Source: Nitrosopumilus adriaticus
Lineage (GTDB): Archaea > Thermoproteota > Nitrososphaeria > Nitrososphaerales > Nitrosopumilaceae
Reading direction: 5' to 3'
Assembly: GCF_000956175.1 (NCBI RefSeq)
Contig: NZ_CP011070.1
Location: 806,001 to 870,000, forward strand
Length of the DNA stretch: 64,000 bases
This document shows, piece by piece, positions 1 to 64,000 of the stretch. The notes beneath the pieces are model-generated. The model was not told the DNA's origin and made no database searches. It was given only the letters and a program-made list of their open reading frames with translations. Every line of letters begins with the position of its first letter. The stretch's first letter is position 1. Made by a program: the position numbers and the translations under genes.

Positions 1-79
1 AAATTATGTAAAATCACTATATTAAGAGGAATAAAAAAATTTAAGGTTAGCACTAGCAAAGACTTTGAGCACTATTAAT

Positions 80-211
80 ATGCATAAAATGATGAAACAA
101 ATCATGAGTTTAGAGAGTATTCAAAAATCCAACAAGTGTGGAAAAGAATTCCAAGAGTGGTCATGCGACTTTTGTTATTCCAAATCCGTATTAGTGGGCC
201 GATTGAGGTGA
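80..211 (+). CDS. Cys-containing microprotein, 43 aa (candidate)
   Basis: This short open frame starts at an ATG and ends just before the next gene. It encodes a basic peptide with three cysteines in its second half, including a CDFC pair after a lone CGKE. That is close to a zinc knuckle but one ligand short unless a histidine serves. Its last codons contain GAGGTGA, a good ribosome binding site for the ATG at 216, so the two would be coupled. No family is recognised. It may be only a leader region of the next gene. Confidence 0.4.
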   Translation: MHKMMKQIMSLESIQKSNKCGKEFQEWSCDFCYSKSVLVGRLR

Positions 212-215
212 ACAT

Positions 216-650
216 ATGCAGAAGTTATCTCCTCATAAATTAGATAGTATGGTTCATGATAAGAAAATACCTATAAGACTTGCTTTTATCAAACCTGATG
301 GGACACCAAATGTTATTTCATTGTGGTATGAAATTGAAAATGAAAAAATTTTTTGTGCAACTCAGAAGACTGCAAAAATAGTTTCATACCTAAAGAACAA
401 TCCAAAATGTGGATTTGAAATAGCTGCTGATAAACCTCCTTACAAAGGAGTTCGTGGGGATGGTGCTGTCAAAATTATTGAAGAGAAAGGTGCTGAAATA
501 CTTGAAACACTAATGAAAAAATACTTGGGTGAAAAAGAATCTACACTCTCAAAATTTTTACGAGATAATTCTAAATCTGAAGTAGCAATTGAAATCACTC
601 CTAACAAATTATTCAACTATGATTACTCTAAAAGGATGAAGGATGCCTAG
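216..650 (+). CDS. Pyridoxamine-5'-phosphate-oxidase-like flavin split-barrel protein
   Basis: The 144-residue protein has the layout of the small PPOX-like split-barrel family, which binds FMN or F420: an IRLAFIKPDGTPNV strand pair, a central strand with ATQKTAKIVSYL, and the late PYKGVRGDGAVKII strand. The family covers oxidoreductases and cofactor-binding proteins, and the substrate cannot be told from sequence. The ATG is preceded by GAGGTGA at good spacing. The C-terminus overlaps the following zinc-ribbon ORF by 8 bases. A second member of the same superfamily lies at 48841-49239. Length is typical for the short members. Confidence 0.8.
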   Translation: MQKLSPHKLDSMVHDKKIPIRLAFIKPDGTPNVISLWYEIENEKIFCATQKTAKIVSYLKNNPKCGFEIAADKPPYKGVRGDGAVKIIEEKGAEILETLMKKYLGEKESTLSKFLRDNSKSEVAIEITPNKLFNYDYSKRMKDA

Positions 651-786
651 GAATTTGATCGATGAAGATAGATGCCCAACTTGTGGGTCAAAAAATTTTC
701 AAAGCACAGACTCGGAAAAAAATCCTGATGGCACACAAATTCTGAAAAATCAATGTGATAATTGCAAAAAATTTTGGTATTCATGA
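643..786 (+). CDS. Zinc-ribbon microprotein, 47 aa
   Basis: This is a short ORF whose ATG lies inside the end of the flavoprotein gene, so the two are probably translationally coupled. The product has two CxxC pairs (CPTCGS near residue 11 and CDNCKK near residue 38), a complete four-cysteine zinc ribbon, and ends in an aromatic FWYS. Small zinc ribbons like this are common in thaumarchaea, and many have no assigned function. Nucleic-acid or protein binding is only a guess. The reading frame and overlap make it more credible than a chance ORF. Confidence 0.7.
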   Translation: MPRNLIDEDRCPTCGSKNFQSTDSEKNPDGTQILKNQCDNCKKFWYS

Positions 787-862
787 GTAATTTTAGTTAG
801 CACTAGTAGAAAAGTTACCTCTAGATTATATCTAAGAATCACCTAAAGGGTATTGAGGAGAA

Positions 863-1177
863 ATGCAACAAACAACAAACAAAAAAACACCACAGCTAAA
901 GTTTCTAGCGATCTTGGCTGTTGCCACTTCAGTCATACTAGTTTTGACTATTACTCCTTGGAACATAATTCCAACCCTAGTAACTGAAGATGTCACAGTA
1001 ATTGCTGTAACTGACTACGGTTGTGTTGGAGAGTCCACTTTTGGACATTCCGTTGTTGTTTCTGCATGTGATGTAGGTGTTGGAGATACAGTCTCTGCAA
1101 CATTTTATGTCCCTGCAATGGAACAAAACGGATACTATGATAGAATTGAGGACAAGCTAGAAATGGTTATTCCTTAA
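863..1177 (+). CDS. Small single-pass membrane or exported protein
   Basis: The 104-residue product has a lysine-rich start followed by a hydrophobic helix at about residues 13-35. The remainder is a small beta-rich domain with two cysteines (around DYGCVGE and SACDVGV) that could form a disulfide outside the cell. A purine-rich GAGGAG lies just before the ATG. I do not recognise the family. It is followed convergently by cysS with only about 12 bases between the two stop codons. Confidence 0.65.
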   Translation: MQQTTNKKTPQLKFLAILAVATSVILVLTITPWNIIPTLVTEDVTVIAVTDYGCVGESTFGHSVVVSACDVGVGDTVSATFYVPAMEQNGYYDRIEDKLEMVIP

Positions 1178-1189
1178 TCACTATCTTTT

Positions 1190-2584
1190 TTATTTTTTAT
1201 TCTCAGCTTTAATCTTTTCTTTTTTCATCCAAATTGTTTTTTCTTTATGATCAATTAATTCCACGTTCATCTCATTTAATTTATCCCGAATTTTATCTGC
1301 TTCTACAAATTGTTTTTCTTTTCTAAATGTCTCCCTTGATAGAATTAGACTATCAATTTCTTGCTTATTCTTTTCAGTCATTTGTGGAATTTGTAATCCT
1401 AAAATTTCAAGCATTCTTTCAAGTTCCTTTTTGATGGTGTGTGCATCTTCTTTGCCCAGAATTTCATCAGCTGCCATTCTGTTGGTCTCTTTTACTAGTT
1501 GAAAAAATGCCGATAGTGCTAGATGTGTATTGAGATCATCGTTTAGAGCATTATCAAAATCTTTACATGTCTTATCAATTATTGAATTGACTTTTTGATT
1601 ATTTTCACTATTTGCATGAATCAATTCATAGTAACACGTTTCTACTTGTCTCCATTTGATGAGATTCTCTTTTAGTAATTCTTCAGAGTAGTCAATTGGC
1701 TTTGAGTAGTGTCCTGAAAGACAAAATAGTCTGATAATGTTAGGACCCCAGTTCTCAAGGACATGCTTGATTGATTTGATATTTCCCAGTGATTTTGACA
1801 TTTTCTCACCATTAATTGTAACCATTCCTACATGCATCCATATCTTTGCAAATTGTGCACCAGTACATGATTCTGATTGTGCTATTTCATTTTCATGATG
1901 TGGAAAAATCAAATCCCTTCCTCCACCATGAATGTCAAAATTTTCTCCTAGATACTTTATGCTCATAGCAGAGCATTCGATGTGCCATCCAGGGCGACCT
2001 TTGCCCCATGGGCTATCCCAAAGAGGCTCTTTACCAGAGAATTTCCATACTGCAAAATCTAGTGGATCATTTTTAGCCTCGTCTACTTCTATTCTTGAGC
2101 CTGATTGGAGCTCATCTATTTTTTTCTTTGATAGCTTTCCATACTCTGGAAATTTTGATACTTCAAAATATACACCATTTTTTGTAATGTATGCAATTTC
2201 TTTTTTAATTAGTTTTTCAATGAATTCTATTATGTCTCCAATATGCTCTGTTGCCTTTGGATAGTTTGTTGCATGCTTTACGTTTAGCGCATCAAAATCT
2301 TTAAAATAATTTTCAATGTATCTTGTACTGATTTTTTCAGCTGTAGTGTTTTCTGAATTTGCTCGATTAATAATTTTATCATCTACGTCTGTAAAATTTT
2401 GGATGAATTCGATTTCAACATTTTTGTTTTCTAAACACCTTCTTAACACGTCAAAAACTATGACTGTTCTTGCATGGCCGATGTGGGACTCATCATAAAC
2501 TGTTACACCGCATAAGTAAATTTTGATCTTTTTGGAAACGTCTAATTCCTGCTGTGAATTCAGTAAAGTATCTTGAATTTTCAT
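1190..2584 (-). CDS. cysS: Cysteinyl-tRNA synthetase
   Basis: This class I aminoacyl-tRNA synthetase charges tRNA-Cys. The HIGH signature is HIGH at residues 34-37, preceded by the zinc-ligand cysteine in CGVTVYD (Cys25). The second signature, KMSKSLGN, is at about residue 260. The WHIECSAM and HHENE segments supply the other zinc ligands. At 464 residues it is a normal bacterial/archaeal length. The C-terminal helical region carries the anticodon-binding part. It sits 3 bases downstream of nadE on the same strand, so the two are probably cotranscribed. Confidence 0.96.
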   Translation of the reverse strand: MKIQDTLLNSQQELDVSKKIKIYLCGVTVYDESHIGHARTVIVFDVLRRCLENKNVEIEFIQNFTDVDDKIINRANSENTTAEKISTRYIENYFKDFDALNVKHATNYPKATEHIGDIIEFIEKLIKKEIAYITKNGVYFEVSKFPEYGKLSKKKIDELQSGSRIEVDEAKNDPLDFAVWKFSGKEPLWDSPWGKGRPGWHIECSAMSIKYLGENFDIHGGGRDLIFPHHENEIAQSESCTGAQFAKIWMHVGMVTINGEKMSKSLGNIKSIKHVLENWGPNIIRLFCLSGHYSKPIDYSEELLKENLIKWRQVETCYYELIHANSENNQKVNSIIDKTCKDFDNALNDDLNTHLALSAFFQLVKETNRMAADEILGKEDAHTIKKELERMLEILGLQIPQMTEKNKQEIDSLILSRETFRKEKQFVEADKIRDKLNEMNVELIDHKEKTIWMKKEKIKAENKK

Positions 2585-2587
2585 TTC

Positions 2588-3379
2588 CTAATCTCTGTTG
2601 GGTTTTTGTGGAGGTAATCTTTTATGTTCACTGTTAATGTTTAATTGGTAAATTTTCTCTACAATTGATTTTTCAATTTGGGTTAATTCTGCTGTTTCAT
2701 CAATTGTTTTTCTCTTTTCAAATAAACAATACAATATTGAATCAATCTCTTCATATGTTGCTCCTAATTCCTCTTCTGCAACATGGTCTTTCCACAAGTG
2801 TGGGCTACTCTTTTTTAAAATAACATTTTCTGGAACTCCTAGATATTTCGCAATCTCTCTTACCTGTAGTTTGTAGAGTGAAATTATGGGGGTAATATCT
2901 GATGCACCATCTCCGTGTTTTGTAAAATACCCCATTAGGTATTCACTTTTGTCACTCGAGCCTAAAACAAGATAGTTTTTGGAATTTGCATAGTAATACA
3001 AAATATTTGTTCTAATCCTTGCTCGCAGATTCCCCTTTGCCCAATCATTTGGCTCTAGGTACATCGAATATTCATTTACAATTGGCTTGATGTCAATTAA
3101 CTTGTATTCAATTCCTGTAAGTGAAATCATTTTGAGGGCGTCATCTGTTTCTGATTTTGGAGTCATCGAGGTATCGGGCATTATCAACGCCATTGTTTTT
3201 TCTTTGATCTGTCTTTTGCATAGGTAAGCTAAAACTGCAGAATCGATTCCTCCACTTAGACCTAGAATTACTCCTTTTACATGATTTTTTTCAATTTTAT
3301 CTGATAGAAACTTTTCAATTGTTTGTGTAATTGAAGCATAATCTTGATTTTTTATTTCATTGATAATCTCTTGATTCAA
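2588..3379 (-). CDS. nadE: NH3-dependent NAD+ synthetase
   Basis: It performs the last step of NAD synthesis, amidating deamido-NAD with ATP. The N-type ATP pyrophosphatase P-loop SGGIDS is at residues 42-47. The LGSSDKSEYLMGYFTKHGDG segment is the typical NAD synthetase core. There is no glutaminase domain, so at 263 residues this is the short ammonia-dependent form, which fits an ammonia-oxidising cell. It is the first gene of a two-gene unit with cysS. Another NAD gene, nadM, lies at 20997-21527. Confidence 0.95.
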   Translation of the reverse strand: MNQEIINEIKNQDYASITQTIEKFLSDKIEKNHVKGVILGLSGGIDSAVLAYLCKRQIKEKTMALIMPDTSMTPKSETDDALKMISLTGIEYKLIDIKPIVNEYSMYLEPNDWAKGNLRARIRTNILYYYANSKNYLVLGSSDKSEYLMGYFTKHGDGASDITPIISLYKLQVREIAKYLGVPENVILKKSSPHLWKDHVAEEELGATYEEIDSILYCLFEKRKTIDETAELTQIEKSIVEKIYQLNINSEHKRLPPQKPNRD

Positions 3380-3527
3380 TAATTACTTTTGATAATATCT
3401 GAGGATAAAAATTCTCCTTAAATTGAAGGAAAAACAGTTCATTTTGAACATACATTATTCCTTATAGTGAATTATCGATGAAAAATTACAGAAAAATCTG
3501 TGCCCTACAAAACCCATACCTAACACG

Positions 3528-3552
3528 AGGGAAGGGAATTTGTCCCTTCTCT
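3528..3552 (-). terminator. Hairpin after the exported protein gene
   Basis: Directly downstream of the stop codon at 3553 there is a 10-bp inverted repeat (arms 3528-3537 and 3543-3552, one G-T wobble) with a 5-base loop. It is stable for such AT-rich DNA. No long T tract follows on the minus strand, so it may be an RNA 3' end or processing hairpin rather than a classical terminator. Confidence 0.45.
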
Positions 3553-3963
3553 TTATTGATTATCTAAAATCTCAAATGATGTTGAAGCAATTTCCTCATC
3601 ATGGTATATCAGAATTATTTTATGAATTCCTATTACTGAATCATCTGTAATATGGTATGGCATGTAAATCTCGCCATTTCTTGCAGCATAAGTGCTGATT
3701 TCAATTTGAGATTCATCTGGTAAAATAATTACAAATGTGATTAATGATCCTCTGCTATAATCCTCGATGAATCCTGAAATGATTAGTTGTTGATAGCTGT
3801 ATTTTGATTCAGGTTGCTTGAATTTTTCTTCATCTACTGTGACAAATGTCACCTCTTCTAATTCCTCTGCAAATGTAAATTGCATTAATCCGATTGCTAC
3901 AATACCTAACAATAATGGAACGATTACTTTACTGCTCAATACTATTCTGTGACTTATTGACAT
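3553..3963 (-). CDS. Exported beta-sandwich-like protein, 136 aa
   Basis: The protein begins with a basic segment and a hydrophobic stretch (about residues 10-30) ending in FTFAEE, which looks like a Sec signal peptide. The mature part is about 100 residues and beta-rich, with regular spacing (QQLIISGFIEDY, GSLITFVIILPDES, GIHKIILIYHDEEI). This resembles a single immunoglobulin-like domain, as is common in thaumarchaeal surface proteins. No catalytic motif is visible. It is monocistronic and followed by a hairpin. Confidence 0.7.
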   Translation of the reverse strand: MSISHRIVLSSKVIVPLLLGIVAIGLMQFTFAEELEEVTFVTVDEEKFKQPESKYSYQQLIISGFIEDYSRGSLITFVIILPDESQIEISTYAARNGEIYMPYHITDDSVIGIHKIILIYHDEEIASTSFEILDNQ

Positions 3964-4068
3964 TAAACCCTGAAGGAATTAATGGGGAAAACTTGGTTCC
4001 ATAATGGAATTTTTTAATTATATTTGAAAACTAATGTAATTTTTAAAAATCTGTAATTTGATGCTATT

Positions 4069-4371
4069 TTAGACATCCACATAGATGCCATCGTCTCTTG
4101 CCTCAACTTTGTATGTTTCTAGTTTAACATCTTTTAGGTAGTCTGTAAGCTGGCCTGTTTTGATGTTATAGTGCCAGAAATGCAATGGGCATTCTACAAT
4201 ATCTCCATCTAGTTTTCCTGGGGCAATTGAGCCATCCTGATGAACACATAGATCATCAATTGCATGATATCCGTCTTGATTAAAGATTGCAATTTGTTTT
4301 CCATCAATTTTGAAGGCTTTTCCTTTTCCAGAGGCAACTTCGCCTTTTTCAGCAATCTTTTTCCAAGTCAA
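4069..4371 (-). CDS. Rieske [2Fe-2S] ferredoxin
   Basis: This 100-residue soluble Rieske protein has the cluster ligands in the standard pattern C-x-H (Cys42, His44) and C-x2-H (Cys61, His64). The GDIVECPLHFWHYNIKTG box is typical of dioxygenase-type ferredoxins. There is no membrane anchor, so it is more likely a cytoplasmic electron carrier than part of a bc1-like complex. It is divergently transcribed from ahcY, and the roughly 75-bp gap holds both promoters. The partner reductase and oxygenase are not in this window. Confidence 0.9.
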   Translation of the reverse strand: MTWKKIAEKGEVASGKGKAFKIDGKQIAIFNQDGYHAIDDLCVHQDGSIAPGKLDGDIVECPLHFWHYNIKTGQLTDYLKDVKLETYKVEARDDGIYVDV

Positions 4372-4416
4372 CGATATTCTGACATTTTTGTCATTTATTT
4401 AGATTCGCATGATAGA

Positions 4417-4425
4417 ATTTTATAG
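4417..4425 (+). promoter_or_regulatory. TATA box of ahcY
   Basis: The sequence ATTTTATAG lies about 26 bases before the TTG start of ahcY. That spacing predicts a transcript beginning at or within a few bases of the start codon, in other words a leaderless mRNA. Confidence 0.6.
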
Positions 4426-4446
4426 TGTAGCACAAGGCTCTGTTTA

Positions 4447-5688
4447 TTGAGTAAAGTAAAATCTAGTTCAAAATTGATCAAAGAGGGAAAATTATCTTAT
4501 GAATGGGCTAGATCTCACATGCAGATTCTCGATAATACAATTAACAGATTTAAAAAATCAAAACCGCTAAAGGGTATCACTCTTGGATTTTGTTTGCATA
4601 TTACAAAAGAGACATCTGTTTTGCTAATGGGTGCAAAAGAGCTTGGCGCAACTGTTGCTTGCTGTGGTGGTAACCCTTTAACAACACAAGATGATATTGC
4701 ATCATTTTTAGCTTCACAAGGAATTCATGTTTATGCATGGCATGGTCAATCTGTAAAGGATTATGATTGGTGCATTGATCAAGTTCTAAAACACAAGCCT
4801 ACAATTCTAACTGATGATGGTGCAGACATGAACATCAAAGCTCATTTTGATAAAAGATTCAATAAAATGGAAATTCTAGGTGCCACAGAAGAAACAACAG
4901 CAGGTGTTACAAGAATTAGAGCTGTTGAAAATCAAGGCAAACTTCGCTATCCTGTTATTTTGGTAAACGAGGCATACACAAAACACATGTTTGATAATAG
5001 ATATGGAACCGGACAAAGTACCATTGATGGTTATCTTCGAGCCATGAATTTACTTATGGCTTCAAAACGTGTAGTTGTAATTGGATATGGCTGGGTTGGC
5101 CGCGGTGTAGCATCAAGATTCCAAGGAATGGGCTCTAAAGTTATAGTTACTGAGATTGATCCTGTAAAAGCACTTGAAGCTCATATGGATGGTTTTGAAG
5201 TAATGCCAATGTCTCAAGCTGCAAAGATTGGTGATATGTTTGTCACATGTACTGGAATGACTAGTGTGATTAGAAAAGAGCACATACTCCAAATGAAAAA
5301 TGGTGCAATCATGGGCAACGTTGGACACTTTGATGTCGAAATTGATAGTAAATTCTTGTTAAAACAATCAAAATCTGTAAAACAAGTGAGACCAAGTCTT
5401 GATGAATGTATTTTGAAAAATGGTAAAGTAGTTTATCTTATTGGCGAGGGTAGATTGGCAAACTTGGTTGCAGCAGAAGGACATCCACCAGAAGTTATGG
5501 CTCAATCATTTTCAAATCAAATCTTATCTGTTTTGTATATTCTTAAAAACCATAAAAAAATGGAAAATAAAATTATCAATGTTCCTGAAGAAATTGATAA
5601 ACAAGTAGCAGTAGATGCTCTTGCTGCCATGGGAGTTAAAATCGATAAACTCACCCCTGAGCAAGTAAAATATGCAAACAGCTGGTAA
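4447..5688 (+). CDS. ahcY: Adenosylhomocysteinase (SAH hydrolase)
   Basis: It hydrolyses S-adenosylhomocysteine to adenosine and homocysteine, using bound NAD. The 413-residue chain shows the family core: LTDDGADMN, the EETTAGVTR loop, the NRYGTGQS segment, and the NAD-binding Rossmann motif GYGWVGRG at about residues 208-215. The C-terminal LAAEGHPPEVMAQSF box is also typical. The start is a TTG at 4447, supported by the TATA box 26 bp upstream. It is followed by metG after 37 bp, so both act in sulfur amino acid and methyl metabolism. Confidence 0.96.
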   Translation: MSKVKSSSKLIKEGKLSYEWARSHMQILDNTINRFKKSKPLKGITLGFCLHITKETSVLLMGAKELGATVACCGGNPLTTQDDIASFLASQGIHVYAWHGQSVKDYDWCIDQVLKHKPTILTDDGADMNIKAHFDKRFNKMEILGATEETTAGVTRIRAVENQGKLRYPVILVNEAYTKHMFDNRYGTGQSTIDGYLRAMNLLMASKRVVVIGYGWVGRGVASRFQGMGSKVIVTEIDPVKALEAHMDGFEVMPMSQAAKIGDMFVTCTGMTSVIRKEHILQMKNGAIMGNVGHFDVEIDSKFLLKQSKSVKQVRPSLDECILKNGKVVYLIGEGRLANLVAAEGHPPEVMAQSFSNQILSVLYILKNHKKMENKIINVPEEIDKQVAVDALAAMGVKIDKLTPEQVKYANSW

Positions 5689-5725
5689 AACTTCTTAACC
5701 TCAATACCGTTCTTCTCAAGTATTA

Positions 5726-7384
5726 ATGAATAACAAAGCCATCATTACAAGTGCACTACCGTATGCTAATGGCGAAATACATTTAGGTCATGTTGCATCG
5801 ACATATCTGCCCGCAGATGTCACCACTAGATTTCTAAAACTAAATGGAGTTGAGGCCTACTATGTTTGCGCATCTGATGATTTTGGTACACCAATCTTAA
5901 TCCAATCTGAGAAAGAAGGTAAGACTCCTGCAGAATATGTTGCCCATTGGAATAAACGTGATTATGATGATTTTTCAGCATTTAACATCGAGTTTGATTA
6001 TTTTTACAAAACTAGCTCGCCTGAAAATATTGCATTTGTTCAAGATGTTTTCAAAAAGCTCAATGATGCTGGGCATATTTATGAACAGGAAATCATACAA
6101 TTCTATTGTAATAATGATAAAAAATTCCTTCCCGACAGATATGTAAAAGGAACATGTCCTCATTGTAAAGCTGAAGACCAATACTCTGATCTTTGTGAGA
6201 GTTGTGGCCGTGTACCTGAAGAGATTACTGATCCTAAATGTTCACTTTGTGGACAAGTCCCAACAAAAGAGAAAACAACACATTATTTTTTCAAACTCAA
6301 AAACTTTGGTGACTCTTTAACTAAATGGCTAGAAGAGAATGAACATCTTCAAAAGGATGTCAAAAAATATGTTCAAAACTGGATAAAATCTGGATTAATT
6401 GATTGGGATATCACACGTGATATAACTTGGGGAGTTCCAGTCCCACTAGGTGATGCAAAAGACAAAGTCTTCTATGGTTGGTTTGACAATCACCTCGCAT
6501 ACATTTCAACTGCATTAAAATTTCTAAATGATAAAGGAATTGATGGAAAAGAATTTTGGAACTCTGCTGATATCTATCACTTTATTGGAAAAGATATTGT
6601 GTACCATCACTATCTCTTCTTACCTGCAATGCGATTGGGCATAAATAAAGAATACAAGCTACCTGATTACATTCCAACAAGAGGGCATCTTACATTACAA
6701 GGAAAGAAAATTTCTAAAAGCAGAAATTGGTATATCGGATTAAAGGACTTTTTAGAATTTTACCCTGCAGATTATCTTAGATACTATCTTGTATCAATTA
6801 ATCCTTATTCTCAGGATGACTTGAATTTTGATTGGGATGATTTTACAACTAGGATAAATTCTGAATTAATTGGAAATCTTGGAAACTTTGTAAATCGTGC
6901 ACTGGGATTTACCAAAAAAGCATTTGATGGCAAAGTACCTGAGATAGAATCCTTTGATGAAAAAGATTCTGAAGCAGAAGATAAAATAAAAAATCTTGCT
7001 TTGGAACTTGGCTCCCTCTTAGAAGAAAATCATCTTGATAGGGCTTTGAAAAAAATAATGGAATTTTCGTCATTTTTTAACACCTATTTCCAACACAAGG
7101 AACCTTGGAAAAAAGGACCAGGAACTGCTAATTGTGTATATCTTTCCGTTAATGCAGCCCATAGTATTGCCATTGCCCTCTTTCCATTTCTGCCTGAATC
7201 TGCACAAAAAATCTGGACACAGCTAGGAATTCCTGAAAATATTGTTGATTCGTCATGGGGTAAAATTTCTGAATTTGCTGTACCAGCAGGTCATGTTCTG
7301 GGTGATGCTTCTCCTTTGTTTGTCAAAGTGGAAGAATCTGACATTGAAAAGCACAAGAAGCAATTAGGATCATTTGAGAAATGA
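5726..7384 (+). CDS. metG: Methionyl-tRNA synthetase
   Basis: This class I synthetase charges tRNA-Met. HLGH is at residues 19-22 and KKISKS near residue 330. The connective peptide holds two zinc knuckles (CPHC near 144, CESC near 157, CSLC near 172), as in the zinc-rich MetRS type. At 552 residues it lacks the extra C-terminal tRNA-binding domain found in some bacterial enzymes. Its stop overlaps the start of the downstream hydrolase gene in an ATGA arrangement, so the two are coupled. Confidence 0.96.
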   Translation: MNNKAIITSALPYANGEIHLGHVASTYLPADVTTRFLKLNGVEAYYVCASDDFGTPILIQSEKEGKTPAEYVAHWNKRDYDDFSAFNIEFDYFYKTSSPENIAFVQDVFKKLNDAGHIYEQEIIQFYCNNDKKFLPDRYVKGTCPHCKAEDQYSDLCESCGRVPEEITDPKCSLCGQVPTKEKTTHYFFKLKNFGDSLTKWLEENEHLQKDVKKYVQNWIKSGLIDWDITRDITWGVPVPLGDAKDKVFYGWFDNHLAYISTALKFLNDKGIDGKEFWNSADIYHFIGKDIVYHHYLFLPAMRLGINKEYKLPDYIPTRGHLTLQGKKISKSRNWYIGLKDFLEFYPADYLRYYLVSINPYSQDDLNFDWDDFTTRINSELIGNLGNFVNRALGFTKKAFDGKVPEIESFDEKDSEAEDKIKNLALELGSLLEENHLDRALKKIMEFSSFFNTYFQHKEPWKKGPGTANCVYLSVNAAHSIAIALFPFLPESAQKIWTQLGIPENIVDSSWGKISEFAVPAGHVLGDASPLFVKVEESDIEKHKKQLGSFEK

Positions 7385-8133
7385 GGCCTATTCCAAGAAT
7401 TTCAACTAGGGGGTACTATGATCTATCAAATGGAAAAACTCTCAAAAATAATCCATATTATTTTTATCCAAAACCTGATTTTAAGAAATTAATCAATTCT
7501 AAGGAAATCACCATTATGATTCATGGATTAAGAAACGATAATGCAGGTGCTGTAGCCAAAGTAATATTGGCAAAAAACCGGTTACGAAAATTAGGCTATG
7601 TATTTCCTATAATTGGGTATAGCTATGATTCTAACACAAAAGGTGCCCATTTGATAAAACATGCAAAACATGCTCTAGCAGTCGGGCAAATAATTGCAAA
7701 GAAAAATGGACGAAATCTTGGTCTGTTTATTGAAGATTTCAAGAAATTAAGTCCTACTACAAAAATTAGATTGATGGGTCATTCATTAGGATCGCAGGTA
7801 ATACTGAGTACCTTGGAGTATCTCTCAAAAAATAAACAAAATGTTGGCTTGATTGAAGGTGTTTATTTTTTTGGCGCATCAATTACCGAAGATGTACCTT
7901 CATCAAAAAAATATGGAAAAATTCTTCAAAACATTGTAAATAAAAAAATTGTTAACCATTATGCTCCTTCTGATGAAGTACTTGGTTGGGCAGATAATGA
8001 AAAATATGTCAAAGGTCCGTTGGGTCTTAATGGTGCTATTGGAAAAACAATCAGCAAATATCATCAAAAACTAGTAAAACCAAAAAATCATAGATTTGCA
8101 AGTTATGCTGCAGTATTATCTTCATTTCCGTGA
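7381..8133 (+). CDS. Alpha/beta-hydrolase, lipase-like
   Basis: The 250-residue protein has the nucleophile elbow GHSLGS near residue 134 and an oxyanion-loop segment IMIHGLRNDN near residue 45, both typical of serine alpha/beta-hydrolases. The candidate acid and histidine are in YAPSDEVLGWAD and near HRFASYA at the C-terminus. No signal peptide is seen. The substrate is unknown. Translation is coupled to metG through a 4-base overlap, but no functional link to tRNA charging is evident. Confidence 0.75.
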   Translation: MRPIPRISTRGYYDLSNGKTLKNNPYYFYPKPDFKKLINSKEITIMIHGLRNDNAGAVAKVILAKNRLRKLGYVFPIIGYSYDSNTKGAHLIKHAKHALAVGQIIAKKNGRNLGLFIEDFKKLSPTTKIRLMGHSLGSQVILSTLEYLSKNKQNVGLIEGVYFFGASITEDVPSSKKYGKILQNIVNKKIVNHYAPSDEVLGWADNEKYVKGPLGLNGAIGKTISKYHQKLVKPKNHRFASYAAVLSSFP

Positions 8134-8210
8134 CTATTTTTAGCTAATTCGCTAAATTTTTAGCTTAAATTTAAAGTCAGTTTAATACCTATTTTTGTAC
8201 ATCATAACAT

Positions 8211-8339
8211 ATGAGCAAAAAAACAAATATCTGTTGTCTTGGATGTGGGTTTGGAAAAGCATACTTGGTAATGGATTTTAGATATAATGGCTTACGTGGT
8301 AATTGTCCTAATTGTGGGGGAAATTGGCCAGAATCTTAG
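8211..8339 (+). CDS. Zinc-ribbon microprotein, 42 aa
   Basis: This short ATG frame encodes CLGCG near residue 9 and CPNCGG near the end, two CxxC-type pairs separated by about 20 residues with aromatic residues between them. This is a compact zinc ribbon. The ATG follows a run of AT-rich promoter-like sequence. It precedes the winged-helix regulator by 36 bp on the same strand. The function is unknown. Confidence 0.65.
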   Translation: MSKKTNICCLGCGFGKAYLVMDFRYNGLRGNCPNCGGNWPES

Positions 8340-8375
8340 CAATAAAGTAAAAAACAATGTGTTTAATCATTTGTT

Positions 8376-9023
8376 ATGTTAGGAAATTATGATGCAGAAA
8401 AAATAGCATCTGTGTTTCTAGAATTATCAAGCGAGCAACGCCTTAAAATAATTCTCAGATTGGAGCAGGAAAAAACAAAGATGTCTGTTCTTGCAAAAGA
8501 ACTTGATGCGACTGCTCCTGAAATACACCGAAATTTTACACGCCTTTCCAAAGCTGGATTAATTGAAAAAGATGTTGATGGTAATTATGGTTTGACAAAT
8601 TTTGGCAAAACTGTATTTGCTCAAATTAATTCACTAATGTTTGTGCCAAACCACAAGAATTATTTTAAAAATCATACTTTCTCTACTCTCCCTAACAAAT
8701 TTATTCAACGAATAGGTTCTCTTAATGAATCTGAACTTGTTACCGGTTTCATCAAAGTAATGGAACTTTGGAATGCTATTTACAAAAACTCTGAAGACTA
8801 TCTTTACAATGTCTTAGTTGAAGTTCCCTATGATGCTAATTTGATCAAAACACTTACTGATAGACTAAAAAATAATGTAAAGATAAAATCTATTTTTTCT
8901 GAATCGGCTAATGTTTCCAAAGAAAGAAAATCTGTAATCAATCAATCTTTTTTCAAGAAATTCATTATGGATGAATCTATTAAAAGAAAAATGAATAAAA
9001 AATCAGCATTGTCCTTGTTTTAA
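8376..9023 (+). CDS. Winged-helix transcriptional regulator, N-terminal part (frameshifted)
   Basis: Residues 1-75 form an ArsR-like winged helix (SSEQRLKIILRLEQ, MSVLAKELDATAPEIHRNFTRLSKAGLIEK). Residues 85-205 resemble the middle domain of the archaeal FilR1/DUF1724 regulator family. The frame ends abruptly after MNKKSALSLF. The missing C-terminus (NQREAGICFPTTDG, FHEWCFDYF) is intact in the next frame at 8999-9193. Adding one A to the A6 run at 8997-9002 would give a continuous protein of about 270 residues, the normal family length. It is either a sequencing error or a true frameshift. Confidence 0.8.
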   Translation: MLGNYDAEKIASVFLELSSEQRLKIILRLEQEKTKMSVLAKELDATAPEIHRNFTRLSKAGLIEKDVDGNYGLTNFGKTVFAQINSLMFVPNHKNYFKNHTFSTLPNKFIQRIGSLNESELVTGFIKVMELWNAIYKNSEDYLYNVLVEVPYDANLIKTLTDRLKNNVKIKSIFSESANVSKERKSVINQSFFKKFIMDESIKRKMNKKSALSLF

Positions 9024-9193
9024 ATCAAAGAGAAGCTGGAATTTGTTTTCCAACTACTGACGGTGAAATTGATATGAGTAAGATGCTATATGGTGATTCT
9101 GCCTTGTTTCATGAATGGTGTTTTGATTATTTTGACTATCTTTGGAGGGATTCTAATTCTTTTCAAGAGACTAAACTTGGTCCTAATAATTAG
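8999..9193 (+). pseudogene. Displaced C-terminal fragment of the winged-helix regulator
   Basis: In the frame one base back from the upstream ORF, this open stretch of about 64 codons reads IVLVLNQREAGICFPTTDG and then FHEWCFDYFDYLWRD, ending at the TAG at 9191-9193. It has no start codon of its own. It matches what is expected at the C-terminus of the FilR1-like regulator family, so it belongs to the gene starting at 8376. The break is at the A6 run 8997-9002. Confidence 0.8.
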
Positions 9194-9200
9194 GGTGTAT

Positions 9201-10619
9201 TTACCACCTGAATTGATAACAATCATGAACATTTATCACTTTATTTTTTAATGATTTCCAAACAATTTCAGTTTTCCCTCTTTTCACATTAGTTTGAGGT
9301 GGTGGTTTTGCAAGGATTTTTTCACCCAATTGATTAATTTTGAGCGCTTTTGCCTCAATTCTGAAATTTTTAGGAATTTTAAAAACATATTTGAATTTCT
9401 TACATTTTGCTAAAAACACATATTCAAAAATTCTATCTGGCTCTTCCCAATCATATTCTAAAGTGATTAAATCTGATTTGTTATGCTTAATCGGTTTTGC
9501 AAGTTCAACTAAGAATTTTTTTTCAAGTGGTTTATTTGTGTCTGTATGCCCAATTCTTAATTTATTTCCTTTTTTGTCTTTCACTGTTAAATTGATATCT
9601 TTGAGATTGTCTTTTGGAACCTCTCCTCCAATCTCGTAATATAGATCTGTTAGTGGTTTCTTTGATATGTTTTTCACATCCCATACCCATGTGTGATGTG
9701 TCATCATGTTTTTTGTGTTGCTCACATCTAAGCGAATTTCAATATTTTTGAACTCAAATTTTTTAGTTGGATCGGCATCTTCTTCTAAATTGATTTTATC
9801 TTTTTTGGGTATGTGCTTATTTCCAAAAGTTTTTCCAAAAATATTGTATATTGATAATTTATCTCCGTGTTTTATTTGATATTCTCCAATTGGATGCATG
9901 ATGCTTTCATATTCTGGTGCTAATTTACTAATATCATCACCAATTCTACCTGAAGCAAATATCTGATTCTCTTCACAAAGATCCATGACTCTACGTGCCA
10001 TTATTATTCCTGGGCCCCAAACTGTATCTTCATTTTCAATATCTTTGATAAAATATACCGGGCCTGTATCTAGCCCTATTCTAATAAAAATTCTATCACT
10101 TACTCTGTGAGTTTTATTGTATTTGTTTAGCAATTTGTGTAGATCAGTGGCTAATCGTAATGGTTGTTCTGGACTTTCTGAAAAACCAATTGCCACCCCG
10201 TCCCCTGTAGGCAATATGACTGTCGTGTTGACATCTCTTTTTTTAAATGTCTCTGTATTTTGAATTTGTTGATTCAAAATGCTGATTTTCCTAATCTGAG
10301 CTTTTGTGGAATTTTTGGGATTTGAACTTCCTACAATATCTGTGAAAAACCAATGAAGCGTTTTTGTAAGTGTTTTTACTTCACTTACGGAAAATTCTTC
10401 TAATTTTAATAATTTATGAATATAGTTAACCGTGTTGATTTGCATTGAATTTAAAATCTCATAACTATTTGATGTTGGGGATGTTTTTAGAGTGATTCTG
10501 TTTTTCTTTAGTTCTTCTAAGAGCCAATCTTTTGTTTTTCCATACTCTTCCATCCGGCCCTGAATTTCTGCAATTTTTTTTACTTTGTTATTTGAATTTC
10601 TATGTTTTTTATTTATCAA
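9201..10619 (-). CDS. Class III nucleotidyl cyclase with extra C-terminal domain
   Basis: Residues about 88-260 are a class III adenylate/guanylate cyclase domain. Both metal-binding aspartates are present (Asp94 in FFTDIVGSS, and the Asp in TGDGVAIGF), together with RIGLDTGPV. In the segment normally carrying the catalytic Asn and Arg (VNxAxR) the sequence is IIMARR: the Arg is kept but the Asn is not obvious. An N-terminal helical part of about 85 residues precedes it. The last 185 residues form a beta-rich, charged domain that I do not recognise (HTWVWDVKNISKKPLTD, WEEPDRIFEY). No membrane segment is seen. It is divergent from a second cyclase at 10894. Confidence 0.8.
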   Translation of the reverse strand: MINKKHRNSNNKVKKIAEIQGRMEEYGKTKDWLLEELKKNRITLKTSPTSNSYEILNSMQINTVNYIHKLLKLEEFSVSEVKTLTKTLHWFFTDIVGSSNPKNSTKAQIRKISILNQQIQNTETFKKRDVNTTVILPTGDGVAIGFSESPEQPLRLATDLHKLLNKYNKTHRVSDRIFIRIGLDTGPVYFIKDIENEDTVWGPGIIMARRVMDLCEENQIFASGRIGDDISKLAPEYESIMHPIGEYQIKHGDKLSIYNIFGKTFGNKHIPKKDKINLEEDADPTKKFEFKNIEIRLDVSNTKNMMTHHTWVWDVKNISKKPLTDLYYEIGGEVPKDNLKDINLTVKDKKGNKLRIGHTDTNKPLEKKFLVELAKPIKHNKSDLITLEYDWEEPDRIFEYVFLAKCKKFKYVFKIPKNFRIEAKALKINQLGEKILAKPPPQTNVKRGKTEIVWKSLKNKVINVHDCYQFRW

Positions 10620-10893
10620 TATTTTTGACTATGTGTACCAGATAAAATCATTTTTCGTGATATTTACTCTAAACAACTCTCAGTTTTCTCTGATTTGGGT
10701 CTCAGTGGTTCTTAAAACCAATGCCTAAATTAAGACAGTTCCGCTTCCTTTTCCAAAACACTCGGTTTCATTTTCTATTTTCATACGTTCATACTGCTCT
10801 GAAACTATACATTATTGGATGTTTTGATTGCAGCTAATTTCTTCTCATTTTAGCTAAATACCCTATATGTTAATTTTCTGACATTGATTCCTC
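10620..10893 (+). promoter_or_regulatory. Divergent intergenic region between the two cyclases
   Basis: This 274-bp gap carries the upstream regions of both cyclase genes. On the plus strand a TATA-like CTATATG (10863-10869) lies about 25-30 bases before the ATG at 10894, which predicts a leaderless mRNA. I see no ORF with protein-like composition and no RNA gene. Confidence 0.5.
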
Positions 10894-11616
10894 ATGGGTA
10901 AAAACTTCTCAGATTTGTATGGTAATTCGTTGCCTGACAATTTTTTTGATTATGCTGAATTATCTCCATTAAATGCTGATTTGCCTGAATCTACAGGTTC
11001 TGTCCTTTTAGATGACTTGAAGCCACGTGAATATTCTGTTGCTTTTGATAGTAAGTGCAAGAGCTATTGCATTGGATGTGTGGATATGGTGAACTCTACT
11101 AAAATCTCTGCACATCTAGGAACAGGAAAAATCTCTCGCTACTACCAGATCTTTCTAAACTCCATGTCAAAAATTATTGGAGAATATGGTGGAACTGTAA
11201 TCAAAAATATTGGGGATTGTTTAATGTATTATTTCCCTTCTTCTGGAAGATACAATAACACTTTTGGGTTTATGAGTTGCATTGAATGTAATCTGTGCTT
11301 AGTTGAAGCCCATGATTTTATTTGTGAGCAACTTCGTCAAGAAGGTTTACCAAACTTAGATTATAGAATTAGTTCTGATTATGGTGCTGTTTGTATTATG
11401 CAATCTACTGATTCATCCTCTCTTGACATGATAGGGCCTCCTGTTAACATGTGTTCCAAGATTAACCGAATTGCCAAACCAAATCAGGTTGTAGTTGGTG
11501 GGGACTTTCATCAAATGGCAAAATCCTTGAAAGAATACAATTTCAAATCTACGAGTGATTATTCCCTAGGGTACAAGTTTTCTTATCCTGTTTATTCAGT
11601 TTCGAGGAAACTTTGA
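10894..11616 (+). CDS. Class III adenylate/guanylate cyclase-like protein
   Basis: This 240-residue soluble protein contains a cyclase homology domain over about residues 55-235. The metal ligands are in CIGCVDMVNSTKIS and KNIGDCLMYYF. The catalytic-loop motif is GPPVNMCSKINRIA, keeping the Asn but replacing the usual Arg by Lys. It therefore complements the neighbouring cyclase, which keeps Arg but not Asn. Cyclases with incomplete loops may act as heterodimers or use other nucleotides. That is an inference. There is no sensor domain beyond about 50 N-terminal residues. Confidence 0.8.
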   Translation: MGKNFSDLYGNSLPDNFFDYAELSPLNADLPESTGSVLLDDLKPREYSVAFDSKCKSYCIGCVDMVNSTKISAHLGTGKISRYYQIFLNSMSKIIGEYGGTVIKNIGDCLMYYFPSSGRYNNTFGFMSCIECNLCLVEAHDFICEQLRQEGLPNLDYRISSDYGAVCIMQSTDSSSLDMIGPPVNMCSKINRIAKPNQVVVGGDFHQMAKSLKEYNFKSTSDYSLGYKFSYPVYSVSRKL

Positions 11617-11743
11617 GGTTTTTAGATATGAATGATAAATTAATATATAAACAAAATAAAATGTTCTTAATAGAGTATGTTCTTATTCTAGCAACAAATG
11701 TTTCCAATAAAATACTATTTGATTATTATGGGATTTGGAAGGA

Positions 11744-13579
11744 ATGAAGTCCTTCTATAAAATCTATGTTTTAGTTTTCATTTCATCTATCTTATTGATT
11801 CCTGCGTTTCCATTACAGGATGCTTATGCTGTAACTACAATTGTATGGAGATTATCTGGTGGAATTGTTACTGGTGCTCCTCTGAACCAAGGGGATGCCT
11901 TTGGCACTGATTTTGTTTCAGTACGTGTCACTGATACAGATTTGGGTGCAAATGGAAATTCTCTTGAAACAATTAATGTTGTACTTACTGGAACTACTAC
12001 TGGCGATTCTTTTACACTGACTCTTACGGAAACTGGAGATTCTGGTGTTTTTGACAGTGGAGATATTGTTTTGATGAACGGAAATGATAGATTTCTGACT
12101 TCTGATACTGGTACTGCTACAATTGCTGATGCGAACTGTTCTGGCGTATGTGATGTCGGTGCAATTGATACACTGGTTGGAGTTTCTGGCGTTGAGGGAA
12201 TGGATATTTTCTCTGATGAAGATGGTGGAACAACACCCATCACTTTAACCTTGGTTGAAACTGGTTTAGATACTCGCGAATTCATTGCTTCATTTGATTT
12301 TGTTACATCTGGTACCTCAAGCGGTTCCTCTCTACGAGTGAATCCTGGTAGTGTTATCACCTATATCGATAATGAGGATTTTGAATTTAACAATGGTTAC
12401 ATTCTAGGCGGACCTGCAAATGAAGGTGCTATCTCTGTAGTTCCTCCAAGTGATGAAGTAATTTCTGCTGGTGAACATGTTGCCCGTGCTACCTATAATG
12501 GAGTATCTGCCGATTTGGATATTACTGATGACTTTGCTGGTGGGAGGGGTTCTGGCGGATTAATTCGTCCTGGATTGGTAGTTGATTCTGTTGCCCCTAG
12601 TCCCACTAATACTGAATCAAGTTCTGGGAGTGGTTGTTCTGGAGATTGCACTCCACCAACTGTTGGGGTTGATTCAAATTTGAAGAGAATTGTAGAAAAT
12701 GGCTTTTCTTTTAATGGCAATCCTGTAAATGCTGAGTTGTATTATACCCCATATCCTTTAGTCACAGTCAATGTTGGCCAACAAAATAAGGTTGAACTGA
12801 AAATATTTGATGATGCCGGTTTTGAGAATATTGCGCATGTGGGTTTGGGGTTTGGTCTTGGAAATGGTGAATCCTTTGATAAAAGTAGGGTCACAATTAA
12901 TTTAGATATGACCCGTGATGGACAAAATATCTTATCTAAGGTTGATCCTGAGAATGTTCTAGAAAATGTTGCAATAATTACAGACAAAGTCCCATGCAAT
13001 TCTACTAGTTCTGTTTTGTGTCTAAAGGTGATGATATTTCATACTTTTCGAGCCCCTCTAGAATTTAATATGCTTGCAACATACATTTGGGATCATTCAA
13101 AGAATGCATGGCAAAATTACTATAATCATGGGATACACATTGAAGGTGATTCTTTGAATCCTCCAAAAGAATATTCTGGAATCCATAAAGGTCACCTCAT
13201 TCATTTATTTGAAACAGGGAAAAATATGGCAATTGACAGTAGTGGAAATACTTGGACATTTGACAAAACTTGGAAAATGGATTATATCCCACTTGAAAAA
13301 CCAATTGATGGCATTACACAACATGGGATTGATAGGAATAACGCATGGTTTGAATCTTACAAAAAAGGTCAAGAACTACTTGCTGAAGAAAAACTTGATC
13401 TAATGTTGGATGATTTAGAAACCGAAGAAAATTCTAAGCATGCCCCTCAAACACACTATGGCGATTTCTATAATTCATCAGAAAACATTCAACTACAATC
13501 TGATATAAAATTTCAAAAACTAAAGGCAAAATACATTTTTTCACAATTGTATGATGTAAAACATAATTTCCAAAAATGA
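11744..13579 (+). CDS. Large secreted surface protein
   Basis: The ATG at 11744 (GGAAGG just before it; a TTG at 11735 is an alternative) gives a clean signal peptide ending in QDAYA. Residues about 30-220 hold two copies of a beta-rich repeat with signatures TLTLTETGDSGVFDSGD and ITLTLVETGLDTREF, a pattern seen in large thaumarchaeal cell-surface proteins. A Ser/Gly/Cys linker (CSGDCTPP) leads to a conserved C-terminal region of about 300 residues with WDHSKNAWQNYYNHGIH. No transmembrane anchor is visible, so it may be released or bound to the S-layer. The function is unknown. Confidence 0.8.
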   Translation: MKSFYKIYVLVFISSILLIPAFPLQDAYAVTTIVWRLSGGIVTGAPLNQGDAFGTDFVSVRVTDTDLGANGNSLETINVVLTGTTTGDSFTLTLTETGDSGVFDSGDIVLMNGNDRFLTSDTGTATIADANCSGVCDVGAIDTLVGVSGVEGMDIFSDEDGGTTPITLTLVETGLDTREFIASFDFVTSGTSSGSSLRVNPGSVITYIDNEDFEFNNGYILGGPANEGAISVVPPSDEVISAGEHVARATYNGVSADLDITDDFAGGRGSGGLIRPGLVVDSVAPSPTNTESSSGSGCSGDCTPPTVGVDSNLKRIVENGFSFNGNPVNAELYYTPYPLVTVNVGQQNKVELKIFDDAGFENIAHVGLGFGLGNGESFDKSRVTINLDMTRDGQNILSKVDPENVLENVAIITDKVPCNSTSSVLCLKVMIFHTFRAPLEFNMLATYIWDHSKNAWQNYYNHGIHIEGDSLNPPKEYSGIHKGHLIHLFETGKNMAIDSSGNTWTFDKTWKMDYIPLEKPIDGITQHGIDRNNAWFESYKKGQELLAEEKLDLMLDDLETEENSKHAPQTHYGDFYNSSENIQLQSDIKFQKLKAKYIFSQLYDVKHNFQK

Positions 13580-13693
13580 AAATTTTTTATTATGTTTTGA
13601 TTCCCTACATTGTTTAGATTCTTAAATTATGGCTGTTAATACTATGATTGAAATACCTTCTGATAATTGGGAATAGAAAATTACTTGATAAAT

Positions 13694-14431
13694 TTAATAT
13701 CTTTTAAAATCGTGCCTAGCTAGCCTTCTATTTCTCATTCGTGTAATTCTGTTTTCTGAAAGTTCTCTTTTACCATATTTTTTTTGTAGTCTTGAAATGT
13801 CTCTCGGATGCAATACGAAGGCATTTGGATGATCAAGAGATTTTGAAAAAGGCCACATTATGGCATCCTTACTTTTAATATCATGACGTAGTCCAATTTT
13901 ATGTATAAATTCATGCATGAACACATGTAACAGTGATTCTGATTTAACTTTGGTCTTACTATCTTTTTTGTAATGTATGGGATCAATTAGTTTACCTGGT
14001 ATTTGATCTCCATAAACTGTCCAAAAATGATTGTCATTAAAAACAATTTTTTTATGATCTGGTTTTTTTGATAAATCTCTTGGGATTAAGTGTGCATAAG
14101 CTAAAATTTGTGGATTTTTTATAAATTCAGGATCATCCTGTGTAAAATAGATATCTATATCTGTATTTTTTGAAATGTCTCTTTCTCGTTTGAATCTGAT
14201 ATTTTTAATATGAAGCCCTATGGCTCTTACTCCTACCACTACTGCTTTGGTTTGAATTTTTTTTGATTTGATATCTTTTGAATGTGAAATTATTTTGTAT
14301 GTGACAATTCCATCTGGATATTTGTATGGCCATTCTAATTGCTCAATTTCATTTTTTTTCTTATTTTCATTTACCTCTAAAAATTCTTTTCCGTAATACC
14401 CATCAGGACTTTTTATAAAATGACATTTCAC
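13694..14431 (-). CDS. Metzincin-type zinc metalloprotease without signal peptide
   Basis: Residues 173-183 read HEFIHKIGLRH, the extended zinc-binding motif HExxHxxGxxH. Met192 in DAIMWPF is a likely Met-turn, so this belongs to the metzincin clan (matrixin-like). At 245 residues it has no signal peptide or membrane helix, so its cellular location is unclear. The C-terminus is Arg/Lys-rich. It is divergent from the larger secreted metzincin at 14648. I do not recognise a specific subfamily. Confidence 0.8.
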   Translation of the reverse strand: MKCHFIKSPDGYYGKEFLEVNENKKKNEIEQLEWPYKYPDGIVTYKIISHSKDIKSKKIQTKAVVVGVRAIGLHIKNIRFKRERDISKNTDIDIYFTQDDPEFIKNPQILAYAHLIPRDLSKKPDHKKIVFNDNHFWTVYGDQIPGKLIDPIHYKKDSKTKVKSESLLHVFMHEFIHKIGLRHDIKSKDAIMWPFSKSLDHPNAFVLHPRDISRLQKKYGKRELSENRITRMRNRRLARHDFKRY

Positions 14432-14647
14432 GGTGTGTTCTTTCCCAATAGTTAAAAATAAGACTAATAATTAACTTTTCATATGTTCTTATTTTTCAAT
14501 AATATTTTAATAATAAAAAATTCATTTAATAATATTAATTTATAAAAATATTATAAAATAATATATTAAAATCTTAAAAACTTATAATCATTTTATAAAA
14601 TGATCATAGTTATAGCATAGTATGAATATTTGATTCTGTTGGGCGGT
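14432..14647 (+). promoter_or_regulatory. Very AT-rich divergent promoter region
   Basis: This roughly 215-bp stretch between the two metalloprotease genes is almost pure A/T at 14480-14600, with several repeated AATAATATT and TTATAAAAT elements. TATA-like matches are too many to choose from. No ORF is supported. Confidence 0.4.
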
Positions 14648-17038
14648 ATGGAAAAATTAATTGGTACTTCGTTGCCAATTTTATTTACTATATTATTTCT
14701 CATAAATACTCCTAATGTAAATGCTCAATCCGTTGAAGAATTTGGGTTTGATCAACATCCATATGTTGTAAGTTCTGCAACTCCCACTCATGGAGGTTTG
14801 ATGTATTATAATTTTGATTTGGCAGGAAATGGAAATCCTAATGATTCAAAAGTTGCACAAATTATTAGTTCCTGTTATTCTGAACCTTTCCCTGTCTTCT
14901 TAAATGAAACATCTGGACTTGATGATGGGTGGCTATACAGTAAAAGAATAAATTTTGTAGATACATTGTGCCCTAATCCAAATTCAACTCCTCCTTCTAC
15001 TACTAATGTTGATTTTGATATGCATGTGGATCCAACATCTACTGATCCTCTACAAGCAAACTTGACAACATCTGTATTTTTAACTGATTCTTCTGATATT
15101 GTGCCTCCTTCATTATCCGGTTTACAGTGGTCTCCGAAAAAATCTGATGGAAATTACGCTGTTTGTGTAAATGATGTTGATAATGATGCAATTTGTGACG
15201 AATTTGAAAACAATGTGAGCCATTTAGAGATAAATTATCCTCCAGGTACTTCCATCTACAAACTTAATGATACGACATCTCTTGGAAATTGTGACTATTT
15301 TGCATTGATAGATTCTTCAGTACCTTGTTCTGGTTCAGATAAGAAGGATCTTTGGATTGAATTTGATTATATGGAGAGTTTTCCACTTAATGATGATGCA
15401 TTAAAAGATGTACGGGAATCCTTTTGGAAACATGATATTAGAGTTCATTTTATTGTTGATGAAGCAATTCCTAATCAAGAATACCTAAAACCCGGAGGTG
15501 TTAACCATTTTAGATTTTTTGGAACTGATCAAGTAAAATCATTCTATTTTGGAACTCCCACAGAGCGTGATGCTCTTGATTGGAATTCATTGGGGTGGAA
15601 ACAAAAAAAGCAAGTGTTTCATTACGGTCTTTCGATAGATAAACAAAAAGGTGCTCCAACAACCTCAGGATTTGCTGAAAAATTAGGAAATGACTTTGGG
15701 ATTTCTTATGGAGGGTGGCCAAGTGGAGTTCCTACTCATAGTGCTTATCAATCTGGGACAATAATGCATGAGATTGGACACAATTTGGGTCTTGACCATG
15801 GTGGTGATTATGCGGATCCTTTGAACTGTAAACCTAACTATGTTAGTGTCATGAGTTATTCCCGTCAACTTCCAACAATATATGCCCAACCGTTAATTGA
15901 TTTTTCAAATGCTACAATTCAAAGTCTTGATGAAACACAACTCTCAGAAATTAATGGGATTGGAAATTTACCTGATGAATATTCTGATGGGGTGGTAATT
16001 GTTTATGGTCCAACTCCCGAATATATTGAAATTACAGAAAACAATCAAGATATAGATTGGAATCAAGATGGATCGATTGAACAATCCCCTGTTCAAGCTG
16101 AGATTAATTACTTAATAGATGAGGGATGTGGATTAGTTGAATACACTTCCCTATCCGGACATAATGATTGGGAATCTCTTAATTTTGATTCCAGAGGAAC
16201 TGGAAATTGGGTTGATGGTAGGATGACTTCTCCTTGCAAATATGATCCTAAAGATGAAGGAAAATCTAATTCATGTAAATCTGACAACCCCTATCATGGA
16301 AACCCTATGGGTAAAAACATCTTATCCAAATATGCTGATACAAAGAACAAGAAAGATTTCATTCCTAACTGGAATGAACGTGTTTGGTTTGGAGGTGCTG
16401 AAGAATTTACCTCTGAATTAGCTCGTGAACATTTTCTGGCAAATGCCAAGATAATAAATAATACATTTCAGAATCTTCCTGATGAATCTTTTATAGATGA
16501 TCCAAAAAGTATCAAAGAAATATACAAAAAAAGTATCAAGAAAGTTGTATCTCTAATTGAACAGCATGAATATGTGCAATCAGCTGAAGAACTAGAATCT
16601 TTACTTGGAACTATTGATGGAGAAAATGGTGATGACCTTATCAAATCTGATTTTACAACAAAACCCATAAAACAATTGAAAAATAGTATTTCTACTCAAG
16701 AATCTTTAGGATCTGGTGGCATTATACTATATAAGAACAAAGTTTCAAAATGCGAGAAAGACGAAGTTAGCGATAATTCCGGATTGTGCTTTAAAAAATC
16801 AGAATTATGCAAACCCAATCAAATTTTAGATGAAACAGGAGTATGTGTTCCCAAAGGAAATTTCTGTGGTTCTGGAACTGTGTATAAAGATGGAGTATGC
16901 TTGATGGAAGGAAAATCGCCTGGAAAGCAAGACTTGTCAATTGTTTACGGTAGCATTGGAGCAGTTATCGCATCTATCGCATTTGCAGTATTCATGGCAT
17001 CAAAATATACTTCACTGAAATCTAAAATTTCAAAATAG
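14648..17038 (+). CDS. Secreted, membrane-anchored metzincin protease
   Basis: A signal peptide ends in NVNAQS. The zinc motif HEIGHNLGLDH is at about residue 374, followed by the Met-turn VMSYS near residue 401. A calcium-binding-like DVDNDAICDEF lies before the catalytic domain. Near the C-terminus three Cys-rich modules (for example NQILDETGVCVPKG and SGTVYKDGVCLMEG) precede a single transmembrane helix and a short basic tail. The protease should thus face outside while tethered to the membrane. A TTG at 14630 is in frame, but the ATG at 14648, with GGGCGGT before it, fits the signal peptide better. A strong hairpin follows. Confidence 0.85.
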   Translation: MEKLIGTSLPILFTILFLINTPNVNAQSVEEFGFDQHPYVVSSATPTHGGLMYYNFDLAGNGNPNDSKVAQIISSCYSEPFPVFLNETSGLDDGWLYSKRINFVDTLCPNPNSTPPSTTNVDFDMHVDPTSTDPLQANLTTSVFLTDSSDIVPPSLSGLQWSPKKSDGNYAVCVNDVDNDAICDEFENNVSHLEINYPPGTSIYKLNDTTSLGNCDYFALIDSSVPCSGSDKKDLWIEFDYMESFPLNDDALKDVRESFWKHDIRVHFIVDEAIPNQEYLKPGGVNHFRFFGTDQVKSFYFGTPTERDALDWNSLGWKQKKQVFHYGLSIDKQKGAPTTSGFAEKLGNDFGISYGGWPSGVPTHSAYQSGTIMHEIGHNLGLDHGGDYADPLNCKPNYVSVMSYSRQLPTIYAQPLIDFSNATIQSLDETQLSEINGIGNLPDEYSDGVVIVYGPTPEYIEITENNQDIDWNQDGSIEQSPVQAEINYLIDEGCGLVEYTSLSGHNDWESLNFDSRGTGNWVDGRMTSPCKYDPKDEGKSNSCKSDNPYHGNPMGKNILSKYADTKNKKDFIPNWNERVWFGGAEEFTSELAREHFLANAKIINNTFQNLPDESFIDDPKSIKEIYKKSIKKVVSLIEQHEYVQSAEELESLLGTIDGENGDDLIKSDFTTKPIKQLKNSISTQESLGSGGIILYKNKVSKCEKDEVSDNSGLCFKKSELCKPNQILDETGVCVPKGNFCGSGTVYKDGVCLMEGKSPGKQDLSIVYGSIGAVIASIAFAVFMASKYTSLKSKISK

Positions 17039-17066
17039 CAAAAAGATCTTTTTAATGCTATTTTTT
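17032..17066 (+). terminator. Terminator hairpin of the metzincin gene
   Basis: A 9-bp stem (AAAATAGCA at 17032-17040 with TGCTATTTT at 17056-17064) encloses a second self-complementary element, AAAAGATCTTTT. It ends in a run of six T. The stem overlaps the stop codon. This is one of the clearest terminator-like structures in the window. Confidence 0.65.
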
Positions 17067-17380
17067 GAAATAACGGTGTACATACCAATTATGCGTTAAT
17101 GCTTTATAGATTGATCAAATTAATGGCGATATATCAAAAATGAATGACATGAACCCTTGTAGGTATTCCATTTTATTTCATCTTCATATTGTTGATGATG
17201 CCTCAGAAAACCTAGATGATCTTTTTGAATACCCTTGCTAATTTTTTTAAATTTAATTTTGACATTTTTTTATTTGTCTTGATAATTTTGAATATTAGAT
17301 AACTAGTATTTTTTTAAATAAAGTCTGATGTTTAGATAATTTTTAATACTATCCATTATTAATTATTATGATGATCATAT
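17067..17380. other. Intergenic region, no gene supported
   Basis: This AT-rich stretch lies between the metzincin terminator and the next membrane protein gene. A 33-codon frame at 17140-17241 shows no recognisable features. I see no RNA gene. The last 50 bases probably hold the promoter of the gene at 17381. Confidence 0.4.
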
Positions 17381-17842
17381 ATGATTAAAAAAATAATATT
17401 TTTTTCATTGATGATCTTTTCTTTAACTCCTTCAGTTTTTGCACAAGGCACATTTACAGAAGATCTACCAATAAATTCAAAGCCATCTGATTGGATTATT
17501 GTCATCATTGGTGTTCTTGGTGGACTTACTACGGCAGGTCTTGGAATTGCCAAAAATCACAATAAAATACAAGAAAACAGGAAAATATTGAAAGAGATTT
17601 CTCATACTGGTGATTCTGAAGTAAGTAACAAAGTAAAAGATAGTCTAAATGGTGTTTTACCAACAAAACTATCCTTTGATCCTAGCAAATTTTCAAGGAC
17701 TCTTTTGGTGTCAACCCTAACATCCATCTTACTAGCTGCAGGTTCTGCAGTAGTATTTACTGAATTAAACCCTATTACTATGATAATGATTTATGCTGCG
17801 TCCATTGGAATGAGCAGTATTTCTAAACCGGGACATAGGTAG
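17381..17842 (+). CDS. Small membrane protein, 153 aa
   Basis: A signal-peptide-like N-terminus (ends PSVFAQG) is followed by a hydrophobic helix at about 40-57 (DWIIVIIGVLGGLTTAGLG), a charged cytoplasmic-type linker with Lys/Glu-rich sequence, and two more helices at about 108-128 and 130-148. No enzymatic motif is seen. The family is not recognised. It stands alone between a terminator and a microprotein operon. Confidence 0.65.
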   Translation: MIKKIIFFSLMIFSLTPSVFAQGTFTEDLPINSKPSDWIIVIIGVLGGLTTAGLGIAKNHNKIQENRKILKEISHTGDSEVSNKVKDSLNGVLPTKLSFDPSKFSRTLLVSTLTSILLAAGSAVVFTELNPITMIMIYAASIGMSSISKPGHR

Positions 17843-17885
17843 TTTTTTGATGTTGCCGAATTAAACAGATTCTTCTTAAAAAAGC

Positions 17886-17896
17886 CGGTATATATC
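17886..17896 (+). promoter_or_regulatory. TATA box of the microprotein operon
   Basis: GGTATATATCT is a strong archaeal TATA box. Its centre lies about 26 bases before the ATG at 17917, which supports that otherwise very short ORF as the first cistron of a leaderless transcript. Confidence 0.6.
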
Positions 17897-17916
17897 TAGG
17901 GTAAACTAGTTAGAGT

Positions 17917-18030
17917 ATGTTTAAAAAAATATTTGAAAAATTAAAAATTGGTACATCCAAGACAAAATCTTCACATGATGTAAATGCATTCACAGAATCT
18001 GAAAAAAAGAAAGAGGCCAAGCTAAAATGA
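17917..18030 (+). CDS. Basic microprotein, 37 aa
   Basis: This is the first of three overlapping micro-ORFs. The product is Lys-rich and probably helical (FKKIFEKLKIG; SEKKKEAKLK), with no cysteines. Its stop overlaps the next start in an ATGA arrangement. A good TATA box lies about 26 bp before the ATG. No family is recognised. Confidence 0.6.
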   Translation: MFKKIFEKLKIGTSKTKSSHDVNAFTESEKKKEAKLK

Positions 18031-18134
18031 AATATCAATGCAGAATCTGTAATTTTCATTGGGAAGGAAATTCTGATACATTTTCCAAGGTGCTCATTCA
18101 TGAAAAGACTCACACAAAAAAGGTTTCAGCATAA
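18027..18134 (+). CDS. C2H2 zinc-finger microprotein, 35 aa
   Basis: The ORF starts inside the stop codon of the previous one. Cys5, Cys8, His25 and His29 form a C-x2-C-x16-H-x3-H pattern, longer than the classical x12 spacing, with aromatic and Leu residues between. It would fold as one C2H2-like finger and could bind nucleic acid or a protein. Its stop codon shares a base with the next start (TAATG). Confidence 0.65.
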   Translation: MKYQCRICNFHWEGNSDTFSKVLIHEKTHTKKVSA

Positions 18135-18235
18135 TGCTTACTTGCAACAAATGCTATAACAACCATCATGATCAGTGTATGGGTAAAGCTGGAATGTTTG
18201 ATTGTGCTTGTGAATGTTTTAAAAAATCAAAATAA
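18134..18235 (+). CDS. Cys/His-rich microprotein, 33 aa
   Basis: This is the third ORF of the overlapping trio. Six cysteines and two histidines occur in 33 residues (CNKCYNNHHDQC and CACECF), enough to bind one or two metal ions. It ends 31 bp before the convergent TBP gene stop. The density of metal ligands and the tight overlap argue for a real gene. The function is unknown. Confidence 0.6.
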   Translation: MLTCNKCYNNHHDQCMGKAGMFDCACECFKKSK

Positions 18236-18266
18236 TAATTTTTAATTAATTTATTTTTTATTGAAA

Positions 18267-18827
18267 CTAATCGTAAACCATTAAGTTTTTCTCTTCAAGC
18301 AAACTATGAATTTGATTTACAGAGCGATGAATATCTTTTTCAATTCGTGCACCAACACATACTAGTTTTCCTGATGCAAAAATTAGAATTACTGTTTTTG
18401 GATCAAGCATTCTGTGTATCAATCCTGGGAATTGCTCTGGTTCATACATACTTCTTGGAAGTGTTCTTGCTGCTTGCTCCAAATTCACTTTGCCTCCAAG
18501 ATTAATTGATGAGACGATATTTTGAATTGTAACTATGGGTTCGTTTTTGATTTTGATTTTCCCCTTTCTTAAATTTTGAACAACAATATTTACTGCCTTG
18601 ATTGCCATCTCTTCTGATTTTGCACCTGTACATACCATTTTTCCTGAGCCAAAAAGTAGTGTGGCAGTTCTTGGTGTTTTTAGTCTGAATACTGCTCCTG
18701 GGAATTGCTCTGGATGATATTCCACATCTGGAAATTTTTTTGTTATATCTACAAGATCTAATTTCTGCTCAATTGTTGCAGATGCTACTACATTGACAAT
18801 TGCTATTACTGGCTTGGTTTCTGTCAT
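18267..18827 (-). CDS. tbp: TATA-box-binding protein
   Basis: This general transcription factor binds archaeal TATA boxes. It has two direct repeats of the saddle fold, each with the signature EQFPG followed by LFGSGKMVCTGA (first repeat) or IFASGKLVCVGA (second repeat). At 186 residues it has normal length, and the C-terminal tail is short. It lies 21 bp downstream of a TFB gene on the same strand, so the two core initiation factors are likely made together. Confidence 0.97.
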   Translation of the reverse strand: MTETKPVIAIVNVVASATIEQKLDLVDITKKFPDVEYHPEQFPGAVFRLKTPRTATLLFGSGKMVCTGAKSEEMAIKAVNIVVQNLRKGKIKIKNEPIVTIQNIVSSINLGGKVNLEQAARTLPRSMYEPEQFPGLIHRMLDPKTVILIFASGKLVCVGARIEKDIHRSVNQIHSLLEEKNLMVYD

Positions 18828-18848
18828 GTCTTTTTGGTTATTTATCGA

Positions 18849-19769
18849 CTATATCTCCGTATCTTGGTCTAATCTGAGGCCTTTGTATCTATTTCTAATG
18901 GTCACTTCAGTCACATTTGAGGCTTCTGCGATGTCTCTTTGAGTTCTATCTTCCCCATTTTTGACACATGAGAGGTATAATGCAGCAGCTGCCAGCCCCA
19001 TAGGATCTTTTCCTGCTGATTCCTCATGATCTTGAGCAATCTGCAGAACTTTGGCAGCATAGCGTTTAGTCTTCTCCGAAATGTCTAGTTTACTTGAAAT
19101 TCTTGCAATACACTGAACTGGATTAACTACTGGCATCTTTAGTTCTAATTCTTGATGTAAAATTCTATAACATCGTGAAATATCTTTTTTCTTAATATTC
19201 CCTGCATCTGCGACATCTTTTAGAGTTCTAGGAGTTTCAGTATCTCTGCATGCTGCATATAATGCAGCAGCAATTAGGGCTGAAATGGAGCGACCTCTAA
19301 CTAGACCTTTCTCCAATGCTTTTCTGTAAATGTATGATGCTTTCTCAATTACTGAATCTGAAAGTGATAATTTGTCTTTTAATGTTGATAGCTGACTGAG
19401 GGCTTGTCGTAGATTTTTATCTGCAGATGCATTGACTTTGCTCCTACTATCCCAAGTTCTTAGTCTCTCAATTGTACTTTTCATAGATGATGAAAGTGGT
19501 TTTCCAGATGCGTCTTTATTCATAGGACTGATAATTGTTGCAAGTCCTCTGTCGTGCATAGCAAGTGATGTTGGGGCTCCTGTTCTTGTAGGATCTGCTC
19601 CGCCTTCTTTTGAAAATGATCTCCACTCTGGTCCTGAATCTTGTAATGTCTCAGAAATTACAAACCCACATTTAGAACAAAATCTTTCTCCTGTAACATT
19701 GTCTGTTAACATGGATTTTTGTCCACAACGTCTACAAACACTATCTGCATTAACAGTTTCTAAAACCAA
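18849..19769 (-). CDS. tfb: Transcription initiation factor B, copy 1
   Basis: It recruits RNA polymerase to TBP-bound promoters. The N-terminal zinc ribbon has CRRCG and CSKCGF, followed by the B-reader/linker region (GPEWRSFSKEGGADPTRTG) and two cyclin repeats. I prefer the TTG at 19769, which gives the N-terminus MVLETVNADS. The longer GTG start at 19781 adds a hydrophobic MVIF not seen in the second copy. It is close in sequence to the TFB at 24151 throughout. It pairs with tbp. Confidence 0.96.
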   Translation of the reverse strand: MVLETVNADSVCRRCGQKSMLTDNVTGERFCSKCGFVISETLQDSGPEWRSFSKEGGADPTRTGAPTSLAMHDRGLATIISPMNKDASGKPLSSSMKSTIERLRTWDSRSKVNASADKNLRQALSQLSTLKDKLSLSDSVIEKASYIYRKALEKGLVRGRSISALIAAALYAACRDTETPRTLKDVADAGNIKKKDISRCYRILHQELELKMPVVNPVQCIARISSKLDISEKTKRYAAKVLQIAQDHEESAGKDPMGLAAAALYLSCVKNGEDRTQRDIAEASNVTEVTIRNRYKGLRLDQDTEI

Positions 19770-19890
19770 AAATATTACCACAATTGTTTATTTTATTTCC
19801 TATAATAACTGACTTATTTTGTGAATTTACTCAAAAATCCCTATTTTTTATTTTTCAGGCACGTTTAATGGTTAAAATAAAATCATTTTC

Positions 19891-19968
19891 TTACAAAAGA
19901 AAAACGCCTAGTGCTTGGGCAAGAATTGATATTATTCCAACAATGACAATCTTCATACCCAATTTCAT
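19891..19968 (-). CDS. Hydrophobic microprotein, 25 aa (candidate)
   Basis: The predicted peptide is a lysine-flanked start followed by one hydrophobic helix (IVGIISILAQALGVFLL). A TATA-like TTATAG on the minus strand (about 19992-19997) lies about 26 bases before the ATG, the right distance for a leaderless mRNA. It would be a single-span membrane peptide. It lies between TFB and the EF-Tu-like gene. Its very small size makes chance possible. Confidence 0.4.
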   Translation of the reverse strand: MKLGMKIVIVGIISILAQALGVFLL

Positions 19969-20041
19969 ATTATCTGTGATCTGCTTATTCCTATAATCTT
20001 TACAATAACCTACATTAACCCAAATTTTTAATTCAAAACTA

Positions 20042-20962
20042 ATGGTACTATCTGTAAATTTTGTAGTTTTAGGCAAGCAAGATATTGCAGCTGAATTTGG
20101 AAAAAAAGGAACCGTAACTGATCTTTCACTTTATGACAGAAAAGAGTCTGATATAATCAAAACATGGGTTACTCCAACAGGTTTTCCAGAAAAAATTCAG
20201 CCATTATTTCAAGCAATCAACTTAGCAGAATATGTCGTTTTTTTAGTGGATAAATTAGATAAATTCACAGGGGAGCAAATTATTGCGTTAGACTCTCTAA
20301 AAAAAGAGAAAGGCATTTTATCTCATACCTTTGATGTTGATGAATCAAAATTAGATGCTATGATCAAAGGAACTGTGGTTGAAAATTATACCAAAGTTGA
20401 TCATGATAAAATTAAAGAAGCAATGGATAAACTGGAGCCACAATCAAATGATGACCCTTCTGAGATGGTAATTGATCATTGTTTTGATGTGAAAGGTGTT
20501 GGGACTGTAATTTTAGGTAAAGTAACTCATGGAAAAATAAAACAATATGATAACTTGAAACTATACCCTGCAGGAATTGACGTCTTGATAAAATCCATTC
20601 AAATGCATGATGATCCTGTAGATGAATCTACTTGTCCTGCTAGAGTTGGACTTGCAGTAAAGGGTGCAAAGCCTGATGAAGTAGGGCGTGGAGATATAAT
20701 TTCGCAAGAAGGTGCAGTAGATGTAAAAAATGAGATTGAACTTGATTTTAAAAAGAGCCCCTTTTACAAAAGTGAAATTTCAGAAAATCAGGGATGTTTA
20801 GTGAATATTGGATTACAAATTAAAGCTGCAAAATTCACATCTCTCTCTCCGCTAAAGCTAAAATTTGAAAAACCTGTTGCATGCAAGAAAGGTCAAATTG
20901 CAGTAATTCTAAAACCTGAATCTCCAACAATTAGAATTCTTGGAAGCGGAGCAATTCAATAG
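20042..20962 (+). CDS. EF-Tu/SelB-related protein without GTPase motifs
   Basis: The 306-residue protein has a degenerate G-domain-like N-terminus: FVVLGKQDIAAEFGKKG stands where a P-loop would be, and there is no GKS/T, DxxG or NKxD. Domain 2 is a clear EF-Tu beta-barrel (residues about 140-220; KGVGTVILGKVTHGKIKQYD, IKSIQMHDDPVDE), followed by a domain 3-like barrel. Related archaeal proteins are often annotated as SelB-like, but selenocysteine use is not expected here. It is likely a pseudo-GTPase with a translation-related role, which is an inference. Confidence 0.8.
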   Translation: MVLSVNFVVLGKQDIAAEFGKKGTVTDLSLYDRKESDIIKTWVTPTGFPEKIQPLFQAINLAEYVVFLVDKLDKFTGEQIIALDSLKKEKGILSHTFDVDESKLDAMIKGTVVENYTKVDHDKIKEAMDKLEPQSNDDPSEMVIDHCFDVKGVGTVILGKVTHGKIKQYDNLKLYPAGIDVLIKSIQMHDDPVDESTCPARVGLAVKGAKPDEVGRGDIISQEGAVDVKNEIELDFKKSPFYKSEISENQGCLVNIGLQIKAAKFTSLSPLKLKFEKPVACKKGQIAVILKPESPTIRILGSGAIQ

Positions 20963-20996
20963 ACTAATTTAATTAAATCAAATTAATTCATAAAGC

Positions 20997-21527
20997 ATGC
21001 GCGGATTGATGATGGGAAGGTTTCAGCCTTTTCATTTGGGGCATTTGGATTTAGCAAAACAAATTCTTGATGAATGTGATGAACTAATAATTGCAATTAC
21101 TAGTTCTCAGTTTAATTATTTAGAAAAAGATCCTTTTACAGCAGGTGAACGAATAGAGATGATTCATAATTCTCTAAAGGAATCTTCGTTGGATTTGACT
21201 AGGTGTTTTGTAGTATCAATTGAAAACCAATTCAACGTCGCAACTTGGGCATCATATCTAAAATCTACATTACCACATTTTGATAAAGTGTATAGTGGAA
21301 ATGACTATGTCTCAATGCTACTTGCTGATTCGGGAATTGAGGTGGTGATTCCTAAATTTTTAGATAGGACTCAATTCAATGCCACAAGAATCCGCTCAAT
21401 GATTATCTCTGATGAAAACTGGAAAGATTTTGTTCCAAATGCAGTTTATGATTTACTGACAAAAATTAATGCAAAAAATAGGCTTGCCGTAATTTCTATA
21501 TCTGATACCAATCCTACAAAACATTAA
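20997..21527 (+). CDS. nadM: Nicotinamide-nucleotide adenylyltransferase
   Basis: It adenylates nicotinamide (or nicotinate) mononucleotide in NAD synthesis. The nucleotidyltransferase signature GRFQPFHLGH includes the HxGH motif at residues 13-16. The C-terminal NATRIRSM corresponds to the ISSTxxR motif, with Asn-Ala substitutions common in archaeal NadM. At 176 residues it has the family length. It overlaps the downstream zinc-ribbon ORF by one base, and it complements nadE at 2588. Confidence 0.93.
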   Translation: MRGLMMGRFQPFHLGHLDLAKQILDECDELIIAITSSQFNYLEKDPFTAGERIEMIHNSLKESSLDLTRCFVVSIENQFNVATWASYLKSTLPHFDKVYSGNDYVSMLLADSGIEVVIPKFLDRTQFNATRIRSMIISDENWKDFVPNAVYDLLTKINAKNRLAVISISDTNPTKH

Positions 21528-21646
21528 TGGAACCTATCAGAGCCTGTCCAATTTGCCCTAAGTGTGGCTCGAAAAGATTTGTCCGGCTACCTGGAGAAAA
21601 GGTTACTGTAAAGTGTCGTTCATGTGAAAAAATTATTGAAATCTAA
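21527..21646 (+). CDS. Zinc-ribbon microprotein, 39 aa
   Basis: Its ATG shares a base with the nadM stop codon (TAATG), indicating coupled translation. The product has CPICPKCG near the start and CRSC near the end, so four to five cysteines can form a zinc ribbon with a basic beta hairpin between (RFVRLPGEKVTVK). The function is unknown. Such mini-ribbons often bind RNA or partner proteins. Confidence 0.7.
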   Translation: MEPIRACPICPKCGSKRFVRLPGEKVTVKCRSCEKIIEI

Positions 21647-21684
21647 ATTTCATAGTTAATATTTGCAGCATTCTTAAAAAATTC

Positions 21685-22683
21685 ATGGCAAAAACATGGA
21701 AGGATAACGAAATCAGCCTTGATCCAATTAAAGATCAAACTGTCGCTGTAATCGGTTATGGAATCCAAGGTGATGCACAAGCTAACAACATGAAAGACTC
21801 TGGTCTAAATGTAATAATTGGTCTTAAAGAAGGCGGTAACAGCTGGAAAAAGGCAGAAGCTGATGGTCACAAAGTAATGTCTGTTGCTGATGCAACAAAA
21901 CAAGGAGACATTATACACATTTTGATTCCAGATATGATTCAAGGACAAGTATACAAGGATGAAATCGGACCAAATCTTTCTGAAGGAAAAGCATTGTCAT
22001 TTTCTCATGCAGCTGCAATCTATTGGAAATGGATTGAAGCTCCAAGTAATGTAGACTTAATCATGGTTGCCCCAAAAGGACCTGGTTCAAAAGTTAGAGA
22101 AACATATCTTGATAATTTTGGAACTCCTGCAATTGTTGCAGTAGAACAAGATTTTACAGGAAAAGCTTGGGATAGAACATTAGGAATTGCAAAAGCAATT
22201 GGAAGTGCAAGAGCTGGATTGATCAAAACTGCTTTCAAAGAGGAAGTAGAAACTGATTGGTTTGGTGAACAAGCAGACCTTTGTGGTGGTGCAGCTTCTA
22301 TGGTTACAAATGCATTTGAGACTCTAGTTGAAGCAGGATATCAGCCTGAAATTGCATACTTTGAAGTTTTACATGAGCTCAAACTCATCGTAGATATGAT
22401 TCAGAGATATGGAATTAATGGTATGTGGAGACGTGTAAGTGAAACTGCGAGATATGGTGGTCTAACACGTGGCCCCATGGTAATGGATTCTGCAAATAAA
22501 GAAAATATGAAAAAAGTTCTTACCATGATTCAAGATGGTACATTCAACAACGAGTGGATTTCTGAATATCAGAAAAACGGTAAAGATGCATTTGACAAAT
22601 ACATGAAAGAATATGACGGACACCAAATTGAAAAAGTTGGTAAAGAAATGCGTAAAATGATGTGGCCTGATTCCACAGAATAA
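21685..22683 (+). CDS. ilvC: Ketol-acid reductoisomerase
   Basis: It converts acetolactate or acetohydroxybutyrate to the dihydroxy acid in valine and isoleucine synthesis, using NAD(P)H and Mg2+. The Rossmann motif GYGIQGDAQ is at residues 24-32, and the catalytic helical domain shows the acid-rich region with LCGGAASM and FEVLHELKLIVDM. At 332 residues it is the short class I enzyme. It stands alone, convergent with the mutase B12 subunit. Other branched-chain pathway genes are not in this window. Confidence 0.97.
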   Translation: MAKTWKDNEISLDPIKDQTVAVIGYGIQGDAQANNMKDSGLNVIIGLKEGGNSWKKAEADGHKVMSVADATKQGDIIHILIPDMIQGQVYKDEIGPNLSEGKALSFSHAAAIYWKWIEAPSNVDLIMVAPKGPGSKVRETYLDNFGTPAIVAVEQDFTGKAWDRTLGIAKAIGSARAGLIKTAFKEEVETDWFGEQADLCGGAASMVTNAFETLVEAGYQPEIAYFEVLHELKLIVDMIQRYGINGMWRRVSETARYGGLTRGPMVMDSANKENMKKVLTMIQDGTFNNEWISEYQKNGKDAFDKYMKEYDGHQIEKVGKEMRKMMWPDSTE

Positions 22684-22693
22684 TCTTTTTTTC

Positions 22694-23116
22694 TTATATT
22701 TTTCTTAATTTTGAAACGCCCGTTGTGATGTGGTTGATTATTGTTGGTAATGGTGTACCTGGACCAAATACATGATCAACTCCTGATTTTATAAGATCCT
22801 TATGATCAATGTCTGGGATTACTCCTCCGCCAACTATTAGAACGTCATTAATTCCTTTCTTTTTTAACGCCTTTACTACTCTTGGAAAAAGAGTTCCATG
22901 TGCGCCATTAAGCAAACTCATTGCAACAGCATCAACATCTTCATCTTCTGCAATCTGTGCAATTCTTTCTGGGGTTGCAAATAACCCTGAGTAGATTACC
23001 TCCATCCCTGCATCCCTAAATGCTCTACATAACACTAAAGCGCCTCTGTCATGACCGTCAAGACCTAACTTGGCAACTAATATTTTGATGCTTCGTGATG
23101 CAGTTTTTTGCTTCAT
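22694..23116 (-). CDS. mcmA2: Methylmalonyl-CoA mutase, B12-binding subunit
   Basis: This 140-residue protein is a free-standing cobalamin-binding domain. The DxHxxG motif (Asp20, His22, Gly25 in LGLDGHDRG) supplies the lower axial ligand to B12, and SLLNGAH and IVGGGVIPD are the other cofactor contacts. It works with the catalytic subunit encoded at 30330 to interconvert methylmalonyl-CoA and succinyl-CoA, a step of the thaumarchaeal hydroxypropionate/hydroxybutyrate cycle. The genes are about 7 kb apart and on opposite strands, so a split enzyme must be assembled from separate transcripts. Confidence 0.95.
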   Translation of the reverse strand: MKQKTASRSIKILVAKLGLDGHDRGALVLCRAFRDAGMEVIYSGLFATPERIAQIAEDEDVDAVAMSLLNGAHGTLFPRVVKALKKKGINDVLIVGGGVIPDIDHKDLIKSGVDHVFGPGTPLPTIINHITTGVSKLRKI

Positions 23117-23245
23117 GGTGATTTCTATATTTTGTAGGTTTTAAAGGGTTTATTTGATTTTCGTCAATCTATTTTTTTATGTGTAATGCTTTAATCTCTT
23201 CAAATATATTGATTCAAAAATTAGATTGTATCGGGAATAATAGGT

Positions 23246-23509
23246 ATGACAGAAGATGTATGTGATTTTTGTAAAGGAGTTGGATCCTCTGGTCCAAACA
23301 CCTGTGTGTATTGTAATGGAACTGGCGAATGGAATAATGCAGCTCAAGCATATGTGAAAAATCATATTTGTCAATGCATTGTACTTGATAGAAAGTTCTG
23401 CCCTGTTTGCAACAAGGCATGCCACCATGACACTTCGCTTAATCCTAAACAAAAAATTGATCCGGGCTATGGGGGGATGTCTAGTCCTGAAATATCTGTA
23501 ATTGCGTAA
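23246..23509 (+). CDS. DnaJ-type zinc-finger protein, 87 aa
   Basis: Two repeats of the CxxCxGxG type (CDFCKGVG and CVYCNGTG) are followed by CQC and CPVCNKAC, giving at least eight cysteines. This matches the central zinc domain of DnaJ without the J domain. Such isolated domains may act as thiol or chaperone-like modules. It is divergent from the mutase subunit and upstream of another zinc microprotein. Confidence 0.75.
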   Translation: MTEDVCDFCKGVGSSGPNTCVYCNGTGEWNNAAQAYVKNHICQCIVLDRKFCPVCNKACHHDTSLNPKQKIDPGYGGMSSPEISVIA

Positions 23510-23587
23510 ATTCTAGCAATTTTGATGATTTGCGATTTTTTTCAAATAATACCTACCGTTCTTATAGTTGAGAAAGTCAAGTTAACT

Positions 23588-23716
23588 ATGTCCGAAGATA
23601 GAAAAATGTACAAATGTACATGTTCTGACTGCGGCAAAGAATCTGAAGTTCCTTTTGAACCCAAAGCGGACAGACCAGTCTATTGCCGAGAATGTTTACC
23701 AAAACATCGCAATTGA
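23588..23716 (+). CDS. CxxC-x17-CxxC zinc-binding protein, 42 aa
   Basis: The cysteines CSDC and CREC are exactly 17 residues apart, the pattern of the CxxC-x17-CxxC domain family (related to TIGR04272). The middle part EVPFEPKADRPVY is typical. An in-frame start at 23522 exists, but the ATG at 23588 is preferred because a TATA-like CTTATAG (about 23559) lies some 26 bases before it. The family is thought to bind zinc; its function is unknown. Confidence 0.8.
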   Translation: MSEDRKMYKCTCSDCGKESEVPFEPKADRPVYCRECLPKHRN

Positions 23717-23854
23717 TGAATTTAGACTAGTTTCGTTTAATTAATTTTGAACTAAATTATTTCCAAGTATATCAAAAATCTTTTTTTCTTTTTTACAGAA
23801 TTTGCGACTAGTTTCATATACTCAGTTTAAATTATGCGCCAATACGAATGCAAT

Positions 23855-24139
23855 ATGTCAAACAATTCTAAAGATACAATTTTCATTGGAAAAAAACCAT
23901 TGATGACCTATGTCACATCAGCAATTATTCAATTAGCTACCATGCCTTTAATCACAATTAAAGCAAGAGGTATGACTATTGCTCATGCAGTGGATGTAGC
24001 TCAAATAGTACTGCAAAAAACAAAACCAGCATTTGTCATCGGCGATGTTAAAATTGGTTCAGAATCATTAGTATCTCAAGATGGTAAAAACCGAGATGTT
24101 TCATCAATTGAAATTTCGCTAAAAAGGGCAGAAGCATAA
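23855..24139 (+). CDS. albA: Alba chromatin/RNA-binding protein
   Basis: Alba dimers bind DNA and RNA and coat archaeal chromosomes. The conserved core is present: IFIGKKPLMTYVTSAI, the basic IKARGMTIAHAVD, and VKIGSESL. I prefer the ATG at 23855, which gives MSNNSKDTIFIG, over the ATG at 23834. A TATA-like CATATA at 23815-23820 fits a short leader for the later start. The next gene, a TFB, begins 11 bases after the stop, so chromatin protein and initiation factor are likely co-expressed. Confidence 0.93.
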   Translation: MSNNSKDTIFIGKKPLMTYVTSAIIQLATMPLITIKARGMTIAHAVDVAQIVLQKTKPAFVIGDVKIGSESLVSQDGKNRDVSSIEISLKRAEA

Positions 24140-24150
24140 GGTTCGTTTAG

Positions 24151-25071
24151 ATGGTAACTACCAATCAAGACTCTCTTTGTTTACGTTGCGGAAAAAATTC
24201 TTTGCTTACCGACGATGTTACAGGAGAAAGATTTTGTGGTAAATGTGGGTTTGTAATTTCTGAGACATCTCAAGATTCAGGTCCTGAATGGAGATCATTT
24301 TCAAAAGACGGTGGTGCAGATCCTGCAAGAACTGGTGCACCATCATCTTTGATGATTCACGACATGGGATTGTCCACAGTAATTAATCCAATTAACAAAG
24401 ATGCTTCTGGAAAGCCACTTTCCACATCAATGAAAAGTACAATTGAGAGACTCAGAACTTGGGATAGTAGAAGTCAAGTTCATGAACCTATTGATAGGAA
24501 TCTTAGACAAGCGTTAAGCGATTTAAATAAATTAAAAGACAAGGTTGCCATCCCTGCAAATGTTCTTGAAAAAGCATCATACATTTACAGAAAAGCTTTG
24601 GAGAAAAAACTTGTTCGAGGTCGTTCTATTGCAGCAATGATTGCAGCATCACTTTATGCTGCATGCAGAGACACTGAAACTCCTAGAACCCTAAAAGATA
24701 TTGCTGATGCTGCAAATGTAAAACGAAAAGATATTGCAAGATGCTATAGATTACTTCACCATGAATTGGAATTAAAAATGCCTGTTGTAGATTCCATTCA
24801 GTGTATTGCAAGAATTTCAAGTAAACTAGACATTTCGGAGAAGACTAAACGTTATGCTGTTAAAGTTCTAAAAGATGCGCAGGAACGCAAAGAATCTGCA
24901 GGAAAAGATCCTATGGGACTGGCAGCTACTGCATTATACTTGTCATGTGTTCATAATGGGGTATCGATAACTCAAAGAGACCTTGCAGAAGCTGCAGGTG
25001 TTACTGAAGTAACAATTAGAAATCGATACAAGGGTCTCAAAGCAGATCAGAGTTCCAAATCAGAAATTTAG
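24151..25071 (+). CDS. tfb: Transcription initiation factor B, copy 2
   Basis: This second TFB is 306 residues long. The zinc ribbon (CLRCGK, CGKCGF), linker and two cyclin folds are all intact. It differs from the copy at 18849 mainly in the N-terminal tip, the linker helix (LNKLKDKVAIPANVLEK) and the tail. It follows alba closely. Having more than one TFB is normal for thaumarchaea and is thought to allow promoter-selective initiation. Confidence 0.96.
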   Translation: MVTTNQDSLCLRCGKNSLLTDDVTGERFCGKCGFVISETSQDSGPEWRSFSKDGGADPARTGAPSSLMIHDMGLSTVINPINKDASGKPLSTSMKSTIERLRTWDSRSQVHEPIDRNLRQALSDLNKLKDKVAIPANVLEKASYIYRKALEKKLVRGRSIAAMIAASLYAACRDTETPRTLKDIADAANVKRKDIARCYRLLHHELELKMPVVDSIQCIARISSKLDISEKTKRYAVKVLKDAQERKESAGKDPMGLAATALYLSCVHNGVSITQRDLAEAAGVTEVTIRNRYKGLKADQSSKSEI

Positions 25072-25124
25072 ATTTCAATACTCTAACATTTGTCTTGCAG
25101 TGCACATGATTGCCTTCCCACTCA

Positions 25125-25130
25125 TTATAA
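25125..25130 (+). promoter_or_regulatory. TATA box of the winged-helix gene
   Basis: TTATAA starts 28 bases before the ATG at 25153, within an otherwise mixed stretch. The spacing favours that ATG as the true start over the in-frame TTG at 25090. Confidence 0.5.
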
Positions 25131-25152
25131 CTCAAAATCGCCTACTTATAGT

Positions 25153-25482
25153 ATGCAAATCCTAAATCAATTAAAAATCGAAGAGCCAGAAAGAAAAGAA
25201 GTTTTTCTTGAAATCTTATCTGACAAGTATTGTAGATTAATCTTAGAATCTATAATGAATTCCTCAAAATCTGCCATTGAGATATCTAGAGAACAAAAAA
25301 TTCCTCTAAGCACTGTTTATAGAAGAATACAACAACTTCATGACTCACACATGGTTCGCACTTCAGGAGTAATTACTGAAGAAGGAAAAAGACTCTTCTT
25401 GTATAAGAGTAAAATCAAAGAAGTCAATACACGATTCTATGATGGAAAGATTACTGTTGATGTAGTATTCAACACAAACTAA
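25153..25482 (+). CDS. Winged-helix DNA-binding protein, about 109 aa
   Basis: A helix-turn-helix region spans AIEISREQKIPLSTVYRRIQQL with a short wing (MVRTSGVITEEGKRLFLYKS). This is an ArsR-like regulator fold with no sensor domain. I place the start at the ATG at 25153, since a TATA box sits 28 bp upstream. The upstream TTG at 25090 would add 21 residues of odd Cys/His-rich sequence. It follows TFB copy 2 on the same strand, but the TATA box suggests independent transcription. Its target is unknown. Confidence 0.75.
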   Translation: MQILNQLKIEEPERKEVFLEILSDKYCRLILESIMNSSKSAIEISREQKIPLSTVYRRIQQLHDSHMVRTSGVITEEGKRLFLYKSKIKEVNTRFYDGKITVDVVFNTN

Positions 25483-25496
25483 TCTTTCTCTGATTT

Positions 25497-26084
25497 TTAA
25501 TAATCGTGTTCGCTAAAATCATTACCTAATGCAATTGATGCTACAACAGTAGATTCGGTTGTCTGTGATTTCATCTTTGTATCTGGTAAAAATTCATGAA
25601 ATATCTCTTGTAGTAATTGCTCTGTGAAGATTGACCAATTACTTCCAAGCTCGTGTTGGATTACAAAATGATGTATGTTTCCTTCTATTCTATGGTCTGA
25701 TTTCATTCCTGATGCTCGCATATAGTCTTCTAATGTTTCAATGCATCTTTTCAAATCATATCCTCCCTTGATAAATAAGACTGTGTCTTTAATTACGGGT
25801 TTTATTACATTGATAATTTCATTGATGTCTTCTGAACTCATCTCTGCTCCAAAAATATCTAAAATTTTCTTTGGTACTGGAATAATGCCTATTTTTTCTG
25901 TATATCTATCCCATTGAACATATTTTTCTAAAATTTGTCTTGCCATAACATTGTGTGATATGTTGTGATTATTTGCTTCTGCCTCTATCTCTTCAACTAG
26001 TTTTACTGGTAGGCGATAAGTTACACTTCGAGTTTTTTCTTTTTTTGGTGGATGCTGCTGTGACTTTATTGTTTTTGAATCCAA
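25497..26084 (-). CDS. Ribbon-helix-helix regulator with unknown C-terminal domain
   Basis: Residues about 15-60 fit a ribbon-helix-helix DNA-binding domain (SVTYRLPVKLVEEIEAEANN, VMARQILEKYV). The remaining 130 residues are alpha/beta and end with a stretch around HHFVIQHELGSNWSIFTEQL that I cannot assign. The protein is probably a dimeric transcription regulator with a ligand or partner-binding part. It is convergent with the winged-helix gene at 25153. Confidence 0.75.
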   Translation of the reverse strand: MDSKTIKSQQHPPKKEKTRSVTYRLPVKLVEEIEAEANNHNISHNVMARQILEKYVQWDRYTEKIGIIPVPKKILDIFGAEMSSEDINEIINVIKPVIKDTVLFIKGGYDLKRCIETLEDYMRASGMKSDHRIEGNIHHFVIQHELGSNWSIFTEQLLQEIFHEFLPDTKMKSQTTESTVVASIALGNDFSEHDY

Positions 26085-26250
26085 TTAATAGAAATCAAAG
26101 TAAAATGAGGTTATAAGTTGGATCTATTGTTCATATGGTATTGTTATCGTAAATGATATTTGTTCTCAGCATTGATAATTGTGGATTATTTTATACCCTT
26201 TTTCTATTCATAATGGAATAAGGAGTCGCTAGAATTTGGTGAAATGAAAT

Positions 26251-26412
26251 ATGGGAAAATATTGTGAAAACTGTGGAAAATATATGAAAATTTCAGAATT
26301 AACTCATTGCTCAGATGAGTGTTTACTATCAGGCCTTAGTGATAGCATTTCTATATCTGAGAATAGCTTTAATGCAATTTCTTGGGATGAAAGATCAGAT
26401 CCTTGGACATGA
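26251..26412 (+). CDS. Cys-rich microprotein, 53 aa
   Basis: The N-terminal half has CENCGKY followed by HCSDEC, a C-x2-C-x13-C-x3-C arrangement suited to zinc. The second half is Ser/Asp/Glu-rich and probably disordered. The ORF ends 50 bp before the M1 peptidase start and is on the same strand. An upstream TTTTATACC (26187-26195) could be its promoter with a short leader. Confidence 0.6.
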   Translation: MGKYCENCGKYMKISELTHCSDECLLSGLSDSISISENSFNAISWDERSDPWT

Positions 26413-26461
26413 TCTCGGAAAATGGAAAATCTACTTAAAGCCTAAGTAAAGTATCTCAGTC

Positions 26462-28963
26462 GTGGACGTCATTCCGATTAATTATGAATTAACTTTTGAG
26501 CCGGATCTTAAAAACTTCACATTTTCTGGTACCGAAATTATTACTGCAGATTGTAAAAAGTCTACAAGTACAATTTCTATGGATTGTGCTGAATTAAAAA
26601 TAATCTCTTGCCATGTGCATTCTAGAGGAAATCCTGTAAAATCCAAAACGTCTCTTAATGCAAAAAAAGAAGAATTGCAGATCAAATTATCTGAAAAGAT
26701 CAAAGGTAAAGTTATCATCAATATTGAATTTCAAGGAATTTTAAATGATAGACTCCTTGGATTCTATCGAAGTCAATACCAGCAAAATGGTAAAACAAAA
26801 TATCTTGCTACCACACAGTTTGAAGCAGCAGATGCCAGACGTGCATTTCCATGTTGGGATAAACCTGAAGCAAAAGCTACATTTGAAATTTCAATAATTG
26901 CCGATAACAAATTCTCAGCAATTTCAAACATGCCAATTAAATCCAAGAAAAAAATTGGTAACAAAACAATTTACAATTTTACAAAGACTCCTATTGTGTC
27001 AACATATTTGATTTATCTTGGTGTTGGCGAGTTTGAGTATCTGACAGGAAAAGTTGGAAAGATTCAGATCAGGGTAGTGACAACAAAAGGAAATAAATCA
27101 AAAGGAAAATTCTCCTTAGAACTTGGAAAAAAACTTTTAACATCATATGAAAAATATTTTGGAATAAAATACCCTCTGCCTAAACTTGATTTAATTGCAG
27201 TACCTGACTTTGCAGCAGGTGCAATGGAAAATTGGGGTGCGATAACCTTTAGAGAAACAATTCTGCTTTATGATCCTAAAACATCATCGACTAGAACAAA
27301 ACAATTCATTGCAGAGGTAATCTCTCATGAAATTGCTCATCAATGGTTTGGAAATTTAGTTACTATGAAATGGTGGAATGATTTGTGGCTCAATGAAAGC
27401 TTTGCCACTTTTATGGCTACAAAGTTTGTGGACAAATTTTATCCTGAGTGGGATTTATGGAATCAATTCATTGAGGATGCAATGAATGTGGCAATGAGTC
27501 TTGACTCGCTCAAAACAACACATCCAATTGATGTTACAGTAAATTCGCCTGCTGAAATTCGAGAAATCTTTGATGCTATTTCTTATGATAAAGGTGGATG
27601 TGTCTTGAGAATGCTTGAGCATTATGTTGGAGAGCCCAATTTCCAAAAGGGCCTAAAAAAATACTTGTCTGATTTCAAATACAAAAATGCTGAAGGGCAA
27701 GATTTGTGGAATGCAATTGGAAAGGCATCTGGGATGCCTGTTTCCTCTATGGTTCACACTTGGCTAAAACAACCCGGATTCCCACTAGTTGAAATTAATC
27801 AAGATGGAAATGTACTGAAACTAAAGCAAAAAAGATACTTACTTGAATCAGATAAAAAATTCAGTAAGGGACTGTGGTCTATCCCATTATCTTTAGGTAT
27901 GGATGATGAATTTTCTAAAAAACTATTTACAAAAAAATCAATGTCTATCAAATTACCTAAAAATACAATAGGCTTTGTTGCAAACTATGGGCGAAAAGGA
28001 TTCTATCGTGTAAAATATGATGAAGGAATTCTTCTTGATTTGAAAATGTTAGTAGATGAAAAAAGAATTCCTGGAATTGATAGATGGGCTATCCAAAATG
28101 ATTTATTCTCACTTTGTGTTTCTGGGAATGAACAAATTCGAAACTATCTTGACTTTTCTGATGCCTATTTTGATGAAGATAGTTATCTTGCCACAGTTAA
28201 CGTTGCACATAATCTTGCATCGTTGTACTTTAGAGCATTTAATGAAAAATTTGCCGAAGAGATTAGAAGTTACGCTGTGAATTATTTTAGAAAAATTTTA
28301 TTTAATTTGGGATGGGAGCCAAAAAAATCCGACAAACACACTGATGCACTTTTACGCTCTTTTGTAATTTCTGCATTGGGAAAAATGAATGATGATGAGG
28401 TTACAGACGAAGCCATTAGGCGATATAAAAAATTCTTAAAATCCCCTAGTTCACTCTCACCTGATTTGGTGGAGCCTATCTGCTCAATTGCTGCATGGAA
28501 TGGAAATTCAAAAACTCATGCAGAATTAATGCGTCTATACAAGAATGCAAAAACAATGGAGGAAAAACTCCGCTTCCTTGGTGCAATGTGTAGTTTCAAA
28601 GACAAAAAACTCTTAATCAAATCACTTGACTTTTCTCAAACTCCAAATGTTCGCTCACAAAATATGCAATTGCCTATCATGAAGGTTGCTACAAATCCAT
28701 ATGGTGATAAGGTTTTGTGGCCATGGTTGAAGAAAAATTGGAAAAAATTAAACAAAAAAGTGGGACATGGAAATCCTTTGTTTAACAGAATTGTTGCCAG
28801 TATCTCTTCTGTAGCTGACGACTCTATGGAAAAAGAAATTAAAACATTCTTTAAAAAAAATCCTACTCCTGGAACTGAGAGAACCCAAACACAGACACTA
28901 GAAAGAATTAGAATTAACTCAAAACTCCTAAGACGAATGAGACAAGAATTCAAAGATGGCTAA
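26462..28963 (+). CDS. M1-family zinc aminopeptidase (tricorn factor F2/F3-like)
   Basis: This peptidase removes N-terminal residues from peptides, probably those released by the proteasome. The exopeptidase motif GAMENWG lies near residue 256, and the zinc site HEIAHQW is near residue 290 with the third ligand in NESFATF about 18 residues later. The ERAP1-like C-terminal helical domain is complete. At 833 residues it matches archaeal F2/F3 proteins. The GTG at 26462 is the only plausible start near the conserved N-terminus. It overlaps the next gene by 8 bases. Confidence 0.94.
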   Translation: MDVIPINYELTFEPDLKNFTFSGTEIITADCKKSTSTISMDCAELKIISCHVHSRGNPVKSKTSLNAKKEELQIKLSEKIKGKVIINIEFQGILNDRLLGFYRSQYQQNGKTKYLATTQFEAADARRAFPCWDKPEAKATFEISIIADNKFSAISNMPIKSKKKIGNKTIYNFTKTPIVSTYLIYLGVGEFEYLTGKVGKIQIRVVTTKGNKSKGKFSLELGKKLLTSYEKYFGIKYPLPKLDLIAVPDFAAGAMENWGAITFRETILLYDPKTSSTRTKQFIAEVISHEIAHQWFGNLVTMKWWNDLWLNESFATFMATKFVDKFYPEWDLWNQFIEDAMNVAMSLDSLKTTHPIDVTVNSPAEIREIFDAISYDKGGCVLRMLEHYVGEPNFQKGLKKYLSDFKYKNAEGQDLWNAIGKASGMPVSSMVHTWLKQPGFPLVEINQDGNVLKLKQKRYLLESDKKFSKGLWSIPLSLGMDDEFSKKLFTKKSMSIKLPKNTIGFVANYGRKGFYRVKYDEGILLDLKMLVDEKRIPGIDRWAIQNDLFSLCVSGNEQIRNYLDFSDAYFDEDSYLATVNVAHNLASLYFRAFNEKFAEEIRSYAVNYFRKILFNLGWEPKKSDKHTDALLRSFVISALGKMNDDEVTDEAIRRYKKFLKSPSSLSPDLVEPICSIAAWNGNSKTHAELMRLYKNAKTMEEKLRFLGAMCSFKDKKLLIKSLDFSQTPNVRSQNMQLPIMKVATNPYGDKVLWPWLKKNWKKLNKKVGHGNPLFNRIVASISSVADDSMEKEIKTFFKKNPTPGTERTQTQTLERIRINSKLLRRMRQEFKDG

Positions 28964-29363
28964 AAAACTTGGCCCTCCAATATTTCTTGGAATTTTTACT
29001 GTTTTAGCCTTAGTCTTTCTAACTGGTGGGGCGACAGATGACAAAGATGACCTGCGTCAAACTTTTCAGGTGGATGCTGTATACTATGATACTGGACATG
29101 TGGAGATTTCTTTCTTTGATAAATCTGAAAAAACCACTACTGTTGTAATGGAGATTCTTGGAATGGATGAGTCCTTTCAAAAAACTTTCTCTGATTCACA
29201 ATTTATTGAAATTGTGCCATTCCCAACTGAACCCAAATATGGATGGGCAATACATCCTGTAGTTTTAGAAATTGATCATGCTGACTTTGGACATGTACAA
29301 TTAAAAACCGAGATTCATCTGCTTGGTGATCCTGCACCTCCTGTAATCTATTCTAAACCCTAG
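28956..29363 (+). CDS. Membrane-anchored or exported protein, 135 aa
   Basis: A hydrophobic helix at about residues 7-24 (PPIFLGIFTVLALVFLTGG) is followed by an acidic beta-rich domain with no recognised motif. It overlaps the end of the aminopeptidase gene by 8 bases, so it is likely cotranscribed. The predicted topology puts the domain outside the cell. The family is not recognised. Confidence 0.7.
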   Translation: MAKKLGPPIFLGIFTVLALVFLTGGATDDKDDLRQTFQVDAVYYDTGHVEISFFDKSEKTTTVVMEILGMDESFQKTFSDSQFIEIVPFPTEPKYGWAIHPVVLEIDHADFGHVQLKTEIHLLGDPAPPVIYSKP

Positions 29364-29407
29364 ATCAGATACAAGATTTTATTGCACCTCTGAAATCTAC
29401 TTGTGTA

Positions 29408-30325
29408 ATGGATATGCTAGTAGATTTGAAAAAAGGAAAGCGAGGCGCAATTGCCAAAGCTATAACAATTATGGAAAATGATCAAAAAGAATCTAAAAAA
29501 ATAATAAAGAAAATTTTCAAAGATACTGGAAATTCTATCATAATTGGAATCACTGGCCCCGCAGGTGCTGGAAAAAGTTCACTGATTAACAAAACAGCAG
29601 TTGAGATGAAAAAATTAGGCACAAAGCCTGCCGTTCTTGCAATTGATCCTACTAGTCACGTTACTGGCGGTGCCATACTTGGCGATAGAGTTAGAATGAC
29701 AGAATCCACAGATTCTGGAACATACATTCGGAGCATTGCTTCTCGTGGTGCTACTGGTGCAGTTTCTCGTTCATTACGAAACAGTATTAGAATTTTAGAA
29801 TATGCAGGGTTTAATCCGATAATAATTGAAAGTGTTGGTGCTGGTCAAACTGAAGTTGAGATTTCTAATATTGCAGACATTACAGTTGTTGTCTTTAATC
29901 CCAATACTGGCGATAGTATCCAAACAATCAAAGCTGGCTTAACAGAAATTGGTGATATCTATCTTGTAAACAAAAGTGATCTTGCTGGAACAAATCAACT
30001 ATTTGATGCAGTAAGAGATTTTATTGGAGATTCTGTTAGAAATCCTACTATCCTTAAGACATCTGTAAAAAAGAATTCTGGAATTACATTATTTGCAAAA
30101 ACTCTCAAAGATATGATGAAATCTAAAAAGAAAGTAAAGTCGGAAAAAGACCAAAAAAGACTTGAAGCCGAACTAAAAGATATTGTTTTAAATAACATCA
30201 AAGAAAAGATGGATCATATGTTGGATTCTGATAAATCATTCTCAAAATACCTCAAAAAATTACAAGCAAAAACTATAGATCCTTTTGATGCCGGTGATAA
30301 AATTACAAAATCCCTGTTGAAGTGA
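29408..30325 (+). CDS. meaB: Methylmalonyl-CoA mutase-associated GTPase MeaB
   Basis: This G3E-family P-loop GTPase protects or reloads the B12 cofactor of methylmalonyl-CoA mutase. The Walker A motif GPAGAGKSS is near residue 52, and VLAIDPTSHVTGGAILGDR and ESVGAGQTE are hallmark MeaB/ArgK segments, with NKSD as the base-recognition motif. At 305 residues it has normal length. It is directly followed, after 4 bases, by the mutase catalytic subunit, which makes the functional link firm. Confidence 0.96.
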   Translation: MDMLVDLKKGKRGAIAKAITIMENDQKESKKIIKKIFKDTGNSIIIGITGPAGAGKSSLINKTAVEMKKLGTKPAVLAIDPTSHVTGGAILGDRVRMTESTDSGTYIRSIASRGATGAVSRSLRNSIRILEYAGFNPIIIESVGAGQTEVEISNIADITVVVFNPNTGDSIQTIKAGLTEIGDIYLVNKSDLAGTNQLFDAVRDFIGDSVRNPTILKTSVKKNSGITLFAKTLKDMMKSKKKVKSEKDQKRLEAELKDIVLNNIKEKMDHMLDSDKSFSKYLKKLQAKTIDPFDAGDKITKSLLK

Positions 30326-30329
30326 TAAT

Positions 30330-31931
30330 ATGGCTGCAAAAAAGTCTACAAAATCAAAAAGTCCTGAAAAGAAAATTTTCACTGATTCTTCTTTTCCTGT
30401 AAAGCGTATTTATCAAAAATCTGCTAAAAAAAGACCTGTTGAGGATGCAGGAAAATACCCTTTCACCAGAGGTATTCATCCAGGAATGTTCCGTGAACGA
30501 TTCTGGACTATGCGACAGTATTCTGGATTCGGTGATGCAAAACTTACAAATGAACGATTCAAATTCATGCTTGAAAAAGGACAAACAGGGCTTAGTATGG
30601 CCTTTGATTTGCCAACTCAAATTGGTTATGACTCTGATTCTCCCCAAGCAGAAGGTGAAGTGGGAAAAGTCGGCGTATCAATAACATCCATCAAAGATAT
30701 GATGACTGCCTTTGATGGAATTCCTCTTGGCAAAGTCAGTTCTTCGATGACCATTAATTCTACAGCATCTACTCTACTAGCATATTACATCGCAGTTGGA
30801 GAAGCTCAAGGATTCAAAAGTCATGAACTGCGTGGAACAACTCAAAATGATATTTTAAAAGAATACATTGCAAGAAATACCTACATTTATCCTCCGCAAC
30901 CATCAATGCGATTGATTGGTGACATGATTGGTTACTGTGCAGAAAAAGTCCCATCATGGTATCCTGTTTCTATTTCTGGTTATCATATGAGAGAAGCTGG
31001 ATGTACTGCAACACAAGAAGTTGCATTCACATTAGCAAATGCTATTGCATATATACAAACTTGTTTAGATGCAGGTTTGAAAATTGATGACTTTGCACCT
31101 CGACTTTCATTCTTCTTTTGTTGCACTATAGAATTCTTTGAGGAAGTTGCAAAGTTTAGAGTGGCAAGAAAAGTTTACGCTAAAATTTTAAAAGAAATGT
31201 TTCATGCAAAGAATCCTCGTTCACTACAACTAAAATTCCATACTCAAACAAGTGGTGAGTCATTAACCGCACAACAGCCAGATAATAATATCATTCGAGT
31301 TGCAATTCAAACAATGGCAGCTGTTGCAGGTGGTACTCAATCACTTCACACTAATTCTAGAGATGAGGCATTGGCTCTTCCTACTCAAGAGTCTGCAAAA
31401 ATTGCGCTTAGAACACAGCAAATTGTTGCACATGAAAGTGGAATTACCAAAACAGCAGATCCTTTGGCAGGTTCTTATTATCTTGAAGAACTTTGTGACC
31501 AAATTGAAGACGGTGTGTGGAAGTATCTTAAAAAAATCCAAAAGATGGGTGGCTCTGTTAAAGCAATCGAGAAAGGATTCTTCCAGTCTGAAATTAGAGC
31601 TAATGCATATCGTTTAAAGAAAGAAATCGATGATGGTGAACGAATTATTGTTGGAATGAACAAATATGCTGAAGAAGAGGAGCAACCAGAATTACTTCGT
31701 ATTGGCGGTGATGTGGAAATTCAGCAGAAAAAGGCACTCAAAAAATTACGCGACTCTAGAGACAAAAACAAATGGGAAAAAGCACTTTCTGCCATGCAAA
31801 GTGCTGCAGAAACTGAAGAAAATCTAATGCCATACATAATTACTGCTGCCAAGGCATTTGCTACAACTGGTGAAATCAGTAATACATTCCGAGAAGTCTT
31901 TGGGGAATATCGTCCAAAAGAGGTCTTTTGA
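30330..31931 (+). CDS. mcmA1: Methylmalonyl-CoA mutase, catalytic subunit
   Basis: This is the TIM-barrel large domain of the B12-dependent mutase. Signatures include YPFTRGIHPGMFRERFWTMR, the substrate region SSSMTINSTAS, and HTQTSGESLTAQQPDNNI. At 533 residues it lacks the B12-binding domain, which is encoded separately at 22694. In thaumarchaea the enzyme converts methylmalonyl-CoA to succinyl-CoA in CO2 fixation. A GTGATAAT lead precedes the ATG, and meaB is 4 bases upstream. Confidence 0.97.
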   Translation: MAAKKSTKSKSPEKKIFTDSSFPVKRIYQKSAKKRPVEDAGKYPFTRGIHPGMFRERFWTMRQYSGFGDAKLTNERFKFMLEKGQTGLSMAFDLPTQIGYDSDSPQAEGEVGKVGVSITSIKDMMTAFDGIPLGKVSSSMTINSTASTLLAYYIAVGEAQGFKSHELRGTTQNDILKEYIARNTYIYPPQPSMRLIGDMIGYCAEKVPSWYPVSISGYHMREAGCTATQEVAFTLANAIAYIQTCLDAGLKIDDFAPRLSFFFCCTIEFFEEVAKFRVARKVYAKILKEMFHAKNPRSLQLKFHTQTSGESLTAQQPDNNIIRVAIQTMAAVAGGTQSLHTNSRDEALALPTQESAKIALRTQQIVAHESGITKTADPLAGSYYLEELCDQIEDGVWKYLKKIQKMGGSVKAIEKGFFQSEIRANAYRLKKEIDDGERIIVGMNKYAEEEEQPELLRIGGDVEIQQKKALKKLRDSRDKNKWEKALSAMQSAAETEENLMPYIITAAKAFATTGEISNTFREVFGEYRPKEVF

Positions 31932-31965
31932 TTAGACTCTCTTGATTTTGTTTTAATTGTATATG

Positions 31966-32784
31966 CTAATTATTGGATCTTGCAATATAAAAATCGGCAT
32001 AAAAATTCCCATCATCTTCATATTCTTTAGTATTAATTTCCATATTGTTTAATAGAGAAATAGTCTGTTCTTTTTCTTTAGGACCAGAAAAACTTCTTTG
32101 ATGTATTGGTTCTATGTCGCTTTTCGCAATAGAGTAATCATACATCTCAAAAACTTCTTCAATATCTTTCATATCGAACATTCTGAGAATAGAGAATGCA
32201 AAGATTGGAGCAGTATACACTGTTTCAGATTCTTTTGAATTAGATTGTCTGTTTTTAATTACCTTTAGTAGATTTAAAAATGCCTTGTATCCAATGTAAC
32301 CAACACAACCAGTTGCTATAATTAAATCCATTTTTGGTAATGATCCTAGTAGATTTAATTTATCATCTTCAAGATCAACATTCATGCCCCTCTCACACAA
32401 ATTCATTTCTTCGGAGAATTTTAGAGCCTCTTCTGAAATATCTATTTGATAGAAATTTATGTTATCATTACTTGTACATTCTTCATAGAATTGCTTAATT
32501 TCTTTTTTTGTAGGTTCAGTTCCATTTAAAAAGAAATCACTCAATTCTGACATTGTTAAATTATATTTTATTAATGATGAGTTGATACCATAGGAACTTC
32601 CCAAGTCTAAAACATTAACTGGTCTAGATAATTTCTCTTCAAGTTCTTCTATGATGGCGTTATACAATATTTTTGTAGAATCTGATATGGAATATTTTAA
32701 TCGATTCATTTCCTTTAGATAACTATGAGGAGAATCCTCTGTGTAAATATCTGTAAAATCTTTTTTTATTTTTAATTCATTCAT
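31966..32784 (-). CDS. Class I SAM-dependent methyltransferase-like protein
   Basis: A Rossmann-type motif I is clear (NVLDLGSSYGINSSLI, about residues 57-72), followed by an acidic loop region and a likely post-motif DLIIATGCVGYIG. The rest is rich in Asn/Glu/Lys and unlike better-known methyltransferases. No substrate domain is recognised. It is monocistronic and convergent with the mutase gene. It could be an accessory gene gained by transfer, but I have only composition impressions for that. Confidence 0.65.
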   Translation of the reverse strand: MNELKIKKDFTDIYTEDSPHSYLKEMNRLKYSISDSTKILYNAIIEELEEKLSRPVNVLDLGSSYGINSSLIKYNLTMSELSDFFLNGTEPTKKEIKQFYEECTSNDNINFYQIDISEEALKFSEEMNLCERGMNVDLEDDKLNLLGSLPKMDLIIATGCVGYIGYKAFLNLLKVIKNRQSNSKESETVYTAPIFAFSILRMFDMKDIEEVFEMYDYSIAKSDIEPIHQRSFSGPKEKEQTISLLNNMEINTKEYEDDGNFYADFYIARSNN

Positions 32785-32958
32785 GTTGGAGTAATGTTAT
32801 TCTTTGACCCTTAATAAAACCAGTATGCTATTAGTGGTCATGAAACACAACTTTGATTGATTTTCAAAATACGAAATCAAATAAACTCGCTGATTCTCTA
32901 ATTGATATTTCTTTAATTTGACCCATTTGACTCTACAAAATTGTTCTGAATCTTCCTC

Positions 32959-32988
32959 ATTTGATGGCTAATTTGATGGCTAATTTGA
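32959..32988. repeat. 12-bp tandem duplication
   Basis: The unit ATTTGATGGCTA is repeated twice in a row (32959-32970 and 32971-32982) and followed by a partial third copy (ATTTGAC). It lies in the gap between the methyltransferase promoter and a small coiled-coil ORF. Confidence 0.6.
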
Positions 32989-33031
32989 CTAAAAGGGTCC
33001 ATCCTTAAGTGGGGTGATTGTAAATTAAATC

Positions 33032-33208
33032 ATGACAAAAAGAATAGAGGAAGAATTGGCAGAAATGAATCGATTGAAAAGATTAGAATTGGAATTTCTG
33101 TTTTTCCAAGCTAGGTTGGATACTACTACACTTCAAAAATACCGTGATGCTTTATCAAATAAAAGCACTATTTCTGAAGATGTAGACCCTGAACTCCAAT
33201 ACGTTTGA
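33032..33208 (+). CDS. Small helical protein, 58 aa
   Basis: This short ORF encodes a charged, likely coiled-coil peptide (RIEEELAEMNRLKRLELEFLFFQARLDTTTL cut into heptad-like blocks) with an acidic tail. There are no cysteines. A T/A-rich region lies upstream. It is a plausible small gene because of its regular amphipathic pattern. No family is recognised. It is on the same strand as the epimerase downstream. Confidence 0.5.
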   Translation: MTKRIEEELAEMNRLKRLELEFLFFQARLDTTTLQKYRDALSNKSTISEDVDPELQYV

Positions 33209-33334
33209 ATTTGAATAAATTTGATCCATTGAACTAGATTTATGCCATTTCACAAGACTTGTGTATTTGTTTAATTGGTTTTTGATTAAACTAAAATAAA
33301 TCCATTAATACCATATATTGAGGATGTCTTTTAG

Positions 33335-33733
33335 ATGAAAATTGATCATATTGCAATTGCAGTAAATGATGTTGAGGAATCAGCCAAAGTGTATCAACAA
33401 GCATTAGGTGTAGATAGCGTTGAATTCGAAACAGTAGAAACTGAAGGGGTTAAAGTTGCAATTATTCATTTAGAAAACGGACGTGTTGAATTAATGCAAC
33501 CGACAAATGATTCTAGTCCAATTAAAAAATTCCTTGATAAAAAAGGACCTGGTTTACATCATATGGCTTTGGAAACTGATAACATTGAGGATGAAGTAGA
33601 AAGAATGGAAGGTTGTGGAATTCAATTTTTAGGCAAAATAAGACCTGGTTCTGCAGGAACTAAGGTTACTTTTATTCATCCAAAATCTCTTCATGGTGTG
33701 CTTGCAGAACTCTGCTCTCATCCTAAAGAATAA
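33335..33733 (+). CDS. mce: Methylmalonyl-CoA epimerase
   Basis: This VOC-fold metalloenzyme interconverts the (S) and (R) forms of methylmalonyl-CoA, linking carboxylation products to the mutase. The family signature IDHIAIAVNDVEES, the metal ligands in HIAIAV and GPGLHHMALE, and the C-terminal HGVLAELC box are all present. At 132 residues it has the normal length. It lies about 1.4 kb downstream of the mutase subunit and completes the methylmalonyl module of the window. Confidence 0.95.
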   Translation: MKIDHIAIAVNDVEESAKVYQQALGVDSVEFETVETEGVKVAIIHLENGRVELMQPTNDSSPIKKFLDKKGPGLHHMALETDNIEDEVERMEGCGIQFLGKIRPGSAGTKVTFIHPKSLHGVLAELCSHPKE

Positions 33734-33814
33734 TTATTTTATTACTTAACAAAACTACAATAATTAATTAAATTCAGACGTGAATTTTGAACTTTATAGT
33801 TTTTCATCTAAAAA

Positions 33815-34084
33815 TTATTTTTGGTCTGGTTCTGTTATTTTTTTCATTTTAATTTCATCCATACAGACTGTACATATTTTTTCATTTTCAAATTCCATTA
33901 ATTTACCCCTCATGTGTGCAGGCTTGCCACACTTTGAACATGTAAGAGAATAGTAATCGTCAATCTCCTTTATGCAAATTTGACAAAGTAGTTTGTCTAT
34001 TCCATGATTTTTGTATTGTGTAATTTTACCAATACTTGTATCTGATTTATTGCATCTTTCACACGTATTTTCTTCATTTACCAT
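33815..34084 (-). CDS. Zinc-finger protein with four CxxC motifs, 89 aa
   Basis: Four CxxC pairs (CERC, CQIC, CSKC, CTVC) are spread over 89 residues, so two zinc ribbons or a treble-clef pair are expected. The segment CSKCGKPAHMRG resembles a nucleic-acid binding finger. A TATA-like AAATATAC on the minus strand is about 22 bp upstream, with a direct repeat just beyond it. The gene is downstream of the HTH-CBS regulator on the same strand but appears to have its own promoter. Confidence 0.7.
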   Translation of the reverse strand: MVNEENTCERCNKSDTSIGKITQYKNHGIDKLLCQICIKEIDDYYSLTCSKCGKPAHMRGKLMEFENEKICTVCMDEIKMKKITEPDQK

Positions 34085-34108
34085 GTTATTTTTAGATGTA
34101 GAGTATAT

Positions 34109-34139
34109 TTATCAAAATGTGATCATTATCAAATGTGAT
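34109..34139 (-). promoter_or_regulatory. Direct repeat upstream of the zinc-finger gene promoter
   Basis: Two near-identical copies of ATCACATTTTGATAA (minus-strand reading; 34109-34123, and 34126-34139 lacking one T) lie right upstream of a TATA box (34103-34110) for the gene starting at 34084. This spacing is typical of an activator or TFB-proximal site. It could be bound by the neighbouring HTH-CBS protein, which is only an inference. Confidence 0.4.
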
Positions 34140-34178
34140 TTTCAGAAGAGATTGGAATCTAATCTGAATCTTCTGAAA
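34140..34178. repeat. 10-bp perfect inverted repeat
   Basis: TTTCAGAAGA (34140-34149) is matched by TCTTCTGAAA (34169-34178) with a 19-base spacer that itself contains AGATT/AATCT. It lies downstream of the HTH-CBS gene and upstream of the zinc-finger gene, so it may be a terminator hairpin of the first or an operator for the second. Confidence 0.45.
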
Positions 34179-34229
34179 TAATTATTGATGAGATTTACAA
34201 AACCCATGCTATTTTCATAATTCTGGATT

Positions 34230-34787
34230 TTATTCCATCATTTTCAAAGTATCTGATGCTGTTATAATTCCAATAATTTTTGATTTTTTTGTTACAAGAA
34301 TACATTTTGAATATCTAATTAATGGAACTAGTACATTTGCTGGTGTGTCAAAGTCTACAATTGGCGGCACCGGATCCATCGTGTCTGCAAGTTTTGCCTT
34401 TTTTAGTTCTGATTCCCCCACATCTGCTAGGTGCTTCACTATTCCGTCTTCAGATACTACTCCTACAACTTCAGAATTACTAAAAACAGGAATTTGACTA
34501 ATTGATAACTGGTGCATTTTTTTTATTGCATCGTGAAGAGTGTTGGATGGTTTTAGCTTTACTATATCTTTACTACAAAAATCCCCTGCTGTATGAGATG
34601 AAGACTCTCCCTCCAGTTTTGCAAGATTATCAAAAATTCTCTTTGCTGTTTCATAGCTTGGCTGACTCCTTCCTGATTCAATTTGATTAATCATTGAAGT
34701 ACTAACTCCTGTCATTGTGGCTAGTTTTTTTTGTGTTATTCCAATCTTTTGTCTTATTTGCTTGATTGAATCAATCCGTGGTAACAA
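34230..34787 (-). CDS. HTH (XRE-type) plus CBS-pair regulator
   Basis: Residues about 7-60 are an XRE-type helix-turn-helix (GITQKKLATMTGVSTSMINQIESG). Residues about 70-185 form a pair of CBS domains (SQIPVFSNSEVVGVVSEDG, ILVTKKSKIIGIITASDT), which often bind adenine nucleotides. The combination suggests energy-sensing transcription control. The start is a TTG at 34787, with a TATA-like TTTTAAAA about 26-33 bp upstream; no ATG fits. The archaeal members of this architecture are widespread. Confidence 0.88.
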   Translation of the reverse strand: MLPRIDSIKQIRQKIGITQKKLATMTGVSTSMINQIESGRSQPSYETAKRIFDNLAKLEGESSSHTAGDFCSKDIVKLKPSNTLHDAIKKMHQLSISQIPVFSNSEVVGVVSEDGIVKHLADVGESELKKAKLADTMDPVPPIVDFDTPANVLVPLIRYSKCILVTKKSKIIGIITASDTLKMME

Positions 34788-34860
34788 ATCATTTTGAATT
34801 ACTCTAGTTGGTTTTAAAATCTATAGTTTAACGATATGGTTTTGCTGCCTATGGGAAATT

Positions 34861-35037
34861 TTAAATTTCTTTGATTAGCGATTTTATGCTGGATATTGAT
34901 TCTGCATTTAGTTCAATTTCCTTGTGTTTTTCTATCACATGCTGGGTTACTTTTTCCATAAGTTCTTCTTCTGATGGTGCAGTTGTATACCATCCACAAT
35001 CTTTTCCTGCATCGGCACAGCTAATGCTTTTTGTCAT
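34861..35037 (-). CDS. DUF1059 family small protein, 58 aa
   Basis: The pattern CADAGKDCGWYTTAP, EEEL and VIEKHKE matches the DUF1059 family, with two cysteines, a tryptophan and a late His. Members are 50-70 residues long and of unknown role. The gene lies between ppdK and the HTH-CBS gene on the same strand and was found by reading the sequence directly. Confidence 0.8.
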   Translation of the reverse strand: MTKSISCADAGKDCGWYTTAPSEEELMEKVTQHVIEKHKEIELNAESISSIKSLIKEI

Positions 35038-35064
35038 GATGATGATATTTTGATTTGGAATTAT

Positions 35065-37749
35065 TTATTTTTTCTTTTTCTTTGATTTTGCTTTTTTTGG
35101 CTGCTCAATTGCAGCTTGTGCTGCTGCAACAATGGCAATAGGAATTCTATGTGGTGATGCACTAACATAACTTAGACCAATACTGTGACAGAATTTAATG
35201 GAGTTTGGATCTCCGCCGTGTTCTCCACATATTCCAATCTCCATATTTGGTCGTAATTGACGCCCTGCTGATACACCTATTTTTATCAAACTACCAACAC
35301 CGTTAACGTCAATTGATTGGAATGGATTTCTCTCAAGAAGTTCTTTCTCCATATATTCTGGAAGGAATTTCCCTTCTACATCCTCTCTACTAAAGCTAAA
35401 TGTACCTTGTGTCAAATCATTGGTACCAAAACTAAAGAATTCTGCCGTAGTCGCAAGTTCATTTGCAGTAAGTGCTGCTCTTACAACCTCAATCATAGTT
35501 CCAAAATTAATTTTTAATTTCATCTTGTGTTTTGTTTCAGTCTCTTTTTTGATTCGGTCATAGATTCTTTTAATGTGGTTTAATTCTGCAATACTGCTAA
35601 TTTGTGGGATCATAATTTGTGGGTGTGCCTTTACTTTTTTCTTTGTTAGTTCCACTAGTGCATCAAATACTGCACGAATTTGCATCTCATAAATTTCAGG
35701 ATATGTGATTCCTACTCTAACACCTCTGTGTCCCATCATTGGATTGATTTCGGCTAATTCTCTTGCTCTTTTCAAAATAATTTCTGTTTTGTTAACTCCA
35801 TCTGTATCTCCGCTTGCTTTTAATTTTTGAATCCTCTCTGTTAATTCTTCTGGATTGGGCAAGAATTCGTGTAGTGGAGGATCTAGTAATCTGATAGTTA
35901 CCTCGTATCCTTCCATTGCTTGTAAAATCTCAATGAAATCACTTTTTTGTAATTGGCCTAATTTGGTTAAAATTTTACTTCGTTCTTCAATATTTTCAGC
36001 CATTATCATTTCTACAAATAAATTAATTCTATCACTGCCGTTGAACATTCTTTCTGTTCTGCATAACCCAATTCCTTGTCCTCCGAACTTCCTTGCGAGT
36101 TTTGCTCCTTCTGGAGTATCTGCATTTGCTCTAATTCCTAGTGTTTTGGTTTTTTGTGCCCAGTCTAAAATTTGCTCAAAGTCTTTTGTCATTTGTGGCT
36201 CTACAGTTGGGACTTCTCCAATAAAGACAGTTCCCGCACTGCCGTCTATTGTAATTGTATCTTTTTCTTTGATAGTTATTCCATTTGCAGTACATGTGTT
36301 GTTATCATAATTGATTTTTAATTCGGGGCATCCTACAATACATGGTTTTCCCATTCCTCTTGAGACGATTGCTGCATGGGATGATTTTCCTCCCAAACTA
36401 GTCAAAATGCCTTCTGATGAAAAGAATGCTGGAACATCTTCTGGTTTTGTCTCCTTTCTTACTAGAATTACTTTATTTCCTGAATCTCCTAATTCTATTG
36501 CTTTTTTTACATCAAACACTACTATTCCACTAGCAGCACCTGGTGATGCTGGAATTCCTTTTGCCAATTGTTTATAATTTTTAATTTTTGATTCATCCAT
36601 TGTTCTATGAAGCAATGCTTCTAATTGTTGAGCCGGAATTCTTACAAGTGCTTTGTTTTTGTCGATTAATCTTTCTTTTACCATGTCCACTGATGTTTTT
36701 ACAAGTGCACTGGCACTCATCTTTGCAGTCCTTGTTTGCAACAAGTAGAACTTGCCTTGTTCGATTGTAAATTCAATATCTTGTGGTTCTCTGAAATGTT
36801 TTTCTAACTTTGCACATGCATTGCTTAATTCCTTGTATGATTTTGGCATGTCTTTTTTTAGAAATTCAATGTTCTTACCCGTTCTCACACCTGCAACAAC
36901 GTCTTCTCCTTGTGCATTTATGAGATATTCTCCCTCTAGCTCTTTTTTACCATTATTACCATTTCTTGTAAATACAACCCCTGTTGCACTATCATCTCCC
37001 ATATTTCCAAATACCATTGCAACAACATTTACTGCAGTACCATTTGCAATGTCTTTTGTAATGTTATTTTTTTCACGATAAACTATTGCTCTTTCTCCCA
37101 TCCAACTTTTAAAAACGGCCTCAATTGACAAAATCAACTGTTCATCTGGTGTATCTGGGAATTTCCTTTTTGTATGGTCTTCACAGATTTTTTTGTATTC
37201 TGATACGATGTTTTTTAATGATTCAACACTTAGTTTACTGTCATCTGTAACCCCTTGTTTTGCTTTTGCAGAGTCTAAGACATGATCAAATTTTTCATCA
37301 TTTACTCCAAATACAACTTTGCCAAATAATTGAATAAATCTTCTATACGAATCCCATGAAAAACGTGGATTTTTTGTTTGTTCTGCAAAACCTTCAACTG
37401 TTTTCTCATTTAGTCCTAAATTCAAAATTGTATCCATCATTCCTGGCATTGATATTGCGGCACCCGAACGGACTGAAACTAGTAATGGATTTTTAGTAGA
37501 ATTCCATTTTTTACCTGTCTTTTTTTCCATTTTTGCGATATTTTTCATTACTGCAGGCATTACATCTTTGGGGAGTTTTCTATTGTTATCATAATACTTG
37601 TTACAAACTTCAGTTGTGATCGTAAATCCTGGCGGTACTGGAAGTTTTAGACGGGTCATCTCGCTTAGCCCTGCCCCCTTTCCGCCTAGAAGCATTCTTT
37701 TTTTACTATCTGCTTCTTCAAATGCATAAACTGGCTTTGTTTTTACCAT
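35065..37749 (-). CDS. ppdK: Pyruvate, phosphate dikinase
   Basis: It interconverts pyruvate and phosphoenolpyruvate, supporting gluconeogenesis in an autotroph. The N-terminal ATP-grasp domain begins GGKGAGLSEMTRL. The phosphohistidine domain reads GGKSSHAAIVSRGMGKPC, near residue 455. The PEP-binding TIM barrel has GLCRTERMF, MIPQIS and GTNDLTQ. At 894 residues it is standard. The residue before the Ser-His pair is Lys-Ser rather than the bacterial Met-Thr, so the usual threonine switch is a serine. The C-terminus ends in a Lys-rich tail, which is unusual. tpiA is 27 bp upstream. Confidence 0.97.
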   Translation of the reverse strand: MVKTKPVYAFEEADSKKRMLLGGKGAGLSEMTRLKLPVPPGFTITTEVCNKYYDNNRKLPKDVMPAVMKNIAKMEKKTGKKWNSTKNPLLVSVRSGAAISMPGMMDTILNLGLNEKTVEGFAEQTKNPRFSWDSYRRFIQLFGKVVFGVNDEKFDHVLDSAKAKQGVTDDSKLSVESLKNIVSEYKKICEDHTKRKFPDTPDEQLILSIEAVFKSWMGERAIVYREKNNITKDIANGTAVNVVAMVFGNMGDDSATGVVFTRNGNNGKKELEGEYLINAQGEDVVAGVRTGKNIEFLKKDMPKSYKELSNACAKLEKHFREPQDIEFTIEQGKFYLLQTRTAKMSASALVKTSVDMVKERLIDKNKALVRIPAQQLEALLHRTMDESKIKNYKQLAKGIPASPGAASGIVVFDVKKAIELGDSGNKVILVRKETKPEDVPAFFSSEGILTSLGGKSSHAAIVSRGMGKPCIVGCPELKINYDNNTCTANGITIKEKDTITIDGSAGTVFIGEVPTVEPQMTKDFEQILDWAQKTKTLGIRANADTPEGAKLARKFGGQGIGLCRTERMFNGSDRINLFVEMIMAENIEERSKILTKLGQLQKSDFIEILQAMEGYEVTIRLLDPPLHEFLPNPEELTERIQKLKASGDTDGVNKTEIILKRARELAEINPMMGHRGVRVGITYPEIYEMQIRAVFDALVELTKKKVKAHPQIMIPQISSIAELNHIKRIYDRIKKETETKHKMKLKINFGTMIEVVRAALTANELATTAEFFSFGTNDLTQGTFSFSREDVEGKFLPEYMEKELLERNPFQSIDVNGVGSLIKIGVSAGRQLRPNMEIGICGEHGGDPNSIKFCHSIGLSYVSASPHRIPIAIVAAAQAAIEQPKKAKSKKKKK

Positions 37750-37776
37750 GCAAAAATTCGTAAATTTTTTGGCTTT

Positions 37777-38433
37777 TTAAACTAATGCCTTGGCAAATTC
37801 TGAAATTATTTTATTCCAATCTTTTGCCTTGATAATTCCGCTTGCAACTAAGATTCCTTTTGATCCTAATTCTATGGCCTTTGCCACATCCTCACCAGAA
37901 ACAATGCCTGCACCACAAAGAAGTTTTGTTTTGTTTTTTGAATTATTTATTATGCTAGCAGCTTTTGAAATTAATTCTGGTTGTTCTTTTGATACTGCTT
38001 TTCCTGATCCAATTAATTCTGAGGGCTCTATTGCAATGTAATCTGGATTTAATTTAACATATTTTTTTACTTCTGCAACATCTTTTACACAAAGAATTGA
38101 TACCATTTTCAATTCTTTTAATTTTAAAATCAATCTCTCAATTTCTTTACTTGAAATTCTATGCTCACTGTGATTAATTAGGGATCCTTTGACTTTTGAT
38201 TTCTTTAGCAACTCTGGAATGATAAATCCTGTAGTACTTCCAATTTTAGAGTCATCAATATGCTGAGCAAATATTGGAATTGTACTACTTGCAACTAATC
38301 CGATTAAATGTTGAGGTGGGGATATTGCAATTTTTACTTTGTATTTTTTTGATATTTTTTCAGCCGTTTTTACAAATTTGATTATTTTGTCTCCCGAAAT
38401 CTCTTCGTAATTTTTACAATTTATGACAAACAT
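37777..38433 (-). CDS. tpiA: Triosephosphate isomerase (archaeal type)
   Basis: It interconverts dihydroxyacetone phosphate and glyceraldehyde 3-phosphate. The short archaeal form of 218 residues is seen, with FVINCKNYEE at the start (Asn and Lys of the active site), the catalytic His in NHSEHR, the Glu in AIEPSELIGSG, and the phosphate-binding GAGIVSGED. It lies upstream of ppdK on the same strand; both are gluconeogenic. Confidence 0.95.
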   Translation of the reverse strand: MFVINCKNYEEISGDKIIKFVKTAEKISKKYKVKIAISPPQHLIGLVASSTIPIFAQHIDDSKIGSTTGFIIPELLKKSKVKGSLINHSEHRISSKEIERLILKLKELKMVSILCVKDVAEVKKYVKLNPDYIAIEPSELIGSGKAVSKEQPELISKAASIINNSKNKTKLLCGAGIVSGEDVAKAIELGSKGILVASGIIKAKDWNKIISEFAKALV

Positions 38434-38468
38434 CTTTCTTTGAAATTTTTTGTATTGTATTTAATCCT

Positions 38469-38762
38469 TCATTCTGATTGAGATGCATTTGCTCTAATGT
38501 CGTATCTTTTTTTCATTCCTAATACAATAATCATTAGAATCAATCCTGACATGTTAGTTCCAATAATGAAAACATCTGAGACTATAATTCCATATAATAG
38601 CCATAAAATCGACCCGGCTGCAATGAAAATCATTAGAAATTTTGAAACATCTTTGAGTCTTTTAGTCTTGTAACCTTTGTAGATTTGTTCAACCCATCCC
38701 ATTAAAATTAAAATTCCTGCTGATATGCCCAATAATGTTAGAAGTGTTCCATCGACTTCCAT
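38469..38762 (-). CDS. SemiSWEET/PQ-loop transporter-like protein, 97 aa
   Basis: Three hydrophobic helices are predicted at about residues 7-24, 42-60 and 66-83. The triple-helix unit with GWVEQIYKGYKTKRLKDVS resembles the first helix and loop of SemiSWEET proteins, where a PQ-like motif is expected; here it is EQIYKGYKTK, so the proline is missing. SemiSWEETs dimerise to move small sugars. Its place between polB and tpiA is unexpected. Assignment is moderate. Confidence 0.65.
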   Translation of the reverse strand: MEVDGTLLTLLGISAGILILMGWVEQIYKGYKTKRLKDVSKFLMIFIAAGSILWLLYGIIVSDVFIIGTNMSGLILMIIVLGMKKRYDIRANASQSE

Positions 38763-38770
38763 TACCTATT

Positions 38771-41329
38771 CTAACTCCAAAAAAATTCATCTAATCCTGT
38801 TTGTTTTGGCTTTCCTAAAATCGTGTCAAAATCCAAATCCATTGATGATGTAATTTGTTCCAATGTAGATTCCATAAACTCCATGTATTTTTTTGAATCA
38901 ATCTCTTCTTTTTTTGCCATTTCTACAGGTTTCACACCTGGTTTGTTCAAAATTTTGATAAATGAAATCCTATCCCCTTTTTTTATTTCTCTAATTGTTT
39001 CCAATTGTTTTGCAGCCCTGATATGTTGAGGAATAGTTTTTGTATATTCTGATGGGGCTTTGCTGAGCATTACATTGAATGTTAAATCTTCTAATGGAAT
39101 TTCTTTTGCCTCTACTTTTTTCCCGCATGTGGCAATCTTTTCTGAAATCTGCTGTTTAGCTTTAACGAAATCTTCAACTGTTTGAACTTTTGATAACACA
39201 TCTAGTAATTCATAAAATAATTTTCTGATAAATGGTGGTGTATGTGATTTCTTTCCAGTAAGTCCTTTAACATCAACGCTTCCATCTTTTGTTACTCCGA
39301 GATAATTCTTCTTTCTATTACTTAGTACACAATATCTGTATGTTTTATCAATCTCTAAATCTACACCGTGATCTTTTTTTGCTTGCTCAATTACTGTCTG
39401 AATTTGTTCTTTGGTTGGTTTTTTAATAAATAGCGAATCCGTATCTCCGTATAATACTTCGATTCCTGCTGTTTCACATTTTTTAATTGTCTCTAAAATT
39501 GTATGTCTTCCTATGGCCGTAGTGGCTTCTGCAACTGGTAGGAAATATAGTGGGAATATTTCTGCACCCATTACCCCATAGCTTGCATTTAGAATGACCT
39601 TGAGCGCTTGACTGACCACTGTGTATTGCTGCCTTTGCTCATCAGTAAGGGTCTCTTTTTTTGATAAACTCTTGTAATAATTTACTCTCAAATCCCTTAG
39701 TGAACCAATAATCATTGATGTTAGTCCGTTTCTTTTAGAACATGCCCAATGATTTGTCTGCTCAATGATATTTTTTTTACATTCTTCATGAGAGCATCTT
39801 ACTGTTTCATATGAGAGATTTCTGACTTTGATGATGCTTGGATATAGACTAGCAAAATCCATTACCACTACATCAAAATGAATTCCCTCTTTTGGCTCAA
39901 CTACTAGACCGCCTCGATATTTCTTATCTTTAATCACTGCATCTGATAACACTCCTTCTGATCTTCTCTGCAATTCTTCTCTTTTTGGAATTAAGCAGTT
40001 TCTTCGTCTATGCTCGTAGTATAGCAGACTTCTAATCCATTGTGATACTCCCATTCTTGCAATATCGTCAATGGGCATTCTGCCAATTCTTGCAATGATG
40101 ACTAGGAGATTCATCAGCAAGTCTTTGTTGAAACTGGTAAGCTCAAATGTTAGAAGCGCATCATTGTAACAATAATTTGCAGTTTGATATAGAGACAATT
40201 GGTCAAATTCTAAACCATAATCTATCTTTTCTTTACCAAGTAGAGCTTTAGAGACACTGTTTAGTGAAAAATTTGTATACTTTTGACTGAATGCGTAAAT
40301 TTGAAATGAACGATTAGAAAGTGTTCTGTACAAATCAAGATGAACTCCTTCCTTTAATGTTGCAGAATCCCTCATCATGTAAAATGGATTTTCAGAGTTT
40401 TTTATCCCTAGTCGTTCTGCTCTGTTGTAAAGATAAGGCAAGTCAAACTCATCTCCGTTATATGTTACAACAAAAGGAAATTCTTTAATGATTTTAAATG
40501 CATCATGAATCATTTCTTTTTCTTTGTCTAAATCGTAAAATGTGATTTTGATATTTTTTTCTAATTCATTAATCCCTTCCTCAGTTCCTTCTGTTTTGAG
40601 AACAAAAATCTGATCAAATCCATCTGAACCTTTCATTCCAATTGCAGTAACTTTTTTTTCTGCAATTTTGGGATCCGGTATTCTTCCTATTTCAGCTTCG
40701 ACTTCAATATCTACACTAAGTCTCTTTATTTTTGGAATTGGCTGGTTTAGTAAATCTGCCCAATCTGTAATGTATTTCTTAAATTCTTCAGCATCTACCA
40801 TACTTTCACTGTCTACTTTATCCCACAGCAAACTTTTCAATGCAATTTTTACTTCATCAGAAATTTCCAAATCATGTGGTTTTAGCTTTTTGTCTATAAT
40901 CTCGTAATATTTTCCTACAATCAGCTTTCTATCATAAAGATAATTTTCATAATATTTGATATCTGATTCCCATGTTTCAATTATGTTTCTGATACTCTTA
41001 TCCCCTGTCGTTCCACCAATTGCCAGAGGATCTGCTACTGTAATTTTTGACATGTCAATTTCTTTATCTGTGATAAGATCAAATCTTTGAACGGTTTTAA
41101 TTTCAAAAACATCCTCTCTTTCTTGAAGAAAGTCTAATTCGTCAGGTGATAATCTTGAATAACAATAAGGCTTGTGTCCTGTTTCATCCTTCCATAAAAT
41201 TAGTTTTTGGGATTCAGGGTTGTAGAATTTCAAAACTGCAGATTTTGAATTGTTATCATATGTGGCAGATACGAGCATTGATGGGGACATTGAATCAACT
41301 TGCTCAGTATTTCTAAGATTTACTTGCAT
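38771..41329 (-). CDS. polB: Family B DNA polymerase
   Basis: This replicative-type polymerase carries 3'-5' exonuclease and polymerase domains. The exonuclease motif SVDIEVEAEIG is near residue 206, TYNGDEFDLPYL is Exo II, and YCYNDALLT is Exo III. Polymerase motif A is DFASLYPSI near residue 492, motif B is KVILNASYGVMG, and motif C is YGDTDSLF near residue 630. At 852 residues it is full length, and the C-terminal GLDEFF resembles a PCNA-interaction box. The dCMP deaminase gene lies 4 bases upstream, linking dNTP supply and synthesis. Confidence 0.97.
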   Translation of the reverse strand: MQVNLRNTEQVDSMSPSMLVSATYDNNSKSAVLKFYNPESQKLILWKDETGHKPYCYSRLSPDELDFLQEREDVFEIKTVQRFDLITDKEIDMSKITVADPLAIGGTTGDKSIRNIIETWESDIKYYENYLYDRKLIVGKYYEIIDKKLKPHDLEISDEVKIALKSLLWDKVDSESMVDAEEFKKYITDWADLLNQPIPKIKRLSVDIEVEAEIGRIPDPKIAEKKVTAIGMKGSDGFDQIFVLKTEGTEEGINELEKNIKITFYDLDKEKEMIHDAFKIIKEFPFVVTYNGDEFDLPYLYNRAERLGIKNSENPFYMMRDSATLKEGVHLDLYRTLSNRSFQIYAFSQKYTNFSLNSVSKALLGKEKIDYGLEFDQLSLYQTANYCYNDALLTFELTSFNKDLLMNLLVIIARIGRMPIDDIARMGVSQWIRSLLYYEHRRRNCLIPKREELQRRSEGVLSDAVIKDKKYRGGLVVEPKEGIHFDVVVMDFASLYPSIIKVRNLSYETVRCSHEECKKNIIEQTNHWACSKRNGLTSMIIGSLRDLRVNYYKSLSKKETLTDEQRQQYTVVSQALKVILNASYGVMGAEIFPLYFLPVAEATTAIGRHTILETIKKCETAGIEVLYGDTDSLFIKKPTKEQIQTVIEQAKKDHGVDLEIDKTYRYCVLSNRKKNYLGVTKDGSVDVKGLTGKKSHTPPFIRKLFYELLDVLSKVQTVEDFVKAKQQISEKIATCGKKVEAKEIPLEDLTFNVMLSKAPSEYTKTIPQHIRAAKQLETIREIKKGDRISFIKILNKPGVKPVEMAKKEEIDSKKYMEFMESTLEQITSSMDLDFDTILGKPKQTGLDEFFWS

Positions 41330-41333
41330 TTTC

Positions 41334-41861
41334 TTACACAGAATTCTCGTATTTGTCGACTAGCTTGCTTGCCCATTTTGAAATTTCATTTTTATCCAGT
41401 TGAATTACTTCTACTCCTGCCTCTTTTAGTAAATCATAATCTGTTTCTGGATAAGAGTCAAGACATACAAATTTTTTAATTCCAATCGTGATTGCCATTT
41501 TTGTGCATTCCAAACATGGCACAAATGTTGTGTACAATACTGCGCCTTTTATTCCAGCTTCAATCCCTAAAATTGCACAATGCATTATTGCATTTGCTTC
41601 TGCATGATTACAAAGACATCTATCTAATGATGCTCCTGATTCTATCTTGCCCTCCATTCTTAGCTGGCATCTTTTACATCCTCCTTCAAAACAATTTTTG
41701 ATTCCAGGTGGGGTTCCATTATATCCTGTTGCAAGCTGTCTGTGATTTCTTACAATCACTGCGCCAACCTGTCTTGTCATGCAGTTTGAACGAAGCTTTG
41801 CCAATTCTGCTTGAAGCATAAAGTATTCATCCCATCCGGGTCTCTCAAAGGAATCACTCAC
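41334..41861 (-). CDS. Deoxycytidylate (dCMP) deaminase
   Basis: It makes dUMP from dCMP for thymidylate synthesis. The zinc site is HAEANAIMH with PCLECTKMAI, and the upstream VGAVIVRNHRQLATGYNGTP is typical of the ComEB/dCMP deaminase group. A GCKRCQ segment may bind a second zinc. At 175 residues it has the usual length. It is the first gene of the polB unit. Confidence 0.92.
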   Translation of the reverse strand: MSDSFERPGWDEYFMLQAELAKLRSNCMTRQVGAVIVRNHRQLATGYNGTPPGIKNCFEGGCKRCQLRMEGKIESGASLDRCLCNHAEANAIMHCAILGIEAGIKGAVLYTTFVPCLECTKMAITIGIKKFVCLDSYPETDYDLLKEAGVEVIQLDKNEISKWASKLVDKYENSV

Positions 41862-41994
41862 ACTGAATGTCTTAACCTGCTCAATATATGGATCACGTTA
41901 ATTCTGATGTTTAGTGCGATCAATTTTGAATAATTTGAAAATACTTGAATGTAAAATACATAAACTTCTTTAATCTCGTGTGGTACTTTGTTTT

Positions 41995-42183
41995 ATGGCA
42001 AGCTATTCTGCACAAGTGAACGTAATTCACAAAAAATTTGAAAATGCTGTTAAAAAAGCCAAATCAAAACAGGCTTTAAACAAAGCATACAGTATTCACA
42101 AAAAAGATCATGAGGCCTTATTGAAAAAACATCTTCGTGAAGAGACTGTGATGATTAACAAAGCAAAGAAAAAACTAGAATAA
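41995..42183 (+). CDS. Small basic helical protein, 62 aa
   Basis: The ATG at 41995 is preferred over a GTG at 41980 that would add MVLCF. The product is helical and Lys-rich (KKFENAVKKAKSKQALNKA, HKKDHEALLKKHLREE), without cysteines. It is divergent from the dCMP deaminase. The function is unknown. Confidence 0.65.
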   Translation: MASYSAQVNVIHKKFENAVKKAKSKQALNKAYSIHKKDHEALLKKHLREETVMINKAKKKLE

Positions 42184-42456
42184 GATTTAGTTTTTTCAAT
42201 TTTTCTTTTTTTTATTTCTTAATTTTTTGATGGTCTCATTTTAGACTATTTTGCTTTGAGCAATATTTTATGGGGTCTGTTTTGATGGTATTTTCTATTT
42301 TTAGGCCTCTCTAGGCTCAGATTTCCTTTAATTCTCAATTTTCTATTTTTGGTTTATCTGATTTTTCATGATGAAATATCTGCTCATTTTTGAGTAATGG
42401 ATAGTATTTTGCTACACGAAAGCATAAAATCAATAAATTATGATTAATTATGTAAG
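42184..42456. other. T-rich intergenic region, no gene
   Basis: Several T tracts follow the stop at 42183 and are likely terminator-like. I see no ORF or RNA gene. The last 30 bases hold a TATA-like AATAAATTAT about 20-30 bases before the TTG start of the Hef helicase. Confidence 0.4.
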
Positions 42457-43806
42457 TTGGAACAGTATCTTGAGAAAAAATATGTTCAAAAAAACTCTAT
42501 AGAAAAACGTGATTATCAGGTAAATCTTGCAAATCAGGCAATTGATGAGAATTGCATTGTTGTTTTGCCTACAGGATTGGGAAAGACTGCTATTGCATTA
42601 CAAGTAATCGCTGAATATTTGTCAAGGGGAACTGGTGGGATATTGTTTCTGGCTCCTACTAGGGTGTTGGTAAATCAACATTATGAATTCCTAAAAGAAA
42701 ATCTTACACTGGATGATATTTCATTGATTACTGGAGAAGACACAATTCCGAAACGAACCAAACTTTGGAATAATAGTGTTATCTGTGCAACTCCTGAAAT
42801 TGCCAGAAATGATTTGAATAGGGGAATTATTACTCCTGATCAATTCAGCCTTGTGATCTTTGATGAAGTTCATAGAACAGCTGGGGATTATGCATATTCT
42901 GGAATCGCTGAGAGTTTTGAAAATTCTCCTGCAAGAATTCTTGGAATGACAGCTACACTTCCAAGTGAAAAAGAAAAGGCAACAGAAATTTTGACAAAAC
43001 TTAGAATTTCAAGTGTTGCTGAAAGAAGAGAGGATAGCCCAGATGTAAAACCTTACACTCAAGAAACTCATACTGAATGGATTAACGTTGAACTTCCTCC
43101 TGAACTAAAATCCATTCAAAAATTGTTGAAATTGGCATTGGATGAACGATATGCCACTTTGAGAAAAAATGGAATTAAAATGGCAGAGCAACAATCTCTT
43201 TCTGCTTTATTAAGAATCAGGCAATTTGTATTAAATCAGAATAGGCGCTCTGCAAAACCTCTCTTCACTGGAATTAGGATTCATTATGCTCTAAATATCC
43301 TTGAAGCCCATGGGATTACTCCTTTTCTAAAATTTTGTGAGCGTGCACAAGCAAAAAAAGGTGTAGGAATTAAGGAACTTTTTGAAGTAGATCCTAATTT
43401 TACAAGGGCAATTCATCTTGCAAAAGAAGCACAATCACAAGGAATCGAACATTCTAAAATTCCAAAATTAAAAGAAATTCTTGAATCTGTTCCAGGTAAG
43501 GCATTGATATTTACCAGCTATCGTGATTCTGTAGATCTTATTTTCAATAAATTAACTGAAATGGGAATTTCAGCTGGAATCTTAATTGGGAAAGCCGGTG
43601 ATGCTGGTTTAAAACAAAAAAGCAGATTGAAACCGTACAAAAATTCCGAGATGGGATTTTTCAGGTACTTGTCGCAACACGAGTTGGTGAGGAAGGCCTT
43701 GATATTGCCGAAGTTAATCAAGTTATTTTTTATGATAATGTTCCAAGCTCAATTAGGTTTATCCAAAGAAGGGGGAGGACTGGAAGAAAGGATACTGGAA
43801 AACTAG
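42457..43806 (+). CDS. hef: Hef/FANCM-type helicase, N-terminal part (frameshifted)
   Basis: It is a superfamily 2 helicase acting on stalled forks. Walker A is PTGLGKTAIAL near residue 40, Walker B is FDEVHRTAGDYAY near residue 135, and motif III is MTATLPSEK; the Hef-type helical insert follows. After GDAGLKQK the frame runs into unrelated sequence and ends at 43806. The expected motif V-VI sequence (ATRVGEEGLDIAEV, QRRGRTGRK) is intact in the next frame. One extra A in the A6 run at 43616-43621 would give a protein of about 502 residues. The start is a TTG. Confidence 0.85.
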   Translation: MEQYLEKKYVQKNSIEKRDYQVNLANQAIDENCIVVLPTGLGKTAIALQVIAEYLSRGTGGILFLAPTRVLVNQHYEFLKENLTLDDISLITGEDTIPKRTKLWNNSVICATPEIARNDLNRGIITPDQFSLVIFDEVHRTAGDYAYSGIAESFENSPARILGMTATLPSEKEKATEILTKLRISSVAERREDSPDVKPYTQETHTEWINVELPPELKSIQKLLKLALDERYATLRKNGIKMAEQQSLSALLRIRQFVLNQNRRSAKPLFTGIRIHYALNILEAHGITPFLKFCERAQAKKGVGIKELFEVDPNFTRAIHLAKEAQSQGIEHSKIPKLKEILESVPGKALIFTSYRDSVDLIFNKLTEMGISAGILIGKAGDAGLKQKSRLKPYKNSEMGFFRYLSQHELVRKALILPKLIKLFFMIMFQAQLGLSKEGGGLEERILEN

Positions 43807-43964
43807 TAGTACTAATAGCAAAAAATACCATCGATGAGACATATTATTGGATTGGAAAAAGAAAGATGACTGCAGCAAAATCCATGGGAGATAAAATGAC
43901 AAAGGTATTGGAAAAAAACCACGAAATTGAATCTCAGAAAACAGGACTAGATGCATTTCTCTAG
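43620..43964 (+). pseudogene. hef: Displaced C-terminal part of the Hef helicase
   Basis: This frame continues the helicase from the A6 run with QIETVQKFRDGIF, then VGEEGLDIAEVN (motif V) and FIQRRGRTGRKDTGK (motif VI), and ends with KTGLDAFL, which resembles a PCNA-binding tail. There is no start codon. It is the natural continuation of the ORF at 42457. No nuclease domain follows, which fits the shorter helicase-only Hef of thaumarchaea. Confidence 0.85.
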
Positions 43965-44236
43965 ATTTTATATTGCTCAGAAATCTTGTGAATAATTTTT
44001 TGCTTTCTCTGAATGACTTTATTTTTCATACCTGATTCTAAGTGATGAATACTACTTTTTTTAGATGTTAGTAAATTCTCCAGTCTTAATTCAAATTGAT
44101 TTTCTAGAAAACTCATTATCCTATCAAATCCTCCCCCAATTTCCAAATTCTCAAATGATTCTTTTGCAAGATTGGAGATTGATTTTTCAAGGTATTCTAG
44201 AATCTCTTCTAATGTTTTTTCATTTAATAAAACCAC
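43961..44236 (-). CDS. Small helical protein, 91 aa
   Basis: The sequence is Glu/Lys/Leu-rich and probably coiled-coil (EEILEYLEKSISNLAKESFENL). It starts with a GTG. It is convergent with the Hef helicase, overlapping its repaired stop by four bases. The family is not recognised. The overlap lowers confidence a little, but the frame is long for a shadow. Confidence 0.55.
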   Translation of the reverse strand: MVLLNEKTLEEILEYLEKSISNLAKESFENLEIGGGFDRIMSFLENQFELRLENLLTSKKSSIHHLESGMKNKVIQRKQKIIHKISEQYKI

Positions 44237-44344
44237 AGAAAATTTTATTTTTTGGCACTCAAAAATGTTGTTTATTTTATTTTGGTTTAAAGGATGTGGA
44301 AATTGATTTACTCGCTCTAAACTATTTTATGATATGCATTGTTG

Positions 44345-44494
44345 ATGCCCACGAAAAATACAAAATCAAATGATATGGCAAAATTACTAAAAAAAGAAAA
44401 AGAATTGCACGGCCAAATTCAAGATGATTTTAAGAAAATCAGTCAGAAAATAGATGATGATTTTGAAAAAATAATAAAGTCAAAGTCTGCGTGA
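44345..44494 (+). CDS. Small coiled-coil protein, 49 aa
   Basis: The frame from ATG 44345 gives a Lys/Asp-rich amphipathic peptide (KLLKKEKELHGQIQDDFKKI). A TATA-like TTTATG (about 44325-44330) sits roughly 20 bases before it. An internal ATG at 44375 is another possible start. It ends before the convergent parvulin gene. No family is recognised. Confidence 0.5.
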   Translation: MPTKNTKSNDMAKLLKKEKELHGQIQDDFKKISQKIDDDFEKIIKSKSA

Positions 44495-44500
44495 TTTGGC

Positions 44501-44779
44501 CTACTCAAATCTCTTGATAATATGATACCCGAATTCTGTTTTAATTGGTTCTGAAATCTCCCCGATTTGCAACTTGAATGCTGCCTCTTCAAATGGTTTT
44601 ACCATCATGCCTTTAGTAAAGTAGCCTAAACTTCCATCTTTTTTCGCACTACCTGAATCAATTGATAATTCTTTTGCTAATTTACCAAATTTTTCTCCTT
44701 TTTTTATTCTCTCCATTATTGCAAGTGATTCACTTTGTTTTTCTACTAGTATGTGTGAGCATTTAATTTTGATTGCCAT
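44501..44779 (-). CDS. Parvulin-type peptidyl-prolyl isomerase
   Basis: The protein is a single PpiC/parvulin domain of 92 residues with the family signatures KCSHILVEK, GSAKKDGSLGYFTKGMM, PFEEAAFKL and TEFGYHIIKR. No signal peptide is seen, so it should act in the cytoplasm. Single-domain parvulins of this kind are typical of thaumarchaea, and the structurally studied CsPin belongs to the same group. Confidence 0.94.
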   Translation of the reverse strand: MAIKIKCSHILVEKQSESLAIMERIKKGEKFGKLAKELSIDSGSAKKDGSLGYFTKGMMVKPFEEAAFKLQIGEISEPIKTEFGYHIIKRFE

Positions 44780-44904
44780 TAATGGATTCGAAATTAACTA
44801 ATTCTTAATTGTTTTCTCTCTTTTCTTTAAATTCTGTTTGATTTAATCTTCATGTTTACAATAAATACATAGAATGATTTAATATCTTAGTCATATATGA
44901 TTGT

Positions 44905-45144
44905 ATGATGAATGAGGAAATGAATCCTTCATTACTTGTCAAATTTAGATTTGTGGATGATAAGAAATCTGAAGTTGCATTATTGTCTTTTGAACAATAT
45001 TCTAACATTAAAGAATTACCTATCACTAAGGAATGTAAAATTGTTAAAAACCAAAAACCAACCTTGTCAAAAAATGATGTCGCTGCAATAAATGCAAAGA
45101 TCAAGCGACTATCAAAAACACACACTCAATCACTATCTGAATAA
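44905..45144 (+). CDS. Small conserved-looking protein, 79 aa
   Basis: A mixed alpha/beta peptide with PSLLVKFRFVDDKKSEVALLSF and a basic C-terminus. Two adjacent ATGs (44905 and 44908) are possible starts. No motif is recognised. It is divergent from the parvulin gene and convergent with the transporter downstream. Confidence 0.55.
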   Translation: MMNEEMNPSLLVKFRFVDDKKSEVALLSFEQYSNIKELPITKECKIVKNQKPTLSKNDVAAINAKIKRLSKTHTQSLSE

Positions 45145-45177
45145 CCTGTTTACTTAAATTACTTTAATTATTTGATT

Positions 45178-46200
45178 TTAATCTGCACTGATTCTGTTCC
45201 TTAACACAAATAATCCTACTAGAACGCATCCAGCTGATGCAATATTTAGTATAGTTATGTTTTCTGATAAGATGAAAAATGAATAGATTATGCTGAATAC
45301 TGTGGTTGTGGCATAAATTAATACTGTGCGGACAGCCCCGATTATTCGTAAGGCAATAACAAAAAACATCATGGTGACACCAATTCCCAAATATCCTACA
45401 ATTGAGATTATGGATAATTGTTCTAGATTAATATCAAAAGGAATTTGAAACAATAGCATTAATGTTAACGCCATTATAGCACCTGTACATGACATTATGT
45501 GTACAATATGTCTGGTCTTGATTGAGTCGCTAAGCTTTTTTGCGATAAATGTGTCTAAACAATAAAAAAATCCTGACATTATAATAAACAAATCCCCAAT
45601 CATGAAATTTGATAATTTCCAATTGTTGTGATTCATATCTACTCCAACTGGAATGATAATTGAACCGATGACGATCAAAATAAAAGGCAACATTTCTTGC
45701 TTGCTTAATTTTTCTTTGAAAATCATTATTCCTAAAAGAATTGCAAAGATTGTTTCGGAATTCACTAAGATGGATGCGTTTGTTGCACTCGTTTCTTGTA
45801 ATCCTAGTGTATAGCTTAGTGTTCCGGCAGATTCTGCAATTCCTAGTAAAATTAGTAGGATGAGTGTGGTTCTTCCTTTTTTTATGTTAGCTGATTTTCT
45901 GTCTGATTTTCTAAATGGTGAAAATAATAAACTATTGACTATGTATATCACAAACACTAGCATCATTGGATTTGGAACAATTGATGCTTCTGCAACCTGT
46001 TCTTCCATCAATGATTTGGGAATTACATTTGGTAGTGCTGAAAATGCAGCTGCCATTATTGCAAACAAAAACCCTACACCTACTGTCTTGTTTTGCAGTT
46101 TTGAAAATAGACTAATTTTTTTAATATCGAATTTTCTCATTTGTTGGTATACTTGATTTTTTTTATCCCAACTCATGGTATTTTTGCCCCATAATCCCAA
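45178..46200 (-). CDS. EamA/DMT-superfamily transporter
   Basis: The 340-residue protein contains about ten hydrophobic helices in two EamA halves, with the typical SATNASILVNSETIFAILLG and the second-half ISIVGYLGIGVTMMFF. EamA proteins export or import small metabolites; the substrate is not predictable. The first residues MGLWGKNT may be upstream of the true start, and the ATG at MSWDKKN is an alternative. It is divergent from the HEAT protein gene. Confidence 0.88.
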   Translation of the reverse strand: MGLWGKNTMSWDKKNQVYQQMRKFDIKKISLFSKLQNKTVGVGFLFAIMAAAFSALPNVIPKSLMEEQVAEASIVPNPMMLVFVIYIVNSLLFSPFRKSDRKSANIKKGRTTLILLILLGIAESAGTLSYTLGLQETSATNASILVNSETIFAILLGIMIFKEKLSKQEMLPFILIVIGSIIIPVGVDMNHNNWKLSNFMIGDLFIIMSGFFYCLDTFIAKKLSDSIKTRHIVHIMSCTGAIMALTLMLLFQIPFDINLEQLSIISIVGYLGIGVTMMFFVIALRIIGAVRTVLIYATTTVFSIIYSFFILSENITILNIASAGCVLVGLFVLRNRISAD

Positions 46201-46276
46201 TAATGGTATTGATCTCGTAGTAGTTGTATGTTTTTATAAATACTGAAATAGTAGTGAGATCTTATGTTAATACTGC

Positions 46277-46777
46277 ATGAACATTCCTGCTGAGTTTGAT
46301 AAGTCTATACGTACTCTTCCGATGGAAGAGCGAATTGAAAAATTAGATGCAATTTTCAAAACTTCTAAGGATGAATCTGAGCGTTGGGATGCAGTTTGGC
46401 TTGCTGGTGAAATTCCTGTTGAGGTTGATTTGAAAGGCCCAATTTTTGAGATAATGTCTGATTTATTTGCGTGGGTTTTAAAAAATGATCCTAATGATGT
46501 AGTAAGACATGAAGTGTGTTATCAAATTGCTGCAAGAAATATGAGAAGGATAATTCCTGATTTGGCACATGCTGCAAATTATGATGTAAGCCCTCTGGTA
46601 AGACATGAGGCAACAGAATGCTTGATGATTATTAGAGCAATTGATCAAATTGAAGCTGTTGAAAGATCCTTGCATGATGAAAATGAAAGTGTTAGAAATA
46701 CAGCTAAATTAGTTCTAAAACGAATGAAGAGATACAAATCTGATTTTAATGCAAAATCTGAATGGGTTTCAATTTAA
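46277..46777 (+). CDS. HEAT-repeat protein, 166 aa
   Basis: Three to four helical HEAT/PBS-lyase-type repeats are visible. Two contain RHE motifs (VVRHEVCYQIA and LVRHEATECL), a pattern reminiscent of deoxyhypusine hydroxylase His-Glu pairs, but only two of the four expected pairs are present. A scaffold or binding role is more likely. It ends by overlapping the convergent membrane-protein gene by 4 bases. Confidence 0.75.
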   Translation: MNIPAEFDKSIRTLPMEERIEKLDAIFKTSKDESERWDAVWLAGEIPVEVDLKGPIFEIMSDLFAWVLKNDPNDVVRHEVCYQIAARNMRRIIPDLAHAANYDVSPLVRHEATECLMIIRAIDQIEAVERSLHDENESVRNTAKLVLKRMKRYKSDFNAKSEWVSI

Positions 46778-47574
46778 ATAATTTTTAGATGTTTAATCAA
46801 TGCATAAATGATAAATAAATTTGCAACATACCATATTACTGTGACTGGGTGTGCATCAAAATACTCTCCAAAAATCTCCAAATGATAATACCACACATCT
46901 CCTGCAGCATTAATCATCAATCCAATTACTAGTAGGAGCCATACTGCTCCTAATACACCTTCTTTGAAAATCACAGCACCGACTATGGATAATGACAAGG
47001 TCACTGATGCAGAAACCACAAAAATCAAACCATAGTAAAAGTCAAAACCCAATTCTGTATCTGGAATGCTAATGGATAACACTACATATACTACTAAAGC
47101 AATAATTGGAATTATAACTAGTGTGATTTTTTGAAAAATTGAAAATCCTGAATGAAAAAATCTTATGTTGAGTATTAAGTGGATTAAAGTAAATGGATAT
47201 ACTGCAAAAAAGAATATGTCTGCAACTGAAGGGTAGGGTTCAATTCCAAATAATGTTTCCATAGAATAATATAATAATTCGGCAATGACGTATGCTGTAA
47301 ATCCTAGCCCTAATGAAAAATAGGATTTTGCTAAAATACCTGTATCATTTTGTTTAGAAACTATGAATGAAAATAATGCGACAACACCTGCTAGAAAAAC
47401 CGCAAAAATTGATGCAATTGCTCCTGCATCATCTTCGGAAACTACATTCATGGAAACAAAAATTCCTATTCCTAAAGATAGAATTCCAATTATTACTATT
47501 GGATTAATCGGATTTGAAATTTTATCCGGTACTATTTCTGGAATTTTCAATATAAAAAATCCATGCTGATTCAA
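46774..47574 (-). CDS. Polytopic membrane protein, 266 aa
   Basis: About eight hydrophobic helices with an acidic, conserved-looking segment between (AELLYYSMETLFGIEPYPSVAD). No transport or enzyme motif is recognised. It resembles the sensor membrane domains that precede histidine kinases in some archaea, but no kinase domain is attached. A winged-helix gene and a CheY-like gene follow on the other strand. Confidence 0.75.
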   Translation of the reverse strand: MNQHGFFILKIPEIVPDKISNPINPIVIIGILSLGIGIFVSMNVVSEDDAGAIASIFAVFLAGVVALFSFIVSKQNDTGILAKSYFSLGLGFTAYVIAELLYYSMETLFGIEPYPSVADIFFFAVYPFTLIHLILNIRFFHSGFSIFQKITLVIIPIIALVVYVVLSISIPDTELGFDFYYGLIFVVSASVTLSLSIVGAVIFKEGVLGAVWLLLVIGLMINAAGDVWYYHLEIFGEYFDAHPVTVIWYVANLFIIYALIKHLKII

Positions 47575-47728
47575 TTCATAAGTATGTTGATTTTCTCCCT
47601 AAATTCCTCAGAAATATGGTTTTTTTGAATTTAGGCATGTTTTCAATCAAATCCCAGATTTGGAACTGGCTAATCTGAAAATTAATTCCTAAAAAACCTA
47701 ATATGCTAGTAATACTATCATATTTTTA

Positions 47729-48328
47729 ATGTCAGGAACAGAACATCTGTTTTCAAGATCCCTTATTGAAATTATTAAAAAAGATCTTGGTTCTAAGACA
47801 ATTCAAAAGATTGAAAACAGACTATTTGAGAAATTTGGGCTTTCTCTTTCCCAATCTGTGGAAGAATTTCATTCCTTAGATTTAGTACTGCGTGAATTTT
47901 TTGGCAAAGGTGCAGATGCAATTGAACGTAAAATGTTTGAAAAGATATTTGTAATTAAATCCAAAAAATCCAATGATCCTTGGTATTCATTATCTGACGA
48001 ATATGTAAATTCCATTATCCTTGAAGCCTATGGTGATATGGATAAAAGAAAAATTCTTGAATCTGTTTCTGAAACACCAAAAATTATTAATGATATTTTA
48101 AAAGATTGTAATTTGCCCCGAACATCAGGCTATAGAAAAATAAATAATTTAATTGATGAAGGGCTATTGTTGAAAACTGGTCATATTGAAATCGATAATA
48201 AAAAAATTAGTGAATATTTGTGCATCTTTAATAATCTAAAGATTAACATCGAAAAATCAAAAATGACTATTGATGTTCAATTTTCTAAATCTGAACAACT
48301 GCGTAGCCCCATTCTTCAATCAGTTTAA
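47729..48328 (+). CDS. Winged-helix DNA-binding protein, 199 aa
   Basis: The N-terminal 95 residues are helical (SLIEIIKKDLGSKTIQKIENRLFEKFG) and may form a dimer or four-helix part. Residues about 105-170 are winged-helix-like (ESVSETPKIINDILKDCNLPRTSGYRKINNLIDEGLL). It precedes a CheY-like receiver by about 100 bp on the same strand, so the two may be in one regulatory pathway. Confidence 0.75.
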   Translation: MSGTEHLFSRSLIEIIKKDLGSKTIQKIENRLFEKFGLSLSQSVEEFHSLDLVLREFFGKGADAIERKMFEKIFVIKSKKSNDPWYSLSDEYVNSIILEAYGDMDKRKILESVSETPKIINDILKDCNLPRTSGYRKINNLIDEGLLLKTGHIEIDNKKISEYLCIFNNLKINIEKSKMTIDVQFSKSEQLRSPILQSV

Positions 48329-48431
48329 AAATAATCATTTCATCTAAAATTTTCTCATATTGTTAATTTGTGTTATAAATTACGCATAGTAATAAAAGAA
48401 TACCTTATTACTTAGTTTATCAATACCAAAT

Positions 48432-48821
48432 ATGGGATTGACCGTTCAAACATGTATTATTGTAGATGATGATGTTCAAATCACTGAACTATTTTCTGAA
48501 TTGATGTCTCTCCAGGGATTAACTGTTCTAGCTACCGGTCATAATGGACTTGATGCGATAAAACTTTATGAAAAACATAACCCTGACGTTGTTTTCCTGG
48601 ATGTGGAAATGCCAAAATTAAATGGAATTCAGGCACTAAAAGAAATCAAAGAAATTGACTCATCTGCAAATGTGGTGATTGTAACAGGTAGTACTTCCGG
48701 TGATATTGAAAAACAATTAAAAGAAAATGGTGTCACTGAAATTGTTTACAAGCCTTTTGATATTAAAAAAATTGGTAAAATCATTGAATCCCTTAACGAT
48801 ACTGTTTCAATCTATCAATAA
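48432..48821 (+). CDS. CheY-like response regulator receiver
   Basis: This single-domain receiver is 129 residues long. The acidic pocket is Asp12-Asp13-Asp14, the phosphoacceptor is Asp57 in FLDVEMP, Thr85 lies in VTGST and Lys107 in YKPFD, so all catalytic residues are present. It has no output domain, so it must act through a partner. No histidine kinase is in this window. The upstream winged-helix gene and the downstream pilus locus are possible targets, which is inference. Confidence 0.94.
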   Translation: MGLTVQTCIIVDDDVQITELFSELMSLQGLTVLATGHNGLDAIKLYEKHNPDVVFLDVEMPKLNGIQALKEIKEIDSSANVVIVTGSTSGDIEKQLKENGVTEIVYKPFDIKKIGKIIESLNDTVSIYQ

Positions 48822-48840
48822 ACAAACTTTGTTTGAAATT

Positions 48841-49239
48841 TTATTTTAATCCCCAAGATACTTTGTTGTTTGGAATAATCTTCAAAAATGGAGCCTCATT
48901 TTCGTCCCATGGATCCTCTCTAACCCATTCAAATTTCTTGTGAAAAATATCATAATATTTTTTAAACTCTGATCCATTTTCAACAATTTCTACCTTCCCT
49001 TGAATACAAATTGCTTTATGATTCCCTGATTGGTATATGTCAATTACAATTCCTATTTTTGGATTATCTTTAATGTTTGAAAATGTTCTAGTATTGTAAT
49101 CTGTGGCAACTAAAATATTATTTTCATGAAAAATAAATGATACTGGTTTTACATGTGGAATATTCTTATGTGAAGTTGCTATTCTTGCTTCTTCTAGTGA
49201 TTCTAGAAAATCTATCTCTTTTTGATTAAATTCTATCAA
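48841..49239 (-). CDS. PPOX-like flavin split-barrel protein
   Basis: The 132-residue sequence has the split-barrel pattern EEARIATSHKNIPHVKPVSF, ILVATDYNTRTFSNIKDNPKIG, and AICIQGKVEIVENG, typical of the pyridoxamine-5'-phosphate-oxidase-like superfamily that binds FMN or F420. The substrate is unknown. It is translated with the gene upstream through a 4-base overlap. Another member of the superfamily is at 216-650. Confidence 0.88.
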   Translation of the reverse strand: MIEFNQKEIDFLESLEEARIATSHKNIPHVKPVSFIFHENNILVATDYNTRTFSNIKDNPKIGIVIDIYQSGNHKAICIQGKVEIVENGSEFKKYYDIFHKKFEWVREDPWDENEAPFLKIIPNNKVSWGLK

Positions 49240-49514
49240 TTGAAAATTCGTTCTCTTATCTCTGGTATGTGTTTGTATACGATGTCTCTAATTTTCATCT
49301 GATCCTCTGGAGTAGGTGCCTCTTTTTGTGCACTAAGTATAGCACCGCCCATTCCAAGTGCCATTCCCATTACTATTCCATATACAAATTCTCGGGGGTT
49401 TTCAACCTTTAGTGTATCCTTGTTTTCATTAATGTCCTCAAGATAAGCTGGAATCGTAGATACTGCACCGTTAATTACTTGGATGATAATTTCTTCAAAT
49501 GGATCTTCACTCAT
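49236..49514 (-). CDS. Small protein with hydrophobic helix, about 92 aa
   Basis: The ATG at 49514 (MSEDPFEE) is favoured over 49520. The middle has a glycine-rich hydrophobic segment (EFVYGIVMGMALGMGGAIL) that might be a membrane or buried helix. The rest is charged. Its stop overlaps the flavoprotein start (ATGA), which suggests a functional pair. The family is not recognised. Confidence 0.6.
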   Translation of the reverse strand: MSEDPFEEIIIQVINGAVSTIPAYLEDINENKDTLKVENPREFVYGIVMGMALGMGGAILSAQKEAPTPEDQMKIRDIVYKHIPEIRERIFN

Positions 49515-49579
49515 GCACAATTTCTTATGGAATTCTTAATAAATTTGTGCCTAAGATTTTTAATCCCGCCTTACTGAAA

Positions 49580-49987
49580 ATGAATATGTTCTCACTTTTT
49601 ACAACAAATGAGGCAAATGCTGCACTTCCTGATGTAATTAAAAAATTTGAATATGCGCTTTCCAAAAAGAATGAAGTATCAAAATTAGAGCAACAAATTC
49701 AGATGAGTCTTTCCACTACAAACTCATTTGAAGAATTTATCACATTAAAGCAGAAATTAAATTCAGCAGTTACAAAATTCTATGAAGCAGTAGAAATCCT
49801 GGAAAACACTGGAGTTTCTGTTAAAAGTATAGAGCAGGGTTTACTTGATTTTCCCTCAAAGCGATTTGATGAGGAGGTTTGGCTGTGTTGGAAATATGGT
49901 GAAACAGAAATAAAATTCTGGCACGAAAAAGATTCTGGTTTTATGGGTAGAAAACCAATTGAAGTAAACGACGAGTCTCTAGTCTGA
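49580..49987 (+). CDS. DUF2203 family protein
   Basis: The sequence TTNEANAALPDVIKKFEYAL, GLLDFPSKR, VWLCWKYGE and EIKFWHEKDSGFMGRKPI matches DUF2203, a small family of unknown function with a conserved Trp-His-Glu segment. The start is placed at the ATG at 49580, since the upstream part of the open frame (from 49499) overlaps the divergent gene and is not family-like. About 135 residues is normal for the family. Confidence 0.85.
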   Translation: MNMFSLFTTNEANAALPDVIKKFEYALSKKNEVSKLEQQIQMSLSTTNSFEEFITLKQKLNSAVTKFYEAVEILENTGVSVKSIEQGLLDFPSKRFDEEVWLCWKYGETEIKFWHEKDSGFMGRKPIEVNDESLV

Positions 49988-50836
49988 CTATTCCTCACTT
50001 GCTTTTTTGATAAAATTTTTGACATCAATTGTTTTGAGTGGCTTTGATGAGTCCCACAAGAATGAGCATAATGTGAAGATGTTATCTACCATTTCATTAG
50101 AATTTGTACATAACGAAAAGTCCGAATCAGATCCTGAATGTTGAGATGATGCGGCATGATCAGACATTATCATTTTTTTATCTTTTTGAACTATGATTCT
50201 TCCCTTTGATGGAAGCTTGCCAATTTTAGTTTCAGTGGCATTGAATCTTTTTACAAAAGGTGCTAGTTTTGGATCATTCATGTCTACTAGCAATCTCACT
50301 GTTCCTCCATTCTTTTCACAAATGCTAATTTTTTCTGGGATTGTGCTGTGGTACATTCTTGAAACATCATCCAAAGTTGTTGCTATGTAAATCGTATCTA
50401 CAGAATTTTCAATTAATTGTGCAATATCTGCATAGATGTTTTGTCTTCCTTGAACAACTCTGAATGTAGGAACAGTGTTGATTTGGTTAGATGTAATTTC
50501 ATCATTAATTTTATCAATAATTGCCTCTCCTAGTTTTTTGATTTTATTTACTTCGTCTTCTTTTTTGCTTAGTGCAATTTTTAATGCATCATGAGGATCT
50601 GATGCAATACATAATTTGGGACTAGATAATGTGGTTGAAATAATATTTCTACTTACAAGTCTATCGACTGTTCTGTACATTCTTGCTCTGTCAATATCGA
50701 GCTCTTTTGCAAGTGCGCTTGCGGTTATTGGGCCTGCTCTGAGTAAATTAAGGTAAACCTTCGCCTCCAAGTCATCGAGATCTAAAATCTCTTCAAGCTC
50801 TGTTGCAATTCTACTTACTTGATCTTGGTAAGACAT
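49988..50836 (-). CDS. TrmB-family transcriptional regulator
   Basis: The N-terminal winged helix (LEAKVYLNLLRAGPITASALAKEL, DRARMYRTVDRLVSRNII) is followed by a phospholipase-D-like effector domain (VVQGRQNIYADIAQLIENS, VRLLVDMND). TrmB proteins sense sugars or other metabolites in archaea. At 282 residues it is normal. It is convergent with DUF2203 and lies just before the pilus locus, which it might control, though that is only a guess. Confidence 0.85.
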   Translation of the reverse strand: MSYQDQVSRIATELEEILDLDDLEAKVYLNLLRAGPITASALAKELDIDRARMYRTVDRLVSRNIISTTLSSPKLCIASDPHDALKIALSKKEDEVNKIKKLGEAIIDKINDEITSNQINTVPTFRVVQGRQNIYADIAQLIENSVDTIYIATTLDDVSRMYHSTIPEKISICEKNGGTVRLLVDMNDPKLAPFVKRFNATETKIGKLPSKGRIIVQKDKKMIMSDHAASSQHSGSDSDFSLCTNSNEMVDNIFTLCSFLWDSSKPLKTIDVKNFIKKASEE

Positions 50837-51134
50837 CCCCTTATTTCTCCCATCTCTAACAACCTAGACTCGTTTTGTGTAATTGCATTTAGTATTTTCG
50901 CAGAACTCCTATGCTTTACAAAATATTTTCCCCTCATCATCGATAAAAAATTTAGATCATAATAGAACTAAAGGCTCTGTTTGTGCGATAGTACACACAA
51001 AAAACAAAATATGTTGTTTTGTTATTACAACAATTTTTTCTGATGTTCATTTTTTTGAACATTTTTTTCTGATTTTTACCAATATGTCATTTCATTATCT
51101 GACAATTTTTTTTAATAAATGTCTGATGTGAAAA
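50837..51134. other. Intergenic region before the pilus locus
   Basis: About 300 bp of T-rich sequence. It contains the upstream region of the TrmB gene on the minus strand and the 3' end of the pilus operon. I see no convincing ORF, RNA gene or terminator hairpin, although T tracts are frequent near 51040-51110. Confidence 0.35.
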
Positions 51135-52061
51135 CTAGATTACATTAAATGCAATTACTGAAATGACAATCATTGCTACCACATGCTTTGTTCCAGCCAC
51201 GTAAGAACCCGAGCCAATCTTGCCTGCCGCAAGACCTCCAAATACTGCTTCGATTATTGCCATGTTAAATAATGCTGATTCTAATTTTTCAATCTCCATG
51301 CTTGCAAGAGAGCCAAATAATCCCTGTGTGCCACTTCCTGATGCCAGTAATCCTTCCTGAACTTTTTCTATTTCTGTGAAAAAACTAGTAGTTAACAAAA
51401 CTGCTACTGCGAGAAATACTGCAAACGAAATGTAAATTGTATATGTGTATGGCTGAAGGGCTGATTTTCTACTCTTTTCAATATTTTGCATATCTGAGAC
51501 GTGTTTTTGAATCATTTCCAGATTTTCAGATACATCCCCCCCAATCTTCATTGCCATCTCAAGTAATACTGTCACACGTCGTGAAACCCTAGTCCCCGTT
51601 CTTTCTGCAAAATTCTCAAATGCATCCTCGATTGGAGTTCCCCAGCTTATGTTTGCTCTGAGATTTTTTAATTCAGGAGTTAATGCTCCTAGATTTCTTT
51701 CTCCTGCTTGCTCTATTGCCTTGATTAAATTTGCCCCACTTTGGACAGAGCTTAGAAGTGCAAGTAAAAAAACTGGTAAATTTCTATCAATACTGTCTCT
51801 TCTTTGCACCTCTTTTAGCTGGTGCACAGTTAAGGGAATAATTCCTACTAGTATTCCAAAAATTAATCCAACATCTCTGATTGTAGTTGAATCTGAATAT
51901 TCTGAAAAATAAAAACTCATAGAAATTACACTAATTGATGCAATAATTGAAAATACGGCAGTTTTTAGAATCTCGTTTTTTAAGATTGATTCTTTTGGTT
52001 CGATTTTTGCTACTCGTCGTTTTTTTATTTTTCTTTTTTGTTTGCTTTGAACTCTTTCCAT
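51135..52061 (-). CDS. Type IV pilus membrane protein (TadC/FlaJ-like), B
   Basis: This is one of two consecutive platform proteins of a type IV filament system. It has a T2SSF domain (RNLPVFLLALLSSVQSGANLIKAIEQAG, RVTVLLEMAMKIGGDV) flanked by hydrophobic helices near residues 28-50, 63-80 and at the C-terminus. The N-terminal 25 residues are strongly basic. At 308 residues it is half the size of a single FlaJ, so two small subunits probably replace one large one, as in Tad-type systems. It lies 5 bases after the second platform gene. Confidence 0.88.
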   Translation of the reverse strand: MERVQSKQKRKIKKRRVAKIEPKESILKNEILKTAVFSIIASISVISMSFYFSEYSDSTTIRDVGLIFGILVGIIPLTVHQLKEVQRRDSIDRNLPVFLLALLSSVQSGANLIKAIEQAGERNLGALTPELKNLRANISWGTPIEDAFENFAERTGTRVSRRVTVLLEMAMKIGGDVSENLEMIQKHVSDMQNIEKSRKSALQPYTYTIYISFAVFLAVAVLLTTSFFTEIEKVQEGLLASGSGTQGLFGSLASMEIEKLESALFNMAIIEAVFGGLAAGKIGSGSYVAGTKHVVAMIVISVIAFNVI

Positions 52062-52066
52062 TTTCT

Positions 52067-52987
52067 TTACCTCTTTGGTACCATTGTATCCATCATGACT
52101 AGCATCAAAACTCCGCTAAGCGGAATTACTGCAAATGTTAGAATATTCATTAGTGTTATCAAATCAAATCCTGCAAGACTAGGGCTCATTATTCCCATAA
52201 TTGATAGCATGATTACTGCAAGTAATGGAAATACAATTAGTAAAATTGTGTAAATTTCTGCAACACTACCTAATGATTCGGTAGTTTTTTGCATTAGCAT
52301 CTTTTTTTCTTCAAGCTGAACTTTTGCAGTCGCATTAAAATATTCTTTGAGATCCCCTCCTGATTGAACAGTAACTACTGCGCCTTCAAGTAATTCCGAA
52401 TATGGTCCTGTAGGAGTCCTATGAATCAAATCTTTAATTGCGCTAATCAAATCCATTCCTAAAATATCGATATTTCTTACAATGAATCTGGCATCTTTGA
52501 CAATGTCCTCTTCTGTCTCCTCTTTTGCTATTGCCTTGAAAATTCCCTCTAGTGTGAGACCACTTGTTGCTAATGTTGACATATACCCAATAAAATGGGG
52601 TATCTCCTCTACGAGTTTTGAAGATCTATTTGTTACTCTGATTTTGGGAATCACTTGTAGTATTCCAAATGTGATTCCAAATAACATGAATCCTGCTAAT
52701 ACTGGAAGTAGAATACTCAGACTTGCTGGCTGTATATTGATAAATTGCGCTACAATTAATGCAAAAACTGCCCCACATATGCCGGCAATCAAACTAAAGA
52801 AAACCATACTTGAAACATACACTTCAAATGGAATTGGCATCATGGCTTGCTTGATTGATTTATCTAGTGATTTTAATTTTGGATGTAAAAATTTTACATG
52901 CTCATTTAGTAATTTGTAACTATACACATGAATTTGACCAACTGATTCTTCATCATTCTTTTTTTGTTTTTTCCCCATTACATTCAT
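52067..52987 (-). CDS. Type IV pilus membrane protein (TadB/FlaJ-like), A
   Basis: The second T2SSF platform protein has helices at about residues 55-75, 85-105 and two near the C-terminus, and the family segment LVEEIPHFIGYMSTLATSGLTLEGIFKAIAKEE (as blocks) with GGDLKEYFNATAKVQ. It likely pairs with the protein at 51135 to form the inner-membrane platform that the ATPase rotates or extends. It lies 2 bases downstream of the ATPase gene. Confidence 0.88.
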   Translation of the reverse strand: MNVMGKKQKKNDEESVGQIHVYSYKLLNEHVKFLHPKLKSLDKSIKQAMMPIPFEVYVSSMVFFSLIAGICGAVFALIVAQFINIQPASLSILLPVLAGFMLFGITFGILQVIPKIRVTNRSSKLVEEIPHFIGYMSTLATSGLTLEGIFKAIAKEETEEDIVKDARFIVRNIDILGMDLISAIKDLIHRTPTGPYSELLEGAVVTVQSGGDLKEYFNATAKVQLEEKKMLMQKTTESLGSVAEIYTILLIVFPLLAVIMLSIMGIMSPSLAGFDLITLMNILTFAVIPLSGVLMLVMMDTMVPKR

Positions 52988-52989
52988 AA

Positions 52990-54129
52990 TTACACCTCCA
53001 GTCTTTTTCTTTCATAGAATCTTTCTGGATCTGCATAATACTCCATTACATTTGCAGTTACTTCTTTATGATCACGAATATCATTTTTAACCATCCATTC
53101 TAACGCTAATCTTCTTTTTGTCAATTCATAATTGATTTTTTCTTCACTATCGCCATCTCGTTCTTTGAGTTTTCTAAAAATTACACTATTTCCCAAATAA
53201 TCATGGGTATCTGTTTTTGGATTCCATTTGAAAATTTCATGCGTTCTAATTTCTCCAGTTGTTTCATGAATTCCATCTATTTCTGAAACATGAATAATCC
53301 TTCTAGCTGATTTGTTACCTACTCTGATTTTTAATTGAAGTGTGATTAGATCAAGGCTGTTTGCAATTAGTGCTTTTGGAACATCCATGGGAGATGATGT
53401 TAATCTGGTGAGTGTTGCATCAACAGAATCTGCGTGAATTGATGAAAATCCCCCGTGACCTGTCGCCATAGCCTGAAATAATGTGTATGCCTCTCGCCCT
53501 CTTGTTTCTCCCACAATTATGATATCTGGTCTTTGTCTGAGGGCTGCCCTTAGAAGATCAAATTGATTAATTTCCCCAATCTGTGTATCTGTAAAATTTT
53601 GACGTGATACAGCCGGAATCCAGTTCTCATGGGGCAGATTTAGTTCCTGTGTGTCCTCTATACTGACTACCTTTTCTCCAGGCTTGATAAATGAGGCTAG
53701 AGCGTTTAGTGCGGTTGTTTTGCCACTGGCAGTTCCTCCAGCAATAAGCATTGTTGATTTTTTCTCTGCCAAATACCACATGAATGCTGCAATATCTATC
53801 GAAATTGTCCCAAATTTTATCAAATCAATAATTGTTATCGGATCTGCTCTGAATCTTCTTATTGTGAATGTGCTACCTCGCTTGGTAATTTCATGTCCAA
53901 GTGTGAGGTTAATTCTACTTCCATTTGGAAGTGATGCATCAATAATTGGGTCTGCCATAGAGACATGTTTTCCACAAATGTATGCCATTTTTCTTGAAAA
54001 ATTGTTTAGCTCTGCATCTTTTTCAAAGATGATGTTTGTCGGCATTGATTCATGTTCTCTGTGCCATATGTAGATTGGAATGTTTGTCCCATCACAACTG
54101 ATTTCTTCAATCATATGGTCTCTCATCAA
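52990..54129 (-). CDS. Pilus assembly ATPase (FlaI/TadA-like), C-terminal part
   Basis: It powers pilin assembly by ATP hydrolysis. Walker A is AGGTASGKTTA at about residues 130-140, the Asp box is VSIEDTQEL, Walker B is DIIIVGETRGREA near residue 205, and the His box is GHGGFSSIHADS. The frame begins with a TTG right after what should be the middle of the protein: the preceding LGKIEPL is also open in this frame. The N-terminal third is in the ORF at 54135. One A missing from the A8 run (54191-54198) explains the split. Joined length is about 553 residues. Confidence 0.92.
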   Translation of the reverse strand: MMRDHMIEEISCDGTNIPIYIWHREHESMPTNIIFEKDAELNNFSRKMAYICGKHVSMADPIIDASLPNGSRINLTLGHEITKRGSTFTIRRFRADPITIIDLIKFGTISIDIAAFMWYLAEKKSTMLIAGGTASGKTTALNALASFIKPGEKVVSIEDTQELNLPHENWIPAVSRQNFTDTQIGEINQFDLLRAALRQRPDIIIVGETRGREAYTLFQAMATGHGGFSSIHADSVDATLTRLTSSPMDVPKALIANSLDLITLQLKIRVGNKSARRIIHVSEIDGIHETTGEIRTHEIFKWNPKTDTHDYLGNSVIFRKLKERDGDSEEKINYELTKRRLALEWMVKNDIRDHKEVTANVMEYYADPERFYERKRLEV

Positions 54130-54134
54130 TGGCT

Positions 54135-54650
54135 CTATTTTTCCAAGATGAACAAAATCCCTAATTGCATAATAATTAATTTTTGAAATATTTTTTTTGG
54201 AATATTTAATCTGTATTTTTTAATCATTGACGAAATTTTCTTTTTTAATCTCCTCTCTGCATCTTTTTTTGATTTAATATCTTGAAGTGATACTGTTAGC
54301 TCTGTCATTAATAATTTTTTAATAATTTCAAATGCCTTTTGATCTCTTTCAGATAATATCGGCTCAATTACTTGATATCTTAAACCTCCTTTAGCTGTCG
54401 GATCTTTAATAATTCCTGCATGTATCTCATTATTGTCCCATTCTAATTTCGATAAGGTCATGAATTGAGGGATTTTTGTATCTTTTTCTTCATTTTTAGA
54501 ATCTGTTTCATTTTTATTTTTATCATGCTTGATTATTTCTTTAGGTTCAGCCTGTAATTTTTGCAATCCTGATAACTTTTCTTTGAATATGTTTAGCCTC
54601 AATTTCAGGTTTAATACATCTCTGATGCGTTTTAACGCATGTTCGTTCAT
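54135..54650 (-). CDS. Pilus assembly ATPase, N-terminal part (frameshifted)
   Basis: This part contains the basic, flexible N-terminus and the start of the secretion ATPase N domain (QVIEPILSERDQKAFEIIKKL). After LNIPKKIF the frame turns into FQKLIIMQLG and stops. In the next frame the sequence reads KINYYAIRDFVHLGKIEPLMRDH, the expected junction to the ATPase part at 52990-54129. The shift falls in an A8 run of the coding strand (T8 at 54191-54198). The two pieces should be treated as one gene. Confidence 0.8.
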   Translation of the reverse strand: MNEHALKRIRDVLNLKLRLNIFKEKLSGLQKLQAEPKEIIKHDKNKNETDSKNEEKDTKIPQFMTLSKLEWDNNEIHAGIIKDPTAKGGLRYQVIEPILSERDQKAFEIIKKLLMTELTVSLQDIKSKKDAERRLKKKISSMIKKYRLNIPKKIFQKLIIMQLGILFILEK

Positions 54651-54724
54651 ATGAACAGCATTTTCCTTTTACTGCTCATCTGCTTAAGAAAACAACTGTG
54701 ATGTCTGATATGTTCATACTTTAT

Positions 54725-54731
54725 GAGGTGA
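54725..54731 (+). promoter_or_regulatory. Ribosome binding site that decides the TTG start
   Basis: The sequence GAGGTGA lies 7 bases before the TTG at 54738. It is one of the strongest Shine-Dalgarno matches in the window and supports this TTG as the start of the Zn-ribbon gene. Confidence 0.55.
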
Positions 54732-54737
54732 AAAAAA

Positions 54738-55892
54738 TTGTTTAGGAAAAAAAATAATGAAAATTCTAAACTCGAATCAAAATCGGGTCACAAAATAGTT
54801 GGTCTAGATAACATATCTTCAATTTTCAAGGGAAACTCAAATGAAGCAAAAATTGAGCCTAAAATAGAAAAATTAATTGAAGAATCTACTAGAATTGATG
54901 ATTCTGATTCTCCAAAACCATCAACCAGTAAGGCAGTCAAATTAATTCAAGAAGTTCAAAAACTCAAAGATAGGACGATAACTCCATTTGTTGATTACAA
55001 CGAGGGTCTGATTTTTTATCCAATTCTTTCAAAAATTGGAGAAGTTCAGGACAACATTACATGTCTGGATGATTTAGTTTCTGATGGAATTTTAGAGAAA
55101 AATATCTATGAAAAATTAATTGTTTGCCCAATTCATCCTGATACTCATTCATCTAGTGTTCGTCTTTATTGCCCAAAATGCCATTCATTGAATGTTGAAA
55201 AACTAAATCTGTTTGAACATAAAATATGTGGGTATATCACAGAAAACACAAATTTTGATTTTACAGATCCTGAAAACTCACGTTGCCCATCTTGCAAGAA
55301 ATCAATTAAAAATTTTGAAAAAGAAATACGTGTTCCCGCAATGTGGTATCAATGCATTGATTGTGTTGAAAAATTTGATAACGCTGTAATCAAATTACAC
55401 TGCAGAAAATACGAGCATGATTTTGATACAAATTCTGGACAATTTGTTCCAACATATTGCTATAAATTAAAAAATTCTGAATCTTCAATCAATTCTGATA
55501 CTAATCAAATCAAAGATGATTTGCTAAAATTATTACAGGGATTCAACTTTGATGCAAATCTCAATATTCAGATAAAGGGTAAGAGCAATAATGTCCATGA
55601 AATTCCAATTTATGGAAAAAGCAATATTACTGGTGAATCAATACTGATCTTTATAAAAAATCAATCTGATGGAATTAATCAGTCCGATATGAATTCTATA
55701 TTAGTTCCCAAACTTGACATTGATCCAACAAAGACATTGCTCTTGACAGTATCTGGAATTAATGACGGTGTTGAAAGTCTTGCAAAACATTATGGAATTC
55801 ATTTAATTGCTGAATCTGATTTCTCTCAAATTATTACACGAGTAGAAAAATTTGTTTCTGATTGGTATTCTGAGAATGGTGGCAAAAAGTGA
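54738..55892 (+). CDS. Zn-ribbon cytosolic protein of the pilus locus
   Basis: The first 90 residues are charged and probably disordered. Residues about 90-250 are rich in cysteines (IVCPIHPDTH, YCPKCHS, RCPSCKK, YQCIDC), enough for two zinc ribbons. The last 120 residues form an alpha/beta domain (ITGESILIFIKNQ, TKTLLLTVSG). It resembles TackOD1-type output proteins found near thaumarchaeal pilus and signalling genes, but I hold that only loosely. Its stop overlaps the first pilin start (GTGA). It may be a regulator or assembly factor of the filament. Confidence 0.7.
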   Translation: MFRKKNNENSKLESKSGHKIVGLDNISSIFKGNSNEAKIEPKIEKLIEESTRIDDSDSPKPSTSKAVKLIQEVQKLKDRTITPFVDYNEGLIFYPILSKIGEVQDNITCLDDLVSDGILEKNIYEKLIVCPIHPDTHSSSVRLYCPKCHSLNVEKLNLFEHKICGYITENTNFDFTDPENSRCPSCKKSIKNFEKEIRVPAMWYQCIDCVEKFDNAVIKLHCRKYEHDFDTNSGQFVPTYCYKLKNSESSINSDTNQIKDDLLKLLQGFNFDANLNIQIKGKSNNVHEIPIYGKSNITGESILIFIKNQSDGINQSDMNSILVPKLDIDPTKTLLLTVSGINDGVESLAKHYGIHLIAESDFSQIITRVEKFVSDWYSENGGKK

Positions 55893-56419
55893 AAAATGTC
55901 TTTTCAAATCATTTCTTAAAAAATCGTAGAGCAGTCAGTCAAGTAATGGGTAGTGTGGTGATATTGGGAATTGTTAGCTCCGTAGGTTCCGTGATTTTAT
56001 TTAATGGGATGAATAGCATTAGTGCTTTTACATATGATCTTTCTTTCCATGAGGCCTCAAAAAATCAAATTCATCGTGAAGATTTGGTATTTGAGCATGT
56101 CCGATTTGAGCCTAATACGGATAATTTAGAAATTGATTTGGCAAATATTGGCTCTGTTGAATCTACTATTGCCAGTATTACTATCATAAATATTGATAAT
56201 CAGGAAATTATTACGAATTGGGTAGATCTAGATCAAACTATTCAGCTAAAAGACAATCAGCAAATAATTTTGGATCTAATTGATGACACTCAAATTATAT
56301 TGGCTCAAGGTTCTGGAACATGGAATGATCCTGCCTATGTCAATTCTGAATATAGGATATCATTAACAACTACTAGGGGAAATTTCTTCACAACTGTAGC
56401 TAGTCCATTTAATACATAA
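55889..56419 (+). CDS. Type IV pilin-like protein 1
   Basis: A class III signal peptide is clear: LKNRRA is followed by VSQVMGSVVILGIVSSVGSV, so the prepilin peptidase should cut after the alanine and leave the hydrophobic helix for filament assembly. The head domain of about 130 residues is beta-rich (FEHVRFEPNTDNLEIDLAN). The start is a GTG overlapping the upstream stop. It is one of four proteins with such a signal in this locus. Confidence 0.9.
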   Translation: MKNVFSNHFLKNRRAVSQVMGSVVILGIVSSVGSVILFNGMNSISAFTYDLSFHEASKNQIHREDLVFEHVRFEPNTDNLEIDLANIGSVESTIASITIINIDNQEIITNWVDLDQTIQLKDNQQIILDLIDDTQIILAQGSGTWNDPAYVNSEYRISLTTTRGNFFTTVASPFNT

Positions 56420-56422
56420 AAA

Positions 56423-57124
56423 ATGACATCAAAAAATCATTCTAGTACACAGAAAAAAAATTCTCGATTGAAAAATAGACGGGGAATTACTGATATTATC
56501 AGTACGATGATGTTAATGGCTGTAACTGTTACTGGTGCTAGCACATTAACTTATTTTATGAATGATGCATTTCTTTCTGGAAATTTAGGTACTACCTCAA
56601 CTCTTGAGGCATCGTCTTTGAATATTTTGCTTTTAGCATATGATACTCGGGATTCTTCAGGATTACTGACATTGACTGATGTTGATAACAAATATGATTC
56701 CCTTTTGTGCCGTTCTGGGTGCAGTAGTAACCCAAATAATATTCCTGCTAATGATGGTACAGAATTTATTGTCATTCAAATTCAAAATAATAATCTTAAT
56801 TCAATTTTTCTAGAACATCTTTCTATAAATGGCCAACGCTACTCTTGGGATATTTCTACATCTGGTGTTATGTTAGATACTACTATCCCATTAATCAACG
56901 GCAAATATCCTGCAGACGGAATGTTTTCAATTTTACCTGTTACCGTAGGACCAATTATTCAAAATGAAAATACTGAAATTCAAAGTGGGCAAACAGTAAA
57001 CCTTCTTGTAAAATTAGATTCTGTTGGAACTGATATTCAATTGAATAAAGGGATTAGATTGCTTTTAAATTCGGGACAAATTCAACCTGTGGAATTTTTA
57101 CTTGAAAGTGGTGGTGCACAATAA
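56423..57124 (+). CDS. Type IV pilin-like protein 2
   Basis: After a basic N-terminus (RLKNRRG) comes ITDIISTMMLMAVTVTGAST, a class III signal peptide and membrane helix. The head of about 180 residues is beta-rich with two cysteines close together (LLCRSGCSS), suggesting a disulfide. The gene starts 3 bases after the stop of pilin 1. Confidence 0.9.
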   Translation: MTSKNHSSTQKKNSRLKNRRGITDIISTMMLMAVTVTGASTLTYFMNDAFLSGNLGTTSTLEASSLNILLLAYDTRDSSGLLTLTDVDNKYDSLLCRSGCSSNPNNIPANDGTEFIVIQIQNNNLNSIFLEHLSINGQRYSWDISTSGVMLDTTIPLINGKYPADGMFSILPVTVGPIIQNENTEIQSGQTVNLLVKLDSVGTDIQLNKGIRLLLNSGQIQPVEFLLESGGAQ

Positions 57125-58902
57125 AATTCCAATTAAAGAATTTTGCAAAAAATAGACGTGGTCTTTCCTCTGTTGTTGGAGCATTATTCTTTACAGTATT
57201 GATGGTTGCTGGTTTCTCAGTTTTGAGTTTGGCATTGGATGCTCAAACTGATATTGTTACAACACAGAGAATAGTTTCAGATGTTGAGCTAAAAAAACAA
57301 CAAGAACGATTTGGAATTGCCGTATCTACTGATTCTAGCAACAAATTAGATATTTCTGTGACTAATTTTGGTCAAAATCCAGTTGAAATCTCTAGTTTTT
57401 GGATTATTAACAAAACTCTTGCTACTCAACCTGCCACTCGTTATACTGTAAACTATGATGACTCTTTTGTTACGGGTGGAATTCCTTCATCAATACTTGC
57501 TTCTCAAACACTCTACATGATCCCTGATTCGTATGATATCAAAGTTATGTCTTCTTTGGGTACTATTGAAATTGCAGAATTAGTTGTAGGACCTGGCGGT
57601 TCTTCAGTTAATAATTTACGTTCTGTTCTTGTAACTGATCCGCCTGATGTAATTTTGGGACAAAATGTAACAATTGCAATGGTTGTGACAAATACTGGAC
57701 AATTAAAAATTAATGATGTTGCACCTTCAAACATATCTGTTAATCCTTCAGGAGTCGTTGTTGGAACTTCTGGTCCTAATCTTCCTTCAGTTGATTTGAT
57801 TCCTGGTGAATCTTTTTTGTTTTTGTGGGATTATAATATTGATGGGACTGCCGATACTAGTATTGATTTTTCAAATTTTGCAACTGGATTGGATGTAAAT
57901 AATAATTTAATTCAGAGCAATATTGCATCTGACAAAAGTGTATTGCGGGATAGTGCAAATTCAACGTCTGAGGAATTAATTGTTCTGACACAAGATCTTC
58001 TGGCAAAACCTGAACTGTTCATTGTAATGCCTGCTCCTTTTGGTGAATCTGGACAACAAGGCGTATGGGGAATTAACGTTGTTAATCCTATTGAAAAAGA
58101 TCTTGAAGTCAGTAAAATTGTGATCACTGCAACATCTACAAGATATACTGGCGGTGATGAAATTTTTACTGATAACAACGGTAATGCTTGTCAAGCAGAA
58201 CATGTTGATTTAAGCTTGGGTGGGACATGGAGTTGTCCTATGCCTAATCAATTAATGTGGAAAAGTCTCAGTAGTCCTGTTTCTGTTCCTGGTTTATCGA
58301 CTGTTCCGTTTTTAGCTCTAGTTGAACCTGGTTTCATTGGCAGTAGTGGGGATTTCCTTGAAACCGTCCCTGTTGATGTTAGTGTCTATACTACATTAGG
58401 ACAATTTGGAAAATCAGGATACGGGACATCATATAATGAAGGATCTACGACATTACCAAATGTGTATCTTACAGATGTTCCAGGGTCTTCTAGTAATGCA
58501 AATATTCTTTCAAGTATTGACAGCATATCTAGTGGGAGTGTAGTTAAACTAAATGCCACTTTGACTGATTTTGATGATAATCTTAGTCATGTAATTCAAG
58601 CAACAGATTCTAGATTGATAATCAACGTCCCTAAAGGTTGGACCTCTCCTTCCATAATCAACGCTCCTGGATTCACAATGGATCCTATTGAAACATTTGC
58701 AGATGGCTCTTCACAAATAGTTGGAGTGCTAAATTCTGATATATCTAGTACTGCAGATACTCAAACTATAGAATTTCAAGTAACTGCTCCAACTGTTACT
58801 TCTACACAACTATATGTCATGTATGTTCTAGCAGATGGGATTAGTAGTGGGGATGTTGCTATTGGTCCATTAGCTGAAATAGTATTACAAGTAATTCCTT
58901 GA
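57121..58902 (+). CDS. Large pilin-like protein 3 with Ig-like ectodomain
   Basis: The frame upstream of the first ATG/TTG (57199) encodes KNFAKNRRGLSSVVGALFF, a perfect class III signal peptide, so translation must begin earlier. The only plausible codon is an ATA at 57121 that overlaps the previous stop (ATAA). No ATG, GTG or TTG exists in frame before 57199. The roughly 590-residue protein then has a long extracellular part with CARDB-like repeats (NVTIAMVVTNTGQLKIND) and a C-terminal beta domain. This is far larger than normal pilins and could sit at the filament tip. Confidence 0.8.
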   Translation: MKFQLKNFAKNRRGLSSVVGALFFTVLMVAGFSVLSLALDAQTDIVTTQRIVSDVELKKQQERFGIAVSTDSSNKLDISVTNFGQNPVEISSFWIINKTLATQPATRYTVNYDDSFVTGGIPSSILASQTLYMIPDSYDIKVMSSLGTIEIAELVVGPGGSSVNNLRSVLVTDPPDVILGQNVTIAMVVTNTGQLKINDVAPSNISVNPSGVVVGTSGPNLPSVDLIPGESFLFLWDYNIDGTADTSIDFSNFATGLDVNNNLIQSNIASDKSVLRDSANSTSEELIVLTQDLLAKPELFIVMPAPFGESGQQGVWGINVVNPIEKDLEVSKIVITATSTRYTGGDEIFTDNNGNACQAEHVDLSLGGTWSCPMPNQLMWKSLSSPVSVPGLSTVPFLALVEPGFIGSSGDFLETVPVDVSVYTTLGQFGKSGYGTSYNEGSTTLPNVYLTDVPGSSSNANILSSIDSISSGSVVKLNATLTDFDDNLSHVIQATDSRLIINVPKGWTSPSIINAPGFTMDPIETFADGSSQIVGVLNSDISSTADTQTIEFQVTAPTVTSTQLYVMYVLADGISSGDVAIGPLAEIVLQVIP

Positions 58903-58911
58903 ATATTTCTT

Positions 58912-58940
58912 AAAGTGATTTATAAAATTACTTTGTTTTT
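58912..58940 (+). terminator. Terminator of the pilin operon
   Basis: A 10-bp stem (58912-58921 with 58925-58934, one G-T pair) has a 3-base loop and is followed by GTTTTT. It lies 10 bases after the stop of the large pilin-like gene and before the convergent gene. Confidence 0.6.
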
Positions 58941-58968
58941 ATTCTGAGAAAAAAAAGAAAAAATGATG

Positions 58969-60345
58969 TTATTGACCCATAGTTGGATCAATCATAACAT
59001 AATTGATTTTGTAGACTTTGCCAGCGTTAAGTTCTGCACATCCAAGGAATACCATTAGATTATCTGTTGGATCTTCTGGTGGCATGTCCTCATCATCATA
59101 TAGGAATTCCGATTCACTGTTGTGAGGTATTATTCTCTCTAGCGTGCATTCTGCATTCTCAGCCCCAATAAGTGGATCAAGCGTTTCTTCTACTACACTA
59201 AATAAGACAATTGTAGTAGTTGAACTAAGTTCCGAATCGACAATTCCGATGTTTCCTTCTGTTCCCATCATCTCTATACATGGCTCTGTTTTGATTCCAT
59301 CTACATAATTATCACAACTATCTTTTGTTGGTAGACCTACACCGTCTCCGTCAATTTCAATTTCCATTGAATTATTTTGGAAGACTATGCCGCCTGGTCC
59401 GCCTGAACCATCCCCATTGTCATCATTATAGATTGTACATGAGACAGTTTTGTCTTTTTTAATCATAAATGATTCATTAGTTGTTGCTGGGCATTTCTTG
59501 TCTCCTGAAATGAGAACTTCGGAATATGATTCAGTGACTGTTGATGCAATTATTTGACTTAATTTGTAATCTCCCTTAGGAACTTCTACAGAATGTATGG
59601 ATGGATCCAGTGAATCTTGAACCAAATCAAATGTAGCACCTAATTCATCAGTTACTTTGTATGAGAAATCTTCTAACATGGCTTTTCCGCCATTGTCTTT
59701 TGTAAGTGCATTTCTAATCACAATCATCCCTGTTTTTTCAGGTTCTGGATCATCCCCACATGTGAGAGGATTTGATGCCGAAATTGATGTTTTACCATCT
59801 TTCAAACCGTCTGTGATTTCTAGAGAATACCCATTATCACTTTCTGTTTGTCCGATGTATAGATCCTGTGAACATGATGTGTGTATTTCAATTGATGAAA
59901 CTAGATCATCGTCATCATTTTCTACTATTTTGTAAATTGCAAAGACTGTGTTTGAATTTAACTTTTCTTTACCAAAACTGGATGATTCAATTTGATAATC
60001 CCCCATATTGGTAACATCTACAATACTTGTTAATTTTTTGTCTTCATTGCCTATGTAATTGATTTTCTTATAAATTTCAATTCTAAATTCACTGTCTATC
60101 TCTGAACTTGGGGTAGAAAATTTGAACTTTAGTGTGTCTGGTTTCTCACAATCACATGGATCTTTTGGAACATCTTCACCACAATCATCATCATAATTAT
60201 ATCCATAATATCCGTGATCACAATCATCATCATCATAATTGCCGCCATATGTTGAAAATGCATTTGGAGTTGCTGTTACAAATCCACCAATTATCAAAAT
60301 TGATGCAATTGCTGAGATTGTCAAAGTCGTCTTTAATTTTGTCAT
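58969..60345 (-). CDS. Secreted Asp-rich surface protein
   Basis: A signal peptide (about residues 1-30, TISAIASILIIGGF) is followed by an unusual Asp/Gly/Tyr-rich stretch (YGGNYDDDDCDHGYYGYN) that could bind calcium or metals. Several beta-rich modules with cysteine pairs follow. There is no membrane anchor. It is divergent from pilin 4. The function is unknown; acidic surface proteins of this type are common in the group. Confidence 0.78.
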   Translation of the reverse strand: MTKLKTTLTISAIASILIIGGFVTATPNAFSTYGGNYDDDDCDHGYYGYNYDDDCGEDVPKDPCDCEKPDTLKFKFSTPSSEIDSEFRIEIYKKINYIGNEDKKLTSIVDVTNMGDYQIESSSFGKEKLNSNTVFAIYKIVENDDDDLVSSIEIHTSCSQDLYIGQTESDNGYSLEITDGLKDGKTSISASNPLTCGDDPEPEKTGMIVIRNALTKDNGGKAMLEDFSYKVTDELGATFDLVQDSLDPSIHSVEVPKGDYKLSQIIASTVTESYSEVLISGDKKCPATTNESFMIKKDKTVSCTIYNDDNGDGSGGPGGIVFQNNSMEIEIDGDGVGLPTKDSCDNYVDGIKTEPCIEMMGTEGNIGIVDSELSSTTTIVLFSVVEETLDPLIGAENAECTLERIIPHNSESEFLYDDEDMPPEDPTDNLMVFLGCAELNAGKVYKINYVMIDPTMGQ

Positions 60346-60468
60346 TGCCTTGACATATTTTCATGACTACAAATCAGGGATGTTGTAATGTTTGAACAAC
60401 ATTTGAAGCTGCTGTGTTGTTTGAACACAAATTGCTTTAACATCTCTTTCGCTTTTAATAACTTTAGA

Positions 60469-61056
60469 ATGACAAAACTACAGTCAAAACAAAACAAGTT
60501 GACTTCAAGAAGAGCAGTTGCTCCAGTTATAGCAACACTTCTTTTGGTAGCAATTGCCGTAGTAGGTGGAAGTATTGTCTTTGTGTTTTCACAAGGATTC
60601 TTTAGTTCTGCACAAATTAGTGGTTCACCCAACATCGAATCAATAAAGTTCACTGGTTATGATGCTTCAGATGGTGTTGATTTGTTAAACCATGATGGTA
60701 CAACATTTTCTGCAGGAAACACTGCAGGCAATGGACTTGTAGTAGATGAAAATGTAGTAATCTACATACAAAGTAATAGTGTAGGCAAGCTTACGCTAGG
60801 TGAAGTACGATTTGGCGGTACTGTCTACAACTACACTAATATTGCTCCAACTACCGGTGATTACCAAATCCTTACAAGAGGTCCAGGTACCATTTTGACT
60901 ACATCGTCACCAGAAATTCAGCCTGGACAACAGGTATCAATTATTCTGCAGCTTGACGAAAATATCAAAAATGGTAGAGATACTCAGTTGAAATTATCAA
61001 CTGCAAACGGCGCCGTCTTTGTGGGAACTATAGTAGCTGGTCAGCAAAGTGGATAA
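60469..61056 (+). CDS. Type IV pilin/archaellin-like protein 4
   Basis: The start is placed at the ATG at 60469 (MTKLQSKQNK). The signal is KLTSRRA followed by VAPVIATLLLVAIAVVGGSI, the classic archaeal Pilin_N pattern. The head of about 150 residues is beta-rich, with VVIYIQSNSVGKLTLGEVRFGG. Upstream in-frame codons from 60388 lack a signal-peptide character. It is probably a main filament subunit because it is separate, compact, and followed by a strong hairpin. Confidence 0.92.
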   Translation: MTKLQSKQNKLTSRRAVAPVIATLLLVAIAVVGGSIVFVFSQGFFSSAQISGSPNIESIKFTGYDASDGVDLLNHDGTTFSAGNTAGNGLVVDENVVIYIQSNSVGKLTLGEVRFGGTVYNYTNIAPTTGDYQILTRGPGTILTTSSPEIQPGQQVSIILQLDENIKNGRDTQLKLSTANGAVFVGTIVAGQQSG

Positions 61057-61095
61057 CTCCACCCTTTTTTCCTTTTTACGAAAAAAAAACGGAGT
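61056..61095 (+). terminator. Terminator-like hairpin after pilin 4
   Basis: ACTCC at 61056-61060 pairs with GGAGT at 61091-61095. The inner part pairs T tracts with an A9 run (CTTTTTACGAAAAA), giving a long, partly mismatched hairpin. It lies right after the stop codon and before the start of the large surface protein gene, so it would reduce read-through. Confidence 0.5.
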
Positions 61096-61107
61096 AAAAA
61101 CTGAAAA

Positions 61108-63825
61108 ATGGAGAAAAAAATGATTGCAAAAAAACCCCTTCTTTTCTTACTGGCTGTATCTTTCTTAATGGGAGGAAACATACATTCTGTATCTGGACAA
61201 AATTTAGAAGCTCTATCTGATTATTCTATCAAATTAGCAATATCTCCGTCTCACTTAGAAAGTGGTGTTGCTGAGCATGAAATAGGATATCTTTTTGTTT
61301 TAAGTAAACATGGTGTTCCTATAACCTCATCTTATGACGTACCTGTTAGTTTGAGTTCTGATGATCCTTCTATAGTATCTGTTCCCAATAAAATTATTTT
61401 AAAAGCAAACGAGGAATTTGTATCTTTTCCTATACGTACCACCGAAAAATCAGGGACTACTACAATCACTGCTAATCTTAATGGAAAAATCACCTTTCAA
61501 AAAATTGAAGTAGGAACTGATGAAACATATCTTCCTGATGATTTAATTTTAGAACTAAATCTCCCAACAAATAAAATGCATGTTAATTCTGAAATGCCAT
61601 TTACTGTATTTTTAAAAACTTTAGATGGTATTAACATTCGTGCTCCTTATGACGTTGATATTATTTTAGAATATGATGGTCTTCTAGCTTCTAGCGATAC
61701 TAAAGTATTGACAATTCACAAAGGCGAATATTATGCATGGGGGATTTTACAAGCTCATGATAAAGTTGGCAATACATTCCTCCGTGCCATTCATGAAGAT
61801 TCTGGTCTTGATGTTGCGAAAAGCATTCAAATTTCATCTACCTTGCCTAGTGGATTAAAATTAACAATCTTTCCAAAACTAATACCTGCAGAAATTGATA
61901 GAACTCTGAATATTTTTGTTAGTGTGGTTGACTCAGATGGAAATCCTACCAAAACTCCAAATGATATCCCGCTTGATTTTTTTTCTAGTGAACAATATCC
62001 AATTGGTGACAATTTAGATAAATTTGGAAAATCTGAAAAACCGAAAATTAAAAAAGATCAATTTGGTTATCTTCTTCAACAAAAATATAGTTTGCAAAAT
62101 TTACTCACAAATGATATTTTAATTGGTGTTAGCTCTCCTGGTCTTGGTACTGCAACAGACACTTTCCGTACGGTTGGTGAATCTATGGAAATGGATCAAA
62201 ATCAACGTCTAGGTAATCATCATTTTGATGAAAAAGACTATGATACAACTGTAAATGTTTTTGGGTTAGATAAAATACCTAGTAATGCTACTGCATTTTT
62301 TACTTACCAATTATCATTAATTGAAGATGATGAAGATGATGATGGAATTAGGCCTGATGGAACTAAAATTGAAATTCATCCTGATTGTTTTGATGCATCT
62401 GATGAAGATTCCTCTGGTGAATCTGCTTCTGAAGATATAACTCGTAACACTGAATTAGATCCTGAAGATATGGTTCTCTACACAATTGATTGTTTAACTG
62501 ATGGCGAACTCTATCCTATCCAATCCAATGAAAATTTGTATACTGATGGATTTATCCAAAAAATCAATGTTATTTCTAGTGATGAGAAATTAGCTACAAT
62601 TGAGAATGGTGGTAAAATTATTAGTTCTTATTCTTATGGAACTGCAAAAATTTCTACTGGGCAAAAAACTGGACCTGTTAAAATATCTACATCAATTAAT
62701 GGGATGGGTACTGGTTCATTTACTTCTCAAGTCATTAATACCCTAGAACAAAAGGAGGTGCGATTGTTTTCTCCTACTGGTGAAGAGAGTATAATTTTTG
62801 ATCGTGATGGATTTTTTGATATGTTTTTAATAGCTTTGGATGAAAAAGAAAGACCAAAAATATTGAAGGAGGCTGGAAAATATTTGGTAACTCCTACAAA
62901 TGGGCTGATTGAAATTGATAAAGGCTCAACATTCACTTTTTCTCAATTACGAAGTGATTCTTTTAATATTTCAGATTCTGAAACAAAAATTACTCTTACT
63001 GTAGAACCAATTGGTGAACATGCAAATTTAAATTTAGAAGGTAGCAAAACATTTGTTACTTTTCCAACATCGCAAATGCTGGTATCTTTACCTCTAGAAA
63101 AAATTAATGCAAACCATCAGCAAAACATGGGCGTTGTCCAACTAGTTGATTTTCAAGGAAATCCTGTTATTCCAAAATTTGATGTAAAATCTAAAATTGT
63201 CTCTTCAAAGGATTCAATCGTTAAAATTATTGATGATGCTGTAATCCCTCAAGGTTCTTCGTATGCAATATTCCCAATTAAAACTACTGGTTCTTTGGGT
63301 AGTGCAATAATTTCTGCAAGTGCTAAGGGCGTTAATGGAACTTCATTTCATGTAAATACTGCTTCATCTCAAATGCAATTGCAAGTTTTTACTGGTGGAT
63401 TAGATAATGAAATTCCTTCTGACAATCCAGTTGAATTTAGATTATTTGTTGACGATGAAAATGCTGAGGCAGTATCTGGTGCCTCGTTAAAAATAATAAC
63501 ACAAGGTAATGCAGTGATTACTCCCGAAGTTGTAAGGACAAGCTCTGATGGCAGTGCCATTGTAAGTTTAACTGCATTTGAAGGACCAAACATTTCATTT
63601 GATATTATTGCAACAGCTGAAGGATATGCTGAAGGAAAAGATTCCTTTACTGTAAATGTTGATTCACCGGATAAAACCTTCGGAGGAATTGATCTGGAAT
63701 TACCTGAATGGATTGTCTATCTTGTAATTGGGGGAATTTTGATGATAGGTGTTGTAGTCTTTATGTTCTTAAAGAAATCAAAAGCCGACTTGGAAGAAGA
63801 TTGGGAAGAGGAGGAAGAGATATGA
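61108..63825 (+). CDS. Large membrane-anchored surface protein with Ig-like repeats
   Basis: The signal peptide (AKKPLLFLLAVSFLMGGN) ends near SVSGQ. At least four Big/Ig-like repeats can be seen through a repeating D-V/I-P pattern: SSYDVPVSLSSDDPSIVS, APYDVDIILEYDG, TPNDIPLDFFSSE and PKFDVKSKIVSSKDS. The C-terminus has a single helix (EWIVYLVIGGILMIGVVVFM) and a very acidic cytoplasmic tail (DWEEEEEI). At 905 residues it may be an adhesin or receptor for the filament. It follows pilin 4 by about 50 bp. Confidence 0.8.
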   Translation: MEKKMIAKKPLLFLLAVSFLMGGNIHSVSGQNLEALSDYSIKLAISPSHLESGVAEHEIGYLFVLSKHGVPITSSYDVPVSLSSDDPSIVSVPNKIILKANEEFVSFPIRTTEKSGTTTITANLNGKITFQKIEVGTDETYLPDDLILELNLPTNKMHVNSEMPFTVFLKTLDGINIRAPYDVDIILEYDGLLASSDTKVLTIHKGEYYAWGILQAHDKVGNTFLRAIHEDSGLDVAKSIQISSTLPSGLKLTIFPKLIPAEIDRTLNIFVSVVDSDGNPTKTPNDIPLDFFSSEQYPIGDNLDKFGKSEKPKIKKDQFGYLLQQKYSLQNLLTNDILIGVSSPGLGTATDTFRTVGESMEMDQNQRLGNHHFDEKDYDTTVNVFGLDKIPSNATAFFTYQLSLIEDDEDDDGIRPDGTKIEIHPDCFDASDEDSSGESASEDITRNTELDPEDMVLYTIDCLTDGELYPIQSNENLYTDGFIQKINVISSDEKLATIENGGKIISSYSYGTAKISTGQKTGPVKISTSINGMGTGSFTSQVINTLEQKEVRLFSPTGEESIIFDRDGFFDMFLIALDEKERPKILKEAGKYLVTPTNGLIEIDKGSTFTFSQLRSDSFNISDSETKITLTVEPIGEHANLNLEGSKTFVTFPTSQMLVSLPLEKINANHQQNMGVVQLVDFQGNPVIPKFDVKSKIVSSKDSIVKIIDDAVIPQGSSYAIFPIKTTGSLGSAIISASAKGVNGTSFHVNTASSQMQLQVFTGGLDNEIPSDNPVEFRLFVDDENAEAVSGASLKIITQGNAVITPEVVRTSSDGSAIVSLTAFEGPNISFDIIATAEGYAEGKDSFTVNVDSPDKTFGGIDLELPEWIVYLVIGGILMIGVVVFMFLKKSKADLEEDWEEEEEI

Positions 63826-63829
63826 TCTT

Positions 63830-64000
63830 TTATTTGTCAACTCTTCTCTTGTCTCTGCAGACCCCACAAAGATAATTTCGCTTAAACTCTTTTAATTCTA
63901 TTTTAAATTCATCTGTTTCAAAATAAGATTCTCCTGTTTGGAGTCCTCCTGGAACAATTATTCCGCAATTACTACAGTGAATATCCACGTTGAATTTCAC
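63830..64000 (-). CDS. Zinc-ribbon small protein, partial or complete
   Basis: Reading into the window from its end, the frame gives HCSNCGIIVPGG and, near the end, LCGVCRDK, two CxxC pairs of a zinc ribbon. A GTG at 64000-63998 could be the start (57 codons with stop), or the gene may begin beyond the window. It is convergent with the large surface protein. The function is unknown. Confidence 0.6.
   Translation of the reverse strand: MKFNVDIHCSNCGIIVPGGLQTGESYFETDEFKIELKEFKRNYLCGVCRDKRRVDK

Follow-up and report, generated by a model that had tools for sequence, protein, structure and literature searches.

Overlapping genes for three conserved microproteins, including a predicted C2H2 zinc finger, in ammonia-oxidizing archaea

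Three short, overlapping open reading frames (ORF1 to ORF3) lie next to tbp in the window, by which we mean the whole stretch of 64,000 nucleotides that was analyzed. We are highly confident that they are genuine conserved genes forming a microprotein operon. The core promoter, ORF1, and ORF2 would together make up a recurrent, relocatable cassette, with ORF3 as an add-on gene, and we tentatively interpret the products as a small co-translated accessory module that may act on transcription or chromatin. The three conserved microprotein families, which belong to ammonia-oxidizing archaea, are named in none of the family libraries that we searched. The features of the locus are as follows.

17883-17895, + strand: core promoter, with a BRE-like GC-rich box AGCCGG (17883-17888) and a TATA box TATATAT (17889-17895)
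17917-18030, + strand: ORF1, a basic microprotein of 37 aa with net charge +6, MFKKIFEKLKIGTSKTKSSHDVNAFTESEKKKEAKLK
18027-18030, + strand: ATGA overlap of the ORF1 stop and ORF2 start (-4 spacing), read from the sequence
18027-18134, + strand: ORF2, 35 aa, with Cys5, Cys8, His25, and His29, MKYQCRICNFHWEGNSDTFSKVLIHEKTHTKKVSA
18132-18136, + strand: TAATG overlap of the ORF2 stop and ORF3 start (-1 spacing), read from the sequence
18134-18235, + strand: ORF3, 33 aa, with Cys 4, 7, 15, 24, 26, and 28 and His 11 and 12, MLTCNKCYNNHHDQCMGKAGMFDCACECFKKSK
18267-18827, - strand: tbp, the convergent neighbor, outside the operon, starting 31 bp past ORF3
18849-19781, - strand: tfb, the gene beyond tbp, given for context

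Coding evidence for the three ORFs

A first-pass annotation had described three ORFs of 37, 35, and 33 codons, joined by ATGA and TAATG junctions, preceded by a strong TATA box, and ending 31 bp from the convergent tbp. All of these features are present at the coordinates listed above, with TATATAT beginning 28 bp before the ORF1 ATG. The annotation had also held that such tight coupling is improbable by chance, an argument that did not survive a chance model. In order-2 Markov sequence (64 kb, both strands), we counted chains of three ATG ORFs of 25 to 50 codons with spacings of -4, -1, 0, or +1; 0.43 such triples are expected per 64 kb, compared to the one observed. The geometry alone is therefore non-significant and makes a weak argument by itself.

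This expectation of 0.43 triples per window is what favors reading the three ORFs as chance frames without function. Against it, the ORFs are conserved in tens of genomes, encode invariant ligands, and follow a fixed promoter; conservation together with the codon substitution pattern rules that reading out, and we give it practically no probability. Comparing the window to its closest relative (G074), we found 8 synonymous and 3 nonsynonymous changes in the three frames, which contain approximately 55 and 260 sites, respectively (Fisher P = 6e-5), the purifying selection that the annotation had anticipated in close relatives. The median pairwise dN/dS was 0.55 for ORF1, 0.43 for ORF2, and 0.14 for ORF3 (10 pairs for ORF3), and dN was smaller than dS in 91%, 99%, and 100% of the usable, non-independent pairs, respectively. 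An Rfam search returned no match to an RNA element beneath the three ORFs, and our literature search found no expression data for the three genes. A fourth microprotein (MNDMNPCRYSILFHLHIVDDASENLDDLFEYPC) is encoded at window 17140-17241, and recognizable relatives occupy the same place in G074 (METCLYPERNKSILYHLHILDETYDDSCDLFEYPC) and G030.

Distribution, promoter, and relocation of the cassette

Our family sample comprised 151 Nitrosopumilaceae genomes. ORF2 was found at 104 sites across 51 of them, with up to seven copies per genome, and is confined to 6 of the 22 genera in the sample; among 300 genomes from the phylum, convincing ORF2 matches were found in Nitrosopumilaceae only. ORF3 is present in 81 of the 151 genomes, mainly as a single copy, and ORF1 in 47 by single-sequence query or 58 by profile. 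Most ORF1 homologues sit immediately ahead of an ORF2. According to a refined reading, ORF1 precedes 72 of the 104 ORF2 copies (one, L094, is doubtful), and the stop-to-start spacing in 57 of these 72 modules is -4 (24 modules), 0 (13), or +1 (20).

The annotation had named conservation of the three-ORF order in other Nitrosopumilaceae as a check, and this order is conserved in part. The order ORF1-ORF2-ORF3 recurs in 11 genomes from three genera (G000, G074, G068, G139, G092, G114, G080, G098, G134 (g1), G051 (g18), G041 (g4)), but the conserved unit is ORF1-ORF2, and ORF3 is separable. In a first count, only 19 of the 104 ORF2 copies had an ORF3 match within the following 1.5 kb, so we regard ORF3 as modular. 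The three-gene unit was rejected as the conserved entity in favor of ORF1-ORF2 plus a wider, separable, and often free-standing ORF3 family. ORF1 without ORF2 is found in several genera, and ORF2 without ORF1 is found beside Alba or TFB genes. For scans of genome collections, the 75 ORF2 sequences together made too diverse a profile. The titles of the ORF3 relatives in a named genome collection are Nitrosopumilales-like, with the exception of two MAGs labeled Nitrososphaeraceae and some entries titled only archaeon or Thaumarchaeota.

Behind genes resembling ORF1, or behind promoters of the same types, other Cys-rich microproteins are encoded at L198, L200, L206, L210, and the L320 region (for example, CENCGNVFSKK...RCPACNVWKK and YVCTCDCKC...YVCNDCMMNLCKI), so alternative zinc proteins may be carried as cargo by the cassette. 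ORF1 is longer at L314 and L315 (G125 and G130), where it reaches 62 aa with a charged extension at the C terminus and lies upstream of a conserved gene of ~400 codons.

The core promoter is conserved in position. Almost all of the 72 modules have an A/T box at -28 to -23 relative to the ORF1 ATG and, ahead of it, a G/C-containing box of two flavors, ACGCCGGTATATATC and CTTGCCTTATATCC; we also denote the BRE-box-bearing cassette promoter the GCCGGTATATAT promoter. With one mismatch or fewer, CGCCGGTATATA occurs only twice in the window's genome, each time at an ORF1. Across 20 genomes, 17 of 23 CGCCGGTATATA-type matches fall at an ORF1 start; a reversed control pattern gave 18 matches overall, so it is the location and not the number of matches that is informative. 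The strong TATA box of the annotation is thus upheld, as is a predicted 5' end at the ATG: given the TATA-to-ATG distance and by analogy with archaeal promoter geometry, transcription probably starts at about 17915 to 17917 and yields a leaderless mRNA. Solitary ORF3 copies at L049, L054, L058, L062, and L063 have an upstream box like CGTCGGTATTTATCAC, which resembles the cassette core promoter.

We considered a distal AACTACTCAGCTACG motif as a simple operator but rejected this because the motif forms the 3' end of a distinct conserved element. This element of ~60 nt (CGTAGTGGTGTGAGTTTGCATATC...GGACTGAATTAACTACTCAGCTACG) is located at L203 ~1458-1515 (C1 of the window's own genome, near 1501056) and at 26 further loci, including L125, L128, L160, and L167. 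Its closing stem has undergone at least one compensatory change of a base pair (CATAG/CTATG in L158), a TATA-like box of its own lies upstream, and no Rfam family matches it. Of 20 genomes, 12 contain its 3' end, at roughly one copy each. The element often lies just upstream of an ORF1 promoter of the second flavor; the copy in the window's own genome has no cassette beside it. It may represent a small RNA that has not been described.

Comparison with close relatives bears on the extent of the cassette. In G030 and G149, only ~195 bp separate the upstream gene from tbp, and the cassette is absent there. The G030 cassette is instead located ~14 kb from that genome's tbp-tfb genes, in the opposite orientation. 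Because the sequence shared by G030 and the window begins at the core promoter and ends within ORF2, the core promoter, ORF1, and ORF2 behave as one unit. A stretch of ~9.8 kb at window 8115-17877, ending directly upstream of the cassette promoter, is absent at the same site from G074, G030, and G149; it contains two nucleotide-cyclase-like genes and genes for an HTH regulator, an M10 matrixin-like peptidase, and a reprolysin-like protein of 802 aa.

Encoded proteins and comparable systems

The description of the second ORF as C2H2-like was borne out. ORF2 has the ligand pattern C-X2-C-X16-H-X3-H of a single finger, C5, C8, W12, H25, and H29 are invariant in 75 ORF2 sequences, and AlphaFold2 predicts a beta-beta-alpha arrangement (strands 2-4 and 11-13, helix 20-33) with a mean pLDDT of 84.7. 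Foldseek returned mostly C2H2 fingers at TM ~0.5, with the non-significant E-values expected at 35 residues. ORF2 presumably binds zinc. The ligands and core are fixed, whereas positions 20 and 24 on the helix surface are highly variable, a sequence pattern that would fit a diversifying binding surface. The window protein has no match to the Pfam C2H2 profile, and C2H2 profiles weakly match some of its 75 relatives (best E 0.0015). More generally, searches of Pfam and NCBIfam found no known family for the microproteins, in line with the annotation. A viral origin was rejected: no relatives of ORF2 or ORF3 were found in IMG/VR viral contigs, and the only PHROG match to ORF2 is weak and unconvincing (E 0.038).

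Judged by potential ligands, the annotation's description of tiny metal-binding genes could apply to two of the three proteins. ORF3 has eight potential ligands, the six Cys and two His that had been noted, and C4, H12, C15, M16, K18, M21, C24, and C26 are invariant in 31 sequences; its AlphaFold2 model, with a pLDDT of 58, is uninformative. ORF2 has its two Cys and two His, but ORF1 has no metal ligands. The conserved segment of ORF1 is DVNAFKESEKK, which reads DVNAFTESEKK in the window copy. An amphipathic helix in ORF1 is suggestive across the family (mean z 1.25) and non-significant for the window copy, and we set it aside.

ORF2 resembles classical C2H2 fingers in its two Cys, two His, and predicted fold, and eukaryotic ones also in the aromatic residue two positions before the first Cys (Y3-x-C5) and in HEKTH, which recalls the H-x3-H end. 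It departs from the classical pattern (C-X2-4-C-X12-H-X3-5-H) in its Cys8-His25 spacing of X16, four residues longer, and in consisting of one finger and 35 aa in total. The C2H2-like DNA-binding protein AFV1p06 of an archaeal virus is a small single finger of the same beta-beta-alpha type (PMC3541406), but it is viral, has 59 residues, and replaces the fourth-ligand His, which ORF2 keeps, with Glu. The 2013 AFV1p06 study found no homologue in Thaumarchaeota, and the families described here include a predicted C2H2 finger family in a group where that survey found no homologue of archaeal-viral or eukaryotic fingers (PMC3541406).

By analogy, the nearest functional analogue is the set of one-domain zinc-finger micro-proteins of Haloferax volcanii (PMC6562870), although the motifs differ. 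These proteins are shorter than 70 aa, a limit that ORF2 (35 aa) and ORF3 (33 aa) also respect, have a predicted zinc site, and give conditional phenotypes when deleted (PMC6562870, PMC10716476, PMC11241148). According to the abstracts, they carry two C(P)XCG motifs; ORF2 has one CxxC (CRIC) and is of C2H2 type, and ORF3 has CNKC and CACEC (type CxxC/HHxxC/CxCxC), none of them C(P)XCG. The abstracts mention no coupled ORF1-like partner. Archaeal gene pairs with -4 or -1 spacing are translationally coupled (PMC10666635, PMC12548453) and enriched in subunits of heteromeric complexes (PMC10666635). The window junctions have these spacings, but the genes here encode putatively coupled microproteins, and the cassettes also use spacings of 0 and +1.

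Neighborhood and possible roles

We detected 5 to 11 TFB matches per genome in 18 genomes. In 14 single-contig genomes, a TFB gene lies within 1.5 kb of 9 of 31 ORF2 clusters, compared to 0.49 expected; none of 5,000 circular shifts reached the observed value, and several of the associations are orthologous, leaving an effective independent number of approximately five. Grouped by identity to the window's TFB (not by a tree), the TFBs adjoining cassettes across all loci fall into about five groups, at 82 to 100% (with tbp), 70 to 76% (partly with Alba), 57 to 59%, 44 to 52%, and 43%. The arrangement convergent with tbp also occurs in G074, G146, G075, G130, and G125, and in G086 and G134 ORF2 begins immediately past the stop codon of Alba, with an ORF3 behind it. 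The annotation had suggested that the trio is tied to transcription; the association with TBP, TFB, and Alba gene neighbors stands, whereas adjacency to tbp is found in some genomes only.

We propose that TBP and TFB would direct transcription of a leaderless mRNA from the ORF1 ATG, and that ribosomes would translate ORF1 and re-initiate at the overlapping starts of ORF2 and ORF3, giving matched amounts of the proteins. ORF2 would fold as one beta-beta-alpha C2H2 finger, a fixed scaffold whose helix surface varies between paralogues, and ORF1 would be a basic partner that binds ORF2 while both are being made. ORF3 may be a second metal-binding partner. The module might then have an accessory role, either at chromatin or with the basal transcription machinery (TBP/TFB, Alba); complex formation, contact with DNA, RNA, or TBP/TFB, and a regulatory role are what we infer. 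We lean tentatively toward an accessory transcription or chromatin factor because a putatively co-translated finger and basic partner recur beside TFB, TBP, and Alba genes. Against this interpretation, ORF2 is missing from most genera of the family and hence not essential to basal transcription; few of the TFB associations are independent, many of them being orthologous; accessory TFB genes may lie in the same variable islands as the clusters; the Foldseek matches are non-significant; and a single finger is usually a weak DNA binder.

Metal homeostasis is the main rival, one that we consider unlikely but of real weight. ORF2 and ORF3 would hold or pass zinc (or copper) as a buffering or stress module behind a metal-responsive promoter, and the transcription genes would be incidental neighbors. 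The Cys and His ligands invariant in both proteins fit this, as do the other Cys-rich microproteins behind ORF1-type promoters, and the invariant Met16 and Met21 of ORF3 are the reason for including copper. However, ORF2 keeps its hydrophobic core and is predicted to fold as a finger, unlike a flexible metallothionein, ORF1 contributes no ligands, and a metal module does not predict the TFB/Alba neighborhood. We think it improbable to a greater degree that RNA or the translation machinery is the target of the finger and its basic partner, with the TFB/Alba neighborhood arising from the RNA-binding side of Alba or from chance islands. Ribosomes commonly contain small basic zinc proteins, and eL43/L37Ae zinc motifs gave profile matches that are weak and non-significant, but the distribution within the family is patchy and positive support is lacking.

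Least probable of these alternatives is a selfish or defense-like pair of toxin-antitoxin type, in which the short basic ORF1 would be harmful and ORF2 would neutralize it. The coupled two-gene layout, the up to seven ORF2 copies per genome, and the presence, absence, and relocation of the cassette between close relatives agree with such a pair, which would explain the multiple copies, the patchiness, and the relocation. We disfavor it because ORF1 and ORF2 also occur apart, each being found without the other; in addition, the amphipathicity of the window ORF1 is non-significant.

A more specific form of action on transcription is rather improbable in our estimation, falling between the metal and RNA readings. 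The ORF2 proteins might be diversifying archaeal C2H2 co-factors dedicated to particular TBP/TFB paralogues or Alba. The GC-rich, BRE-like promoters of the cassettes would be read by alternative basal factors, which the finger and its co-translated ORF1 would steer or inhibit. If true, this would amount to eukaryote-like finger control of the basal machinery by proteins of 35 residues. Given their tiny size, nearly private core promoter, and recurrence beside TFB, TBP, and Alba genes, the cassettes offer a concrete test of whether the many TFB paralogues in these archaea work with small zinc-finger partners. A second TFB gene is located in the window at 24163-25056, ~4.4 kb further on, and shares 77% identity with the TFB that adjoins tbp.
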